From Candidatus Schneideria nysicola (GTDB lineage: Bacteria; Pseudomonadota; Gammaproteobacteria; Enterobacterales; Enterobacteriaceae): a stretch of DNA of 64,000 nt. The DNA lies in NCBI RefSeq assembly GCF_019923565.1, contig NZ_CP074435.1:310176-374175 (forward strand), written 5' to 3'. The notes under the pieces were generated by a model that worked only from the letters and a program-made list of their open reading frames with translations, was not told the origin of the DNA and did no database searches. The position numbers and the translations under genes were made by a program. Of this stretch, positions 1 to 64,000 are shown one piece after another; the first letter of the stretch is position 1, and the number at the start of each line of letters is the position of its first letter.

Positions 1-1
1 A

Positions 2-1546
2 TTTCTATCAAAAAATGTAAAAATAATTGGTAAATTTTCCGGAAAAATTGAATTATTTGTAGATAAAGGATTATTATCTCTATATTTATCTATATTGGGT
101 AATACTATAGAAATTCATCAATTAACTCAAAATAATATAATTAGCTTAATTAAAATAGATTATTTTAATCTTAATGGTTCTATAAATCTAGATTCTTTTT
201 ACTTTAACTACTTTAGTAAAATAGCAGAAGGTTATTTAACTGGAGTAATGAATCTCAATATCAAAAATAAAAATATTTTAGGATCAATTAAAATTAAGCA
301 CATTGCTTTTTCTAATTTTGATATTTTTCAATTTGGAAAAAGAGTGAATGGTTTTATTGATGCTAATTTAAATTTTAATGGAGTAATCCCTCTACTAAAA
401 ATTTATGGATCATTGAAATTCCATAATTTATATTTGGATGAAGATGAAGAAAATTCATTCATTTTAATAAATGGAAGTGAAATTATTTTTAATTTTAATG
501 GAAACACCGCTAAAATACATGGTACAGCATATATAAATCAAAACAAAATTTCTTTACATGGAAATCTTGATTGGAGATATAAAGTTAACTCCAATATACG
601 ATTAATATTAAAAAGTGAACATATTCAATTAGAAAATTCAATATTAAAATTAGATTTTTTACCATCTTTTACATGCAATATCAATCCTATATTATTATCT
701 ATAAATGGGGAAATACATATTCCATATGCACGTATTGAATTAAAAAATTTTTCTCCAAATACTATAAAATTATCTTATGATGAAGTTCTTTTCTTCCAGG
801 AAGAAAAGAAAGAATTTTTAAATAAAAATAGCATTATATTTTGTCCTATTTTAAATAATTTATCTATATCCTTAGGAGAAAATGTACAAATTAATGCTCT
901 AGGGTTACGTACAAAATTACAGGGTAATCTACAAATATTCCGTGAAAATAATAGAATAGGATTACATGGAAAAATAGATATTCATTCGGGTTATTGTCAT
1001 TTTTATGGCAGAAAATTAATAATAAAAACAGGACTACTATTATTTTCAGGTCCAATAGATCAACCATATATATATATCGAAGCTATACGTCATCCAGATT
1101 CTACTATTCATAATATTACTGCTGGTGTACGTATTACAGGATTACTTGATCAACTCAAAATAAATTTTTTTTCTAATACAGCTCAATCTAAAGAGGAAGC
1201 AATTTCTTATTTTATAAGAGGACAGGGATTAAATTCTTCTTTTCTATATGATGGAACCTTCACATCATTATTAATTGGAATGGGAATTGCACAAAGTGAA
1301 AAAATATTAGAAAAATTTGGAATAATATTTGGTATGAATAATCTTATATTACAGACACAGGGAGTGGGTAAAAATTCTCAATTAGTTTTAAGTGGATATT
1401 TGCCACTAGGTTTACATATTAAATATGGTATAGGAATATTTGATTCTTTGGAATCTTTAAGTATAAGATATTGTTTAATGCCTAACTTTTTTTTAGAATC
1501 TAATATAAATCGAACTATACATTTATTATATCATATTCGTTTTTAG
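2..1546 (+). CDS. tamB: TamB (YtfN) translocation/assembly module protein, C-terminal part (5' end outside window)
   Basis: The reading frame is open from base 2 to the stop at 1546 with no stop toward the left edge, so this is the last ~514 residues of a longer gene; a TTG at 95 is not the real start. TamB is an inner-membrane-anchored periplasmic protein that works with TamA and in lipid transport to the outer membrane. The repetitive short beta-strand pattern, the GxLxIxxG repeats and the C-terminal end rich in aromatic and charged residues (ending HIRF) fit the DUF490/TamB domain. The usual family length is about 1,250 residues, so most of the protein lies upstream. Confidence 0.8.
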   Translation, partial: FLSKNVKIIGKFSGKIELFVDKGLLSLYLSILGNTIEIHQLTQNNIISLIKIDYFNLNGSINLDSFYFNYFSKIAEGYLTGVMNLNIKNKNILGSIKIKHIAFSNFDIFQFGKRVNGFIDANLNFNGVIPLLKIYGSLKFHNLYLDEDEENSFILINGSEIIFNFNGNTAKIHGTAYINQNKISLHGNLDWRYKVNSNIRLILKSEHIQLENSILKLDFLPSFTCNINPILLSINGEIHIPYARIELKNFSPNTIKLSYDEVLFFQEEKKEFLNKNSIIFCPILNNLSISLGENVQINALGLRTKLQGNLQIFRENNRIGLHGKIDIHSGYCHFYGRKLIIKTGLLLFSGPIDQPYIYIEAIRHPDSTIHNITAGVRITGLLDQLKINFFSNTAQSKEEAISYFIRGQGLNSSFLYDGTFTSLLIGMGIAQSEKILEKFGIIFGMNNLILQTQGVGKNSQLVLSGYLPLGLHIKYGIGIFDSLESLSIRYCLMPNFFLESNINRTIHLLYHIRF

Positions 1547-1659
1547 AATATTTATATTCTTAATATTGATCATGGAAAATATAAATCTTTACATTTTTTT
1601 TTAATTTGTTATGATATCTTTGATTATTTATATTAAAAGTATTTATTTTAGGAGTGATC

Positions 1660-2262
1660 ATGATACTTACTGCACGTAAAGCGCCTGATTTTACGGCTTC
1701 TGCTGTTTTAGGAAATGGAGAGATTATTCATAATTTTAATTTAGAAAGTTACATAAAAAATAAATTTGCTGTTATATTTTTTTGGCCTATGGACTTTACA
1801 TTTGTATGTCCGTCTGAATTAATAGCATTTGATAAACGTTATCAAGAATTTCAAAAGAGAAATGTTGAAATTATAGGTATTTCTTGTGATTCTGAATTTG
1901 TTCATAGCGCATGGAGAAATATACCTCCAGAAAAAGGAGGAATTGGTTTGATTCAATATCCTATGATAGCTGATATTAAACATGAAATTATAAAAGCATA
2001 CGGTATTGAACATCCAGATATTGGTGTTGCGTTACGTGGCTCCTTTTTAATTGATAAAAAAGGGTTTGTCAGACATCAAGTTATAAATGATTTACCTTTA
2101 GGACGTAATGTAGATGAAACCTTAAGAATGGTTGATGCTTTACAATTTCATGAACTTCATGGTGAAGTCTGTCCTGCTCAATGGGAAAAAGGAAAAGAAG
2201 GAATTCATCCTTCAATTAAAGGTATATCTAATTTTTTATCTAAAAATTTAAAAGAATTATAA
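1660..2262 (+). CDS. Typical 2-Cys peroxiredoxin (AhpC/TSA family)
   Basis: This is a cytosolic thiol peroxidase that reduces H2O2 and alkyl hydroperoxides. The peroxidatic cysteine is C50 in the FTFVCP motif and the resolving cysteine is C171 in EVCP; the ~200-residue length is normal for the family. I chose ATG 1660, five bases after an AGGAG (1650-1654); the GTG at 1654 overlaps that ribosome site and is unlikely. The C-terminal region is the longer eukaryote/Helicobacter TsaA-like type rather than E. coli AhpC, and no ahpF is adjacent, so the reductant is probably thioredoxin (inference). Confidence 0.9.
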   Translation: MILTARKAPDFTASAVLGNGEIIHNFNLESYIKNKFAVIFFWPMDFTFVCPSELIAFDKRYQEFQKRNVEIIGISCDSEFVHSAWRNIPPEKGGIGLIQYPMIADIKHEIIKAYGIEHPDIGVALRGSFLIDKKGFVRHQVINDLPLGRNVDETLRMVDALQFHELHGEVCPAQWEKGKEGIHPSIKGISNFLSKNLKEL

Positions 2263-2375
2263 GTATTTTTATATATATTATAATATAACAAATAGATAGT
2301 ATCATAATTTTACTATTTTAATTTCTTATTATATTAACGTTCAATACTAAATTTTTAGAGATTTTAGAGAATAAA

Positions 2376-2969
2376 ATGCAGCTTAAACGTGTAGCCGAAG
2401 CTAATTTACCTACTCCATGGGGAGATTTTTTAATAGTTGGATTCATTGAGAAAAATACTGGTCATAACCATATAGCATTAATTTATGGGAATATTTTTAA
2501 TTCTTCTTCAGTTTTAGCCCGAGTACATTCAGAATGTTTAACTGGGGATGCATTATTTAGTTTACGTTGCGATTGTGGTTTTCAGTTAGAGTCTGCTTTA
2601 TCGTATATTGCTCAAGAAAAAAATGGAGTTCTTCTTTATCATCGTCAAGAAGGAAGAAATATAGGTCTTATAAATAAAATTAGAGCTTATAAATTACAAG
2701 ATAAAGGAGCAGATACGGTTGAAGCTAATCATAAATTAGGATTTGCTGCCGATGAAAGAGATTTTACGGTATGTGCTGATATGTTTAAGCTATTAGGTGT
2801 TCAAAAAGTACGATTACTTACTAATAATCCTAATAAAGTAGATATTCTTACTCAAGCAGGTATCAATATTATTGAACGTGTTCCACTAATTGTAGGGAGG
2901 AATCCTAAAAATGCTCATTATTTAGATACAAAGGAAAAAAAAATGGGACATCTTTTAAAATTTTATTAA
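2376..2969 (+). CDS. ribA: GTP cyclohydrolase II
   Basis: First step of riboflavin synthesis: GTP is converted to 2,5-diamino-6-ribosylamino-pyrimidinone phosphate, formate and pyrophosphate. The zinc ligands are visible as C54, C65 and C67 (HSEC, RCDC), followed by the [10 protein letters not shown] substrate loop and the DTVEAN motif. Length 197 matches E. coli RibA (196), so it is a stand-alone enzyme and not fused to RibB. Together with ribB at 26 kb it suggests a retained riboflavin pathway. Confidence 0.97.
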
Positions 2970-2978
2970 AATTTTTCT

Positions 2979-3620
2979 TTATTCTTTTAAAAGAAATTGG
3001 ATAATATTAATTAATTCGTTATTAAAAGTATGGATAGATGATCTATCTAAATGTTCAGTTAGTATCATATATTTCCCATAAATAAATATAGTTGGTATAT
3101 ATCTTAATTGTAAATCTTTTACAGCCTTTCTTTGTTTATACATTAAATCATCTACTTTTTTACTATTCCAAATAGAATTATATTCTTCTCTATTCATTTT
3201 TGTATGTTTAATCAAGATATTATGAATATATTCTATAGAATGTGATGGTGTTTCTTGAATTGCTCTAAATATTAGAGGACCTATTTGTTCATCTATTCCA
3301 AGATGTATTGCGACAGACCAAGCTTGTGTTAATTGAGAACCTAAAGGACCCATAAAATCGATATGATACTTTATAATTTTATAATATTTATCTTTATCTA
3401 GTGATTTTTGTAAAATATTAAAAATATGATACTTACATTCCATTTCGTAACAATGGAAACAATAAAAGGAAAAGAAAACTAATATGGTAGGAAATTCTTT
3501 ATCTATAGGATTGCTATGTAATTGAACATATTCTCTCCCTCTAGTTACTTTGACTGAAGAACTTTCACTACACATAAAAATAATGATAATTATTAAAAAA
3601 ATTATAGTGATTTTTTTCAT
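2979..3620 (-). CDS. dsbA: Thiol:disulfide oxidoreductase DsbA with CFHC active site
   Basis: Periplasmic disulfide-forming thioredoxin-fold protein. A hydrophobic signal peptide covers residues ~4-16. The active site lies in FYCFHCY (C54-C57), and the cis-proline loop is YIP followed by TIFIYGKY near residue 170. The helical-domain LTQAWSVA segment matches E. coli DsbA. The dipeptide between the cysteines is Phe-His, whereas E. coli and most relatives have Pro-His; this position sets redox potential and DsbB specificity. Length 213 against 208 in E. coli. The gene converges on ribA, with 9 bases between stops. Confidence 0.93.
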   Translation of the reverse strand: MKKITIIFLIIIIIFMCSESSSVKVTRGREYVQLHSNPIDKEFPTILVFFSFYCFHCYEMECKYHIFNILQKSLDKDKYYKIIKYHIDFMGPLGSQLTQAWSVAIHLGIDEQIGPLIFRAIQETPSHSIEYIHNILIKHTKMNREEYNSIWNSKKVDDLMYKQRKAVKDLQLRYIPTIFIYGKYMILTEHLDRSSIHTFNNELINIIQFLLKE

Positions 3621-3691
3621 TAAAATTGTCTATCTTTATAAAAGATATAATAGTAGACATATATATTATGTATTAATTAAAATTACTCTTA

Positions 3692-4978
3692 TTAAATTTT
3701 AATATCTAAATTAAAAGGAACCGATCCTAATGTTTCTTCAATCCGTAAAAGTTGATTATATTTTGCTACTCTTTCTGATCGAGTTACAGACCCTGTTTTT
3801 ATTTGACGTGCATCTGTTCCTACAGCTAAATCTGCAATTGTTACATCTTCAGTTTCACCTGAACGATGGGAGATAATAGTTTTATATCCTGATTTTTTAG
3901 CAATACGAATAGTTTCTAGAGTTTCGGTAAGAGAACCAATTTGATTCAATTTAATTAATATAGCATTAGCAATACCATTCTGAATGCCCTTCTTAAGTAA
4001 ATTTACATTTGTAACAAATAAATCATCACCAACAATTTGAATTTTCTCTCCAAGATTTTTAGTTTGATAGAAGAAACCAGACCAATCAGATTCATCCATC
4101 CCATCTTCAATAGAAAGAATTGGATATTTTTTAGATAATCTAAAAAGATAATTAGTGAATTCTTCAAAATTAAAAGATTTTTTCTCATTTTTTAAGATAT
4201 AGCTTTTAGAGGATTTATCAAACAATTCCGAAGCGGCACAATCAATAGCTAGTGTAATGTCTTTACCCCAAATATAATTAGATTTTTCTACTGCTTCTTT
4301 AATTAAATCGAATGCTAAAATATTTGATTCTAAATTAGGGGCATATCCACCTTCATCACCTACTGTAGTATTCATATTATTCTGTTTCAGTATAAGACCT
4401 AAATTTTGAAAAACTTCCACACCCATACGTACTGCTTCTTTAAAACTTTTTGCGCCAATAGGTTGAATCATAAATTCTTGAATATCAAGGTTATTATCTG
4501 CATGTTTCCCACCATTAATAATATTAATCATTGGTAAAGGCATAGAAAATTTACCAGGTGTACCATTTAATTCTGATATATACTTATAAAAAGGTAAACG
4601 TCTATAAGATGCTGCCGCTTTTGCTACCGCTATTGATACAGCTAAAATAGAATTTGCACCAAATTTTGATTTATTTGACGTTCCATCTGCATTAATCATT
4701 AAATTATCAATAGCTACTTGATCTTCAGCATACTGACCCACTATTATATTAAATAATTCTATATTAATGATATTTACTGCTTGAGTCACACCTTTTCCTA
4801 AAAAACGAGATTGATCCTTATCACGTAATTCTATAGCTTCATAAGTCCCAACAGAAGCTCCAGAAGGGACAGAAGCAACTCCTATAAAATTTCCTTGTAA
4901 ATGAACTTCTGCTTCGACAGTAGGATTTCCTCGAGAATCTATAATTTCACGACCTATTACTTTTATAATTTTTGACAT
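3692..4978 (-). CDS. eno: Enolase
   Basis: Glycolytic 2-phosphoglycerate dehydratase, also a degradosome partner in enterics. Visible features are the [10 protein letters not shown] loop with the catalytic Glu, the [14 protein letters not shown] signature with the catalytic Lys, and SHRSGETED. Length 428 against 432 in E. coli. An AGGAG sits just upstream of the ATG. pyrG lies directly upstream on the same strand, as in E. coli, with a 20-bp tandem repeat in the gap. Confidence 0.98.
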
Positions 4979-4991
4979 TGTAATTCTCCTG

Positions 4992-5031
4992 TTATATTAA
5001 TTAAAATTAATTTATATTAATTAAAATTAAT
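4992..5031. repeat. Perfect tandem duplication of a 20-bp AT-rich unit between pyrG and eno
   Basis: Two identical 20-base units (4992-5011 and 5012-5031), each reading TTATATTAATTAAAATTAAT on the plus strand, lie between the pyrG stop and the eno ribosome site. Likely a slippage duplication; it may change the spacing of any eno promoter. Confidence 0.9.
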
Positions 5032-5045
5032 ATAATAAATTTTTA

Positions 5046-6689
<1,644 letters not shown>

Positions 6690-6838
6690 CTATAATATTG
6701 TTTATACTAACATTATTTAGTAAAATAAAACACTTTAAATTAAAAAGTTTCAATATATTCTTTTTATTCGAGATAAAAATAAATGGTTCTATTTATATTA
6801 AAATTTAAAAATATTTCTTTATTAGAAAGGTTCTAATT

Positions 6839-7756
6839 ATGCTATTGTTAATCATTTTTTCAATATTGTCTATAATATTAATTATTGGATCTTGTGTAAA
6901 AATTGTTCCTCAAGGATATCAATGGACAGTTGAGAGATTTGGACGTTATATTTTCACATTAATGCCTGGTTTAAATTTAGTAATACCTTTTGTTGATAGA
7001 ATTGGACGGAAAATTAATGTAATGGAACAATTTTTAGATATTCCTTCTCAAGAAATCATATCTAAAGATAATGCAAATATTACAATTGATGCCGTTTGTT
7101 TTATTCAAGTTATAGATGCTGCTCGTGCAGCTTATGAAATAAGTAATTTAGAATTAGCTATTACTAATTTAACGATGACTAATATTCGTACTGTACTTGG
7201 TTCTATGGAATTAGATGAAATTCTTTCTCAAAGAGATAATATTAATAATCGTTTATTATGTATTTTAGATGAAGCAACTAATCCATGGGGAATTAAAGTT
7301 ACACGAATTGAAATTAGGGATGTACGGCCACCAGCAGAATTAATTGCATCAATGAATGCACAAATGAAAGCCGAACGTACTAAACGTGCAGATATTTTAG
7401 AAGCAGAAGGAATAAGACAAGCCGCTATATTAAAAGCAGAAGGTGAAAAACAATCTCAAATTTTAAAAGCAGAAGGAGAACGTCAATCTGCTTTTTTAGA
7501 AGCAGAAGCTCGTGAAAGAGCAGCTGAAGCAGAAGCTTGTGCTACAAAAATCGTATCTAAAGCAATTGCTGAAGGAAATATTCAAGCGATTAACTACTTT
7601 ATAGCTCAAAAATATACTGAAGCATTACAAACGATTGGATCAAGTAATAATAATAAAATTATTATGATTCCATTAGATACCAGTAATTTACTTGGATCTC
7701 TTGTAGGTGTTAGTGAATTAATAAATAATAATACAAGGAGATTAGAAAAATCATAG
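6839..7756 (+). CDS. qmcA: Stomatin/prohibitin-family membrane protein QmcA
   Basis: One N-terminal transmembrane segment (residues ~2-18), then the SPFH/band-7 domain and a long Ala/Glu-rich coiled coil (~170-240) with repeated ILKAEGE heptads, as in E. coli QmcA (YbbK, 305 residues). These proteins form large membrane-bound oligomers tied to membrane quality control. The NfeD-like gene follows at once, the conserved qmcA-ybbJ pairing. The stop lies inside the start region of the next frame. Confidence 0.93.
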
Positions 7757-8208
7757 ATATCTTTCTAAAAGATATAGAAATCATCCAATTAAATTGGTGG
7801 ATAATATTAGGTATTTTTCTACTAATTATTGATATAATAATTGGAATGGGTTATCTATTTTTAATTGGTTTATCTGCATGTATTACTGGATTATTTTGTA
7901 TAATTTTCCCCAAATATTGGATTATACATTATATTATATTTATAATTATTACTATAATTCATATATTTATTTGGTGGAAATGGTATACAGTAGTATATAA
8001 TAAGAAACTAATATTAATAAATAATTATAATGAAAAGCTTGTTGGATTACAGATTATTTTATCTGAACCAGTAATTAATCATATAGGAAGAGTAGCTATA
8101 GGAGATGGAAGTTGGAAGATTCAATCTAAAGAAAAAAATATTTCCGTTGGAACATGTATAAAAATTGTATATATAGAAGGTAATACTCTTTATGTTATTC
8201 CTCAATAA
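7750..8208 (+). CDS. ybbJ: NfeD-like membrane protein YbbJ (non-canonical start)
   Basis: Partner of the stomatin QmcA: transmembrane segments followed by a small C-terminal OB-fold (ending [18 protein letters not shown] strands). The frame is open from 7732, and codons 7786-7845 encode a first membrane helix that aligns with E. coli YbbJ, but no ATG, GTG or TTG occurs before ATG 7846. An AAGGAG at 7735-7740 would serve ATC 7750 (spacing 9) or ATA 7753 (spacing 12), giving ~152 residues, the E. coli length. If translation starts at 7846 the product is 120 residues and lacks the first helix. The start is therefore provisional. Confidence 0.72.
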
Positions 8209-8308
8209 AGATAAAATATAAAAATATGCAACAATATCAAATTTAATAGGGATATTAGATAATAATTTACTAATATTATTATCAAAGTAAAAGAAGGAAT
8301 ATATAATT

Positions 8309-9094
8309 ATGTCTACATCACCTATTAAAGTAAAGATTCTTTATAGAGATGTAATAAACTTTTTTTATAATCAATTATCTACTATATTACTAATAGTATG
8401 TTTTTCAACCTTAATAAACATTATATTAGAATATATATTTACTCTTTATCAAGAAAATCCATTAACTACAATATTAAATAATATTGATTTAAAAAAAACT
8501 ACAACATTATTTAGTGTAATAAATTCTATTCAACAATTACCAATAGAACAACAACGTATTATTTTTAAAACATCGATTTTAACAACTTTTAGTTATTTAA
8601 TTAGTAATGTTATATTGATTAGTAGTTTATTAATTATGATACGTCAGTTTTCTAATTATAATCCTATCAGTGCTTTTCAAGCTATTATATTGTCTATTCC
8701 TAAATTATCTAATTTGTTTGTATTAATTTTTTTTACTACTTTAATAATTCAAATAGGTTTTTTATTAGCTATTTTACCTGGAATTATATTAACAATAACT
8801 TTTTGTTTGGCACCTATCATTTTAATAAATGATAATATAGGAATAGTACAATCTATGTATATTAGTGTAAAAATAGCCCTTGCTAATATTAGATTAATTA
8901 CTCCAGCTATTTTAATTTGGTTTATTTTAAAAGTAATAATATTAATATCCATAAAAATAACTATTTTATTATCATTACCATCTTTATATAAATCTTTTAT
9001 TTTTATTGGAATAAATAATATAATTTTATCTCTACTCCTTATTTATTTATATCGTCTTTATATATTAATATGTTCCAATATTCATTATAAATAA
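8309..9094 (+). CDS. yciC: UPF0259 family inner-membrane protein YciC
   Basis: Polytopic membrane protein with about six hydrophobic segments; biochemical function is not established. It aligns along its length with E. coli YciC (247 residues): YRDVINFFYNQ near the start, the ILIFFTTLIIQIG-like helix and LPGIILTI, LAPIIL, and LLIYLYRLYILI at the end. An AAGGA precedes the ATG. It stands between qmcA-ybbJ and pgsA and has no obvious operon partner. Confidence 0.85.
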   Translation: MSTSPIKVKILYRDVINFFYNQLSTILLIVCFSTLINIILEYIFTLYQENPLTTILNNIDLKKTTTLFSVINSIQQLPIEQQRIIFKTSILTTFSYLISNVILISSLLIMIRQFSNYNPISAFQAIILSIPKLSNLFVLIFFTTLIIQIGFLLAILPGIILTITFCLAPIILINDNIGIVQSMYISVKIALANIRLITPAILIWFILKVIILISIKITILLSLPSLYKSFIFIGINNIILSLLLIYLYRLYILICSNIHYK

Positions 9095-9143
9095 TCTTTA
9101 TTTATAGGCTAATAACAAATATAGCTAAATCAATTTAAGTATT

Positions 9144-9692
9144 ATGTATTTAAATATACCAATTTGGTTAACTTTAATTAGAATTGTAATGATTCCATTT
9201 TTTGTGTTAGCATTTTACTTACCTGTAGAATGGAGTTCTATAGCTTGTGTATTACTATTTGGAATAGCAGCAATAACAGATTGGTTTGATGGTTTTCTTG
9301 CTAGAAGATGGAAACAAATAACTCGTTTTGGTACTTTCCTGGATCCAGTAGCAGATAAAATAATGATGGCTATGGCTTTTACACTAGTTATTGAAGAATT
9401 TCATTCTTGGTGGATTACTTTACCATCAACTTTTATGATTGCACGTGAAATTATTATTTCTGCTTTAAGAGAATGGATGGCTGAAATAGGTAAACGTGAT
9501 AATATTTCTGTTTCATGTATTGGTAAAATAAAAACCTCTATACAAATGTTTTCAGCGATAGCTTTATTATATAGATCAGAAAAATATATTATATTAATAG
9601 GAACTATTACATTATATATTGCCGCTTTGTTAGCTCTGTGGTCAATGTGGAACTATTTTCATGCAGTATGGATTTTTTATATTAAAAGATAA
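9144..9692 (+). CDS. pgsA: CDP-diacylglycerol-glycerol-3-phosphate 3-phosphatidyltransferase
   Basis: Commits CDP-diacylglycerol to phosphatidylglycerol synthesis at the inner membrane. The CDP-alcohol phosphotransferase motif D-x2-DG-x2-AR-x8-G-x3-D-x3-D is seen in [12 protein letters not shown] and [10 protein letters not shown] (residues ~48-73). Length 182 is identical to E. coli. Together with psd at 35 kb, both phospholipid headgroup branches are represented. The E. coli neighbour uvrC is not present here. Confidence 0.96.
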
Positions 9693-9705
9693 AAAAAGAG
9701 AGATA

Positions 9706-10275
9706 TTATTTCAATAATTGATATAAATTTGAATATGCAAGAAATAATGCACTAACATTTCTTGCTTCGCAAAAATTCGGCTCATTTAATAATGATAACA
9801 TTTTTGAAATAGGCCATTTTATAACAGTCAGTGGTTCAGGTTCATCACCCTGTAAACGTTTTGGATATAAATCTTTAGCCATAATAATATTCATTTTTCC
9901 CGAAAAATAAGATGGCATTATAGTTAATTGGCTAAGAAAAATCAGTGCTTTAGAACCAAATCCTGCTTCTTCCATTAATTCTCTATTTGCGGCTTCCATA
10001 ATATTTTCTCCAGAATCAACTAGCCCTTTAGGAAAACCTATTTCATAATTATCTATAGCTACTCCATATTCTCTAACTAATAAAATATGTTGATCGATTA
10101 TTGGAACAATCAGAACTGCTTCACTATTAGAAGGTTGCATTCTTTCATAAATTCTTCTTTTCCCATTATTAAATTCAATATCTACAGACTCAATTGTAAA
10201 TAATTGAGATTGAGCGATTGTTTTTATATGATGTATTTTAGGTTTACGTGTATTATCTTTTTTCATAAAATTCAC
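9706..10275 (-). CDS. nudE: Nudix hydrolase NudE (ADP compounds hydrolase)
   Basis: Hydrolyses ADP-ribose, NADH and Ap3A. The Nudix box GX5EX7REUXEEXGU is intact (GLVDSGENIMEAANRELMEEAGFG region, residues ~85-107, shown in two parts: GLVDSGEN and RELMEEAGFG). Strong colinearity with E. coli NudE through EARNVSALFLA at the end; 189 against 186 residues. It is divergent from rpmH, the position usually held by dnaA in related genomes. Confidence 0.93.
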   Translation of the reverse strand: MNFMKKDNTRKPKIHHIKTIAQSQLFTIESVDIEFNNGKRRIYERMQPSNSEAVLIVPIIDQHILLVREYGVAIDNYEIGFPKGLVDSGENIMEAANRELMEEAGFGSKALIFLSQLTIMPSYFSGKMNIIMAKDLYPKRLQGDEPEPLTVIKWPISKMLSLLNEPNFCEARNVSALFLAYSNLYQLLK

Positions 10276-10360
10276 ACTAACTATATGAAAAATTTTAATA
10301 AAATAAAAAAATTAAAATAAATAAACTATATAATAAATAGTTTTACTTTTATTTATATCA

Positions 10361-10366
10361 TATAAT
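10361..10366 (+). promoter_or_regulatory. Possible -10 element for the rpmH operon
   Basis: A TATAAT stands 36 bases before the rpmH start codon, in the 127-base gap divergent from nudE. The hexamer 17 bases upstream (TAGTTT) is a poor -35, and TATAAT occurs often by chance in DNA this AT-rich, so the call is tentative. Confidence 0.35.
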
Positions 10367-10402
10367 CAGTACAGAGCTTTGTATAGAAAGGAGATTATAT
10401 AT

Positions 10403-10543
10403 ATGAAACGTACTTTTCAACCCTCTAGACTTAAGCGTAGTCGTTCTCATGGATTTCGAATACGTATGTCAACTAAAAACGGTCGTTATATTCTTTCAAG
10501 AAGACGTAACAAAAAGCGATATTATTTAACAACTAAAAAATAA
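10403..10543 (+). CDS. rpmH: 50S ribosomal protein L34
   Basis: A 46-residue, very basic protein beginning [12 protein letters not shown], identical in length to E. coli L34. It is too short for most ORF cut-offs. AAGGAG lies 6-10 bases before the ATG. It opens the conserved rpmH-rnpA-yidD-yidC-mnmE block. Confidence 0.98.
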
Positions 10544-10566
10544 AATTTTAACTTTTATAAAAATTC

Positions 10567-10935
10567 GTGATCAAAAAATTTAAATTTACAAAAAAATTGC
10601 GTTTATTAAATTCTAAACATTTTTCTTTTGTACTACAAAAATATAAAAAATTTTATACACAGGAAATTATGATTCTATGGCGATTAAATATGTTGGAATA
10701 TCCTCGTATTGGTTTTCTAATTTCAAAGAAAATTATAAAAAAATCACATGAACGTAATCGAATTAAAAGATTGATACGTGAACATTTTCGTATAAATTAT
10801 TTGACATTACCAAATATAGATTTCATCATTATAGTTAAAAAAAATATAGTAGATTTAAATAACCACACTATTAAAGAACAATTAGAAATTATATGGCGTA
10901 GATGTCGCCAATATCATATATTGTCATTGGATTAA
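10567..10935 (+). CDS. rnpA: Ribonuclease P protein component
   Basis: Protein subunit that helps the RNase P RNA mature tRNA 5' ends. The basic RNR signature is visible as KSHERNRIKRLIREHFR (residues ~60-76) after the RIGFLISKK strand. It begins with GTG at 10567. Length 122 against 119. The 3' end overlaps yidD by 34 bases, the arrangement known in enterics. Confidence 0.95.
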   Translation: MIKKFKFTKKLRLLNSKHFSFVLQKYKKFYTQEIMILWRLNMLEYPRIGFLISKKIIKKSHERNRIKRLIREHFRINYLTLPNIDFIIIVKKNIVDLNNHTIKEQLEIIWRRCRQYHILSLD

Positions 10936-11162
10936 TACGATTATATCAATTTATTTTTAGTCCATTATTGAAATCATGTTGTTTATTTAGACCTACATGT
11001 TCACAATATGGAATAGAAGCTATACGTCAATTTGGTATATTAATTGGTATTTTATTAATATTAAAACGAATATCCAAATGTCATCCTTTTTATTTTCATT
11101 ATCGTTCATATAGAGTGGAAGATCCGGTTCCTCAACGTTTTTTTAAAAAGAGAATATTAATA
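10902..11162 (+). CDS. yidD: Membrane protein insertion efficiency factor YidD, reading in frame into yidC
   Basis: Small protein that assists YidC/Sec membrane insertion. The diagnostic pattern is present: LIRLYQ, CCLFRPTCSQYGIEAI and KRISKCHPF, ending at EDPVP. E. coli YidD is 85 residues. No stop codon follows: the frame runs through seven T and five A bases (11138-11149) straight into the first codon of YidC at 11163. One additional T in that run would create TAA directly after an 81-residue YidD. It is thus either a real fusion or a homopolymer artefact. Confidence 0.88.
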
Positions 11163-12812
11163 ATGGATTCTCAACGCAATATTCTTGTTATTGCTTTTCT
11201 ATTTATATCTTTTGTAATTTGGCAAATATGGGAAATGGAACATACAATGTTCAAAACAGAAGAGATAACTACACAAGAAAATATACAACAAGACAACTCT
11301 ACAAAAATTTTTCCTAAAAACAATATTACTATCAATAATAGTACTACAGATAACTATAATATTAAAGTTATAACGGATGTTTTATCATTAGATATTAATA
11401 GATATGGAGGAAATATAGAAAATGCTGATTTATTAACGTATTCTGAAACTTTAGGATCAAACAAACCTTTTCGTTTATTAGAAACTTCTGATAAATTTAT
11501 TTATCAAATTCAGAGTGGTTTAATTACTAAATCAGAAAATCCATTAGATTATTATAAAATAGCGCCACTTTATTTTTCTCCAAAGCAAATTTATATCTTA
11601 AAAGAAGGTGAAAATGAACTCTATGTTCCAATGATGTTGCTAACAAAAGAGGGTATACAATATACGAAAACATTTATTCTAAAACGTAACAATTTTTCTA
11701 TATGTATAGAACATACAATTAATAATAATAGTAATTCACCTATTGAATTATCTCTATTTGGTCAAATAATACAATCAATAGTAAATCCAAGCATTAATGT
11801 AAAAAATAGTTTTTTTACATTTAATACTTATCGTGGTGCAGCTTATTCTAGTGAATATACTAAGTATAAAAAATATAGTTTTGAAGATATTCAAAATAAA
11901 AATCTAAATCTTCAAACTCAAAAAGGTTGGATTGCTATGTTACAAGAATATTTTGTAACAGCTTTGATTTTACCTTTTATTCCAGGAATAAAAACTATAT
12001 ATACGGCTAATTTTAATAATTCTCAGGCAGTCATAGGTTATTTATCTCCAATACTAAAAATTGAACCGAAATCTTCTAAAAATATTCAATCTACTTTATG
12101 GATAGGTCCAGAAATTCAGGAAAAAATGGCATCTGTTGCATCTAATTTAGATTTAACTGTAGACTATGGTTGGTTATGGTTTATAGCACAACCTTTATTT
12201 AAACTATTACAACTTATTCATTTTTATGTAAATAATTGGGGATTATCTATTATTATTATTACTCTTATTATTAAAATAATAATGTATCCTTTAACTAAAT
12301 CCCAATATATTTCCATGGAGAAAATGAAAAAATTACAACCTAAAATTATAAAATTACGTGAACGTTTTAGTCATGATAAACAAAGACAAAGTCAAGAAAT
12401 ATTAGATTTATATAAAGATGAAAAAATTAATCCTTTAAGTGGTTGCTTACCTTTATTCATTCAAATGCCTATTTTTCTGGCTCTTTATTATATGTTATCT
12501 AATTCTATTGAATTAAGACATGCACCTTTTACCTTGTGGATTTATGATCTATCTTCTTATGATCCATATTATATATTGCCTATTTTAATGGGTTTAACTA
12601 TGTTTATTATTCAAAAAATTTCACCGAATAGGATCATGGATACAATGCAAAAAAGAATTATGGATTTTATTCCCATAATTTTTATATTTTTATTTTTATG
12701 GTTTCCATCAGGTTTAGTATTATACTATGTAGTAAGTAACGTATTTACTATCATTCAACAACCTCTTATTTATCGTAGTTTGAAAAAACTAGATAATATT
12801 GAAAAAAAATAA
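11163..12812 (+). CDS. yidC: Membrane protein insertase YidC
   Basis: Inner-membrane insertase acting alone or with SecYEG. The domain starts MDSQRNILVIAF exactly as in E. coli; TM1 (~residues 5-21) is followed by the large periplasmic beta-domain and the conserved core helices (PLTKSQYISMEKM, NPLSGCLPLFIQMPIFLALY, LWFPSGLVLYY). It has 549 residues against 548. The hydrophilic-groove arginine (E. coli R366) is Lys here (K371, codon 12273-12275), retaining the positive charge. ATG 11163 has only a weak AAGAG upstream and is in frame with yidD, so translation may also come as a YidD-YidC fusion of 636 residues. Confidence 0.97.
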   Translation: MDSQRNILVIAFLFISFVIWQIWEMEHTMFKTEEITTQENIQQDNSTKIFPKNNITINNSTTDNYNIKVITDVLSLDINRYGGNIENADLLTYSETLGSNKPFRLLETSDKFIYQIQSGLITKSENPLDYYKIAPLYFSPKQIYILKEGENELYVPMMLLTKEGIQYTKTFILKRNNFSICIEHTINNNSNSPIELSLFGQIIQSIVNPSINVKNSFFTFNTYRGAAYSSEYTKYKKYSFEDIQNKNLNLQTQKGWIAMLQEYFVTALILPFIPGIKTIYTANFNNSQAVIGYLSPILKIEPKSSKNIQSTLWIGPEIQEKMASVASNLDLTVDYGWLWFIAQPLFKLLQLIHFYVNNWGLSIIIITLIIKIIMYPLTKSQYISMEKMKKLQPKIIKLRERFSHDKQRQSQEILDLYKDEKINPLSGCLPLFIQMPIFLALYYMLSNSIELRHAPFTLWIYDLSSYDPYYILPILMGLTMFIIQKISPNRIMDTMQKRIMDFIPIIFIFLFLWFPSGLVLYYVVSNVFTIIQQPLIYRSLKKLDNIEKK

Positions 12813-12815
12813 TAT

Positions 12816-14195
12816 ATGAATGAAATAGATACTATAATAGCTTTAGCTACTCCTTCAGGTCGAGGGAGTATTAGTGTTCTTCGGATATCCGGTCCTCGTA
12901 CAATTTATGTGGCTCAGGAGATACTTGGAAAAAAAATATTAAAACCACGTTTTGCAGAATATTGTTCTTTTTTAGATTGTGATGGAAAATTATTAGATCA
13001 AGGTATTGCCTTATTTTTTCCATCCCCTTATTCTTTTACAGGGGAAGATGTTTTAGAATTACAAGGACATGGTAGTCCTATAATTATTGATTTACTCATA
13101 AAACGGATTCTATCTATATCTGGAATAAGAATGGCTCGTCCTGGTGAGTTTTCTGAACGTGCTTTCCTTAATAACAAGATAGATCTACTTCAGGCCGAAG
13201 CAATTGCTGATATGATCGAAGCTGATTCAATTCAATCAGCTCGTGCAGCACTTCTTTCTTTTCAAGGTAATTTTGCTATTAATATCAATAATTTAATCAA
13301 TCGATTAGAAGACTTACGAAGTTATGTAGAGTGGATAATCGATTTTTCAGAAAGTGAGATTGATTTATCATATGATACTAAAATTGAAGATACTTTAAAT
13401 AATTTATTATATGAAATATCTTCTATTCAAATAGAAGCTAATCAAAGTAACTTACTTCGTAAGGGAATGAAATTTGTCATTGTAGGTAAACCTAATAGTG
13501 GAAAATCTAGTCTATTAAATGCATTAGTAGGTAATGAAGCAGCTATTGTAACTAATATTGCTGGTACTACTAGAGATATACTACATGAATCTATTTATTT
13601 AGATGGAATCCCTATACATATTATAGATACGGCTGGAATCCGTAAAACAAAAAATAAAATAGAACATATAGGAATTAAAAAAACTTTATTAGAATTAAAT
13701 AAAGCCGATCATCTATTATATATTATAGATAATAAAATTCTTACTTATCAAGCAGAGAAAATACAAAAAATTTGGTCATATAGTTTTAGTCTTCCTTTTC
13801 CTACCAAAATTCCTATGACAGTTATATATAATAAATCCGATTTATATAATCGACATATAGAATTTCATAAAAAAGAGAATATGTCTTTTATTACTTTATC
13901 ATCCAAAACAAAAGATGGAATACATATTTTATTAGAATATTTACGAACATTAAGTAAAGAGCATACTAGTACTAGTAATCGTTTTTTAGCTAGACAAAGA
14001 CATCTAGATATTCTAAAAAATGCTCTTAATCATCTTACTCATGGAAAAAAACTATTACATAGTAATAATTGGGAATTATTTGCTGAAGAGTTGAAATTAG
14101 CTCAATGTACATTAAATGCAATAACGGGTAAAAATAGTTCTTCGGATGAAGATCTATTAGCAAAGATTTTTTCTAGCTTTTGTGTTGGAAAATAA
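12816..14195 (+). CDS. mnmE: tRNA modification GTPase MnmE
   Basis: With MnmG it installs the cmnm5 modification at the wobble uridine of some tRNAs. It has an N-terminal formyl-THF-binding domain (residues ~1-118), a helical domain, and an inserted G domain with GKPNSGKSS, DTAGIRKTK and NKSD; the functional C-terminal cysteine motif is FCVGK. Length 459 against 454. It follows yidC after 3 bases. Confidence 0.97.
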   Translation: MNEIDTIIALATPSGRGSISVLRISGPRTIYVAQEILGKKILKPRFAEYCSFLDCDGKLLDQGIALFFPSPYSFTGEDVLELQGHGSPIIIDLLIKRILSISGIRMARPGEFSERAFLNNKIDLLQAEAIADMIEADSIQSARAALLSFQGNFAININNLINRLEDLRSYVEWIIDFSESEIDLSYDTKIEDTLNNLLYEISSIQIEANQSNLLRKGMKFVIVGKPNSGKSSLLNALVGNEAAIVTNIAGTTRDILHESIYLDGIPIHIIDTAGIRKTKNKIEHIGIKKTLLELNKADHLLYIIDNKILTYQAEKIQKIWSYSFSLPFPTKIPMTVIYNKSDLYNRHIEFHKKENMSFITLSSKTKDGIHILLEYLRTLSKEHTSTSNRFLARQRHLDILKNALNHLTHGKKLLHSNNWELFAEELKLAQCTLNAITGKNSSSDEDLLAKIFSSFCVGK

Positions 14196-14211
14196 ATATT
14201 TTTTATTATGA

Positions 14212-14475
14212 TTAATAATCTGAATTAGAAGAAGTAATATATACAAACTTCTTATTTTTATATAAGCGAAATTGTATTTTTCCATATTTAAGAGCAAATA
14301 GAGTATGATCTCTCCCACATCCTACGTTAGATCCAGGATGAAAATGTGTACCACGTTGACGAATAATAATATCACCTGCTTTTACCATTTCACCTCCAAA
14401 ACGTTTCACTCCTAATCTTTTACTTTTTGAATCTCTTCCATTGCGAGTAGAACCTCCGGCTTTTTTATGTGCCAT
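14212..14475 (-). CDS. rpmA: 50S ribosomal protein L27
   Basis: 87 residues beginning [16 protein letters not shown], with the [17 protein letters not shown] core. The N-terminal tail reaches the peptidyl transferase centre. It lies downstream of rplU in the usual operon order; the downstream enteric partner obgE is absent, and the gene converges on mnmE. Confidence 0.98.
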
Positions 14476-14501
14476 ATATTTTTTATCCTTAACTTAAATT
14501 A

Positions 14502-14816
14502 TTAATTTATATGAGTAATTTTTATGGTAGTAAACCATTGTCGATGACCTTGTCTTTTACGATAATGTTTACGGCGTCGAAATTTAAGAACAATTATCTT
14601 TTTCTTTCTTCCATGAAAGAGAACTTCTGCTCTAATTGTTCTTTCTTTTAAATAAGGGTCTCCAAGTTGAATAGTATTTGTATCATAATCGAATATCATC
14701 ATTATTTGATTCAAATCAATTACTTCACCTACTGTAGCATTGATTTTTTCAATATGGAGTATATCTCCTATACTCGCTTTATGTTGTTTACTCCCAATTT
14801 GAAATATTGCATACAT
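14502..14816 (-). CDS. rplU: 50S ribosomal protein L21
   Basis: 104 residues against 103 in E. coli, beginning MYAIFQIGSKQHK and ending with the basic KFRRRKHYRKRQGHRQWFT block that contacts 23S rRNA. It is first in the rplU-rpmA pair. A weak GAGG lies upstream of the ATG. Confidence 0.98.
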   Translation of the reverse strand: MYAIFQIGSKQHKASIGDILHIEKINATVGEVIDLNQIMMIFDYDTNTIQLGDPYLKERTIRAEVLFHGRKKKIIVLKFRRRKHYRKRQGHRQWFTTIKITHIN

Positions 14817-14950
14817 CGAAACCTCACTTATGCTATACTTATGCTATGCTATAAATTATATTTGTAGTATATCTAATAATAGAGTTTTACGTAAAGATTT
14901 TTTTTAATGTTTTATAATCTATAATAAAGAAATAGGAGTAAAAAAATTAT

Positions 14951-15523
14951 ATGAATTTCAATTCCATTCCAGCTGGAGAAAATATTCCAGAAGATATTTA
15001 TGTCATTATTGAAATATCCCAGAATTCTAATCCTGTAAAATATGAAATTAATAAAAATAATGGTACCATATTTGTAGATAGATTTATACCAACTCCAATG
15101 TTTTATCCATGTAATTATGGTTATATTAATCAAACTTTAGCTTTAGATGGTGATCCAATAGATGTACTTTTGCCTACACCTTTTCCAATCCATCCAGGAA
15201 CAATAGTTCGATCTCGTCCAATAGGTATATTAAAAATGTTAGATGAATCAGGTGAAGATTCCAAATTAATAGCAGTTCCTCATCCTAACTTATCTAATGC
15301 CTACAATAATATAAAAGATATTGAAGATCTTCCTCAAATATTACGTATACAAATTATATATTTTTTTGAAAATTATAAAAAATTAGAAAAAGATAAATGG
15401 ACTAAGATTGAGGGATGGGATAATGTTCACTCAGCTAAATTAGCAATACTTGCTTCTTTTAAGCGTGCCTCTTCAATAAAAAATTTACAAGAGAGAATTA
15501 AAGAGAATATGGTGGAGGAATAG
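14951..15523 (+). CDS. ppa: Inorganic pyrophosphatase
   Basis: Hydrolyses cytosolic pyrophosphate. The PAGENIPEDIYV start, YPCNYGYI and the DGDPIDVL metal-binding signature (three Asp) are intact. It has 190 residues against 176 in E. coli: the homologous part ends near ASFKRAS, and about 15 extra C-terminal residues follow. The last four codons and stop lie antisense to the 3' end of the tRNA-Ser gene, so the extension probably arose by loss of the ancestral stop. Confidence 0.97.
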   Translation: MNFNSIPAGENIPEDIYVIIEISQNSNPVKYEINKNNGTIFVDRFIPTPMFYPCNYGYINQTLALDGDPIDVLLPTPFPIHPGTIVRSRPIGILKMLDESGEDSKLIAVPHPNLSNAYNNIKDIEDLPQILRIQIIYFFENYKKLEKDKWTKIEGWDNVHSAKLAILASFKRASSIKNLQERIKENMVEE

Positions 15524-15600
15524 AGATTCGAACTCTAGGATGCTTTTTTTGCATCGCCGGTTTTCAAAACCGGTGCTTTAAACCACTCAGCCATTCCTCC
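15510..15600 (-). tRNA. tRNA-Ser (UGA)
   Basis: A 91-nt tRNA with 7-bp acceptor GGAGGAA/TTCCTCC, long variable arm typical of Ser, anticodon stem CCGGT/ACCGG around loop TTTGAAA (anticodon TGA, reads UCA) and encoded CCA. Its 3' end overlaps the last 14 bases of ppa on the other strand. Confidence 0.96.
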
Positions 15601-15622
15601 AATATTTTAGAGATATTTTAAT

Positions 15623-15937
15623 ATGACTACTCTCAGTACAGATTCTGATGGATATTTAATTAATCTCCATGATTGGAATGAGTCTATAGCCATAGAATGG
15701 GCTAAAATAGAGAACATTCACTTAACTACAGAACATTGGGAAATTATTTATCATCTACGCGATTTTTATATCAATTTTAATTTTTCACCTTCTAATAGAA
15801 TACTGATTAAAAGTATCAAAAAAAAATATGGAGAAGAAAAAGGAAATAATAGATATTTGTTTAAACTTTTTCCTAAAGGTATTATAAAACAAGCTATCAA
15901 GCTAGCAGGGTTACCTAAACCTATACATTGTTTTTAA
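15623..15937 (+). CDS. tusE: Sulfurtransferase TusE (DsrC family)
   Basis: Sulfur relay protein that accepts persulfide from TusBCD and delivers it to MnmA for the 2-thio modification of tRNA wobble uridines. DsrC signatures are present: EHWEIIYHLRDFY, GEEKGNNRYLFKLFPKG and the C-terminal GLPKPIHCF with the conserved penultimate Cys (C103). Length 104 against 109. It complements MnmE at the same wobble base. Confidence 0.93.
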   Translation: MTTLSTDSDGYLINLHDWNESIAIEWAKIENIHLTTEHWEIIYHLRDFYINFNFSPSNRILIKSIKKKYGEEKGNNRYLFKLFPKGIIKQAIKLAGLPKPIHCF

Positions 15938-15939
15938 TA

Positions 15940-16503
15940 TTAGATGATTTTTATTTCTTCTTCCTTTTGAAGTAAAGTATTATCTATAATTTTTATCCAT
16001 TGTAAGGTTAACTTATGAATCTTATTTTGTATACGATATTCTTCATCTTTACTAATTATTTTATCTTTTATCAGTTTTTTTATTTTATCATTTGCATTTC
16101 TTCGTATATTGCGTAACACAATTTTTTCATTTTCTGCTTCTGTTCTAATTAATTTAATAAAATTGTAACGTTGTTCTTCTGTAATAGGAGGAAAATTAAT
16201 ACGAATAATTCTACCAATAGTATTGGGACTTAAACCAATATTAGAATTTCTAATAGTAGTTTCAATTAACTTAACTAAGGATATATCAAATACAGTAATA
16301 ATTAAAGTTTTAGCATCTTCTACTGTAATAGAAGCCAACTGACGTAATAATACAACATTTTCTTGATATGGAATTTTAATATTATCAAATAGAGTTGGTG
16401 AAGCTCTACCAGTACGAATTTTATTAATATTATTTTTAAATATTTTTACCTGTTTTTCCATTTTTATATCAGTTTCTTTATAAAAAGAATCGATGTTAAT
16501 CAC
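15940..16503 (-). CDS. frr: Ribosome recycling factor
   Basis: Splits post-termination ribosomes together with EF-G. Two-domain RRF; the RTGRASP-like motif is seen as KIRTGRASPTLFDNIKI (residues ~28-44). Length 187 against 185. Last gene of rpsB-tsf-pyrH-frr, 4 bases after pyrH, and convergent with tusE. Confidence 0.97.
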   Translation of the reverse strand: MINIDSFYKETDIKMEKQVKIFKNNINKIRTGRASPTLFDNIKIPYQENVVLLRQLASITVEDAKTLIITVFDISLVKLIETTIRNSNIGLSPNTIGRIIRINFPPITEEQRYNFIKLIRTEAENEKIVLRNIRRNANDKIKKLIKDKIISKDEEYRIQNKIHKLTLQWIKIIDNTLLQKEEEIKII

Positions 16504-16507
16504 TTAT

Positions 16508-17251
16508 TTATATACTCCTTCTTCTATTATTAATTAATGTTCCTTCTTGCTCGCCCATAATGACGCGAAGTAGATTGCCTGATTTATTTATATTAAAAAT
16601 ACGTATTGGTAAATTATGATCACGTGCTAAGAGAAATGCTATTGAATCCATAACTTTAATATTTTTTTCTAAAACATCTTGATAACTTAAGTGTGTATAA
16701 AAATCAGATGTAGGAAATTTTATTGGATCAGAAGAAAAAACACCATCTACTTTGGTTCCTTTTAAGATTACATCCGCCTCCATTTCAATACCTCTTAAAC
16801 ACGCAGCGGAATCCGTTGTAAAAATAGGATTACCAGTTCCAGCAGAAAAAATTACAACATACTTATTTTTTAATAAATGAAGAGCTTGTTCCCTATTATA
16901 ATCTACACATATTCCATTTATTGGAATAGCTGACATTAAACAAACACGGATATTAGAACGAATAAGAGTGTCTCGCATTGCTAAACTATTTATAAGTGTT
17001 GATAATATTCCAATATGATCACCAGTAATACGATTCACACCAATTTTTACTAATTTCGTTCCTCTGAATAAATTCCCCCCTCCTAATACTATACTTACTT
17101 GTATATCTAACTTTACTAATTCTTTTATCTCATGAGTAATACGATTTAATATATTAAAATCAATTCCAAAATTTTTCTTTCCTTGTAAAGCTTCTCCACT
17201 CAATTTTAGTATAATACGTCGATAAATAGGTTTCTTCGTATTAACTGACAT
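16508..17251 (-). CDS. pyrH: UMP kinase
   Basis: Phosphorylates UMP to UDP; amino-acid-kinase fold. ILKLSGEAL near the N-terminus, the [10 protein letters not shown] substrate loop and [15 protein letters not shown] are all present. Length 247 against 241. In the conserved rpsB operon between tsf and frr. Confidence 0.97.
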
Positions 17252-17280
17252 TAGATTATTCTCCTGTTTTTTTCTACATT

Positions 17281-18111
17281 TTAAATAGAATCCTTTTCTA
17301 TATTGTTATACTGTCCTATTTCAAATCTAATAAAATGATGAATTTCTACATTTTGTTCATGAATGATCTGACCAACAGTCTTTTGAGGATTAAGAATAAA
17401 TTTTTGATGTGTAAGAGTGATTTCTTCTATAAACTTACGCATACGACCTTCTATAATTTTTTTTCTTACTTCCTCTTTGACTGAAGACTGAGATTGCATA
17501 GTAATATCATGTTGTATTTGATATTCATGTTCAATAATATCTTTTGGAATATCTTTACTATTTATATATATAGGATTACTAGCTGCTATATGCATTGAAA
17601 GATGTTTAAGAAATTCTATTTCTGCATTTTTAGCAGAAAGTATTACACCAATACGATTATTATTATGAATATACGATCCAATGAGATTGCCTTGTAATAT
17701 AGATAGTCGACGAATATCAATTCGTTCTCCAAATTGTGCACTTAATAAATTTTTTTCTTCTTCAAATTTAGATTGTAATAACTCTAATTGAGTAATTTTT
17801 TCATATAAAGCTGTAGAAATAATTTTATTACCGAATTTCTTAAAATTTATTGATTGTGAAACAAAATCTGTTTCACAATTGATTTCTAAAATCACTCCAT
17901 ACTTATTATGATTATCAATTTTAATTAGAATAATACCTTCATTAGCAACACGATATGACTTTTTATCAAATTTGAATTGATTTGATTTACGTATATTATC
18001 AATTGCAATTTGAATATCACCTTGAGATTCTATTAATGCTTTTTTGCATTCTATGATTCCTATACCAGTACGATTACGTAATTCTTTAATTAAAGAAGCA
18101 TTAATACTCAC
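17281..18111 (-). CDS. tsf: Elongation factor Ts
   Basis: Guanine nucleotide exchange factor for EF-Tu. N-terminal UBA-like region [20 protein letters not shown], then the TDFVSQS motif that contacts EF-Tu's nucleotide site (near residue 82). Length 276 against 283. Downstream of rpsB by 28 bases. Confidence 0.97.
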
Positions 18112-18139
18112 TATATCCTCCTTTTTTATATAATTATAA

Positions 18140-18847
18140 TTAAATTTTTTTAATTGTATTTTCTTTAGAAGACATTCCTTCTTTTATCATTCTAGTTACT
18201 GCAGATAAATATAATGTAATAGAACGTGTAGAATCATCATTTCCCGGTATTAAAAAATCTATCCCATCTGGATCCGAATTAGTATCGACAATACTAAAAA
18301 CTGGAATACCTAATTTATTTGCTTCTTTTATAGCAATACGTTCATATTCTGCGTCAATAACAAACAGTGCATCTGGGAGACCTCCCATATCTTTAATACC
18401 ACCTAAACTTTTTTCTAATTTAAATAGTGTACGACTTCTAATCATTGCTTCTTTTTTGGTTAATTTTTCAAAAGTACCATCTGTAGATTGAATTTCTAGA
18501 TCTTTTAAATGTTTAATAGATTGACGTACTGTTTTCCAATTAGTTAACATTCCTCCAAGCCATCTATGATTCACAAAGTATTGATTACAATCTTTAGCTG
18601 TTTCTTTTATTACTTTACTAGCTGCACGTTTTGTACCTACAAATAAAATTTTTCCTTTATTAGACGCTATTCTTTTAATTTCATTAAGTGCATGATTAAA
18701 CATTGGCAAAGATTTTTCTAAATTGATAATATGAATTTTATTATGAATGCCAAAAATGAAAGGTTTCATTTTTGGATTCCAAAAACGCGTCTGATGTCCA
18801 AAATGAGACCCCGCTTTTAACATATCACGTATAGAAAGACTTTCCAT
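18140..18847 (-). CDS. rpsB: 30S ribosomal protein S2
   Basis: 235 residues against 241. [15 protein letters not shown] near the N-terminus and the [15 protein letters not shown] signature identify S2. First gene of its operon; divergent from map, with about 119 bases between them that must carry both promoters. Confidence 0.98.
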
Positions 18848-18966
18848 GGTATTATTCCTTATAATGTAGCTTATTTTTTTTAATTATGATATAATATATC
18901 TTTTATATTAAAAATATTATACGTTTTTTTATTTATTATTAACAAATTTTAACAAACAAATATGTT

Positions 18967-19758
18967 ATGGCTATTCATATAAAAACATCTGATGAAATAA
19001 AAAAGATGCGTATTGTTGGAAAATTAGCAGCTGAAGTTTTAGAATTTATTGAACCTTATATCAAGATTGGGATAAGTACAGGTGAATTAGATTCTATTTG
19101 TCATAAATATATTACTCAAGTACAACAAGCAAAACCAGCTTCTTTAGGTTATCAAGGTTTTCCTAAATCTATTTGTACTTCAGTTAATGATGTAGTATGT
19201 CATGGGATTCCTAATATTAATCAAAAACTTAAAGAAGGGGATATCATTAATATAGATATTACTCTTTTTAAAGAAGGATTTTATAGTGATACATCAAAAA
19301 TGTTTTTTATAGGAAATCCCACAAATATTGGAAAAAAATTATGTGATATTACTCAAAATAGTCTTTATCTAGCAATTCAAAAGATAAAACCAGGAATACG
19401 TTTAAACATTTTAGGCCAAACTATTCAGAATGCTATTGAAAAAGAACAATTTTCTATAGTAAGAGAATATTGTGGACATGGTATAGGAAAAAATCTTCAT
19501 GAAGAACCACAAATACTACATTATAAGGCGGATGATCAAGGAATAATATTAATTCCTGGCATGACCTTTACTATTGAACCAATGATAAATATTGGAAGTT
19601 ATAAAACTAAAATTATGCAAGATGGTTGGACGGTAAAAACTAAAGATCATAGTTTATCTGCTCAATATGAGCATACTCTTTTAGTCACAGAATCTGGTTG
19701 TGAAATTCTTACACATCGTCAAGAGGAAACAATTCCTTTTATTATTAATCATACATAA
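18967..19758 (+). CDS. map: Methionine aminopeptidase type I
   Basis: Removes N-terminal Met from nascent chains. Metal ligands of the pita-bread fold are visible: D in NIDIT, D in YSDTS, H in EYCGHGIG, E in FTIEP and the final E in SAQYEHT. Length 263 against 264. Divergent from rpsB as in E. coli. Confidence 0.97.
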   Translation: MAIHIKTSDEIKKMRIVGKLAAEVLEFIEPYIKIGISTGELDSICHKYITQVQQAKPASLGYQGFPKSICTSVNDVVCHGIPNINQKLKEGDIINIDITLFKEGFYSDTSKMFFIGNPTNIGKKLCDITQNSLYLAIQKIKPGIRLNILGQTIQNAIEKEQFSIVREYCGHGIGKNLHEEPQILHYKADDQGIILIPGMTFTIEPMINIGSYKTKIMQDGWTVKTKDHSLSAQYEHTLLVTESGCEILTHRQEETIPFIINHT

Positions 19759-19795
19759 TAAAAAAAAGGATCTTTTAAAGATTTTTAATACTCTT

Positions 19796-20896
19796 ATGCA
19801 GCAACCATCCGTAATAAACGATAGAAAAAAAAATATAGCCATAGTTTTCGGTGGAAAATCACATGAACACCAAGTATCTTTAGAATCATCAAGAAATATA
19901 TTTAATAATCTTAATAGAAATAAATATAATATAACCCTTATTAGAGTAGATAAAAATGGTCGTTGGATTTTAGAGTATTCTTCTATTTATTTAAAAAAAA
20001 TATCCAATCCAAATAATTGGAACTCTCCTTGCTATTTAGCAATGGTTCCTGGTAATAAAAAAATGCAATTTATTAAGATTAATAATGGTAGTCCTATTCC
20101 GAAAATTGATATAATTTTTTCGGTATTACATGGATCTTATGGTGAAGATGGGTGTATTCAAGGTTTACTGGAATCACTAAATATCCCTTATGTAGGAAGT
20201 AATGTTCTAGGATCTGCTCTTTGTATGGATAAAGATATAACGAAAAGATTACTACGTAGTGCACGAATACCAGTCACACCCTCTATAACTTTATGGAAAG
20301 ATAAAAAAAGTAATCCAACTTATTCCTATATTATTTCTAAATTAGGGTTACCTTTATTTGTTAAACCTACCAATCAAGGTTCTTCAATAGGTGTGAGTAA
20401 AATAAGTAATCAATACGATTTTAATCAAGCTTTAAACTTAGCTTACTCATACAGTAAAAAAATTCTTATAGAGAAAGCTATTAAGGGAAGAGAAATTGAG
20501 ATTGGAATACTTGGTATTCCACAGAAATTATTTCATAGTGTTTGTGGTGAAATATCTATTTTGAATGATTTACCCAATAATTCTCACTATACTTATGAGC
20601 TTAAGTATTCCTCTAATGAAAGAGTGAAATTAATAATTCCAGCCAATAATCTGAGTTCGAATTTAAATGTCAAGCTTTGTTCCATTGCTAGAAGGGCTTT
20701 TCTACTGTTAAATTGTAATGTAATGGCAAGAATAGATTTTTTTTTAACAGAGGATAATAAAATTTTTTTAAATGAAATCAATACTATACCAGGATTTACA
20801 TCCTTAAGTACATATCCTAAATTATGGGAAAAAAGTGGAATGAATTATTCTGAATTACTTGATCGTTTAATTCACTTATCCATTTATGAAGATTGA
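19796..20896 (+). CDS. ddlA: D-alanine-D-alanine ligase (DdlA type)
   Basis: Makes D-Ala-D-Ala for peptidoglycan. ATP-grasp fold; VFGGKSHEHQVSLES, GLPLFVKPTNQGSSIGVSK, IKGREIEIGILG and NEINTIPGFT match DdlA rather than DdlB. The frame is open upstream to a GTG at 19700 inside map, but ATG 19796 gives the family-length protein (366 against 364). The run of nine T at 20737-20745 is in frame. Confidence 0.93.
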   Translation: MQQPSVINDRKKNIAIVFGGKSHEHQVSLESSRNIFNNLNRNKYNITLIRVDKNGRWILEYSSIYLKKISNPNNWNSPCYLAMVPGNKKMQFIKINNGSPIPKIDIIFSVLHGSYGEDGCIQGLLESLNIPYVGSNVLGSALCMDKDITKRLLRSARIPVTPSITLWKDKKSNPTYSYIISKLGLPLFVKPTNQGSSIGVSKISNQYDFNQALNLAYSYSKKILIEKAIKGREIEIGILGIPQKLFHSVCGEISILNDLPNNSHYTYELKYSSNERVKLIIPANNLSSNLNVKLCSIARRAFLLLNCNVMARIDFFLTEDNKIFLNEINTIPGFTSLSTYPKLWEKSGMNYSELLDRLIHLSIYED

Positions 20897-20914
20897 TTCT
20901 TGTTTCTTTCTTTA

Positions 20915-21439
20915 TTATACTTTTTTTGTATTGATAAGAAACTCATCATGAATTTGATTCACCCAATTTTTAATACGTGGTATTGTTAATTCCGGTTGAC
21001 GATCTTGATCAATAGCTAAACCAACAAAGTACTTCTCATTAAGTAAGCCTTTTGATAATTCAAAATGATATCCCTGATTTGACCAATAACCTATTACAGT
21101 AGCCCCTTGCGATACAACAATATTATGTATTATACCCATTGCATCACAGAAATATTCTGCATAATCTTCTTGATCACCACAACCAAAAATTGCTACTTTT
21201 TTGTTATAAAAATCTATTTTTTTTAAACTGGGTATAAAATCATCCCAATCACATTGTACTTCACCATAATACCAAGTAGGAATTCCTAAAATTAGATTAT
21301 TGTATTTTTCTAAATCAGCCTTATTGCTTTTAGCAATATCAAAAATAGAAAAATCATTTCTTGAATTCTGTTCAATTAAATAAGCAACATTTTCAGTATT
21401 ACCAGTGTCACTACCGAAAAAAATACCAGCTTTAATCAT
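20915..21439 (-). CDS. fldA: Flavodoxin 1
   Basis: FMN electron carrier, a donor for IspG and other radical or reductive enzymes. The phosphate-binding loop GSDTGNTENVA lies at residues ~9-19; the FMN-stacking loops are PTWYYGE and GCGDQEDYAEYFCDA. Length 174 against 176. It supports ispG at 42 kb, which needs flavodoxin-type reduction (known for the family). Confidence 0.96.
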   Translation of the reverse strand: MIKAGIFFGSDTGNTENVAYLIEQNSRNDFSIFDIAKSNKADLEKYNNLILGIPTWYYGEVQCDWDDFIPSLKKIDFYNKKVAIFGCGDQEDYAEYFCDAMGIIHNIVVSQGATVIGYWSNQGYHFELSKGLLNEKYFVGLAIDQDRQPELTIPRIKNWVNQIHDEFLINTKKV

Positions 21440-21616
21440 ATTGAAATCCTCAGAAAACGGAAAGCTTATAGGAATTTATTAAAATTTTTAATTTTTTCTA
21501 AAATTTAGAAAATATATAATTTTAATTGTATAATAAAATTAAAAATTTTATCAATATTTCTTCTTTTTAAAGTATAAAATATTCATCAAACTTCTCATAC
21601 ATTAGAGGACTATTAG

Positions 21617-22273
21617 ATGTCTATTATAAATTCATTACTATATTCTTATAATGAGGAAAATTTGTTTCATTCCAATTTGGTTTGGAGTATTTATATAATA
21701 ATATTTGTTATTCTTATTCTTGAAAATGGGATTATTCCTGCTTCTTTTTTACCAGGAGATAGTTTATTAATTTTTGTTGGTTTACTTGTATCAAAGGGAG
21801 TACTAAATTTACCTATTACCTTGTTTTTACTCACCACTGCAGCAGGCATTGGTAGTTGGATAAGTTATTTACAAGGTCAATGGTTAAGAAAAAACAGAAA
21901 CATGAAAAAATGGTTAATTTATTTACCAAACCAATCTTATCAAAAAACTTATAATATATTTTATCGATATGGATTATCTGCATTATTTTTTGTTCGTTTT
22001 ATTGTGTTTGCAAGAACATTATTACCTATTTTGGTTGGATTCTATGGATTAAGTAATATACAATTTCAATTATTTAATTGGATTAGTGCATTTTTTTGGG
22101 TATTAGTTTTAGTTTTATTGGGATTTTTTATTGGTGAAAATCCTTTTTTTCAAATATATGAAAAAAATTTTTTACTATTCCTACTAATAGTATCAGCTAT
22201 ATTTATTATTATAGGAATAACAAGTTTTATATTAATATATATACGTAAAATAAAGGAGAAAAAAAATAATTAA
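21617..22273 (+). CDS. yqjA: DedA-family membrane transporter YqjA
   Basis: Polytopic inner-membrane protein of the DedA family, whose members act in lipid flipping and proton-motive-force maintenance. LENGIIPASFLPGDSLL carries the conserved Glu and Asp, and FVRFIVFARTLLP the two conserved Arg residues. Alignment is best with E. coli YqjA (220 residues; 218 here). GAGG precedes the ATG. tadA follows after the stop with almost no gap. Confidence 0.85.
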   Translation: MSIINSLLYSYNEENLFHSNLVWSIYIIIFVILILENGIIPASFLPGDSLLIFVGLLVSKGVLNLPITLFLLTTAAGIGSWISYLQGQWLRKNRNMKKWLIYLPNQSYQKTYNIFYRYGLSALFFVRFIVFARTLLPILVGFYGLSNIQFQLFNWISAFFWVLVLVLLGFFIGENPFFQIYEKNFLLFLLIVSAIFIIIGITSFILIYIRKIKEKKNN

Positions 22274-22289
22274 AGTGAAAGAGAGAATC

Positions 22290-22784
22290 ATGAATATTAA
22301 TAATCAAAAAGATAAACATTGGATGAGTAAAGCTCTTCAATTAGCTAACAATGCTAAAATAAATGGTGAAGTACCTGTGGGAGCAGTATTAGTATTAAAA
22401 AATAATATTATAGGAGAAGGATGGAATTGTTCTATTACACATTGTGACCCTACAGCACATGCCGAAATTGTCGCTTTACGACAAGGTAGTAAAAATATAA
22501 AGAATTATAGATTATTAGATTCTGTAATGTATGTTACTATAGAACCATGTATAATGTGTGCAGGAGCAATGATTCATGCCAGAATTAAACGTCTAGTTTT
22601 TGCCAATTATAGTAAAAAAACCGGAGCAGTCGGATCATTTATTAATATATTAAGATATCCAGGTATTAATCATCTTATTATATTAAACCGTCCATTGATG
22701 AGTGAAAGAGCTTCCCTACAACTAAAAAATTTTTTTAAAGAACGCCGTATACAACAAAAGAATAATAAAATAAATAGAAGATAG
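22290..22784 (+). CDS. tadA: tRNA-specific adenosine deaminase
   Basis: Deaminates A34 of tRNA-Arg(ACG) to inosine. Zinc site: HAE (PTAHAEIVAL) and PCxxC (EPCIMCAGAMIHARI). I chose ATG 22290, preceded by GAGAG, rather than in-frame GTG 22275. Length 164 against 167. Confidence 0.95.
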   Translation: MNINNQKDKHWMSKALQLANNAKINGEVPVGAVLVLKNNIIGEGWNCSITHCDPTAHAEIVALRQGSKNIKNYRLLDSVMYVTIEPCIMCAGAMIHARIKRLVFANYSKKTGAVGSFINILRYPGINHLIILNRPLMSERASLQLKNFFKERRIQQKNNKINRR

Positions 22785-22812
22785 TCAGTCACCATGCCAT
22801 GCCTTTTTTTTC

Positions 22813-23838
22813 TTAATCTTTTTTAAGATAATGATTTATTACCTTTTCAATAGGGAGAAGTAATAAATTTTCTTTAGAACTAGGTAAAATGGCATTGACT
22901 CGTAAGTACCACCAATTTTTTCTCGCAAAAGTACGGCATTTTACTGCATCTTTTTCTGTCATGAGTAATATGAAATGAGAATGTGTAGGGATTAAATTAA
23001 TCAAATCTTTTTCTTGATAATGTTGATGATCGGAAAAATTCACTTCTTTTATAGGTAAAATTCCATATTCTTTTAATGTACAAAAAAATCGTCTTGGATA
23101 ACCAATTCCTGCAATAGCTACTATTTTTTTGTTTTTTAATTCACTTAATGAAATACTTTCATTACTTAATAAATTTACTATTAAATCAGGCTGAATTTTC
23201 ATAGGGGTTTCACGGGCATCTCTTATCTTACCCCCGTTCACAATAATTTCTTGTACACTATTAAGTCTATATTGTCTTTCTCGCATTGGTCCTGCAGGAA
23301 TCCACCACCCATTTCCAAAACGACGAATACCATCTATAACTACCCATTCGATATCTCTAGCCAATGCATAATGTTGTAATCCATCATCAGATACTATTAC
23401 GTCTAAATCATTATTTTTTATTAAAAACTCTACGGCATCTATTCTTCTTGGTGCTACAGCAACCGATACTCCTGTACGTTGCCAAATTAGTAAAGGTTCA
23501 TCACCACATTGATTACTCATCGTAGTAGAATTTACTAAAAGAGGATATGTTACAGAACATGAACCATAGCCTCTTGATACTACTCCAACACGCCATCCTC
23601 TTCTTTTTAATTTTTCTACTAACCAAATAACTAATGGAGTTTTGCCTGTTCCTCCTATTGTTAAATTGCCTATGACGATTATGGCTAATGGGAAACGCTT
23701 TATTTGAAATAAACCAATACGATAACTCAATCGAATTAAAGTAGTAATTAATCCATATAACAAAGAAAATGGGATTAAAAATGGCATACATATTAAACGT
23801 AGTAAAAAAGCATTATGATACCAAATGTTATTGATCAT
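22813..23838 (-). CDS. lpxK: Tetraacyldisaccharide 4'-kinase
   Basis: Sixth step of lipid A synthesis, phosphorylating the 4' position at the inner membrane. N-terminal hydrophobic segment, P-loop GNLTIGGTGKTP (residues ~57-68), DDGLQH and MTEKDAVKC motifs. Length 341 against 328. Follows msbA by 4 bases, as in the enteric msbA-lpxK operon. Confidence 0.96.
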   Translation of the reverse strand: MINNIWYHNAFLLRLICMPFLIPFSLLYGLITTLIRLSYRIGLFQIKRFPLAIIVIGNLTIGGTGKTPLVIWLVEKLKRRGWRVGVVSRGYGSCSVTYPLLVNSTTMSNQCGDEPLLIWQRTGVSVAVAPRRIDAVEFLIKNNDLDVIVSDDGLQHYALARDIEWVVIDGIRRFGNGWWIPAGPMRERQYRLNSVQEIIVNGGKIRDARETPMKIQPDLIVNLLSNESISLSELKNKKIVAIAGIGYPRRFFCTLKEYGILPIKEVNFSDHQHYQEKDLINLIPTHSHFILLMTEKDAVKCRTFARKNWWYLRVNAILPSSKENLLLLPIEKVINHYLKKD

Positions 23839-23842
23839 TTAT

Positions 23843-25606
23843 TTATATTGTAAATTGTAGTTGATGTAAATGAGCATATACTCCTCTTTGAGAGAGAAGC
23901 GATTGATGAGTCCCTTTTTCAATAATATGTCCATTGTCTAAAACAAAAATTTCATCAGATTTTTCAACTGTAGACAATCGATGAGCGATAACTAATAGTG
24001 TACGATTGTTCTTAATTTTATTTAAAGCACTTTGAATAGCTTTTTCAGACTGAAAATCTAATGCTGAAGTTGCTTCATCGAGAACTAATATAGGACAATT
24101 TCGAAGTAAAGCTCGTGCAATAGCAATACGTTGTCTTTGCCCTCCTGATAATAACAAACCATTTTCGCCAATAATAGTATCTAAACCCTTATCCATTTTT
24201 TGAATAAAATCCATAGCACAAGCCATATATGCAGCTTTTTCAATGTCTTCACGAGAAGACGTATCTTTACATGCATAAGCAATATTATTCGCAATAGTAT
24301 CATTAAAAAGATAGACATTTTGAGAAACTAAAGCTATCTGATTACGAAGAGAAGTAAGTTTATACTCACGTACATCAATCCCATCCAGTAAAATTTCTCC
24401 TTCTTGTATCTCATAAAAACGTGTTAATAAATTAACAATAGTAGATTTACCAGAACCAGAACGTCCCACGAATGCAACAGTTTTACCTGCTTCTATTTTT
24501 AAATTAATATCCTTTAAAGAAGGTTTATTTTTTCCAGGATAAAAAAATGTCACATGATTAAAAATAATATCTCCTCTAACAGATTTTATTTCTTTGGTAC
24601 CGTCATCTTTGGCAGTTTCCATATCTAAAATAGAGAAGAGAGTTTGACACGCCGCCATCCCAATTTGAAATTGGGTATTAATATTCGTTAGTGATTTTAA
24701 TGGTCGCATCATAGCCAACATGGATGAAAAGATTAATGTTACGACACCCGCTGTTAAATTTTCTATAATTGCTGGAAAACTTGCCGCATAAAGAATAGAA
24801 GCAAGTGCCAAAGAAGTAATAAATTGAATTAATGGATCAGAACCAGAAGATGCCGTGACCATTTTCATGGTTTGTTGACGTACACGATTGCTAATTTGAT
24901 AAAAACGTTCATTTTCTAATTTTTGACCTCCAAAAATTAAAATTTCTTTATGACCTTTTAATACTTGTTCTGCATTTGTTGTTACTTGACTCATATTATT
25001 TTGTATTTTTTTAGCGATTTTTCTAAATCGATTAGATATAAGCTTAAAAGCAAGTGAAACTAATGGACTAATTATTACTAAAATTAGTGATAATTGCCAA
25101 CTATAATAAAACATCATAAAAAAAAGACCAAGAATGGATGCACCTTCACGAATAATAGTAATTAATATAGTAGAAGAGGCTGTAGCAATTTGTTCTGTAT
25201 CGTAAGTAATACGAGATAGCAGAGATCCTGTAGATTGTTGATCAAAAAAAGAAACTGGCATCTCAATAATATGATTAAATAGTTTTCGACGCATTTCTAG
25301 AACGACTTTTCCTGAAACCCAAGATAGACAATAATGATAAATAAATCCACTCATTCCTCTTAATATCATTAGACTAATAATAGCTAATGGCATCCAATTT
25401 AAAACATTCATATGATTTCTTGTATTGGTATTAAAACCTTCATCAAGTAAGGGTTTTAATAAAGATAATATTAAAATATCCGTTATTGCATTTAAAATTA
25501 AGAATATTATAGAAATAATTAAACCAATACGAAATGGAAATATAATAGGCCAAAGACGATAAAATATTCTGCGATTATTATTTTTTTTACGTTTTATTCC
25601 TTTCAT
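23843..25606 (-). CDS. msbA: Lipid A flippase, ABC exporter MsbA
   Basis: Homodimeric ABC exporter that flips core-lipid A to the periplasmic leaflet. Six membrane helices (residues ~1-320), then the ATPase domain: Walker A GRSGSGKST, signature LLSGGQRQR, Walker B ILVLDEATSAL. Length 587 against 582. Its retention with lpxK and the hldE genes argues that LPS is still made. Confidence 0.97.
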   Translation of the reverse strand: MKGIKRKKNNNRRIFYRLWPIIFPFRIGLIISIIFLILNAITDILILSLLKPLLDEGFNTNTRNHMNVLNWMPLAIISLMILRGMSGFIYHYCLSWVSGKVVLEMRRKLFNHIIEMPVSFFDQQSTGSLLSRITYDTEQIATASSTILITIIREGASILGLFFMMFYYSWQLSLILVIISPLVSLAFKLISNRFRKIAKKIQNNMSQVTTNAEQVLKGHKEILIFGGQKLENERFYQISNRVRQQTMKMVTASSGSDPLIQFITSLALASILYAASFPAIIENLTAGVVTLIFSSMLAMMRPLKSLTNINTQFQIGMAACQTLFSILDMETAKDDGTKEIKSVRGDIIFNHVTFFYPGKNKPSLKDINLKIEAGKTVAFVGRSGSGKSTIVNLLTRFYEIQEGEILLDGIDVREYKLTSLRNQIALVSQNVYLFNDTIANNIAYACKDTSSREDIEKAAYMACAMDFIQKMDKGLDTIIGENGLLLSGGQRQRIAIARALLRNCPILVLDEATSALDFQSEKAIQSALNKIKNNRTLLVIAHRLSTVEKSDEIFVLDNGHIIEKGTHQSLLSQRGVYAHLHQLQFTI

Positions 25607-25738
25607 ACATAATCTGAGTCTGAATTGGAAATTTAAAAAAAGAAAAGATTGATTAAAAAATTATAATGAATTGATCAATGAATGAGAGTATCGAACTATA
25701 AAATAAGTTGATTGAAGAAATTATTTTATTAATTAATA

Positions 25739-26407
25739 TTAATTTGCAATTTGCTTCGATTTCTCAATTAAAAGAAGACGATATGTAATTAAATCATCAA
25801 TTGTTAACACTGGCATATCGTGTTTATAAGAAAAAGATATAATTTCAGAAGTATTGGCCATACTACCATCTTCATTTGTAACTTCACATATCACACCTGC
25901 TGGTTTTAATCCTGCAAGACAAGCTAAATCAACCGCCGCTTCTGTATGACCTTTTCGAGAAAGAACTCCTCCAATTTCCGCACGCAAAGGAAATACATGT
26001 CCAGGACGATTAAGATCAGAAGGTTTAGCATTATCTTCAATGGCCGTACGAATAGTAGTTAAACGATCATTGGCTGATACACCCGTTGTAACACCTTGAG
26101 CCGCTTCTATTGTCACAGTAAAAGCAGTACGATAATGACTAGTATTATATTTTACCATCATAGGTAATTGTAGTCTGTCACAGAGCTCTTTAGTTAAACA
26201 AAGACAAACAATTCCACTACCATGACGAATAGATAAAGCCATTTGTTCTACAGTCATATTCTCTGCAGCAAAAATCATATCACCTTCATTTTCTCTATTT
26301 TCGTTATCTAATACCAATATACCGCGTCCAGTACGTAAGGCATTTAATGCATTTTCTACACGTTTTATTGGAGTTCCGAATTTCGAAAGAAGTATTCGAT
26401 GATTCAT
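25739..26407 (-). CDS. ribB: 3,4-Dihydroxy-2-butanone-4-phosphate synthase
   Basis: Converts ribulose 5-phosphate to the four-carbon unit of riboflavin. [15 protein letters not shown] (acidic catalytic loop), [18 protein letters not shown] and GHTEAAVDL are intact. Length 222 against 217; stand-alone RibB type. The 133-base gap upstream shows none of the FMN-riboswitch signatures that precede ribB in E. coli. Confidence 0.97.
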
Positions 26408-26540
26408 GAAATTATCCTTTTAATGTATCAAAAATCAATATTTTATACTTATTATACAATAATAATTTTTAGATTCTACAGAAATCAATATTTTATTACA
26501 TATAGAATTCATTCATTTTTAGTATTCAAAAAAAATTTAA

Positions 26541-27014
26541 CTATAAATTTCTTTTAATAGTATTAATAATACGAGTAGTCGAACAATTACTCTTAAAGGG
26601 TAAAATTTTTATATAACCTCCATTTTCTATAACTTCTTTACTCCCTATTATTTCATTAATTTTATAATCCCCTCCTTTTACAAGATAATGAGGTAAAATA
26701 TTTACAATTAATCGATAAGGGGTATCTTCATAAAAGGGTATAACCCAATCTACTGTTTTTAATGCAGATAACATAATCATACGATGTGCTAAAGAATTTA
26801 CCGGACGATTTTTTCCTTTTAATCGTTGAACTGAACTATCACTATTGATAGCTACAATTAATTTATCTCCTAACTTTTTTGCATGAGATAAATAACTAAT
26901 ATGACCAACATGTAAAATATCAAATACACCGTTTGTCATAACTATCTTCTCACCCCTTTTACGAGATAAATATAATAAAGACTTTAATTTTGATTCAGTA
27001 ATAATATTAGTCAT
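26541..27014 (-). CDS. hldE: Heptose-1-phosphate adenylyltransferase (HldE C-terminal domain as a separate gene)
   Basis: Equivalent to residues ~320-477 of E. coli HldE: charges D-glycero-beta-D-manno-heptose 1-phosphate with AMP to give ADP-heptose for the LPS core. Nucleotidyltransferase HxGH is present in [11 protein letters not shown], with VKGGDYK and GSKEV further on. 157 residues. Its ATG overlaps the stop of the kinase gene (TAATG, base 27014 shared), so translation by termination-reinitiation is likely. Fission of the normally bifunctional enzyme has occurred in the interdomain linker. Confidence 0.92.
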
Positions 27015-27982
27015 TAATATAGTGATGGATTATAATTTTTAATGGCATTTTCTAATTCTCTTAAATTAAGAGTAGATGTTCCAAATTTACTAACAACTAC
27101 ACTAGCGGCAATATTAGCTATAAAACAAGATTGTTCTAAATTATTTCCTGCTGCTAATGATATACCTAATACAGCAATAACTGTATCACCTGCACCCGTT
27201 ACATCGTATACTTTTTTAGCTTTAGATAAAAAATATATTGGTTCTTTATGGAGTTGCAATAACACCATACCTTTTTCGGAACGTGTAATTAAAAGTGCTG
27301 TTAGTTTACAATCATAAATTAACGTCATACTATGTTTAATTAACTCTTTTTCATTGGTACAATGACCTATTACCGATTCTAATTCAGAAATATTAGGAGT
27401 TAATAAAGTCGCACCTTTATATTGAGTAAAGTCTGTACCTTTAGGATCTACTAATATAGGAATATTAAATTTTCTTGCAATAGTAATAATTTCTTGTACA
27501 TTATCTAGTGTTCCTTTTGCATAATCTGATAAAATTAATACATTAACTTTTGATAATATAGATTGAATACGTTTTAGTATAGAAATACGATTTATTTTAT
27601 TGAAATGTTTTTCAAAATCAATTCTAACCAAGGGATTTTTTTTAGAAAAAATTCTTAATTTAGTAATAGTAGGATAATCTACAAGAGAGGTAATATTTTT
27701 ACAAGAAATACCCATCTCTTTAAGTTTTTTTATAAGAGATTGTGCCGCATCATCTCTTCCAATCAATCCAATTAAATGAGCATATGCTCCTAAAGAAACG
27801 ATATTCATTGCAATATTAGCACTTCCTCCAGGACGATCTTCCATAGAATCCATTTTTATAATAGGTATTGTAGGAAATTCAGGAGAAAAACGATGAGTAT
27901 GTCCATACCAATATCGATCTAAAATTATATCACCTACTATTAATATAGTAGTTTGATAAAAATTGGATAAAGGAAATTTCAT
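27014..27982 (-). CDS. hldE: D-glycero-beta-D-manno-heptose-7-phosphate kinase (HldE N-terminal domain as a separate gene)
   Basis: Ribokinase-family kinase domain of HldE, 322 residues. Seen: [19 protein letters not shown], and the C-terminal VTGAGDT anion-hole/catalytic Asp motif. It ends NPSLY-stop in the segment that links the two domains in E. coli HldE (477 residues; the two pieces here total 479). Both domains look intact, so the heptose pathway may still work. Confidence 0.93.
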
Positions 27983-28016
27983 CTATATCATTCCAATTTA
28001 TAATCTCATTAATAAA

Positions 28017-29687
28017 TTAATATTTTGGATTCCAAAAATTTTTTTCTATAAGCATAGAAGAAATTTTGTCGATATTATATAATTTTTCAGAATATAAATT
28101 ACTACTACTATTCAAATTTTTTTTTACTATTTCTATAGCAATAGCACGTATAATTTCTCGAATATTTTTTATATCTGGTAGAATCATACTATCATTCCCA
28201 TAAAGTAATGGAGAATAATGTGCTAATATTCGACTAGCTAAAATAAATATATCATTAGTAATTTTTCTAATTCCACTTGATAATATTCCTAATCCTATAC
28301 TAGGAAAAATATAAATATTATTACATTGACTTATATAGTGTATTTTTTCTTTGTATTTAATAGGAGAAAATGGACTACCTGTAGCAATTAATGCATTTCC
28401 ATTTGTCCAATTTAATATATCATCGGGTTTTGCTTCAGATTGTGAAGTAGGATTGGATAAAGGCATAATAATTGGTTTATTACAAAACTTATACATTGTA
28501 CGAATAATGTTTTCAGTAAATAATCCACCTATTCCAGAAACCCCAATTAATATTGTAGGTTTAGCATGATAAATAACATCTTCTAATGATATTTGAGATT
28601 GAGATATTTTCCAATTTTGAATATCTTTAGAAGATTTTACAAAAGATCTTTGAGAATAATTTAATTTATCTATATGTTTGTCTGTTAGTAAACCATAACG
28701 ATCGATCATAAATATTCTTTTTTTAGCTTCTTCTTGTTGTAATCCTTCTTCTTCCATCATAGAAAGAAGTTGATTAGCGATTCCACATCCAGCAGATCCG
28801 GCACCTACACATACTATAATTTGATCTCTAATTTTCTTGTTCATTGATTTACTAGTAGCTAAAATACATCCTAATACTACAGAGGCTGTACCTTGAATAT
28901 CATCATTAAAACAACATAAATTTTTATAGTATTTATTCAATAAAAATAGAGCATTATCTTGTGCAAAATCTTCAAATTGTAATAATACATTTGGCCAAAT
29001 TTTATAAATTATTCGAATAAAAGTATCAATAAATTCATAATATTTTTCTTTAGATATACGTTCTTTTTTTAACCCAAGATATAAAGGATTATTAAGTAAT
29101 TCTGTGTTATTTGTTCCAACATCTAAAATAATAGGAAGAGTATAGTGAGGATGTATACCACCTAATGCAGTATAAAGAGATAATTTGCCTACAGATATTT
29201 CAATACCACCTATTCCTTGATCACCTATTCCTAAAATACGTTCACCATCTGTTACTACTATAACTTTTATGTCTTTCTTATTAAGAGAAATATTATTTAA
29301 TATTTTTTCTATTTCTTTAGTATTTGTTGTATAGGATAAAAATAATGCTGATCGTGATGTTAAATAAGGTATATCAGAAAATTTCTGACAAGCTTCCCCT
29401 ACAGTAGGAGTATAAATAATAGGCAAAACATCATATAAATAAGATTGTAAAAAGTAATAAAATAAAATCTCATTAGTATTTTTTATACTACGTAAATAAA
29501 TATAACGATCTATATTAGAATGTAAATTTTGATATTGTTTCCAAATACGATTTGTTTGTTCTCTTATATTTTCTATTTTATATGGAAATAATCCTTCTAT
29601 ATTGAATTTATTTCTTTCCTTCATAGAAAAAGCATTGTCTTTATTACAAAGAGGAAAATTTAATAAGACAGATTTTATATCTAACAT
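28017..29687 (-). CDS. maeA: NAD-dependent malic enzyme
   Basis: Oxidative decarboxylation of malate to pyruvate. YTPTVGEACQKF (tyrosine of the catalytic site), VTDGERILGIGDQG, the FEDFAQDNA metal loop, FNDDIQGTA and the GAGSAGCGIA nucleotide fold are present. Length 556 against 565. An anaplerotic enzyme of this kind links imported or TCA dicarboxylates to pyruvate and, via LpdA-containing complexes, acetyl-CoA (inference). Confidence 0.95.
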   Translation of the reverse strand: MLDIKSVLLNFPLCNKDNAFSMKERNKFNIEGLFPYKIENIREQTNRIWKQYQNLHSNIDRYIYLRSIKNTNEILFYYFLQSYLYDVLPIIYTPTVGEACQKFSDIPYLTSRSALFLSYTTNTKEIEKILNNISLNKKDIKVIVVTDGERILGIGDQGIGGIEISVGKLSLYTALGGIHPHYTLPIILDVGTNNTELLNNPLYLGLKKERISKEKYYEFIDTFIRIIYKIWPNVLLQFEDFAQDNALFLLNKYYKNLCCFNDDIQGTASVVLGCILATSKSMNKKIRDQIIVCVGAGSAGCGIANQLLSMMEEEGLQQEEAKKRIFMIDRYGLLTDKHIDKLNYSQRSFVKSSKDIQNWKISQSQISLEDVIYHAKPTILIGVSGIGGLFTENIIRTMYKFCNKPIIMPLSNPTSQSEAKPDDILNWTNGNALIATGSPFSPIKYKEKIHYISQCNNIYIFPSIGLGILSSGIRKITNDIFILASRILAHYSPLLYGNDSMILPDIKNIREIIRAIAIEIVKKNLNSSSNLYSEKLYNIDKISSMLIEKNFWNPKY

Positions 29688-29913
29688 TTTTTTTAATTTT
29701 TCATTAATTTAAAAATTTTTAATTTATCTTATTGTATTTTACATTAGGTTAAAATAATATTCTATTTTATTTAAATCATAAATAAAATATTTTATGAAAG
29801 GTATTTATCTATATTATTTATGTTATAATGTAATCTATAATTTTATTATTTTTTAATATTTTTTAATAAAATTTAAGAAAGATTCTATCTAAATATTCTA
29901 TATTAGGAAAAAA

Positions 29914-30744
29914 ATGGAAAGAAATAATATAAAAAATTTAAAAGAAATTATTGAATCTTCTTTTGAAGATTCTAATAATCCTTCTATTAAAAGAGATAAA
30001 AATATTTTATTTGCAATAAATGAAACTATCTCTTTATTAGATAAAGGAGTATTACGTGTAGCTGAAAAAGTAAATGGTAAATGGATAACACATCAATGGA
30101 TTAAGAAAGCTATTTTACTTTCATTTATTATATTTGATAATATCCTTATGCAAAACTCTACAACTCGTTATTATGATAAAATAATGAGTAAATTTTTAGA
30201 ATGGGATGAAAATAATTTTAAGGATACAAGATGTAGAGTAGTACCACCTGCCTCTGTTAGAAAAGGTGCATATATTGGTAAAAATGTAGTTTTAATGCCC
30301 TCTTATGTTAATATTGGTGCTTTTATTGATGAAGGGACTATGGTAGATACTTGGAGTACAGTAGGTTCTTGTGCACAAATAGGAAAGAATGTCCATTTGT
30401 CTGGTGGTGTAGGTATAGGAGGAGTATTGGAACCATTACAAGCCAATCCAACTATTATAGAAGATAATTGTTTTATAGGTGCTCGATCTGAAATTGTTGA
30501 AGGCGTTATAGTTGAAGAAAATTCAGTGATTTCTATGGGAGTATTTATTGGAAAAAGTACTAAAATTTATAATAGAGAAACATCCGAAATACATTATGGT
30601 TATGTTCCATCTGGTTCAGTAGTTGTACCTGGTACATTACCATCTAATTGTGGTTGTTATAGTCTTTCTTGTGCGATTATTGTTAAAAAAGTAGACGCTA
30701 AAACCAGATCTAAAACAAGTATTAATGATATATTACGCATCTAA
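29914..30744 (+). CDS. dapD: 2,3,4,5-Tetrahydropyridine-2,6-dicarboxylate N-succinyltransferase
   Basis: Succinylase step of diaminopimelate/lysine synthesis. Left-handed beta-helix hexapeptide repeats fill the C-terminal half ([52 protein letters not shown]). Length 276 against 274. Supplies both peptidoglycan DAP and, in a nutritional symbiont, lysine. A 226-base gap lies upstream. Confidence 0.97.
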
Positions 30745-30783
30745 TAAAGTTAGGAGTATATAGGAGTAATAGGTTAGTTAGTA

Positions 30784-31389
30784 TTAAGATAACCAATATT
30801 CGATGATGTTTTTTAATCTATTTAATCCAATCTTTTTTAAAGAAGAAAAAGGTATAAACTGAACACTACTAGTAGATATGATGTTATAAAATTTATTAAT
30901 TTGATATTTACTAGAATTATAAGATAATTTATCAATTTTATTAATTAATATAACAAGAGGTATTTTTTTATATATTGAAATTTTTATAATTTGATAATCA
31001 AAATCCTTTAATAATTGACGAATATCAATTAATAATACTAATCCTTTTAGGCTATTTCTATAGCAAATATATTCTTTAATAATTTTTTCCCAATAAAATT
31101 TTGATTTTTTATTTTCTAAAGTTTTAGAATATCCATAACCAGGTAAATCTACTAATCTTTTTCCATCTTGAATTTCAAATAAATTAATGAATTTTGTTCT
31201 ACCTGGTATTTTACTAGTGAGAGCAATTTTTTTTTTATTCAATATATTAATAACGCTAGATTTTCCTACATTTGAACGTCCAGTAAAGGCAACTTCTTTC
31301 CCATAATCAAATGGTAAAGAACTTCTATCCGGTGCACTAGTAAGGAAACGAAGAGGATTAGAATCATTAAATGTTTTGTTTTTTTTCAT
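30784..31389 (-). CDS. engB: Ribosome biogenesis GTPase YihA/EngB
   Basis: Circularly ordered small GTPase used in 50S assembly. G1 GRSNVGKSS, G3 DLPGYGYSK and G4 NKIDKL are present; the N-terminal SAPDRSSLPFDYGKEVAFTG region is typical. Length 201 against 210. One of three ribosome-linked GTPases in the window (with Der and IF2). Confidence 0.95.
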   Translation of the reverse strand: MKKNKTFNDSNPLRFLTSAPDRSSLPFDYGKEVAFTGRSNVGKSSVINILNKKKIALTSKIPGRTKFINLFEIQDGKRLVDLPGYGYSKTLENKKSKFYWEKIIKEYICYRNSLKGLVLLIDIRQLLKDFDYQIIKISIYKKIPLVILINKIDKLSYNSSKYQINKFYNIISTSSVQFIPFSSLKKIGLNRLKNIIEYWLS

Positions 31390-31403
31390 TGTTTATAATT
31401 TTT

Positions 31404-34400
31404 CTAAGTAAAATTTGTTTTTTTATTGGTACTAAACTGTATTTGATTACGGCGTAATTGAAAAGGAGGAAACGGTAGTTCTAATCCATTTTCACGATAA
31501 CTATTTAAAATCTGTGTATGGACTTGATGACGTAATGGTACGCGATGACTCATTTCAGCAGCATAAATTCTAATTTCAAATAAAGGTAATCCTTGTTGTA
31601 AATCAACAAGGTAAGCTTCAGGAGGTGGAGTTTCTAATACTAGAGGACAACATTTTGCTGCTTGTATTAAAATATTAGTAATTTTTTCTATATTTACCCC
31701 CGGAGGTGCAGGTATTCTTAGTACTACACGTGTTACTGTGTCTGATAATGACCAATTAACAAATTGTTCCGTAATGAAAGCTTTATTAGGAACGATAATT
31801 TCTTTACGATCCCAATCAGTTATAGATGTTGCACGAGTACTAATACGTGTTATACTTCCTGTTAAATCCCTTATAGTGACAGTATCTCCTATACGAATAG
31901 GTTTTTCAAATAAAATCATTAAACCAGAGATAAAATTAGCAAAAATTTCCTGTAATCCAAATCCTAATCCAACACCCAAAGCTGCTACTAACCACTGTAG
32001 TTTAGACCATTCTACTCCTATTAATGAAAAACCGATTAATCCCCCAATAAGCATTAAGCTATATTTAGTTAATGTTGTAATGGCATATCCTGTACCTGGT
32101 GTTAAATCTAAATGTTGTAGAAGTGCCAATTCTAATAAAGCAGGTAAATTACGTACCATTTGAGTAGTGATAATAAAAACTAATATAGCAATTAAAACTG
32201 CACCAAGAGTAATTGGTTGAATATTATCAACTCCTTGTATAGAAGAATTTACATCCCATAAAGTGATATTTTCTAAAAATAGAAAAGCAGAGTGTAACTC
32301 TGACCAGAGTAGAATGACAGATAATAGAGCAATTAAAGTTAATATAGAACGTACTAATTGTAAAGATTGAGCACTAATAATATCTAAGTCTAATATTTTT
32401 TCATCTACTTCAGCTGCAGCATCATTTAACTGTAATTGAGATAGTTCTTCTTCGCTACGTGCTCTTTGAGCCAGTATGTCTGCTCTACGTTGTTTGGCTC
32501 TTTCAAAGGCAATACGTCTTCTTTGAATAAACATCCAACGTCGGATAACATAATAAATTATCAATAATACAAAACAAATGAAAAAAGAAGTTTCTAAACG
32601 CGCTAGTAATGCTTGAGCTGTAGATAAATAACCAAGACAAGCTGATATTATTGCTAATATGGGTGCAAAAATCATTAGATTCCAAAGTAAATAATTGATG
32701 ATATTATTAAAGGAATCTTTTTTATCTAGATAAAAAGGGATACTAGCACGTTTTAAACTTTTATTAATAAGAGCTAGACAAATACATAACGTGATAAAAC
32801 ATAATCTTCCTAAGGTTCCTCTAAATTCACGATCACTATAATTATCTAATGTAATTAATGTCATAATTAATGGAATAATCATACTAGTAAATAAAGTATA
32901 ATGTCTTAAAACTAATTTTACTTGTTTAACAGGCCAATTGAAATGAGCTATAAATAAACCTTTATTTTTAGCAAAATAAGCAATAATCATGAATATCCAA
33001 AGGATTGGTACGGTTGCACTAATACCATCTCCGATAGCCGCTGCTATCGGATAAAGCCAAGCATGGTGTTGTAAACTATAACCTAATACTGCCCATAATA
33101 TGGGAAAAGGCGAAGCCATCAATATCGACCAAAATATAGTATACAAAGTAATAAAAAAATGATCTTGATTAACTTTCCCCACTCGATTACTGGATCTTTC
33201 AAGAAAAGCATAATAGTGAATACGTGAGCTTATACTAAAACCTATTAATAATAATGCACTAAATATTAATATTAATGTCTCTTGTCTAGTAACAATCATT
33301 AAACATGCACGACTTAATTGATGAAATGTATTTAAAGTGATTAAACGACGTAAATCTTGTCCAATATCAATGAGAAAAGATAAAGTGATGGGACTAATAT
33401 CTGCAACCCAAAATAAATAACGATGTGCGGCTTCTTGTAATTCTTTTCTTGCTTCTTCTAACTGACTCGTTGCCACTTTTAACTTAGTTAATTCAAGGAT
33501 TTGAGTATCACATCCGGTTAATAATAAATTTAATAAATTACGCTTTGTTATTAGTTGCACATCAAAAATATTTTTTTGAATAGGAGTAAGAGAAAGATTC
33601 TCCTCCTCTTGTACTACAAATTGTTGTAATTTATTAATCATTTCTTCGTATTGTAAGCGTTGTACTCGTAATTCAGCCATTTCACTATTTAATTGTTGAA
33701 ACTTCGGGATATCCGGTAATTTTGAAATTTGTGCTCTTAAAGTTTCACCTAATGCTGGAGATTCATCTAACCATTTTGCTTGTTCTTTAAGAGAAGAAAG
33801 AGCTTGTCGTACTTGTAAAATTTGTAATGTTGTTTTTCGTTGTCTATAAGCAATATCATCCATATATTGAGATTGTTTATTTAAAGCAGTGGAGAGCTCT
33901 CTATTAATTTTGAGTTGTATATCGATAGATTTAGGGAGTGTTCTTCCCTCCTTTTCAACCAACATTGCAGTATGTTCGATTGCTTGTTCTGCTTCTTTTT
34001 GTCGTTTATCATTGAGATGATTACGTAAAAGTTGAAGTTTTCTATCAATTTTATCGTGTTGTTTTTTTAGTAATGCACATCGTAATCGAGAAAGTTCTTG
34101 ACGATTATTAGCACTTAATTGTGCTAAATCTAGCTCTTCTACTTTTAATTTTCTTGCAGTATATTCTGCTTTTAATTGATCTAATTGAGCTTGTTCCAAT
34201 CTTGTTGTTGGTATAAAAGATATGGTATGTAATTGTTTTTCTATATTACTTAATGCTTTACGTGCTTCTGTTTGTTGTAATGGTAATGATCCAAGTGAAT
34301 CACTAATAGAATGAGATAAATCTTGTTCTTTTTGTATTTGATTAGTTAGTTGTATTAATTGATTATTAATTTGCAGTATTTGTTGATTAATTTCATTACT

Positions 34401-34718
34401 AGATAAATTAGAGGAGAAGTCAATAGAGTTATCTAATTCTTTCTCTTGTATATCTTGTAACTGATTAGTTAATTGAGGAAAATTGTCAATAGCTTTTTGA
34501 TATTCTTTTATCTTAGAATAGGATGATTTTCCTTCAGCAATAAAATGTAATGTTAATTGTAATGTATCAATAAGCGTTGATTTATGTACGAGAGTTGTAT
34601 CTTTGAGGACTTGTTGTAAATCTTGCTTAATTTTATTTTCATCTAATGAGATATTATTCGAAAATACTGGGGTGATAGATAAAAAACACCCTATTAAAAA
34701 TATAATAGTACAATGCAA
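31404..34718 (-). CDS. mscM: Miniconductance mechanosensitive channel MscM
   Basis: Largest gene here, 1,104 residues against 1,107 in E. coli YjeP/MscM. Signal peptide (residues ~1-20), a periplasmic coiled-coil domain (~25-450), about eleven membrane helices, then the MscS-like pore and cytoplasmic domain (AALGVGLGFGLQEIFANFISG, PIRIGDTVTIRDLTG, VPNKAFITEQFVNWS). The first codon is TTG with no clear ribosome site; the frame is open only back to about 34778 and holds no ATG. It lies just downstream of psd as in E. coli. Full-length retention suggests osmotic protection still matters. Confidence 0.95.
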   Translation of the reverse strand: MHCTIIFLIGCFLSITPVFSNNISLDENKIKQDLQQVLKDTTLVHKSTLIDTLQLTLHFIAEGKSSYSKIKEYQKAIDNFPQLTNQLQDIQEKELDNSIDFSSNLSSNEINQQILQINNQLIQLTNQIQKEQDLSHSISDSLGSLPLQQTEARKALSNIEKQLHTISFIPTTRLEQAQLDQLKAEYTARKLKVEELDLAQLSANNRQELSRLRCALLKKQHDKIDRKLQLLRNHLNDKRQKEAEQAIEHTAMLVEKEGRTLPKSIDIQLKINRELSTALNKQSQYMDDIAYRQRKTTLQILQVRQALSSLKEQAKWLDESPALGETLRAQISKLPDIPKFQQLNSEMAELRVQRLQYEEMINKLQQFVVQEEENLSLTPIQKNIFDVQLITKRNLLNLLLTGCDTQILELTKLKVATSQLEEARKELQEAAHRYLFWVADISPITLSFLIDIGQDLRRLITLNTFHQLSRACLMIVTRQETLILIFSALLLIGFSISSRIHYYAFLERSSNRVGKVNQDHFFITLYTIFWSILMASPFPILWAVLGYSLQHHAWLYPIAAAIGDGISATVPILWIFMIIAYFAKNKGLFIAHFNWPVKQVKLVLRHYTLFTSMIIPLIMTLITLDNYSDREFRGTLGRLCFITLCICLALINKSLKRASIPFYLDKKDSFNNIINYLLWNLMIFAPILAIISACLGYLSTAQALLARLETSFFICFVLLIIYYVIRRWMFIQRRRIAFERAKQRRADILAQRARSEEELSQLQLNDAAAEVDEKILDLDIISAQSLQLVRSILTLIALLSVILLWSELHSAFLFLENITLWDVNSSIQGVDNIQPITLGAVLIAILVFIITTQMVRNLPALLELALLQHLDLTPGTGYAITTLTKYSLMLIGGLIGFSLIGVEWSKLQWLVAALGVGLGFGLQEIFANFISGLMILFEKPIRIGDTVTIRDLTGSITRISTRATSITDWDRKEIIVPNKAFITEQFVNWSLSDTVTRVVLRIPAPPGVNIEKITNILIQAAKCCPLVLETPPPEAYLVDLQQGLPLFEIRIYAAEMSHRVPLRHQVHTQILNSYRENGLELPFPPFQLRRNQIQFSTNKKTNFT

Positions 34719-34773
34719 GGAAAATTCTCTTATTTTTGATGATTGCTTCTTATCTATTAAGCGTTTGAAAGAA

Positions 34774-35625
34774 TTATTTCATACCCTTTGCTATTACTTG
34801 TCCAAATTGAACCATAGCATTTTTATATAAACGTTGTTTAAGTACGACTGTTTTTTTAGGAAATAAATTAATAACCGTTGACCCCATTTGAAAATATCCC
34901 ATTTCTTGTCCTTTTTTTAGATATATTGTATTATTTTGAATGGTTTTTTGTGGATATTCCCATATTTTAATATTATTTCCTCTAGGAGGAATGAGAGTCC
35001 CTGACCAAATGGTTACAATACTACCCACAATAATGGCACCTATTAAAATTTGTGCTATTAGACCAAAATCAGTATCAAAAATACAAATTAATCGTTCATT
35101 TTTAGATAAAATAGTTGGAATATTATTTTTATTTGGATTAACAGAGAATAAATTACCGGGAACATAGATTACTTTACGTAATACTCCATCACAAGGCATA
35201 TGAACACGATGATAATCACGAGGAGAGAGATAGATAGTTATTAGACTTCCTCCATAAAAATAATTAATTAAATCATAATCTTCTACTAATAGTTCTGTTA
35301 AAGAGAATGGATAATTTTTTGCTTGAATACTATTATCTACTTTAATTAATCCTAATTGAGAAATTGTTCCATCCACAGGAGAGACTATAGTAGATGGATT
35401 AGTATCTATGGGTCTTACTTCTTTTTTTAGTTTTCGACTAAAAAAATTATTAAAGGTAGAATATGCAGTAATATTAGGTTCTAAAGATTCTTTCATATTA
35501 ATTTTATAAATACGAATAAAAATAAAAATAACAAAATATGTAAACCATTCTCCTTTTTTTTGTGCTAACCAACCTACTAATTCAGTGATCCATCTTCTAG
35601 TTAATTGTATAATTTTTTCTAGCAT
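34774..35625 (-). CDS. psd: Phosphatidylserine decarboxylase
   Basis: Makes phosphatidylethanolamine; self-cleaves to a pyruvoyl enzyme. The cleavage site appears as FQMGSTVINLF (LGST in E. coli; the Ser is kept), with the YLSPRDYHRVHMPC catalytic His motif and PVDGTISQLG. Length 283 against 322: the non-conserved C-terminal tail is missing. First gene of psd-mscM. The gene that precedes psd in E. coli, rsgA, is absent. Confidence 0.96.
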   Translation of the reverse strand: MLEKIIQLTRRWITELVGWLAQKKGEWFTYFVIFIFIRIYKINMKESLEPNITAYSTFNNFFSRKLKKEVRPIDTNPSTIVSPVDGTISQLGLIKVDNSIQAKNYPFSLTELLVEDYDLINYFYGGSLITIYLSPRDYHRVHMPCDGVLRKVIYVPGNLFSVNPNKNNIPTILSKNERLICIFDTDFGLIAQILIGAIIVGSIVTIWSGTLIPPRGNNIKIWEYPQKTIQNNTIYLKKGQEMGYFQMGSTVINLFPKKTVVLKQRLYKNAMVQFGQVIAKGMK

Positions 35626-35837
35626 AAAATATGATGAAGGAATCTTATCAATTATAAAATAATTTATTTTTTATATTATTTTATATTATTAAAAGAGAGG
35701 ATTATTTTTTATTTCAAATTCTTTTTAAAATAGATGATCTTAATAAAGATTATTTTGAATATAAAAAATTATAGTTTATTATTCTAATAATACTATCATT
35801 GATTTATTACAAGTTTAATATTGATTAAAAAATTATA

Positions 35838-36398
35838 ATGAATAATAAAATACAATTATGTAATGAAAGTAATCTTATATGGATAGATTTAGAAATGACG
35901 GGTTTAAATCCTAATTTTCATCGTATTATTGAAATTGCAGTGATCATTACGGATTCATCTTTAAATATTCTAGAAGAAGGTACAAATATAGCCATTTATC
36001 AGACTGACCATTACTTAAAAAGAATGGATTTATGGAATAAAACAACCCATACATCGAGTGGATTGCTTAATCGTGTTCGTAATAGTAATATTAATGAGCA
36101 AATAGCTACAGAGAATATTTTAAGTTTTATTAAAAAATGGGTTCCAGAAAAGAAATCACCTATTTGCGGTAATAGTATTGGACAAGATAGAAGATTTTTA
36201 TTTCGCTATATGCCATTGCTAGAATCATATTTTCATTACCATTCTATAGATGTTAGTACTATTAGAGAGTTAGTCTCTAGATGGAAACCTAATATACTTA
36301 AAAAATTAAAGCTCCAAAAAACACATCAAGCTCTAGAAGATATTAAAAGTTCTATTTTAGAATTAGCTTTTTATCGTGACAACCTATTTTTTTTATAA
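35838..36398 (+). CDS. orn: Oligoribonuclease
   Basis: 3'-5' exonuclease that degrades 2-5-nt RNA to mononucleotides. DEDDh exonuclease motifs: [23 protein letters not shown] and [12 protein letters not shown]. Length 186 against 181. Divergent from psd; in E. coli rsgA sits between them. Confidence 0.97.
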
Positions 36399-36465
36399 TT
36401 GTTAATAACAATTAAATTTTAAAAATATATTTTACATATTAGATCTCTAATATTAAGAGGAAATC

Positions 36466-37890
36466 ATGAAAGTTAATGAAGTACGTACTCAAGTTGTTAT
36501 TATTGGTGCTGGACCAGGAGGATATGCTGCCGCTTTACGTTGTATGGATTTAGGTTTAAATGGAATTTTAGTGGAGTCTTCTACAGTTCTAGGAGGAGTA
36601 TGTCTGAATCAAGGTTGTATTCCATCAAAAGCATTATTACATGTTGCTAAAGTTATAAGAGAATCTTTATCTTTTATAGATAAAGGGATTATTTTTAACA
36701 AACCTAGTATCGATATAAAAAAAATTCGTAATTGGAAAGATAAAATAATTTGTACATTAAATACTAATTTAATTAACATGGCTCAATTACGTAAATTAAA
36801 ATTAATTTATGGTCATGGTAGGTTTATCAAACCTAATCTATTAGAAGTTAAAGAAAATGATCATACTACTACGCATATCATATTCGAACATGCTATTATA
36901 GCAACAGGTTCTCGTCCTATAATCCTTCCATTAATTCCATATGAGGATTCACGTATTTGGAGTTCTAGCGATGCATTAAATATACCTCATATACCAAAAA
37001 GATTATTAATTATTGGTGGAGGGGTTATTGGATTAGAAATGGCAACAATATATAGTGCTTTAGGTTCTATCGTCGATATAATCGAATCTTATGAGAATAT
37101 TTTACCAATGGTTGATAAAGAAATTACTAAATTTTTTATAAAAAACATAAAAAATAAATTTAATTTAATGCTAGAAACAGTTTTTGTCAAAATTATCCCT
37201 CAAAAAGAAGGTATTTATGTAGAAATGAAACAAAAGATGAAAACCTTTAATCAAATTTATGACAATATATTAGTTACCGTAGGTCGTAGACCAAATAGTG
37301 ATACATTATCACTACAATTAGTAGATATCGAAGTCGATAAGAAAGAATTTATTAAAGTGGATAAACAAATGCGAACTAATATTCCTAATATTTATGCTAT
37401 AGGAGATATCATTAGTCAACCTATGCTTGCACACAAAAGTACTCATCAGGGTCATATTGCCGCAGAAGTTATTTCAGGTAAAAATCACTTTTTTAATCCT
37501 AAAGTTATTCCATCTATTGTCTATACGGATCCAGAAATTGCTTGGATAGGTATAAGCGAAAAAGAAGCAAAAAAAATAGGAATAGAATATGAAATAGTAA
37601 CATTTCCATGGTTGGCTTCCGGTAAAGCTATTACTTCTTGTACTCAAAATGGCATGACAAGACTTATATTTAACAAAAAAAATAATAGAATTATTGGTGG
37701 TTCAGTAGTCGGTCATAATGGGGGAGAGCTATTAGGAGAGATTGGTATTGCTATTGAAATGGGTGCTAATGCAGAAGATATTGCATTAACTATCCATGCA
37801 CATCCTACATTATATGAATCCATTGGGTTAGCAGCCGAAATTTACATGGGTACAATTACGGATTTACCAAATTTTAAATCTAAAAAATAG
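36466..37890 (+). CDS. lpdA: Dihydrolipoamide dehydrogenase
   Basis: E3 subunit of pyruvate and 2-oxoglutarate dehydrogenases. FAD motif GAGPGGYAAA, redox disulfide GGVCLNQGCIPSK, NAD motif GGGVIGLEMA, and the C-terminal catalytic HAHPTLYE. Length exactly that of E. coli (474). GAGG lies before the ATG. aceE and aceF, its usual upstream neighbours, are not in the window. Confidence 0.98.
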   Translation: MKVNEVRTQVVIIGAGPGGYAAALRCMDLGLNGILVESSTVLGGVCLNQGCIPSKALLHVAKVIRESLSFIDKGIIFNKPSIDIKKIRNWKDKIICTLNTNLINMAQLRKLKLIYGHGRFIKPNLLEVKENDHTTTHIIFEHAIIATGSRPIILPLIPYEDSRIWSSSDALNIPHIPKRLLIIGGGVIGLEMATIYSALGSIVDIIESYENILPMVDKEITKFFIKNIKNKFNLMLETVFVKIIPQKEGIYVEMKQKMKTFNQIYDNILVTVGRRPNSDTLSLQLVDIEVDKKEFIKVDKQMRTNIPNIYAIGDIISQPMLAHKSTHQGHIAAEVISGKNHFFNPKVIPSIVYTDPEIAWIGISEKEAKKIGIEYEIVTFPWLASGKAITSCTQNGMTRLIFNKKNNRIIGGSVVGHNGGELLGEIGIAIEMGANAEDIALTIHAHPTLYESIGLAAEIYMGTITDLPNFKSKK

Positions 37891-37904
37891 TATTTATTAT
37901 ATGG

Positions 37905-39302
37905 CTAAGAAATATAAGGATTGGTGGATTCAATCAATTTTATTTGAATTGGACTTCCTATAATTTTTAATGCATTTCTAAAATAATTTACTAGATAACG
38001 TTTGTATGACTCAGATAACGCTCTTACTTGATTACCATGTATTATAAATAGAAGAGGATTATAACCACCTATATGAGCATATTTAAGTTTAATACGTCTT
38101 CTACGAAGAATGGGGGGACTGTGTTTTTTTACGGCTTCAAGCAGAATACGCGTTGCTAAAGCTGTACTAATTCTTTTATTTGCATAAAAAAATGTTTCAT
38201 TAATTGATTGAAACATTTTATCCAAACCACTCTTTGTTTCATATAGTGCAGAAATAAAATGTATACGAGCAAAACTTACAAATTTAAGACGTATTAAAGA
38301 TACATTTTTTATATATTTCTTCCTTGTTTCTGACAGGAGATCCCATTTATTAAAAATAATTAAAATAGAATGCCCACGCTCTATAATTGATTTTAAGAGG
38401 GATAAATCTTCATCCGTTACTCCGATTGTAGCATCAATAACAATCATAACAATATGTGAGACTTTAATAGCTTTAAATGTTTGTATAATAGAAAGTGTTT
38501 CTACTTCTTCTTTATTTTTTATTTTTTTTCGTATTCCAGCCGTATCAATTAAGGTATAATGCTTATTATTCCTGACTATAGGTATGGTAATTTTTTCTCG
38601 AGTTGTACCAGGGAAATCATATACGATTAAACGATTTTCACCTAAAATACGATTGATAAGCATAGACTTCCCAGCATTTGGTCGACCGACAATAGCAACT
38701 CTAATAGAATGATTAGAAGAAGATGATTTTATTTTTTCCACTACTCTCTCTTCTAATCTCTCTTCTAATGAAGGAGGGTTATCTAAATTTTTTTTTATTA
38801 TATTCTTCACGGTTTTACGTAATAGATTATTAAGACCCAATCCTTGTAAAGCAGAAATAGGATAAATTTCTCCCATCCCTAAAGAAAAAAACTCACTTAT
38901 TCCATGAGTGTTATAATTATCACATTTATTTGCAATAACCATAATATTTTTGTTACAAGTATATAAATAATGAGCAATTTCTAGATCAGCGGCAATAATT
39001 CCAGTTTGAGTATCTACCATAAAAAATATCAAATCCGATTCGTTAATCGCAATAATAGACTGTTTGATTATGGATGATTCTATAGAGTTTTTGTCTTGAT
39101 GAGCATTAATTAATTCTATACTAGCAGTATCAATGATTTTAACAATATAATTATTTATTATAGTACAACCATATTTTCTATCTCTTGTTGATCCGGCTGA
39201 TTTTGTCACAAGTGCTTCATTAGTAGATGTTATTCTATTAAATAAAGTAGACTTTCCAACATTGTGACGTCCAATTAAAGCAATAGAAAAAATAAATTTC
39301 AT
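37905..39302 (-). CDS. der: Ribosome-associated GTPase Der (EngA)
   Basis: Tandem G domains for 50S assembly: first P-loop GRHNVGKSTLFN, second GRPNAGKSMLIN, each followed by DTA and NK(W/C)D motifs, then the C-terminal KH-like domain (PPILRRRRIKLKYAHIGG). Length 465 against 490; the acidic linker and C-terminus are shorter. Last gene of the shrunken rlmN-ispG-hisS-bamB-der cluster. Confidence 0.97.
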   Translation of the reverse strand: MKFIFSIALIGRHNVGKSTLFNRITSTNEALVTKSAGSTRDRKYGCTIINNYIVKIIDTASIELINAHQDKNSIESSIIKQSIIAINESDLIFFMVDTQTGIIAADLEIAHYLYTCNKNIMVIANKCDNYNTHGISEFFSLGMGEIYPISALQGLGLNNLLRKTVKNIIKKNLDNPPSLEERLEERVVEKIKSSSSNHSIRVAIVGRPNAGKSMLINRILGENRLIVYDFPGTTREKITIPIVRNNKHYTLIDTAGIRKKIKNKEEVETLSIIQTFKAIKVSHIVMIVIDATIGVTDEDLSLLKSIIERGHSILIIFNKWDLLSETRKKYIKNVSLIRLKFVSFARIHFISALYETKSGLDKMFQSINETFFYANKRISTALATRILLEAVKKHSPPILRRRRIKLKYAHIGGYNPLLFIIHGNQVRALSESYKRYLVNYFRNALKIIGSPIQIKLIESTNPYIS

Positions 39303-39342
39303 ATTGATTTTATTTCCTTCCTACGTATGTAACTTTCCTGAT

Positions 39343-40524
39343 CTATCTTGATCTTTTTATTAAAAAAGTATGCAACATCCCATATTGAGATTGTATAATT
39401 AGTTTATTCCCATAAATAATGGGAGAACAGATTAATCCTGATCTAATTAATTTAACTTTACCTAATAGAATACCATTCATTACATTAATACAATATAAAT
39501 AACCTTTATCGTCAAAGATAAAAATATTGTTTGCATCTAATATTATATCGGTTAACTTGTTTTCTTGTATAAATTGTTTCTGTTCCCAAATGATTTTTCT
39601 CTCTCTTATATTCCATGCTATCAATCGATTATTTTGATCTAGAAGGTAGATTGCGTTTTCTGTTACTAAAAAATCTCTGAATTCTCCTCCTTCTATTCTT
39701 TCATACCATATTATTTCTCCTGAAAATAAATTTATTGCTGCTAATATACCATTATAAGCTATGGCATAAACTATATGGTTTATAGATTTAATACCTGTTA
39801 TATCTCGGAAATTCTTCTCTTTTTTATTATAAAGAGAGAGATTTCTTTGCCAAAGAATTTTACCATTATTAAGGAGTATTGAACTCACTATCCCATTACT
39901 AGTTCCTACTATTGCTCTATTACATATAAGAATTGGAGAAGGAGTACCACGTATTTTTATAAAAGGGGTATCAATATGAATGGTCCAATTAATAGTACCA
40001 TCTAATTTATTAAGTACTTGCAACATCCCATTCTCAGTTTGTAACAGAAGACTATCTTGAGTAATAACAGGTATTGATAATACCTCTCCCGCAACCGAGC
40101 TTTTCCAGAGAAGGGCACCATTTTTTGCATGTAGTGCATACATTATTGCTTTTTCACTACCGATATAAATTTGATTATCAGATAGGGATATTCCACCAGA
40201 TAATAAAATTGATTGATTAAGAAATATAGGAGATAAATTTACTGACCAGATAATTTTACCACTATCTAGAGATAGTGCCTTTACTCTCCCCTTTTTATTT
40301 GCAATAAAGATATGAGAGTTATTTATAACTGGACATAATTTAGAATGATTCTTCTCCTTTTTTTTATCAATTTGATCTTTCCAAATTTCAGCAATTTTTA
40401 TTGTTCTATCTTTTTCGTAATCAGAGATTGTTACCGATGTAGTAGTTAGACCTTGATGTAAAAAAAATAAATTAATAATTAAAGATAGTAATATGATTAC
40501 AGAGTGCTTATAAATTTTGATCAT
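39343..40524 (-). CDS. bamB: Outer-membrane assembly factor BamB (no lipobox cysteine)
   Basis: Beta-propeller that assists BamA. 393 residues against 392; eight-bladed PQQ-like repeats are visible (GKIIWSVNLS, LSGGISLSDNQIYIGSEKA, GALLWKSSVAGE, LAAINLFSGEIIW). The N-terminal hydrophobic segment (residues ~8-24) ends without cysteine: the E. coli LLSGC lipobox is replaced by sequence around LFFLHQGL. The first Cys lies ~60 residues in. The protein is probably a soluble or N-terminally anchored periplasmic BamB, not a lipoprotein. Overlaps hisS by 4 bases. Confidence 0.92.
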   Translation of the reverse strand: MIKIYKHSVIILLSLIINLFFLHQGLTTTSVTISDYEKDRTIKIAEIWKDQIDKKKEKNHSKLCPVINNSHIFIANKKGRVKALSLDSGKIIWSVNLSPIFLNQSILLSGGISLSDNQIYIGSEKAIMYALHAKNGALLWKSSVAGEVLSIPVITQDSLLLQTENGMLQVLNKLDGTINWTIHIDTPFIKIRGTPSPILICNRAIVGTSNGIVSSILLNNGKILWQRNLSLYNKKEKNFRDITGIKSINHIVYAIAYNGILAAINLFSGEIIWYERIEGGEFRDFLVTENAIYLLDQNNRLIAWNIRERKIIWEQKQFIQENKLTDIILDANNIFIFDDKGYLYCINVMNGILLGKVKLIRSGLICSPIIYGNKLIIQSQYGMLHTFLIKRSR

Positions 40525-41822
40525 GAAATGTTATTAACATTTACAAGAGATTCAAGTCGAGATAAAATTGCACTTTGAGATAGAATCTCTTGTTGACCTG
40601 TATCTAAATTTTTTAGAATAATTGTATCTGATTGTTGTAATTCATTGAGCATTAAAGCAAAACGTGCTCCACATTTATTCGCACGATGAAATTGTGTTTT
40701 TAAACTTCCTCCTCCATGATTCATTCTAATTCGTATCAATGGGAAGTAACATCGAATTTCTTCGGATATTTTTATAGCTTTCGCAATATTTTGTATATGG
40801 TTTCCATCATATATTAAATATGCATCAATTCTTGATGGAATGATAAAATTCTTATTTTTTATTTCTTTTAACAAAAGAAATAATCTATCTAAACCTATAG
40901 CTAATCCAACTGCAGGGGTATTTTTACCACCTAGTTTTTCTACTAAATTATCATATCTTCCCCCAGCACAAATCGTTTTGGTAATATTTTTATTTTTACT
41001 AATCCATTCAAATACAGTTCCAGTATAATAATCTAATCCTCTTACTAAATATGGATTTATTCGATATGTAATATCACTAATTTTTAATAAATTACATAAA
41101 TTAGAAAAATGTTTTTTAGAGGAATCATCTAAATAGTGGCGTAATAATGGTATTTGTTTTTTTTCAAAAATATTTTTAGTATGAGGTGTTATCTTATCTA
41201 AAATTCGTAATGGATTTGTATTAATATAAGAATAACATTGTTTATCTAGATAGGTTTTATTTTCGTTTAAAAAATCTATTAATACTTTACAATATTGTAA
41301 ACGAGATTGTGGTGACCCTATTGTATTAATTTCTAAGAGTATTTCATCACTTATTCCTAGTTTTTTCCATATTCTATTAATTAATAGAATTAATTCTGCA
41401 TCCGTATCAGGACCTTTTTGTCCAAATACTTCTAATCCTAATTGGTAAAATTGACGGTATCGAGCTTTTTGTGGACGTTCATGTCTAAACATTGGTCCAA
41501 GATACCATAGACGTTGCTCTTGATTATGAAACAATCCATTTTCAATTCCGGATCTTATACAACCAGCTGTCCCCTCTGGTCTCAGTGTTAGTTTTTCTCC
41601 ATTTCTATCTTCGAAGGTATACATTTCTTTTTCTATAAGTTCAGTATAATTCCCAATAGCACGTTTAAAAAGAGCCGTTTTTTCAACGATTGGTAATCGA
41701 ATTTCACTATAACCATAATTTATTACTATATTTTTTATTATATTTTCTATATTTTTTATAGATTCTACCTCATTAGGAAGATAATCATGCATACCACGAA
41801 TAGATTGGATATATTTTATCAT
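40521..41822 (-). CDS. hisS: Histidyl-tRNA synthetase
   Basis: Class II synthetase. Motif 2 LTLRPEGTAG, the His-specific signatures LVRGLDYYTG (HisA) and AGGRYDNLV (HisB), motif 3 AVGLAIGLDRL, and the C-terminal anticodon domain. Length 433 against 424. Between ispG and bamB; the E. coli neighbour yfgM is missing. Confidence 0.98.
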   Translation of the reverse strand: MIKYIQSIRGMHDYLPNEVESIKNIENIIKNIVINYGYSEIRLPIVEKTALFKRAIGNYTELIEKEMYTFEDRNGEKLTLRPEGTAGCIRSGIENGLFHNQEQRLWYLGPMFRHERPQKARYRQFYQLGLEVFGQKGPDTDAELILLINRIWKKLGISDEILLEINTIGSPQSRLQYCKVLIDFLNENKTYLDKQCYSYINTNPLRILDKITPHTKNIFEKKQIPLLRHYLDDSSKKHFSNLCNLLKISDITYRINPYLVRGLDYYTGTVFEWISKNKNITKTICAGGRYDNLVEKLGGKNTPAVGLAIGLDRLFLLLKEIKNKNFIIPSRIDAYLIYDGNHIQNIAKAIKISEEIRCYFPLIRIRMNHGGGSLKTQFHRANKCGARFALMLNELQQSDTIILKNLDTGQQEILSQSAILSRLESLVNVNNIS

Positions 41823-41823
41823 T

Positions 41824-42954
41824 TTATTTATCTAATTGATTGACTCTTGTAGTACCAATATAATTTTTTCTTTCATCTAAAAATTTTGCCTTTTTACGAA
41901 TACGAAATTCTAGTTCATCAATTATTATATGATTCTCAATACGTTCTGAATAATGTACACCATCTTCATAAAAACTACTTTTTTTTCTACCCCCTGCTAT
42001 TCCTATATTTGCCATAGATGCTTCACCCGGGCCATTTACGACACATCCTATAATAGCAACATTCATAGGAGTAATAATATCTGCTAAACGTTGTTCTAAA
42101 ATATTAACAGTGTTGATTACGTTAAATTCTTGTCGCGAACAAGTTGGACAAGCAATAAAATTAATTCCTCTTTTACGAATTTTTAACGATTGAAGTATTT
42201 CAAATCCTACTTTTACTTCTTCTACTGGATTTGCAGCTAAAGAAACACGAATAGTATCACCAATACCCTCATTTAATAATAAACCTAAACCAATAGCGGA
42301 TTTTATTGAACCACTTCTTGCACTACCCGCTTCTGTTACACCTAAGTGAAGAGGTTGATTAATCTGAGATGCTAATAATTTATAAGATTTAATGGTTGTC
42401 ATTACATCAGAAGATTTAATACTTACTTTAAAATTATCAAAATTTAGTCTATCTAATATATCTATATGACGCATAGCTGATTCTAAAAGTGCTTCTACTG
42501 TCGGTTTTTTATATATATTTTGAATTTTACGTTCAAGAGATCCAGAATTAATACCTATACGAATGGGAATATTTTTTTCACGAGCACAATCTATTACTGA
42601 ACGAATTCTTGATTCATTTCCAATATTTCCAGGATTAATACGAAGACAATCTGCACCATATTCTGCAGATTTTATAGCAATACGATAGTCAAAATGTATA
42701 TCGGCTATTAATGGGATGGTGACTTGTTTTTTTATACATTGAAATGCTTCACTAGCTTCTAATGTTGGTATGGATACACGTACAATATCTGCTCCCGCAG
42801 ATTGTAGTTCTTTAATTTGTTGTACTGTTTCTGGAATATTAGTTGTTTTGGTGTTAGTCATGGATTGCACCGATATTGGTGCACCATCCCCTATCGGTAT
42901 CTCTCCTACATAAATTCTTTTTGATTTTCTACGATTAATCTGCATGATCTTCAC
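41824..42954 (-). CDS. ispG: 4-Hydroxy-3-methylbut-2-en-1-yl diphosphate synthase
   Basis: Penultimate enzyme of the non-mevalonate isoprenoid route, a [4Fe-4S] enzyme. Cluster cysteines are seen in [10 protein letters not shown] and [10 protein letters not shown]-terminal TIM barrel with [16 protein letters not shown]. Length 376 against 372. Reduced by flavodoxin, present here as fldA. Confidence 0.98.
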
Positions 42955-43033
42955 TTCAATTAATTCTAATGTATAATCAACAATTTTACCTAAACTATAA
43001 CAAATAAAATATATACATAGTATATATATTTTT

Positions 43034-44170
43034 TTAAATATTCATTCTATCAATCATCTTTTGGTATTTTATTTGTTTATTAGCATAGATAATTTTTCCA
43101 GATAATTGTCCACATGCGGCATTAATATCATTCCCTCTTATTTTACGAATAGTTGTAGTAAAGCCATATTTTTTCAATATATTAGCAAATTGTTTAATTT
43201 TTTTATTAGAACTGCTCTTATAAGGAGCATTTGGAAATTTATTCCAAGGAATCAAATTAATTTTACAATATATATTTTTCAATTTTTGTGCTAGTTCATG
43301 TGCATGATCAATATGATCATTGATAGTATCAAGCATAAGATATTCGATTGTAATTTTTTTCTTTTTAGAAAGACTCTCTTGAGAGTAGTATTTTTTTAAA
43401 GTAGATAATAATTCTTCTATATTATATTTTTTATTTATAGGCATAATTTTATTTCGAATCGTATTATTTGGAGCATGTAAAGATATAGCTAATATTATAT
43501 CAATAGAAGACTTACTTAATTTATTTAATGCTGGTATTATACCAGATGTAGAAAGAGTAATATGACGTTTTGATAATCCGAATCCAAAACTATCTAACAT
43601 AATGGATATAGCTGAGAGGACATTATTAAAATTGAGTAATGGTTCACCCATACCCATAAACACTATATTAGTAAGAATATTTTCATTAGTAAGAAGATGT
43701 TCTTTCTTTTTAGATATTAAAAATTTTTTTGCTTGCCATATTTGTCCAACAATTTCTGATAGACGCAAATTACGATATAATCCTTGTTGTGCAGTATAAC
43801 AAAAACTACATTGAAGAGGACATCCTATTTGAGAAGAAATACATAACGTAGAACGTTTTATTTCGGGAATATATACCATTTCAATAACTTGTTGATCTAT
43901 CTCTAGAGCCCATTTTATCGTTCCATCAGAGGAAATTTGTTCCTTTACTATCGGAGGAACCGATATGACCGCTAATTTTTTGAGTTTATTTTTTAATGTT
44001 AGATTAAAATTTGTCATTTTGTCAAAATCATCACAGTAATGATGATATATCCATTTCATCAATTGATTGACTCTAAAAGGAGATTCACCAATATCATTAA
44101 AAAATTTTTCCATATTGGTACGATCTAAATCTAATAGATTAATTTTTTTATTCTCATCATTTCTATTCAT
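43034..44170 (-). CDS. rlmN: Dual-specificity 23S rRNA/tRNA m2A methyltransferase RlmN
   Basis: Radical SAM methyltransferase for A2503 of 23S rRNA and A37 of tRNA. The CxxxCxxC motif is [10 protein letters not shown]; the methyl-carrying cysteine lies in NAACGQLSG near the C-terminus, and [13 protein letters not shown] is the SAM-binding GGEP-like motif. Length 378 against 384. pilF and rodZ, which follow it in E. coli, are absent. Confidence 0.97.
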
Positions 44171-44267
44171 CTATTATCCATTTTAAGAAGTGACTTTACT
44201 TAGTATACTGTGAATAAATATAATAATTTTGAGCAACTCTTTACATCGTATAATGTATTATTTTATT

Positions 44268-44340
44268 ATCTCCGTAGTTAAATAGGATATAACAAGCTCC
44301 TCCTAAGGGCTAATTACAGGTTCGATTCCTGTCGGAGATA
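44268..44340 (+). tRNA. tRNA-Arg (CCU)
   Basis: 73-nt tRNA; acceptor ATCTCCG pairs with CGGAGAT, anticodon stem AGCTC/GGGCT around loop CTCCTAA (anticodon CCT), T-arm ACAGG-TTCGATT-CCTGT. No CCA is encoded. The body closely follows E. coli argW. Confidence 0.95.
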
Positions 44341-44342
44341 AT

Positions 44343-45887
44343 TTAATTTTTTATTCTTATGGGTGGTCGTAAAGTTGGAAATAAAATAACATCTCGAATA
44401 GAAGGACGATTAGTAAGTAACATAACTAATCTATCAATACCAATTCCTAATCCAGCGGTTGGAGGCAAACCGTATTCTAATGCATGAATATAGTCTTCAT
44501 CATAAAAAGCAATATCATCGGAACATTCGTATTTTTTGTTTATTACTTGATGATGAAAACGTATAGCTTGTTCTTCTGGATCATTGAGTTCGGAAAAACC
44601 ATTACTGATTTCACATCCATAAATAAATAATTCAAATCTATCTGTTACAGATGGATTATGATCATTACAACGTGCTAACGGTGAAACTTCTACTGGATAT
44701 GCTGTAATAAAAGTAGGTTTAATTAAATATTTTTGTATTTCTGATTCAAATATTTCTGTTTGTATTCGACCAATACCCCAATTTTTTTCTATTTTTACAT
44801 CTATTGATTGAGCAAAAGAACTTAATATAGTAAAATTATCTATATTTTCTACATTTAGAATGGATTGAAAACGACGACAGATTGCTTCTTTCATGGTCAT
44901 TTTATCAAATGGTTGATTTATATTAACGGTATAATCTTTATATTGTATTATATAATTTCCCAACACACACTTAGTAATAGTACGAATTAAATCTTCCAAT
45001 AATATCATAAGGTCTTGGTAATCTGCATAAGCCATATAAATTTCTATCATAGTAAATTCAGGATAATGATAGGATGATATCCCTTCATTACGAAAATTAC
45101 GATTGATTTCAAATAATTTTTCAAATCCTCCAATAACGAGTTGTTTTAAGTATAATTCTGGTGCAATGCGTAAATACATATCCATATGTAGTGCATTATG
45201 ATAGGTGCGAAAAGGTCGAGCTGTTGCTCCACCAGGTAAAGTCTGTATCATAGGTGTTTCTACTTCTAAAAAATCAAGATTAATCAAAAATTGACGAATT
45301 TCTTTTATAATTAATGATCTGTTTTGAAAAACAGATCTTGATTCCTTATTAGTAATTAAATCTAAATAACGTTTTCTATAGCAAGTTTCTTTATCCGAAA
45401 GACCATGAAATTTTTCTGGTAATGGTCGTATAGATTTAGTTAATAAACGAATTTCTTTACATAAAACTGATAATTCTCCCATATTAGTTCGAAATAGTTT
45501 CCCTTTTATACCAATTATATCCCCTAAATCCCATGTTTTAAATTGAGCATAATCATTTTGCCGAAATAAATGATTATATGATATATAAAGTTGTATTTGT
45601 CCTCCCATATCTTGAATAACAGCAAATGAAGCTTTTCCCATTATACGTTTTTTCATTAAACGACCAGCTAGAATCACTTGAATATTTAATTGTTCTAACT
45701 CATTTTTGCTTGTTTTAGCATATTGTATATGTAATTGATTAGTAATAGCGTTACGACGAAAATCGTTTGGAAATGCAATCCCTTGTTCACGAATTTTTTT
45801 TAACTTGTTTCTGCGAGAGATTAATTCAGTATTAATATCATTTGGATATATTGTTGTATTATTATCTTTGGAAGATGATTGAAACAT
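44343..45887 (-). CDS. lysS: Lysyl-tRNA synthetase (class II)
   Basis: OB-fold anticodon domain first (residues ~65-150), then the class II core: motif 2 [16 protein letters not shown] and motif 3 [12 protein letters not shown]. Length 514 against 505. First-copy lysS in the conserved recJ-prfB-lysS order; its stop lies two bases from the tRNA-Arg end on the other strand. Confidence 0.97.
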
Positions 45888-45910
45888 AAGATAAGATTTC
45901 CTATTGTTTT

Positions 45911-47018
45911 TTATAGTCCTAATTTAAGACTAGTCTTAATAAATTCTTCTAAATTTCCATCTAATACCGATTCTATATTACGAGTTTCTAACCCAGTACG
46001 CAAATCTTTAATACGTGAATCATCAAGTATATATGAACGAATTTGGTTACCCCATCCTATTTCAGATTTATTATTTTCTAATATTTTTTTTTCTAAAAAC
46101 TTTTTATCTTTTTCAATCTTAAATAATTTCGCTTTTAATTGCAGTAAAGCTCTTTCTTTATTTTTATGTTGGGATCTATCACTTTGACATTGTGTAACGA
46201 TTTTAGTAGGAAGATGTGTAATACGTACAGCAGATTCGGTCCGGTTTACATGTTGTCCCCCAGCTCCAGATGCTCGATAAACATCAATACGTAAATCTGA
46301 TGGATTAATAGTAATATTAATATTATCTTTTATTTCTGGATAAACAAAAACGGAACCAAATGAAGTGTGACGACGACCTCCAGAGTCAAATGGACTTTTA
46401 CGTACTAAACGATGAATGCCTGTTTCTGTGCGCATCCAATTATAAGCATAATCTCCTATTATTTTAATTGTTGCAGATTTAATTCCAGCTTTTTCTCCTT
46501 CTGATTTTTCAATAATTTCCGTTTTAAATTTTCTAATTTCTGACCATCTAAGATACATACGCAATAATATTTCTGCCCAATCTTGAGCTTCAGTTCCTCC
46601 AGAGCCTGCTGTTATATCCATATAACAATCAGAAATATTTTCAGGATTTTTAGCAAATAAATAAAAATATTCAATATTATTAATATGATTTTCTACATTA
46701 TTTAGAGATTCTTGTAACTCAAGAGCAAATTCTTCATCATATTGATCTTCTATTAGTTCTATTAAATTTATTATATCTGTTATATTTGTCTTTAATTGAT
46801 TGATTTGATTGACAATTAATTCAAGAATAGTAAGTTCTTTTCTTAATTTTTTTAATTGAATAGGATTTCTCCATATATTAGGAGATTCAAGTGAACTATT
46901 AATTGCTTTTATTTCTTTTTTTTTAGTCTTATAGTTAAAGATACTCCATTAAAATATTTTTTCTTCTTAAGATATCTTGAAGACGATTTTTTATGAGATG
47001 AATTTCAAATATAGACAT
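45911..47018 (-). CDS. prfB: Peptide chain release factor 2, expressed by programmed +1 frameshift
   Basis: RF2 terminates at UGA and UAA. The start ATG is at 47018; 27 codons later the zero frame ends at UAA (46937-46935) after CTT. Skipping one T restores the frame, which is then open to 45911, giving 368 residues against 365. The SPF specificity tripeptide (KSPFDSGG) and catalytic GGQ (GAGGQHVN) are intact. N-terminal residues [13 protein letters not shown] match E. coli FEINPVNNRIQDL. A tool that ignores frameshifting sees only the 236-residue C-terminal part from 46621. Located between recJ and lysS as in E. coli. Confidence 0.95.
46934..46947 (-). promoter_or_regulatory. prfB: prfB programmed +1 frameshift site with UAA stop
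   Basis: On the minus strand the bases read GGAG TAT CTT TAA C. An internal Shine-Dalgarno-like GGAG three bases before CTT, the slippery CTT and the following C all match the classic RF2 site, but the stop is UAA, not UGA. Zero-frame codon 28 is the stop. Confidence 0.92.
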
Positions 47019-47060
47019 AAAATTAAATTACCTTTTTGTAATAACAGTATTGTAAATATC

Positions 47061-48806
47061 TTAATTTTCAACAGCTAGCTCTAAAGGCCAAATATAATGA
47101 ATTATTAATTGTATTGTTTTATTTTGCTTATAATTTTTAATATTTAAACTATAAGCTAATTTCACATTATCTTTTTCATTAAAAAGATTTGATTTCATAT
47201 GAAAAGCAATAGCATCGTATTGAATACCTTGGGAATCTATTGATTCTAATATAAATTTGAAATATTTTCCTTTAACGTTTTTTTTACTTATAATTTTAAA
47301 ATTTCCATCAAATATAGGTTCAGGAAATCCATTCCCCCAAGGTCCTCCATAACGTAATAATTCCGCAGTAGAGAAGGATAATTCATTCTTACTAAGTTTA
47401 CCATCAGACCAAATAATATTTCTATTCATAGAAACACAACTTTTTCTAAGTAAATGAGTAAATTTAGAACGAAACCATTCTAAATCTTTTTGAATTATAC
47501 TTAAACCAACTGCCATAGCATGTCCACCAAAATTTAATATTTTATTAGGATATTTTCTTTTTATTTTTTCTATAATATGATAAAGATTTAAACCTATTAT
47601 TGATCTTCCCGATCCTTTTAATATATTATCTTCTGCTGGAGCAAAAACAATAACAGGCAGAGAAAAGTGATCTTTAATACGTGAAGCTATAATTCCTATA
47701 AGACCTTGATGCCATTTAGGATGATAAATGACTAAACCAGATGAGTCTTTCTGAGTATAATTCGAATTATTACACATTTTCATTGCCTCAACTTCCATTT
47801 GTTTTCCTATTTTTTTACGTATTCTATTAAAATAATCTAATTTTTTTATATATTCATGAATTTGAATTCTATCTTCAGCTAATAATAGTTTTACACTTAA
47901 AGACATATCATCTAATCTACCTGCTGCATTTAATCTTGGAACAATAAGAAAACTTAGATCTTTTTCACATAATATATTAATAGGATAATGAATAGATTCT
48001 ACTAATTTACGAATACCTAAACGACATTTTCCTGCACGTATTCTACAAATACCTTGATATACTAGAATACGGTTATTAGTATCCAATTTGACTACATCCG
48101 CGACTGTACCTAATGCCACTAAATCTAAAAACTCTGCTAAATTTGGTATTGAAATATTTTTTTGAATAAACCATCCTTGTTGTTTTAAAAATGCTCTTAA
48201 TGCTAACATTAAGTAGAATGCTACACCAACACCCGATAAGTATTTAGAAGCAAAATTAGAATTCATTAGATTTGGATTTATAATTACATTAGCAGGAGGT
48301 AAATTGTTATTTGGCGGAATATGATGATCAGTAATTAATACTTTAATATTATTATCTAATGCTAAATTTATACCATCATAAGATGAGATACCATTATCTA
48401 CTGTTAAAATGATTTCTGCTTTTTTCATTAAAGCTTCTTCTACTATCTTTGTAGACAAACCATATCCATGTATAAATCGATTAGGTATTAAAAAATCAAG
48501 ATATTTTGCTCCCATTTTTCTTAATGCTAGTATTACTAAAGCTACACTAGTAGCACCATCAACATCAAAATCTCCTATTATGACTAATCTAGAATCTTTT
48601 ATTATGGATTCAGCTAAAAGATGTACTGCTTTATCGATATTATTTAGACTTTGATAAGATAATAACGCTTGAGTACTACGATTGATTTGATTAATATTAT
48701 TAATTCCACGTTGAGCATAAATACGTTTGAGTAATGGAGGAATATTCTTATCTTTTTCCCAAAGTATAGTGTCTTTTATTTTTCGATGTTTTAATTGAAT
48801 ATCCAT
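47061..48806 (-). CDS. recJ: Single-stranded-DNA-specific exonuclease RecJ
   Basis: 5'-3' exonuclease of recombination and mismatch repair. DHH phosphoesterase motifs: GDFDVDGATS, TVDNGIS, ITDHH, and the DHHA1 domain with GGHAMAVGLS. I chose ATG 48806 (MDIQLKHRK), giving 581 residues against 577; an upstream TTG extends it by 16 hydrophobic residues with no homology. Upstream of prfB as in E. coli; xerD and dsbC, its enteric neighbours, are missing. Confidence 0.95.
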   Translation of the reverse strand: MDIQLKHRKIKDTILWEKDKNIPPLLKRIYAQRGINNINQINRSTQALLSYQSLNNIDKAVHLLAESIIKDSRLVIIGDFDVDGATSVALVILALRKMGAKYLDFLIPNRFIHGYGLSTKIVEEALMKKAEIILTVDNGISSYDGINLALDNNIKVLITDHHIPPNNNLPPANVIINPNLMNSNFASKYLSGVGVAFYLMLALRAFLKQQGWFIQKNISIPNLAEFLDLVALGTVADVVKLDTNNRILVYQGICRIRAGKCRLGIRKLVESIHYPINILCEKDLSFLIVPRLNAAGRLDDMSLSVKLLLAEDRIQIHEYIKKLDYFNRIRKKIGKQMEVEAMKMCNNSNYTQKDSSGLVIYHPKWHQGLIGIIASRIKDHFSLPVIVFAPAEDNILKGSGRSIIGLNLYHIIEKIKRKYPNKILNFGGHAMAVGLSIIQKDLEWFRSKFTHLLRKSCVSMNRNIIWSDGKLSKNELSFSTAELLRYGGPWGNGFPEPIFDGNFKIISKKNVKGKYFKFILESIDSQGIQYDAIAFHMKSNLFNEKDNVKLAYSLNIKNYKQNKTIQLIIHYIWPLELAVEN

Positions 48807-48884
48807 TCTATAATGAAAAAATAATATAAAATAATGAAATTTAAATAATAACAATAAAAATTATTTATTATAAATAAATATTAT

Positions 48885-48906
48885 TAATAATGAATATTCA
48901 TTATTA
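48885..48906. promoter_or_regulatory. 22-bp perfect palindrome upstream of pheA
   Basis: TAATAATGAAT followed at once by its exact reverse complement, in the gap between divergent recJ and pheA, about 47 bases before the pheA start. No leader peptide rich in Phe codons (pheL) is seen in this gap. It could be an operator, but long palindromes also arise by chance in such AT-rich DNA. Confidence 0.45.
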
Positions 48907-48952
48907 TTTGATAGAATAAATAATATTATTAATTAATTAGGATATAATACAT

Positions 48953-50098
48953 ATGTGTGAGGAAATTTCACGTCTTAGAGAAAAAATTAATAAAATAGAT
49001 TTAAAAATTTTATCTCTATTATCTAAAAGAAGATTAGTGTCATTAGATATAGCAGAGATTAAAATTACTTTAAATAAACCAATACGAGATGAAAAAAGAG
49101 AGCAGGAATTAATTACTTACTTAATTAGTGAAGGAAAAAAATTAGAATTAGATGAATATTATATTATTGCTTTATTTAAAATAATTCTTGAGGACTCACG
49201 AATTATACAACAAAGATATATACAAAAAGATAATATACCAGATATTATACGTATTGCTTTTTTAGGACCAAAAGGATCTTATTCTTATTTAGCAGCAAAA
49301 AATTATATTCGTAATATACATAATAAAATTGAGTGGTATAGTTATAATAATTTTATAGATGTAATACAATCTATAGAAAAAGAAAAGACTGATTGGGGTA
49401 TTTTACCATTAGAAAATACTAGTTCCGGTTTAATAAATGAAGTACATAATCTTTTACAAAAATTTAATATTTTTATAAGAGGTGAAGTAAATTTATCTAT
49501 AAATCATTGTATTTTGACAACGATTCCTACTAATTTAGATAAAATTAAGTTCATTTGTAGTCATTATCAGCCATTCCAACAATGTAGTCAATTTTTATCA
49601 CAATTCCCACAATGGATATATAAATATTATGATAGTACATCGGCTGCTATGAAAGCAGTTGCCGATGTAAATAATCCTCATATGGCTGCAATTGGCAGTG
49701 AAGAAAGTGCTTCTTTATATAATTTAAAAGTAATTAAAAAAGATATTGCAAATAAAAAAGATAATATAACAAGATTTGTTGTTATAACACGTTATACTTC
49801 AAAATTTAGTAACCAAGTAGCCATCCCTATGAAAACTACAATATTAATTTTTATTAAAAATTATTTTATTAGCTCTTTATTAGATATAATTCAGGAATTA
49901 TTTATAAGTAAAATAATAATAACACGATTGGAATTAATCCCAATTTATGAAGATAATAAAAATGGAAAAGTATTATTTGTCGATTTAGAAGAAAATCTAT
50001 ATAGTTTAAAAATGCAGAAAATACTTAAAAATATGAGAAAAAAAGATATTAATATAAAGATATTAGGTTGTTATCCAATCGCTAATATTTTAGATTAA
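48953..50098 (+). CDS. pheA: Bifunctional chorismate mutase / prephenate dehydratase (P-protein)
   Basis: Makes phenylpyruvate, precursor of phenylalanine. Chorismate mutase residues matching E. coli R11, R28, K39, D48, R51, E52, S84 and Q88 are all present (LREKI, IRDEKREQEL, EDSRIIQQ). The dehydratase domain (~100-290) keeps the NITRFVVI catalytic Thr. The C-terminal ACT domain has lost both Phe-binding motifs: ESRP is E-L-I-P (residues 327-330) and GALV is S-S-L-L (307-310). Length 381 against 386. Catalytically intact but probably insensitive to feedback (inference). Confidence 0.96.
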   Translation: MCEEISRLREKINKIDLKILSLLSKRRLVSLDIAEIKITLNKPIRDEKREQELITYLISEGKKLELDEYYIIALFKIILEDSRIIQQRYIQKDNIPDIIRIAFLGPKGSYSYLAAKNYIRNIHNKIEWYSYNNFIDVIQSIEKEKTDWGILPLENTSSGLINEVHNLLQKFNIFIRGEVNLSINHCILTTIPTNLDKIKFICSHYQPFQQCSQFLSQFPQWIYKYYDSTSAAMKAVADVNNPHMAAIGSEESASLYNLKVIKKDIANKKDNITRFVVITRYTSKFSNQVAIPMKTTILIFIKNYFISSLLDIIQELFISKIIITRLELIPIYEDNKNGKVLFVDLEENLYSLKMQKILKNMRKKDINIKILGCYPIANILD

Positions 50099-50532
50099 AA
50101 ATTATATATTTTTTTAGCGCGTTGAAGAAAAGCTTGAATAATAATATCATTCATATTTCTTTTATAAGAATATCTAAATATTTTTTCTATTATTCTATTA
50201 TTAAATTTAAAATTTAAAGAGAGTTCTATATTACAAAATGTTTGACGAATTTGAATAAATCTCCAATATCCATAAAAAAATTGAAATGGTCCTTTTACTA
50301 AATTAAAAGATATTTTTTTATTTTTAATAAAAATATTATGTGTGATAAATGATTGACGAATTCCTACTTTAGAAATGTCTATTTTTGCTATTAATTCATT
50401 ATCATGTTCCACTAAGATACGACTATCAATACAATATGGCACAAAAAATCGATAATCATTAATATTATGAACTAATAAGAACATTTTTTCTGCACTATAC
50501 GGTACAGGGATAGTATATTCAAGATTTGACAT
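50095..50532 (-). CDS. ratA: RatA/YfjG, START-domain (COQ10-like) protein
   Basis: 145 residues with the polyketide-cyclase/START fold pattern: YSAEKMFLLVHNINDYRFFVPYC at the front and a C-terminal helix. In E. coli RatA was described as blocking 70S assembly, while homologues bind ubiquinone. Divergent from smpB exactly as in E. coli; the partner ratB (yfjF) is not present. Its 3' end overlaps the pheA stop by 4 bases. Confidence 0.9.
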   Translation of the reverse strand: MSNLEYTIPVPYSAEKMFLLVHNINDYRFFVPYCIDSRILVEHDNELIAKIDISKVGIRQSFITHNIFIKNKKISFNLVKGPFQFFYGYWRFIQIRQTFCNIELSLNFKFNNRIIEKIFRYSYKRNMNDIIIQAFLQRAKKIYNF

Positions 50533-50587
50533 AATATAGCTCTAATAATTCATATAGAAAGAATAAAACTTAAAGGAAACATATAAA

Positions 50588-51055
50588 ATTAATAAAATTA
50601 TTATTCAAAATAAGCAAGCTTATCATAAATATTTTATTGAGAAAGAATTTAAAGCAGGGATTCTTTTAGAAGGTTGGGAAGTAAAATCTCTACGAGCACA
50701 TAAAGTTAGTATAGTAGATGGATATGTTTTTATTAAAAAAGAAGAAGTATTTCTATATTGTACTATATCTCCTTTATTATCATTAGATAAATCTAACAAT
50801 ATGCTTTATCAATATAATTCTATACGTCCACGTAAACTTTTACTTAAGAGAGAAGAAATTAATTTCTTATCTAGTTATGTTAAAAAGAAAGGGTATACCG
50901 TTGTTTTACTATCACTATTCTGGAAAGATCAGAAGGTAAAAGCAACCATTGGTCTTGCTAGAGGTAAAAAAAAATATGATAAACGTATAATTTTAAAAGA
51001 ACGTGAATGGAGAAAAAAAAAATTATTTCTTACTAAATATAAAAAAAATATTTAG
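50588..51055 (+). CDS. smpB: SsrA-binding protein SmpB (ATT start)
   Basis: Partner of tmRNA in rescue of stalled ribosomes. YFIEKEFKAGILLEGWEVKSLRA at the N-terminal side (seen in two parts: KYFIEKEF and GWEVKSLRA) and the KKKYDKRIILKEREW C-terminal basic tail match E. coli SmpB. The frame is open from 50567 but contains no ATG, GTG or TTG until ATG 50801, which would remove almost half of the protein. AAAGGA at 50572-50577 serves ATT 50588 with spacing 10, giving 155 residues against 160. The tmRNA gene follows at once. Confidence 0.88.
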   Translation: MNKIIIQNKQAYHKYFIEKEFKAGILLEGWEVKSLRAHKVSIVDGYVFIKKEEVFLYCTISPLLSLDKSNNMLYQYNSIRPRKLLLKREEINFLSSYVKKKGYTVVLLSLFWKDQKVKATIGLARGKKKYDKRIILKEREWRKKKLFLTKYKKNI

Positions 51056-51117
51056 TCTTGTATTTTATTATATTTTTATGATTTAATATAAAAATAAATT
51101 TATAATTTTTTTATAAT

Positions 51118-51493
51118 GGGGCTGTTTTTTGGATTTGACGGTATTGGCAATATTTTAGGTGCATGTCGGGAATAAGGTTACCCGTAAATATCCTTCAAAA
51201 TATAAATGCAAATAAAGTAAAATACGAACCATTAGCTTTAGCAGCTTAGTCAACATTAAAAATGTTGTAGGTTCTCCTTTCTATACTTTGCTCTTGAGTA
51301 TAGAAAATGGATCATTGAAAAGAGATCGCATAAATATCTTGTCTATAGATATAATGTTAAATCTAATATAGACTAATTTATTGAATTATGTGTTCATCTA
51401 TAATCAATAAGTGAAAAATAATGATGAAATAAGCATGTAGTACCGATGATAGAGAAATACCGGACGCGGGTTCGAATCCCGCCAGCTCCACCA
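51118..51493 (+). ncRNA. ssrA: tmRNA (SsrA)
   Basis: 376 nt. The 5' GGGGCTG and 3' CAGCTCC-ACCA form the tRNA-like acceptor, with GGATTTGACGG and GGTTCGAATCCC as in E. coli. The tag reading frame 51208-51249 starts GCA AAT and encodes ANKVKYEPLALAA followed by TAG. The tag is longer than E. coli ANDENYALAA but keeps the ALAA degron end. CCA is encoded. A TATAAT at 51101-51106 may be its -10. It lies 62 bases after smpB, as in enterics. Confidence 0.97.
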
Positions 51494-51615
51494 TAAATTT
51501 TAAATAAAATAATATTTATAATTTTCTTTAAAAATTACTATTTTATAAAAATCTCTTCTTTCTATTTTTTATATTTCATTAAAAATGAGTATCTCACTCT
51601 TTAATACATTAAATT

Positions 51616-52992
51616 ATGTTAAAAAATAAACTCAATACATTATTGCGTATACCTCCAAATTCCCTAGAAGCAGAGCAATCAATTTTAGGGGGATTAATGC
51701 TAGATAATAAAAAATGGGATGAGGTAAATGGGGATATTACTGTAAATGATTTTTTTGTTCCTTCACATCAACTTATTTTTAGTGAAATGCAAAATTTATT
51801 AGAATTAAAAAAACCTATTGATTTAATAACATTATCTGAATCACTTGAAAAAAAAGGAATATTAGATAAAATTGGAGGCTTTGCTTATTTAGCAGAAATA
51901 TCTAAGAATACTCCAAGTGCTGCAAATGTTTGTACATATGCGAGTATTGTAAGAGAAAAAGCTGTTATTAGAGATATTATTTCTGTTGCTCAAACAATTA
52001 TTGAAAATGGATATTTTCCACAAGGAAAAAATAGTGCTGATTTATTAGATTTTGCGGAATCACAGGTCTTTAAAATAGCAGAAAAACGAGCCCAAAAAGA
52101 TATTGGTCTAAAAAGTATTGATTATGTTCTAGAAAAAACAATTACACATATAGAAAATCTTGCTAAAAATCCTCATCATAGTGGAGTAACAGGTATATCT
52201 AGTGGCTATGTAGATTTAGATAAAAAAACTGCTGGATTACAAAAATCAGATCTGATTATTATTGCTGCAAGACCCTCCATGGGAAAAACGGCTTTTGCAA
52301 TGAATTTATGTGAAAATGCAGCTTTAATGGAGGAGAAACCAATATTAATTTTTAGTTTAGAGATGCCAAGTGAACAAATAATAATACGTATGTTATCTTC
52401 TTTATCTCGTGTTGATCAAACAAAAATTCGTACAGGTCAATTGGATGATACTGATTGGCCTCGTATTACGAATACTATAAAATTTCTTTTAGAAAAACGT
52501 AATATTTATATAGATGATTCCTCTTCTTTAACACCCAATGAACTACGTTCTAGATCGCGTAGAATATTCCGTGAACATAATGGATTAAGTTTAATCATGA
52601 TTGATTATCTTCAATTAATGAGAGTCCCTACTTTTTATGATAATCGTACATTAGAAATTGCGGAAATTTCACGTTCACTAAAATCTTTGGCAAAAGAACT
52701 TCAGGTTCCAGTTCTTGCATTGTCTCAACTTAATCGAAGTTTAGAACAGCGTGCAGATAAAAGGCCTATTAATTCAGATTTACGTGAATCCGGTTCAATA
52801 GAACAGGATGCGGATCTTATTATGTTTATTTATAGAGATGAAGTTTATCATGAAAATAGCAATATGAAAGGTACAGCGGAAATAATTATTGGTAAACAAC
52901 GTAACGGACCTATAGGAACAGTTCGTTTAACTTTCAATGGAAAATGCTCAAGATTTGATAATTATATAAATGTTCCCTATAAAAATGAATAA
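51616..52992 (+). CDS. dnaB: Replicative DNA helicase DnaB
   Basis: Hexameric fork helicase. N-terminal primase-interaction domain (residues ~10-150), linker, then the RecA-like domain: Walker A ARPSMGKTAFA, Walker B MIDYLQLM, and the SDLRESGSIEQDAD motif. Length 458 against 471. The E. coli neighbour alr is not adjacent. Confidence 0.97.
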   Translation: MLKNKLNTLLRIPPNSLEAEQSILGGLMLDNKKWDEVNGDITVNDFFVPSHQLIFSEMQNLLELKKPIDLITLSESLEKKGILDKIGGFAYLAEISKNTPSAANVCTYASIVREKAVIRDIISVAQTIIENGYFPQGKNSADLLDFAESQVFKIAEKRAQKDIGLKSIDYVLEKTITHIENLAKNPHHSGVTGISSGYVDLDKKTAGLQKSDLIIIAARPSMGKTAFAMNLCENAALMEEKPILIFSLEMPSEQIIIRMLSSLSRVDQTKIRTGQLDDTDWPRITNTIKFLLEKRNIYIDDSSSLTPNELRSRSRRIFREHNGLSLIMIDYLQLMRVPTFYDNRTLEIAEISRSLKSLAKELQVPVLALSQLNRSLEQRADKRPINSDLRESGSIEQDADLIMFIYRDEVYHENSNMKGTAEIIIGKQRNGPIGTVRLTFNGKCSRFDNYINVPYKNE

Positions 52993-53023
52993 ATAAAAAA
53001 AATACATTATTAATTTACCCCTA

Positions 53024-54640
53024 CTATACTATCCTTATTTTCATAGTTTTATTTAATAAACGTATACCGCTAAGATTTAATATTTTATTAATAGGAATAC
53101 TTTTGGGTAACTCAATCGTTGAATAATAATTAAATAACTTAATACGACCAATATATTGACTTTTGATATCTACCTTTTTCGAAAAAATATTAAGAATATG
53201 ATGGACTTCAATACCATCATGACGACCTACTCCAATTCGATATAAATTCATATCTTTACTTATTTTTTTTATACTATGATTATTTTTTATTTTTTTTATA
53301 TCTATAGGATCGGGTGGTAAAATTAAAGGACGATTTCCCTGCGCTAATTTGAGTAGTATTGCAGATAAAGTATCTGATTTTTTTTCAAAAATGGGTAAAT
53401 TTATCAATTTATTTAATAAATTACGATAAGCATCTATATCATCCGATGATAATAACTTTTCAAGTTTCTCAGAAAATTTTTCTAAACGTCTCGTAATAAG
53501 CATATCGGATGTAGGAGGTTTAACTTCAGGAATAGTGATTTTTATAGTACGTTCTATATTACGTAATCTATATTTTTCGTGAGGTTCTACAAACAATAAT
53601 GCTCTACCAATGCGTCCAGCACGTCCTGTTCTACCAATACGATGAATATAGGATTCCGAATCTGTGGGTAAGTCATAATTTATAACTAAACTAATTCTAT
53701 CTACATCTAAACCTCTAGCCGCAATATCGGTAGCAATTAAAATATTTAATTGACCGTCTCTAAAATGTTTTAGAGTTTGTTCACGTAGTGATTGAGTCAT
53801 ATCTCCATTTAATACAGCAATATTATGATATCCGTTCTTTTCCAAGAATTTAGCTACTTGTATTGTAGCAATTTTAGTACGTACAAAAATTAATACCGCA
53901 TCAAAATCTTCTATTTCCAAGAATCGAGATAATAATTCATATTTAGATATACCCTTTTGTATTTTACAATAGCTTTGACGTATATCAGGACGAGTTTTAA
54001 TACTCGTCTGAATTCCTATTTCATAAGGTTTTTTCATAAAACGATGTGTAATCAATCGAATTGATTCAGGCATTGTTGCAGAAAATAATGCCGTTTGATG
54101 TTCTTTGGGTATTTTTTTCAAAATATCTTCAACAGATTCAATAAAACCCATACGTAGCATTTCATCTGCTTCATCTATGACTAAGCTACGTAAAGAAGAT
54201 AAATTTAGTGTTCCTCTATTTAAATGATCAAGTAAACGACCAGGAGTACCTACAATTATTTGAGCACCCATTTGTAAGGCACGTATTTGAATGGTATAAT
54301 TTTGTCCTCCATATAGGACAATTGTTTTAATATTTTTTATATATTTAGAAAAATGGGAACATGCCTCTCCAACTTGTACTGCTAATTCTCTAGTAGGTGT
54401 AAGAATGAGTACTTGTGGAGCATTGAATTCTGGATTAATATTCTGAATTAATGGTAAGGAAAAAGCCGCAGTTTTACCACTACCAGTTTGTGCAGTACCG
54501 AGTATATCTCTACCAATGAGTAAATATGGAATACATTTTGCTTGTATAGGAGAGGGGTGCGTATAACCGAGATCATTTAATGCTTGTAGAATGAACTGTG
54601 ATAATCCTAATGAAGAAAAAGATATTTCCTTTTCAGACAT
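53024..54640 (-). CDS. deaD: DEAD-box RNA helicase DeaD (CsdA)
   Basis: Cold-shock helicase in 50S assembly and RNA decay. Motifs: Q-motif [10 protein letters not shown], Walker [13 protein letters not shown] in [18 protein letters not shown], and [11 protein letters not shown]. Start at ATG 54640, seven bases after GAGG, in preference to ATG 54646. Length 538 against 629: the RNA-binding domain ([16 protein letters not shown]) is present, but the Arg/Gly-rich tail is missing. nlpI, between pnp and deaD in E. coli, is gone. Confidence 0.94.
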
Positions 54641-54728
54641 GTGCATGCCTCATACTAAATTTATGGCAACAATAAAATAAGGAAGATCCATTAAATTTTA
54701 TTTGCATTTGGAATCATTCTCTATCCGA

Positions 54729-56807
54729 TTACGATAGAGCTTCTTTAATGCTTAATCGTATACGACCTTGTCTATCAATATTTAATACTTTAATAGTTAC
54801 TTCTTGTCCTATTTTTAATCGTCGAATATTACTAATCTGAGATATATGTACTAAACCTTCTTTATTTACCTTATTAATAGTAACAAAGGCACCAAAATCT
54901 ACTATACGGGTGATTTTTCCACTATAAATATCACCCATCTTAATTTCAGCAGTAATTTCTTGTATACGAGATATTGTATAATGAGCTTTATTCCTATCTG
55001 AAGTGGCTATTTTGACACTTCCATTGTCTTCTATCTCAATAGTTGTTCCCGTTTCTTCAGTTAACGCACGAATAATTGTTCCTCCTTTCCCAATTAAATC
55101 TCTTATTTTATTAGGATTAATTTTAATGGTATAAATGTGAGGTGCATATTTAGATATTTCTTTTCTTGGTATATTGATGGATTTACCCATTAAATCTAAA
55201 ATTCGAAATAAGGCTATTTTTGCTTGCTTTAAGGCAGTATGTATAATTTCAACACTAATTTCTAAAATTTTACTATCCATTTGTAATGCAGTAATTCCAT
55301 TATAGCTACCCGCTATTTTAAAATCCATATCACCTATTCGATCTTCTTCACCTGCTATATCAGATAGAACAATAAATTTTTTATCTTCTTTTATTAAACC
55401 CATAGCTATACCAGCTATAGGATATTTAATTGGGATACCTGCATCCATTAAAGCTAAAGATGCACCACATACTGAAGCCATAGATGAGGATCCATCGGAT
55501 TCAGTAATCTCTGATACTACTCTAATAGTATAAGGAAATTCATTAATTTTAGGCATTACCGGTAATAAACTACGCTTAGCCAAACGACCATGTCCAATCT
55601 CTCGACGCTTAGGTGAAGTCATCATCCCAATTTCTCCAACACAGTATGGAGGAAAATTATAATGTAAGATAAAATGATCAGTATATTCTCCTCTTAATTC
55701 ATCAACATTTTGTGCATCTCGATTGGTACCTAAAGTAGTCGTAACCAGTGCTTGAGTATGTCCTCTAGTAAATAAAGCCGATCCATGAGTACGGGGTAAA
55801 ATTCCTACTCGTATATCTATATTACGAATTTCATTAATTTTTCTTTTATCCAGGCGATACATTCTATTTAATATAATATCTCTTATTATATCTTTCTCTA
55901 ATCTATCTAACAATTTTTTTATTTCATTTATATCTACGGAATTATCTTCCGTATTAACAATCTCTAATATATTAGATTTGATTATATCCATTTCATCAGA
56001 ACGTTCTTTTTTATTAGGAATATTAAGAGAAATTTCTTCAATACGTTCCGCTGCTAGTTCCTTAATACGCTGTCTTATAAGCGCGGTTTTAGTTTCTTCG
56101 GAAGAAACTAATGTCCAATTAGGTTTATTAACTTTATTTACCAATTCATTAATATTCTGAATAACAATTTCTTGTTGTTTATGACCAAATATTATGGCAT
56201 TTAACAATTCTTCTTCATTTAAAAATTGTGAGGCAGATTCAATCATGACTATTGCATCTGCAGTACTAGATATTACTAAATCTAGTGAACTTTTATTTAA
56301 TTCTTCTGAATTTGGATTAAGTATATATTGTTTATTAACATAACCAATACGGGCTGCACCAACTGGACCATGAAATGGAATTCCAGATATACTAATTACG
56401 GCAGAAGAACCAATAATAGCAACAATATCAGGACTAATTTGAGGTCCAACTGAAACTACCGTAGCCGTTAATTGAACTTCATTAAAGAAAGAGGATGAGA
56501 ATAAAGGACGTAGAGGACGATCAATCAAACGCGATACTAAAATTTCATTTTCACTAGGGCGGCCTTCTCTACGAAAAAATCCACCCGGAATACGACCAGC
56601 AGCATAAGTACGTTCTTGATAATTAATAGTTAAAGGAAAGAAGTCTTGTTCACTTTTTTGCTTTTTAGCGACTACCATAGTAACAAGAATGGATGTTTCA
56701 TCAATAGTGATCATTACTGAAGCCGTCGATTGACGTGCTATAAGTCCAGTTTCTATCTTTACTATACTATTGCCATATTGAAATTTTTGAATAATAGAAT
56801 GTAACAA
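54729..56807 (-). CDS. pnp: Polynucleotide phosphorylase
   Basis: 3'-5' phosphorolytic exoribonuclease of the degradosome. Two RNase PH domains (~1-210, ~310-540; [26 protein letters not shown]), KH domain ([14 protein letters not shown]) and S1 domain ([15 protein letters not shown]). Length 692 against 711; the short C-terminal tail is trimmed. Downstream of rpsO as in E. coli. Confidence 0.98.
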
Positions 56808-56952
56808 ATTAATATCCTTTTAATATAAATTAAAAATCATAGTAACTTTAAAAAAAAGTATAAAATTAAAAATTATCAGAAAATGGGAATTTTTCTGATA
56901 GATGATAGATTTTTTCTTTAGAGATTTATTTCGTATTATTGTCGTATAATTT

Positions 56953-57225
56953 CTAATGTCGTAAATCTAATTTATCAATTAAATTTGTATAGCGATTAAT
57001 ATTTTTTTTTCTTAGATAATTTAAGAGTTTACGACGTTGTGAAACAAGATAAAGTAATCCTTTACGACTATGAAAATCCTTCTTATGAGTTACAAAATGA
57101 TTATTTTGTAATGCATTAATTTTAGCAGTAAAAAAAGCAACTTGTACTTCAACAGAACCACTATCATTTTCATTATGTCCAAAATTGGTAATAATTTCTC
57201 TGTTATTTTGAGTGCTATTTAGCAA
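56953..57225 (-). CDS. rpsO: 30S ribosomal protein S15
   Basis: 90 residues against 89, with [21 protein letters not shown] and [11 protein letters not shown]. Precedes pnp in the conserved order, with a 145-base gap between them that may hold the pnp leader. Confidence 0.98.
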
Positions 57226-57346
57226 ATTTTTTATCCTCCATATTTATATAAAAAATATTTTATATGTATGTTTTATAATGATATTAATATAGTAAAATTA
57301 ATAAAAACATATATTATTTTATATGACTACCTACTAGATATAGTAG

Positions 57347-58132
57347 TCATAATATATTTCTTCTCAATTGTTCGTATGGAAGTAATAATTGATCGATTTT
57401 AGAAAATATTGTTTTACTTTCTAAGAGAGAAATATTTTCCGAAACAATTCTTTTAATCTCATCAAATTGTATCATACTTTCTTCTGAAAAATGTGCAACT
57501 GATAAACGATGCAAAGATTGTACATAGGCACCACAACCTAACTTTTCACCAATATCGTTTATGATAACACGTATATATGTCCCTTTTGAACAATGTATTT
57601 CTAATTCAAGTTTATTTGCACTCCAATTGATCAATTTCAAACTATAAATAGAAATTTTTCTAGGTTGACGATATATATTGATACCTTTATTAGCATATTT
57701 ATATAAAGGAATCCCTTTATATTTTAAAGCAGAAAACATTGGTGGTATTTGATCCATTTCACCTCTAAATAAATTTAATACATCTTCTAGATTATTTTTA
57801 TTAAAGATTACTGGTTTTATACTAGTAATTTTCCCTTCTGCATCAAATGTATTTGTACTCTGTCCAAGAAAAGCTTTCACCCGATATCTTTTATCTGCAT
57901 TAGTTAAGTATGATACAAATTTATTGGCTTTTCCAAAGCAAATAGGTAACATACCCGTAGCTAATGGATCTAGTGTTCCTATATAACCCGCTTTTTTAGC
58001 ACAAAATATTATTTTTAATTTTTGAAGAAATCCATTGGATGAAATTCCCTTCGGTTTATTTAATAGAAGAATACCATTGACATCACGACGAAAATTTAAG
58101 TATTTTTTTACAATATCTACAGTATTATTCAT
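57347..58132 (-). CDS. truB: tRNA pseudouridine-55 synthase TruB lacking the PUA domain
   Basis: Makes pseudouridine 55 in the T-loop. GYIGTLDPLATGMLPICFG carries the catalytic Asp, followed by KRYRVKAFLGQSTNTFDAEG and EIHCSKGTYIRVIINDIG. Length 261 against 314: alignment ends at the point where the E. coli C-terminal PUA domain begins. The 120 bases downstream show no remnant. The ATG overlaps the rbfA stop (4 bases). Confidence 0.96.
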   Translation of the reverse strand: MNNTVDIVKKYLNFRRDVNGILLLNKPKGISSNGFLQKLKIIFCAKKAGYIGTLDPLATGMLPICFGKANKFVSYLTNADKRYRVKAFLGQSTNTFDAEGKITSIKPVIFNKNNLEDVLNLFRGEMDQIPPMFSALKYKGIPLYKYANKGINIYRQPRKISIYSLKLINWSANKLELEIHCSKGTYIRVIINDIGEKLGCGAYVQSLHRLSVAHFSEESMIQFDEIKRIVSENISLLESKTIFSKIDQLLLPYEQLRRNIL

Positions 58133-58482
58133 GCAATATTGATTGCTTTATCGATAAGATTAGATATATATTTACCATGACATAAAGAATGATCATAAAT
58201 AAAGATTATATTAGGAATTATACGTAAGTGAACAAATTTCTTCAATAGGTAACGAACTAAACTTGTAGTCAGTTGAAGTCTCTTAATTCCAGTAGATATA
58301 GATACTTTGGCATTAAAAAATGAAACATAGATTTTAGCATAAGATAAATCTTTCGATAATTTTACTGTAGAAATAGTTACCATCCCAATTTTTGGATCGT
58401 TAATTTCATTTTGTAAAATTAAAGCAACGCCTTTTTTAATCTCCTGAGCAATACGTAACACACGATAATCCCTTTTTTGCAT
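58129..58482 (-). CDS. rbfA: Ribosome-binding factor A
   Basis: KH-type 30S maturation factor. RVLRIAQEIKKGVALILQNE and KDLSYAKIYVSFF match E. coli RbfA. Length 117 against 133; the flexible C-terminal tail is shortened. Between infB and truB with tight spacing at both ends. Confidence 0.95.
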   Translation of the reverse strand: MQKRDYRVLRIAQEIKKGVALILQNEINDPKIGMVTISTVKLSKDLSYAKIYVSFFNAKVSISTGIKRLQLTTSLVRYLLKKFVHLRIIPNIIFIYDHSLCHGKYISNLIDKAINIA

Positions 58483-58483
58483 A

Positions 58484-61036
58484 TTATTCTAAACCTTTAT
58501 TTTGATTTGATTTTACTATGTGCTCATTTTCAAAAAATTCAATTTTATCATTTTTATGAATATCATGATAATTTTTAATACCTATACCACACTCCATTCC
58601 ATTTCTAACTTCACTGACATTATCTTTAAAACGTCTTAACGATTCTAATTCTCCTTCATATATAACTATATTATTACGTAGTAATCGTATTTTACTTTGT
58701 CGTTTAATAATCCCATCAATCACCATACAACCAGCTATCACATTAGATTTTTGTGAACGAAATATGTGTCTAACTTCAGCTAAACCAAGAATTTTCTCTT
58801 TATATTCGGGTGTTAAAAGTCCATTAATAGCTTTTTTAATATCATCAACTAAATGATATATAATAGAATAATATCGAATATCTATATTTTCATGGATAAT
58901 AATACGACGTGCTGTAGAATCTGCACGTACATTAAACCCTAATAAAATCGCATTTGTAGATACTGCCAATGCAACATCTGTTTCGGTAATCGCTCCAACA
59001 CCAGAATGAATAATTTCTACTTTAATCTTATTAGTAGATAGCATTCTTAATGCATTATTAATGGCCTCAACAGATCCTTTCACATCCGCTTTAATTACTA
59101 TGTATAGATTCGATACATTATTTTCTTCATTGAAGTTAGCAAAAATATTTTCTAAATTGGTTTTTTTTTGTTTTGCTAATTTAATCTCACGAAATTTACC
59201 TTGACGATATAAAGCAACCTCACGAGCTTTTTTTTCATTATTTACAACTATAAATTCATCTCCTGCATCTGGTACCATCGATAAACCAAGTATTTCAACT
59301 GGCATTGAAGGTCCGGCTGAAGTGATATTATTACCTATTTCATCACGCATAGCACGAATTTTTCCATAAGATAAACCACATAGAATAATATTACCTTGTT
59401 GTAAAGTTCCTTCACGTACTAATACGGTAGCAATAGGACCTTTTCCTTTATCGAGAAAAGATTCAACTACAATACCACTAGCTATACCACTTTTTTTTGC
59501 TTTGAGTCCTAACATTTCCGATTGTAAAATAATTGCATCTAAAAGATCATTTATCCCCGTTCCATATTTAGCAGATATGTTAACAAATTGAGTATCTCCT
59601 CCCCATTCTTCTGAAAGTAGATTATAGCGCGCTAGTTCACTTTTAATATGTTCTATATTAATATCAATTTTATCAATTTTATTAATAGCGACAATTATTG
59701 GAACATTAGCTAATTGTGCGTGTTGAATAGTCTCAATGGTTTGAGACATTACACCATCATCAGCTGCAACTACTAATATAATAATATCCGTTATTTTCGT
59801 TCCTCTAGCTCGCATAGCAGTAAAAGCTGAATGTCCAGGTGTATCTAAAAAAGTTATCATTCCATTATGTGTTTTTACATGATAAGCACCAATATGCTGG
59901 GTAATACCACCATATTCTTTATTAACTACTTTTGTAGAACGAATATAATCTAATAGTGAAGTTTTTCCATGATCAACATGACCCATTACAGTTACAATAG
60001 GTGCACGTTTTTCTGGAATAATAGATATTTCTTCCTTTGTATTTCGATCTGCTATTAACAAATTTTCTAAATTATTATCATGATGCAAAATTACTTTATG
60101 TCCCATTTCTTCTGCTACAATTTGTGCAGTTTCTTGATCGAGTATTTGATTAATTGTAACCATTTCACCTAATTGCATCATTGATTTTATTACTTCTGAA
60201 CTTTTTACTGCCATTTTATTTGCTAATTCTGAAACTGTAATAGTTTCACCAATAATTATATTCCTCGTTACTGTTTGAATAGGTTTTTTAAACTCTTGTA
60301 ACATAATATTAGTCGATGATTTACTACGCCTATTTTTATTAATACGTATTACTTTTGATTCTTCACGATCAATTCTAGATTCTGATAAATAAATATTTCT
60401 CTTTCTTTTGGAATGTTTATTACTTTTAAATCTTCTATCAACTTCAACTTTTTTATTTAAATCATCTTCGGCTTCACGGAAATGTCTTGACACTTTTGAA
60501 TGAGTCTTCTTGATATTATCTACTTCTGATTTGGATTGTGATTCTACTGTATCAGATATATTATTATTTTCTATATCTCTATCTTTTTTTTCTTCTATAA
60601 TTTTATTATTACCAGTAGTATTATTTTCTATGGTTTCTTTTTCAATTTTGTTATACGTATTATTTATATTTGATAAATCATTTGATAAATATTGATTTTC
60701 TTCTTTATCATTATTTTTTATAACGTTATTATCTATTTTATCAAGATTTTTATATATATGTTTTTTTCTTATCTCTACTTTTATAGTTTTATTTTTTCCG
60801 TCCAAACTTTGAATATTCAAAGTACTCAGTGTTCTACGACGTAATATAACGTTTTCTTTTGAATCTAAATTATTAGATTTCTTACTATGAAATAAATTTA
60901 TTAAATTTTGTTTCTCTTTTTGTGTCAAACTATCTAATGTAGTTTTATTAATACCTATTTCAGATAATTTATTTAGTAAAAAATCAATAGACACCTGAAG
61001 TTCTTTAGCAAGAGATTGTATAGTTACATCTACCAT
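58484..61036 (-). CDS. infB: Translation initiation factor IF-2
   Basis: Delivers fMet-tRNA to the 30S subunit. N-terminal IF2_N subdomain (residues ~1-50), a low-complexity Asn/Lys/Glu linker (~60-250), second IF2_N region, then the G domain: [25 protein letters not shown], and C-terminal domains. Length 850 against 890. A run of nine A occurs in frame near 59161-59169. Central gene of nusA-infB-rbfA-truB. Confidence 0.98.
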
Positions 61037-61057
61037 TTTATAGTCCTGCTCTATTAT

Positions 61058-62557
61058 TTAATCATTATTAAACCAACAAATATTACGTGCAGCCATAATT
61101 AATTTACCAGCTTTTTCTTTACTTATTTTTTTAATCATTGCCAAATCATCTATACCTTGTTCAGCAAGATTTTCAATTGTATATATGCCATATTTTGCTA
61201 ATTCTAATGCAATTTCATAATCAATTTCTGGTAAATGAAGTAAATCTTCATTTAGTTTTTTTTCATTATCTTTAGAAGATATAATAGCATGTTGATCTAT
61301 CTCATTTAAAGTTATTAATGCTTCTTTAGCTTTTTGACGTAATATTGTTGCTTTTTTTTCATTAATTCCTTTTATTTCTAAAAGTTCTTCTATTGGAACA
61401 AAAGCAATTTCTTCAAGAGAAGAAAATCCTGCTTCTACTAATGATATGGCAGATTGTTCATCAATATCTAAATTTTTAGTAAAAATATTAATAATTTTAT
61501 TATTTTCAGCTTGATTTTTTTTAAAAAAATCTTCTTCTGTCATTACATTAATTTCCCAACCACTCAGTTGAGAAGCTAAACGAACATTTTGTCCATTTCT
61601 ACCAATAGCTTGTGCTAGATTATTAGCTTCTACTGCAATATCCATGGAATGATTATCTTCATCTACTACAATAGATACTATATTAGCGGGAGCCATAGCA
61701 TTAATTACAAATTGAGCCGGATTCTCATGCCATAGAATAATATCAATACGTTCTCCATTAAGTTCATTAGAAATAGCATGTACACGTGCACCTCTTATAC
61801 CTACACATGCTCCAATGGGATCAATTCTTTTATCATTAGTTTTAACAGCAATTTTAGCTCTATAACCTGGATCTCTAGCAGCTGCTTTGATTTCAATAAT
61901 ATCTTCATTAATTTCTGGTACTTCAATTCGAAAGAGTTCAATAAGCATTTCTAATCGAGAACGACTAAGAAATAATTGTATATTACGTGATTCTGGTTTA
62001 ACTGAATATAATATTCCTTTAATTCGATCTCCTGGACGAAAATTTTCTCGAGGTAACATATCTTCATGATGAATAGTGGCTTCAACATAATTTCCTAAAT
62101 CTAAGCTAATACTATCACGATTTACTTTTCTTACTATACCTGAAATAATTTCCCCTTCATGACACTTAAATTGATCCAGTATTGTTGCTTTTTCAGCCTC
62201 ACGTACTTTTTGTACAATAACTTGTTTTGCTGTTTGCGTGGTAATACGATCAAAAATCACTGATTCAATTTTATCTTCAATATATTCACCTAAATTAGCA
62301 TTAGGATCATGAAACTCTGCAGCTTCTAAAGTAATTTCACGAGTAGGTAGAACTACTTCTTTTACTATAAGCCAACGCCTAAAAGTTTCATAATCTCCAG
62401 ATTTACGATTAATACAAACACGTACTTCAATATCTTGTTCATATTTTTTTTTTGTTGCTGCAGCTAATGCTATTTCTAAAGCTTCAAAAATTTTTTCTCT
62501 TGGGACAGATTTTTCATTAGAAACTGCTTCAACCACAGCTAAAATCTCTTTGTTCAT
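61058..62557 (-). CDS. nusA: Transcription termination/antitermination protein NusA
   Basis: RNA polymerase-binding factor. N-terminal domain (~1-130), S1 ([20 protein letters not shown]), KH1/KH2 ([21 protein letters not shown] in part) and two acidic repeats at the C-terminus. Length 499 against 495. First gene of the infB operon here, since rimP, which precedes nusA in E. coli, is missing. Confidence 0.97.
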
Positions 62558-62878
62558 CCTTAAGTTTCCTTAAAAAGGTTAAGAGTAATAAAAAACTCTA
62601 ATCAAAATTTAATTTTTAGCATTTTTCAATATCATTAATGTAATACAATGTATTTGAATAAGTATTCTAATGTATCGTAGGAAGAATATTCTGTAAGTAT
62701 TTTATTATATAAAAATAATAAAAATTATAAATTAATAAATTTCTTTATGATAGATAGATTAATACTAAAGTGAAATTTTTAACATAATTATTAATATAGA
62801 TCTATTATAATATCGTTTTGGAACGTTACAGATTCAAAGAGAAAGATTCAAAGATTTATTGTTATGAGATTTAGTGAT
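62558..62878. other. 321-bp gap between nusA and tRNA-fMet, where rimP is expected
   Basis: No protein frame of useful length or recognisable rimP remnant on either strand. On the nusA strand TTTGAATCT occurs twice, seven bases apart (about 62829-62853), followed by TATAAT-like bases; this may be the nusA promoter but is unproven. Confidence 0.6.
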
Positions 62879-62955
<77 letters not shown>

Positions 62956-63035
62956 ATATTTTTAATGGTGAACAAATAAATAATATAATATATAATATAT
63001 GATTTTTTTAAATATATCAAGTATTAATTATTATT

Positions 63036-63120
63036 TACCGAGGACGGGATTTGAACCCGTAAACCTAAATTAGGCACTACCCCCTCAAGATAGCGTGTCT
63101 ACCAATTTCACCACCTCGGT
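63036..63120 (-). tRNA. leuU: tRNA-Leu (GAG)
   Basis: 85 nt, acceptor ACCGAGG/CCTCGGT, long variable arm, anticodon loop CTTGAGG with anticodon GAG (reads CUC/CUU). CCA is not encoded. It follows secG, as leuU does in E. coli. Confidence 0.95.
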
Positions 63121-63144
63121 AAGTAATTATTTCTCTGAATAGTA

Positions 63145-63432
63145 TTAATTAATAGAGGTAGTATCTGTTGAAATATTTAAGGAATGAGATCCTATATGAT
63201 TATCTTTATTATTAATATTACCTAAAATTAAACTAAGCGTAAAAAATAATATTGCTAAAATAGATGTTATACGAGTCATAATATTACTAGAACTTCTTGA
63301 TTTCAGTAAATTATTAGTCATCCCTATTCTAGAATCTCCTCCTATATTATAATTTTCATTCGATTGGAGTAATATACATATAATTAAACTAACGGATATA
63401 AGTATAAAAATAGCTAATAGTATTGAATACAT
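63145..63432 (-). CDS. secG: Protein translocase subunit SecG
   Basis: Small accessory subunit of SecYEG. Two transmembrane helices (residues ~3-22 and ~52-70) with the loop motif ILLQSNEN and a Gly/Ser-rich segment between them. Length 95 against 110. Followed by leuU as in E. coli; glmM is absent upstream. Confidence 0.93.
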   Translation of the reverse strand: MYSILLAIFILISVSLIICILLQSNENYNIGGDSRIGMTNNLLKSRSSSNIMTRITSILAILFFTLSLILGNINNKDNHIGSHSLNISTDTTSIN

Positions 63433-63635
63433 TTTCTTTATATTTCTTTTATTAATTATAAATGACCGGATTAGATTAATATAAGAAGTAATTTATATAT
63501 TTTTATATTAAAATATATTAAAAATTCTATTTTTAAAATATATTGTATAAATATTCATAATACTATAATTTTTATTTTTTTAGTATATGATTTTTATAAT
63601 TTTATGGAAAAAAATTTATATAGGAGAATATGATA

Positions 63636-63860
63636 ATGAATAATAATAAAATTATGGCTCGACATCTTGCTTTTGAGTATCTTCGTAGAATTAATGAAGA
63701 GTTAAGTCCTGCAGATTATTTACAAAAATTTGAGCAATTAGAATTAGAGTTTATTTCTTTAATACAAAAAAGTTCTATAAATAGTGAAAAAACAACTACA
63801 GGCATTTGTGATTTCTTATCTAGATTTTGTCCTAAATGTAAAGGAGATGGATGTCGTTAA
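63636..63860 (+). CDS. Small cysteine-rich protein of unknown function
   Basis: I do not recognise this gene. AGGAG at 63622-63626 points to ATG 63636 (spacing 9) rather than ATG 63630, giving 74 residues. The N-terminal two-thirds are predicted helical and amphipathic (AFEYLRRINEELSPADYLQK). The end carries four Cys as C-x6-C-x2-C-x4-C (GICDFLSRFCPKCKGDGC), suggesting metal binding. Good ribosome site and a composition like its neighbours favour a real gene. Nothing else is visible from here to the window end. Confidence 0.6.
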   Translation: MNNNKIMARHLAFEYLRRINEELSPADYLQKFEQLELEFISLIQKSSINSEKTTTGICDFLSRFCPKCKGDGCR

Positions 63861-64000
63861 TAATTATCATTTTATAATAAAAATTTAGAAGGAGATGAAA
63901 TCTATAATTTTTTATTTTATTAGCTAAATAATAGTTATTTATATAAATAGAATCAATTTCATTCTATTAAAAAAATAATAGACTTCTCTCTTCTATTTAA

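What the first reader, a model, noticed from the sequence alone, without database searches (positions are those of the whole stretch)
46934..47018. RF2 programmed frameshift site uses UAA instead of UGA
The prfB zero frame reads GGAG TAT CTT TAA C at codons 25-28, and a +1 shift opens the full RF2 frame. Known sites use CTT TGA C so that scarce RF2 (which reads UGA) promotes shifting. UAA is read by both RF1 and RF2, so the feedback loop should be weakened while the frameshift is still required for any RF2. The internal Shine-Dalgarno, slippery codon and following C are all kept, which argues that the frameshift is under selection.
Basis: partly seen in the sequence, partly recalled or inferred. 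Interest (0 to 1): 0.7.

Follow-up and report, generated by a model that had tools for sequence, protein, structure and literature searches.

The report
RF2 frameshift site with UAA stop
A small-genome bacterium makes its release factor 2 by the usual programmed ribosomal frameshift, but the in-frame stop codon there is UAA instead of the usual UGA, a known rare variant that was found in many related bacteria with small genomes.

Summary
On the minus strand the prfB zero frame (47018-46935) ends GGAG TAT CTT TAA C, and a +1 shift enters an intact 341-residue RF2 frame (46936-45911) between recJ and lysS. The genome is one 572-kb contig in an enterobacterial-type family. RF1, PrmC and tRNA-Leu(GAG) are present; RF3 was not found. 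The claim that known sites use UGA is too strong: Prince et al. 2025 report UAA in 1.4% of 8,164 prfB genes with a premature stop. UAA is also ordinary for this group. Of 65 small-genome members (<=2.4 Mb, window included) with a readable site, 20 carry UAA, in 14 of 35 genera; 0 of 26 large-genome members do. UGA is still favoured: in those 65, the gene's terminal stop is UAA in 50 and UGA in 7, but the internal stop is UGA in 45. Best reading: an inherited, still required RF2 frameshift site whose UGA drifted to UAA under AT pressure and relaxed selection. Weakened feedback was not tested. The concentration in small genomes is a modest addition to a published picture that calls UAA randomly distributed. 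New member of a known variant; low interest.

The parts
46935..47018 (-). prfB zero frame: ATG to the internal TAA, 27 codons and the stop
46944..46947 (-). internal Shine-Dalgarno-like GGAG, three bases before the shift codon
   Evidence: pairing energy -5.9 kcal/mol with a recalled E. coli 16S tail
46938..46940 (-). CTT shift codon (with the T of the stop: slippery CTTT)
46935..46937 (-). internal stop TAA in place of the usual TGA
   Evidence: compared with relatives
46934..46934 (-). C after the stop
45911..46936 (-). +1 frame coding RF2, 341 residues and a TAA stop
   Evidence: TIGR00020, 450-452 bits
47061..48854 (-). recJ, upstream neighbour
   Evidence: TIGR00644, 482.6 bits, cut-off 396.9
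44343..45887 (-). lysS, downstream neighbour
   Evidence: TIGR00499, 653.9 bits, cut-off 427.6
63035..63121 (-). tRNA-Leu(GAG), the tRNA expected to read CTT and slip
   Evidence: its role in E. coli is restated in PMC13245932 (passage)

Best explanation
This is the ordinary, inherited RF2 (prfB) +1 programmed frameshift site of enterobacteria in which one G-to-A change turned the internal UGA into UAA. Ribosomes translate 27 codons and pause with UAA in the A site. Either a release factor ends the peptide, or tRNA-Leu(GAG), helped by the internal Shine-Dalgarno, slips from CUU to UUU and translation goes on in the RF2 frame. Because RF1 also reads UAA, termination there can answer to both factors rather than to RF2 alone. 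The change probably spread by AT-biased mutation and drift in a small genome, where selection for UGA is relaxed but not gone. Shown: the sequence, its place in prfB, the need for a shift, the presence of RF1, PrmC and tRNA-Leu(GAG) genes, and the comparative pattern. Inferred: that the shift happens, its efficiency, mixed RF1/RF2 control, and drift as the cause.
For: Anatomy. RF2 identity and recJ-prfB-lysS order. RF1 over its cut-off, PrmC over its cut-off, tRNA-Leu(GAG). Large-genome family members: 27 read, 26 with a site, all CTT TGA C. Small ones (<=2.4 Mb): 119 loci read, 65 with a site, 20 of these TAA, in 14 of 35 genera; genus-level Fisher p = 1.2e-4. TAA sites keep the internal Shine-Dalgarno (median -10.5 kcal/mol, against -7.2 at small-genome TGA sites). 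Selection for UGA persists: in the same 65 genomes the terminal stop is UAA 50, UAG 8, UGA 7, the internal stop UGA 45, UAA 20; 30 genomes have internal UGA with terminal UAA, none the reverse. The coupled residue is not fixed by the protein: in 37 small genomes with an in-frame prfB it is N 12, D 7, K 5, E 5, Q 4, G 1, H 1, C 1, L 1. At least 12 changes of stop on a quick RF2 tree of 90 rows. AT pressure: window GC 27%; the ends of 52 mechanical ORFs are UAA 39, UAG 10, UGA 3.
Against: No reads, proteomics or ribosome profiling. The local Shine-Dalgarno is weaker than typical. Among small genomes, locus GC hardly separates UAA from UGA sites (medians 0.216 and 0.254, p = 0.05), so AT pressure alone does not sort them. 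The C after the stop is kept in only 10 of 20 UAA and 26 of 45 UGA sites in small genomes, so the signal is loosening in general. The tree is from one gene with long branches and open forks. The 16S tail could not be read.
Confidence: 0.87

Rival explanations
1. UAA is adaptive: it changes the circuit so that RF2 output follows total release capacity (RF1 plus RF2), which suits a genome that ends few genes in UGA.
For: UGA ends 3 of 52 mechanical ORFs in the window. UAA is found in 14 of 35 small-genome genera with a site, and those sites keep the internal Shine-Dalgarno.
Against: UGA remains the majority state (45 of 65) and exceeds what the terminal stops show (30 to 0 discordant), which looks like a tolerated rather than a favoured change. 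Both states occur within four genera.
Confidence: 0.08
2. The site is decaying: feedback is effectively gone and UAA is a step on the way to loss of the frameshift by an indel.
For: 37 of 119 small-genome loci read have an in-frame prfB, and 12 of those 37 carry Asn at the residue that a UAA site would encode. PMC13245932 shows that poor frameshifting selects in-frame deletions (abstract, passages and one section seen).
Against: Six genera hold both in-frame and frameshift members; in five (g11, g69, g72, g116, g144) the counted frameshift members have only UGA, in one (g63) UAA (a dropped g63 row has UGA). So UAA is not a usual stage before loss. UAA sites keep strong internal Shine-Dalgarno sequences.
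Confidence: 0.12
3. Assembly or base-call error at one position.
For: No reads to check; the window's genus is represented by one genome here.
Against: [quoted passage not shown]
Confidence: 0.02
4. RF2 is made without frameshifting, from a start inside the +1 frame.
For: An ATG in the RF2 frame at 46621 opens a 236-residue ORF.
Against: That start drops the first 105 residues of the frame; they are only thinly conserved (L16, F94, C104 and Y105 are invariant among 13 aligned sequences), but the shift site sits where relatives have it.
Confidence: 0.02

Closest known systems
RF2 (prfB) autoregulatory +1 programmed frameshift, E. coli type (CUU UGA C)
   Same: Gene, position near codon 26, internal Shine-Dalgarno, three-base spacer, CUU shift codon, C after the stop, obligatory +1 shift; recJ and lysS as neighbours (E. 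coli gene order recalled)
   Different: Stop is UAA, read by RF1 and RF2; Shine-Dalgarno GGAG is weaker; the residue after the shift is Asn, not Asp
prfB sites with a premature TAA reported by Prince et al. 2025 (PMC12421855)
   Same: CTTTAA in the same motif, scattered over lineages
   Different: That paper gives 1.4% of 8,164 and titles its Fig. S1 'poorly represented and randomly distributed'; here it is 20 of 65 small-genome members with a site and 0 of 26 large ones
prfB genes that lost the frameshift (PMC13245932, PMC12421855)
   Same: Another outcome in the same group (37 of 119 small-genome loci read)
   Different: The window gene still needs the shift

Membership tests
RF2 +1 programmed frameshift (prfB) | RF2 coding frame reached by a +1 shift after a short zero frame | tested here: met
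RF2 +1 programmed frameshift (prfB) | slippery CTT T directly before an in-frame stop | tested here: met
RF2 +1 programmed frameshift (prfB) | internal Shine-Dalgarno three bases before the shift codon | tested here: met
   GGAG present; weaker than typical, -5.9 kcal/mol
RF2 +1 programmed frameshift (prfB) | C after the stop | tested here: met
RF2 +1 programmed frameshift (prfB) | stop is readable by RF2 (UGA or UAA, not UAG) | tested here: met
   UAA; PMC12421855 found only TGA or TAA in 8,164 genes
RF2 +1 programmed frameshift (prfB) | stop is the RF2-specific UGA (the majority form) | tested here: not met
   UAA; a published minority form, so this does not exclude membership
RF2 +1 programmed frameshift (prfB) | anti-Shine-Dalgarno in 16S rRNA | tested here: inconclusive
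   no 16S match returned for this genome; the same search also missed 5 of 14 control genomes
RF2 +1 programmed frameshift (prfB) | frameshifting rises when RF2 is scarce | not testable with these tools
   needs an experiment

The most novel reading that the evidence does not exclude
In enterobacterial lineages with small genomes the RF2 feedback switch has repeatedly changed from an RF2-only sensor (UGA) to one shared with RF1 (UAA), so that RF2 synthesis there follows total termination capacity. UAA would then be a real regulatory state of small genomes, not a rare random exception.
Probability: 0.2. Interest if true: 0.45.

Novelty: new member of a known kind. Interest (0 to 1): 0.22.

Why it matters
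RF2 autoregulation is a textbook frameshift circuit whose stop codon identity is taken as the key to its logic. Repeated UGA-to-UAA changes in small genomes offer natural variants for asking whether RF2-specific reading is needed, and show selection on a single recoding codon being relaxed but not lost. For this window alone the finding is ordinary.

Tried and rejected
UAA as a usual step before loss of the frameshift: rejected as a general rule, because in five of six genera with mixed frame status the counted frameshift members have only UGA. Asn at the site in 12 of 37 in-frame genes is suggestive but is also what AT bias would give.

Loss of RF3 as a cause of UAA: RF3 was found in 5 of 20 UAA and 22 of 45 UGA small genomes with a site; Fisher p = 0.10. 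Not significant, and the genomes are not independent.

UGA reassignment in the window's genome: not supported. RF2 is present and intact and 3 of 52 mechanical ORFs end in UGA, though those ORFs were called with UGA as a stop.

16S anti-Shine-Dalgarno: no match in the held genome, left open. Organism name: not established; that it is a symbiont is inferred from size and AT content. The one genome-contig scan returned the best 80 of a capped list; 71 of these 80 have CTT TGA, 9 show no site under my rule, none has TAA.

Rows dropped or mended. In the 392-genome family draw (sizes rounded to 0.1 Mb) 125 genomes are of at most 2.4 Mb, window included; all were searched for RF2. Six gave no RF2 match at E <= 1e-84 and were not read. 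Of the 119 read, 13 were unclear and 4 gave no hit under my GGQ-motif rule. Among the unclear, G082 has CTT TAA C before a short 298-residue frame, and G307, and G198 of genus g63, have CTT TGA before short frames; these are not in the counts. Three genomes with a long open frame upstream (G020, G050, G059) were set to CTT TGA C by hand. G028 (49% complete) is the one large family genome without a readable site. Of 267 large genomes in the draw I read 27; the other 240 were tested only by the narrow TAA pattern, which matched 3 of 392 genomes, all of 1.8 Mb or less; I ran no TGA version of that pattern as a sensitivity control. Of 24 genomes from other families of the order, 19 have a site, all TGA; the script counted 5 as in frame, but one of these (G052) is an RF1 match, so 4 are in frame and one has no RF2 in hand.

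Full report
What is there. On the minus strand, ATG at 47018 opens 27 codons ending GGAG TAT CTT TAA C. In the +1 frame, from 46936, 341 residues of RF2 follow (TIGR00020 450-452 bits). Neighbours are recJ and lysS. The genome is one contig of 572,184 bases, placed in a family with many large-genome and many small-genome members. Its name and host were not established; that it is a symbiont is inferred from size and AT content (window GC 27%).

Is it chance? The motif occurs once in the window against 0.05 expected, at the same place in the same gene as in relatives. Zero frame, Shine-Dalgarno, spacer, CTT, stop and C are all in register. So this is the inherited RF2 frameshift site.

Parts of the machine. 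RF1 is present over its cut-off (471 bits, cut-off 423), and PrmC over its cut-off. No RF3: the best prfC match is 178 bits against a cut-off of 467, and again found none. tRNA-Leu(GAG) lies in the window at 63035-63121, one of five leucine tRNAs found. No 16S match was returned, so the anti-Shine-Dalgarno is untested. In E. coli K-12, loss of RF3 raised prfB frameshifting from about 28% to about 47% (PMC5373646, passages seen), so lack of RF3 could help this site to shift; that is inference.

Is UAA new? No. Prince et al. 2025 (PMC12421855; abstract, passages and two sections seen) found a premature stop in 8,164 of 12,753 prfB genes: 98.6% TGA, 1.4% TAA, none TAG. [quoted passage not shown] the title of Fig. 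S1 calls it randomly distributed. They also say that early surveys had one sequence without TGA (Baranov et al. 2002 itself is not held). A review (PMC5009743, passages seen) says the most extensive study of shift codons used UAG in place of UGA, with values consistent with a smaller UGA study, so the shift itself does not need UGA.

Is UAA ordinary for the group? I examined prfB loci of 170 genomes. Large family members: 27 read, 26 with a site, all CTT TGA C. Small family members (<=2.4 Mb): 119 read, 65 with a site, 37 in frame, 13 unclear, 4 without a hit. Of the 65, 45 have TGA and 20 TAA (17 after CTT, 3 after TTT). TAA is in 14 of 35 genera; four genera (g62, g125, g134, g151) hold both. 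Genus-level Fisher p = 1.2e-4 against 0 of 26 large-genome genera. Of 24 genomes from other families of the order, 19 have a site, all TGA, 4 are in frame and 1 (G052) gave only an RF1 match. Of 80 titled loci from another collection, 71 have CTT TGA and none TAA. On a quick RF2 tree of 90 rows the stop changes at least 12 times (25 of 87 inner branches are open and several rows are long).

Is UGA still selected? In the 65 small genomes with a site, the gene's own terminal stop is TAA 50, TAG 8, TGA 7, while the internal stop is TGA 45, TAA 20. Thirty have internal TGA with terminal TAA, none the reverse (p = 2e-9; by genus 17 to 0). The residue after the shift follows from the stop and the next base, but in 37 small genomes with an in-frame gene it takes nine different values, and residues whose codons begin with G are rarer there (13 of 37, against 45 of 65 with a site; p = 0.0016). 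So UGA seems held by the recoding signal rather than by the protein, and selection for it is relaxed, not absent, in small genomes. Related genomes are not independent, so these p-values are guides.

Against a tidy story: the C after the stop is kept in only 10 of 20 UAA and 26 of 45 UGA sites of small genomes, locus GC hardly separates the two groups (p = 0.05), and RF3 presence does not either (p = 0.10).

How it most likely works. As in E. coli: pause at the stop, then competition between release and a +1 slip of tRNA-Leu on CUUU aided by the internal Shine-Dalgarno. With UAA, RF1 can add to release, so the loop should answer less specifically to RF2. PMC12421855 argues that UAA may be read mainly by RF2 in most bacteria, in which case feedback would persist. 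Nothing here decides between these.

Verdict. Observation confirmed; interpretation partly supported; a new member of a known minority form. What I did not see in the passages read, nor in the listings of five literature searches (the last three listed only part of their hits), is the concentration of UAA in small-genome members of this family and its repeated origin there. The supplementary tables of PMC12421855 were not open to me.

Noticed in passing
L038, L229 (genus g22) and L214 (genus g88), prfB 5' regions: Sites that combine the minority shift codon TTT with the minority stop TAA (TTT TAA C, with GGAGG kept). PMC12421855 reports 21 genomes with a poly-T shift sequence, with TGA as the stop.
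   Followed up: partly
L173 (G144, genus g145), prfB 5' region: Site reads GGAGG TAT GTT TGA T, whereas the three genus mates read have TTT TGA. A Val codon as shift codon is odd and could be an error or a failing site.
   Followed up: no
L035 (G007) and L238 (G234), prfB 5' regions: Shift codon, stop and C are kept (CTT TGA C; CTT TAA C) but no Shine-Dalgarno-like run precedes them.
   Followed up: no
L155 (G173), prfB 5' region: GGGG TAT CTT TAA G remains in the sequence although prfB is in frame from its start, so it looks like a relic of the site read through in the RF2 frame.
   Followed up: no
L226, L196, L200, L204, L239 (genus g77), prfB 5' regions: RF2 open frames with no ATG and no frameshift site where expected; their start is unclear.
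   Followed up: no
L254 (G308, genus g126) and genomes G125, G235, G369: In this genus of about 0.3-Mb genomes three of four gave no RF2 match at E <= 1e-84, and the fourth match holds three internal TGA. This could mean decay of prfB or a changed reading of UGA.
   Followed up: no
window 51118-51493: tmRNA gene, tag peptide ANKVKYEPLALAA, kept although RF3 was not found.
   Followed up: no
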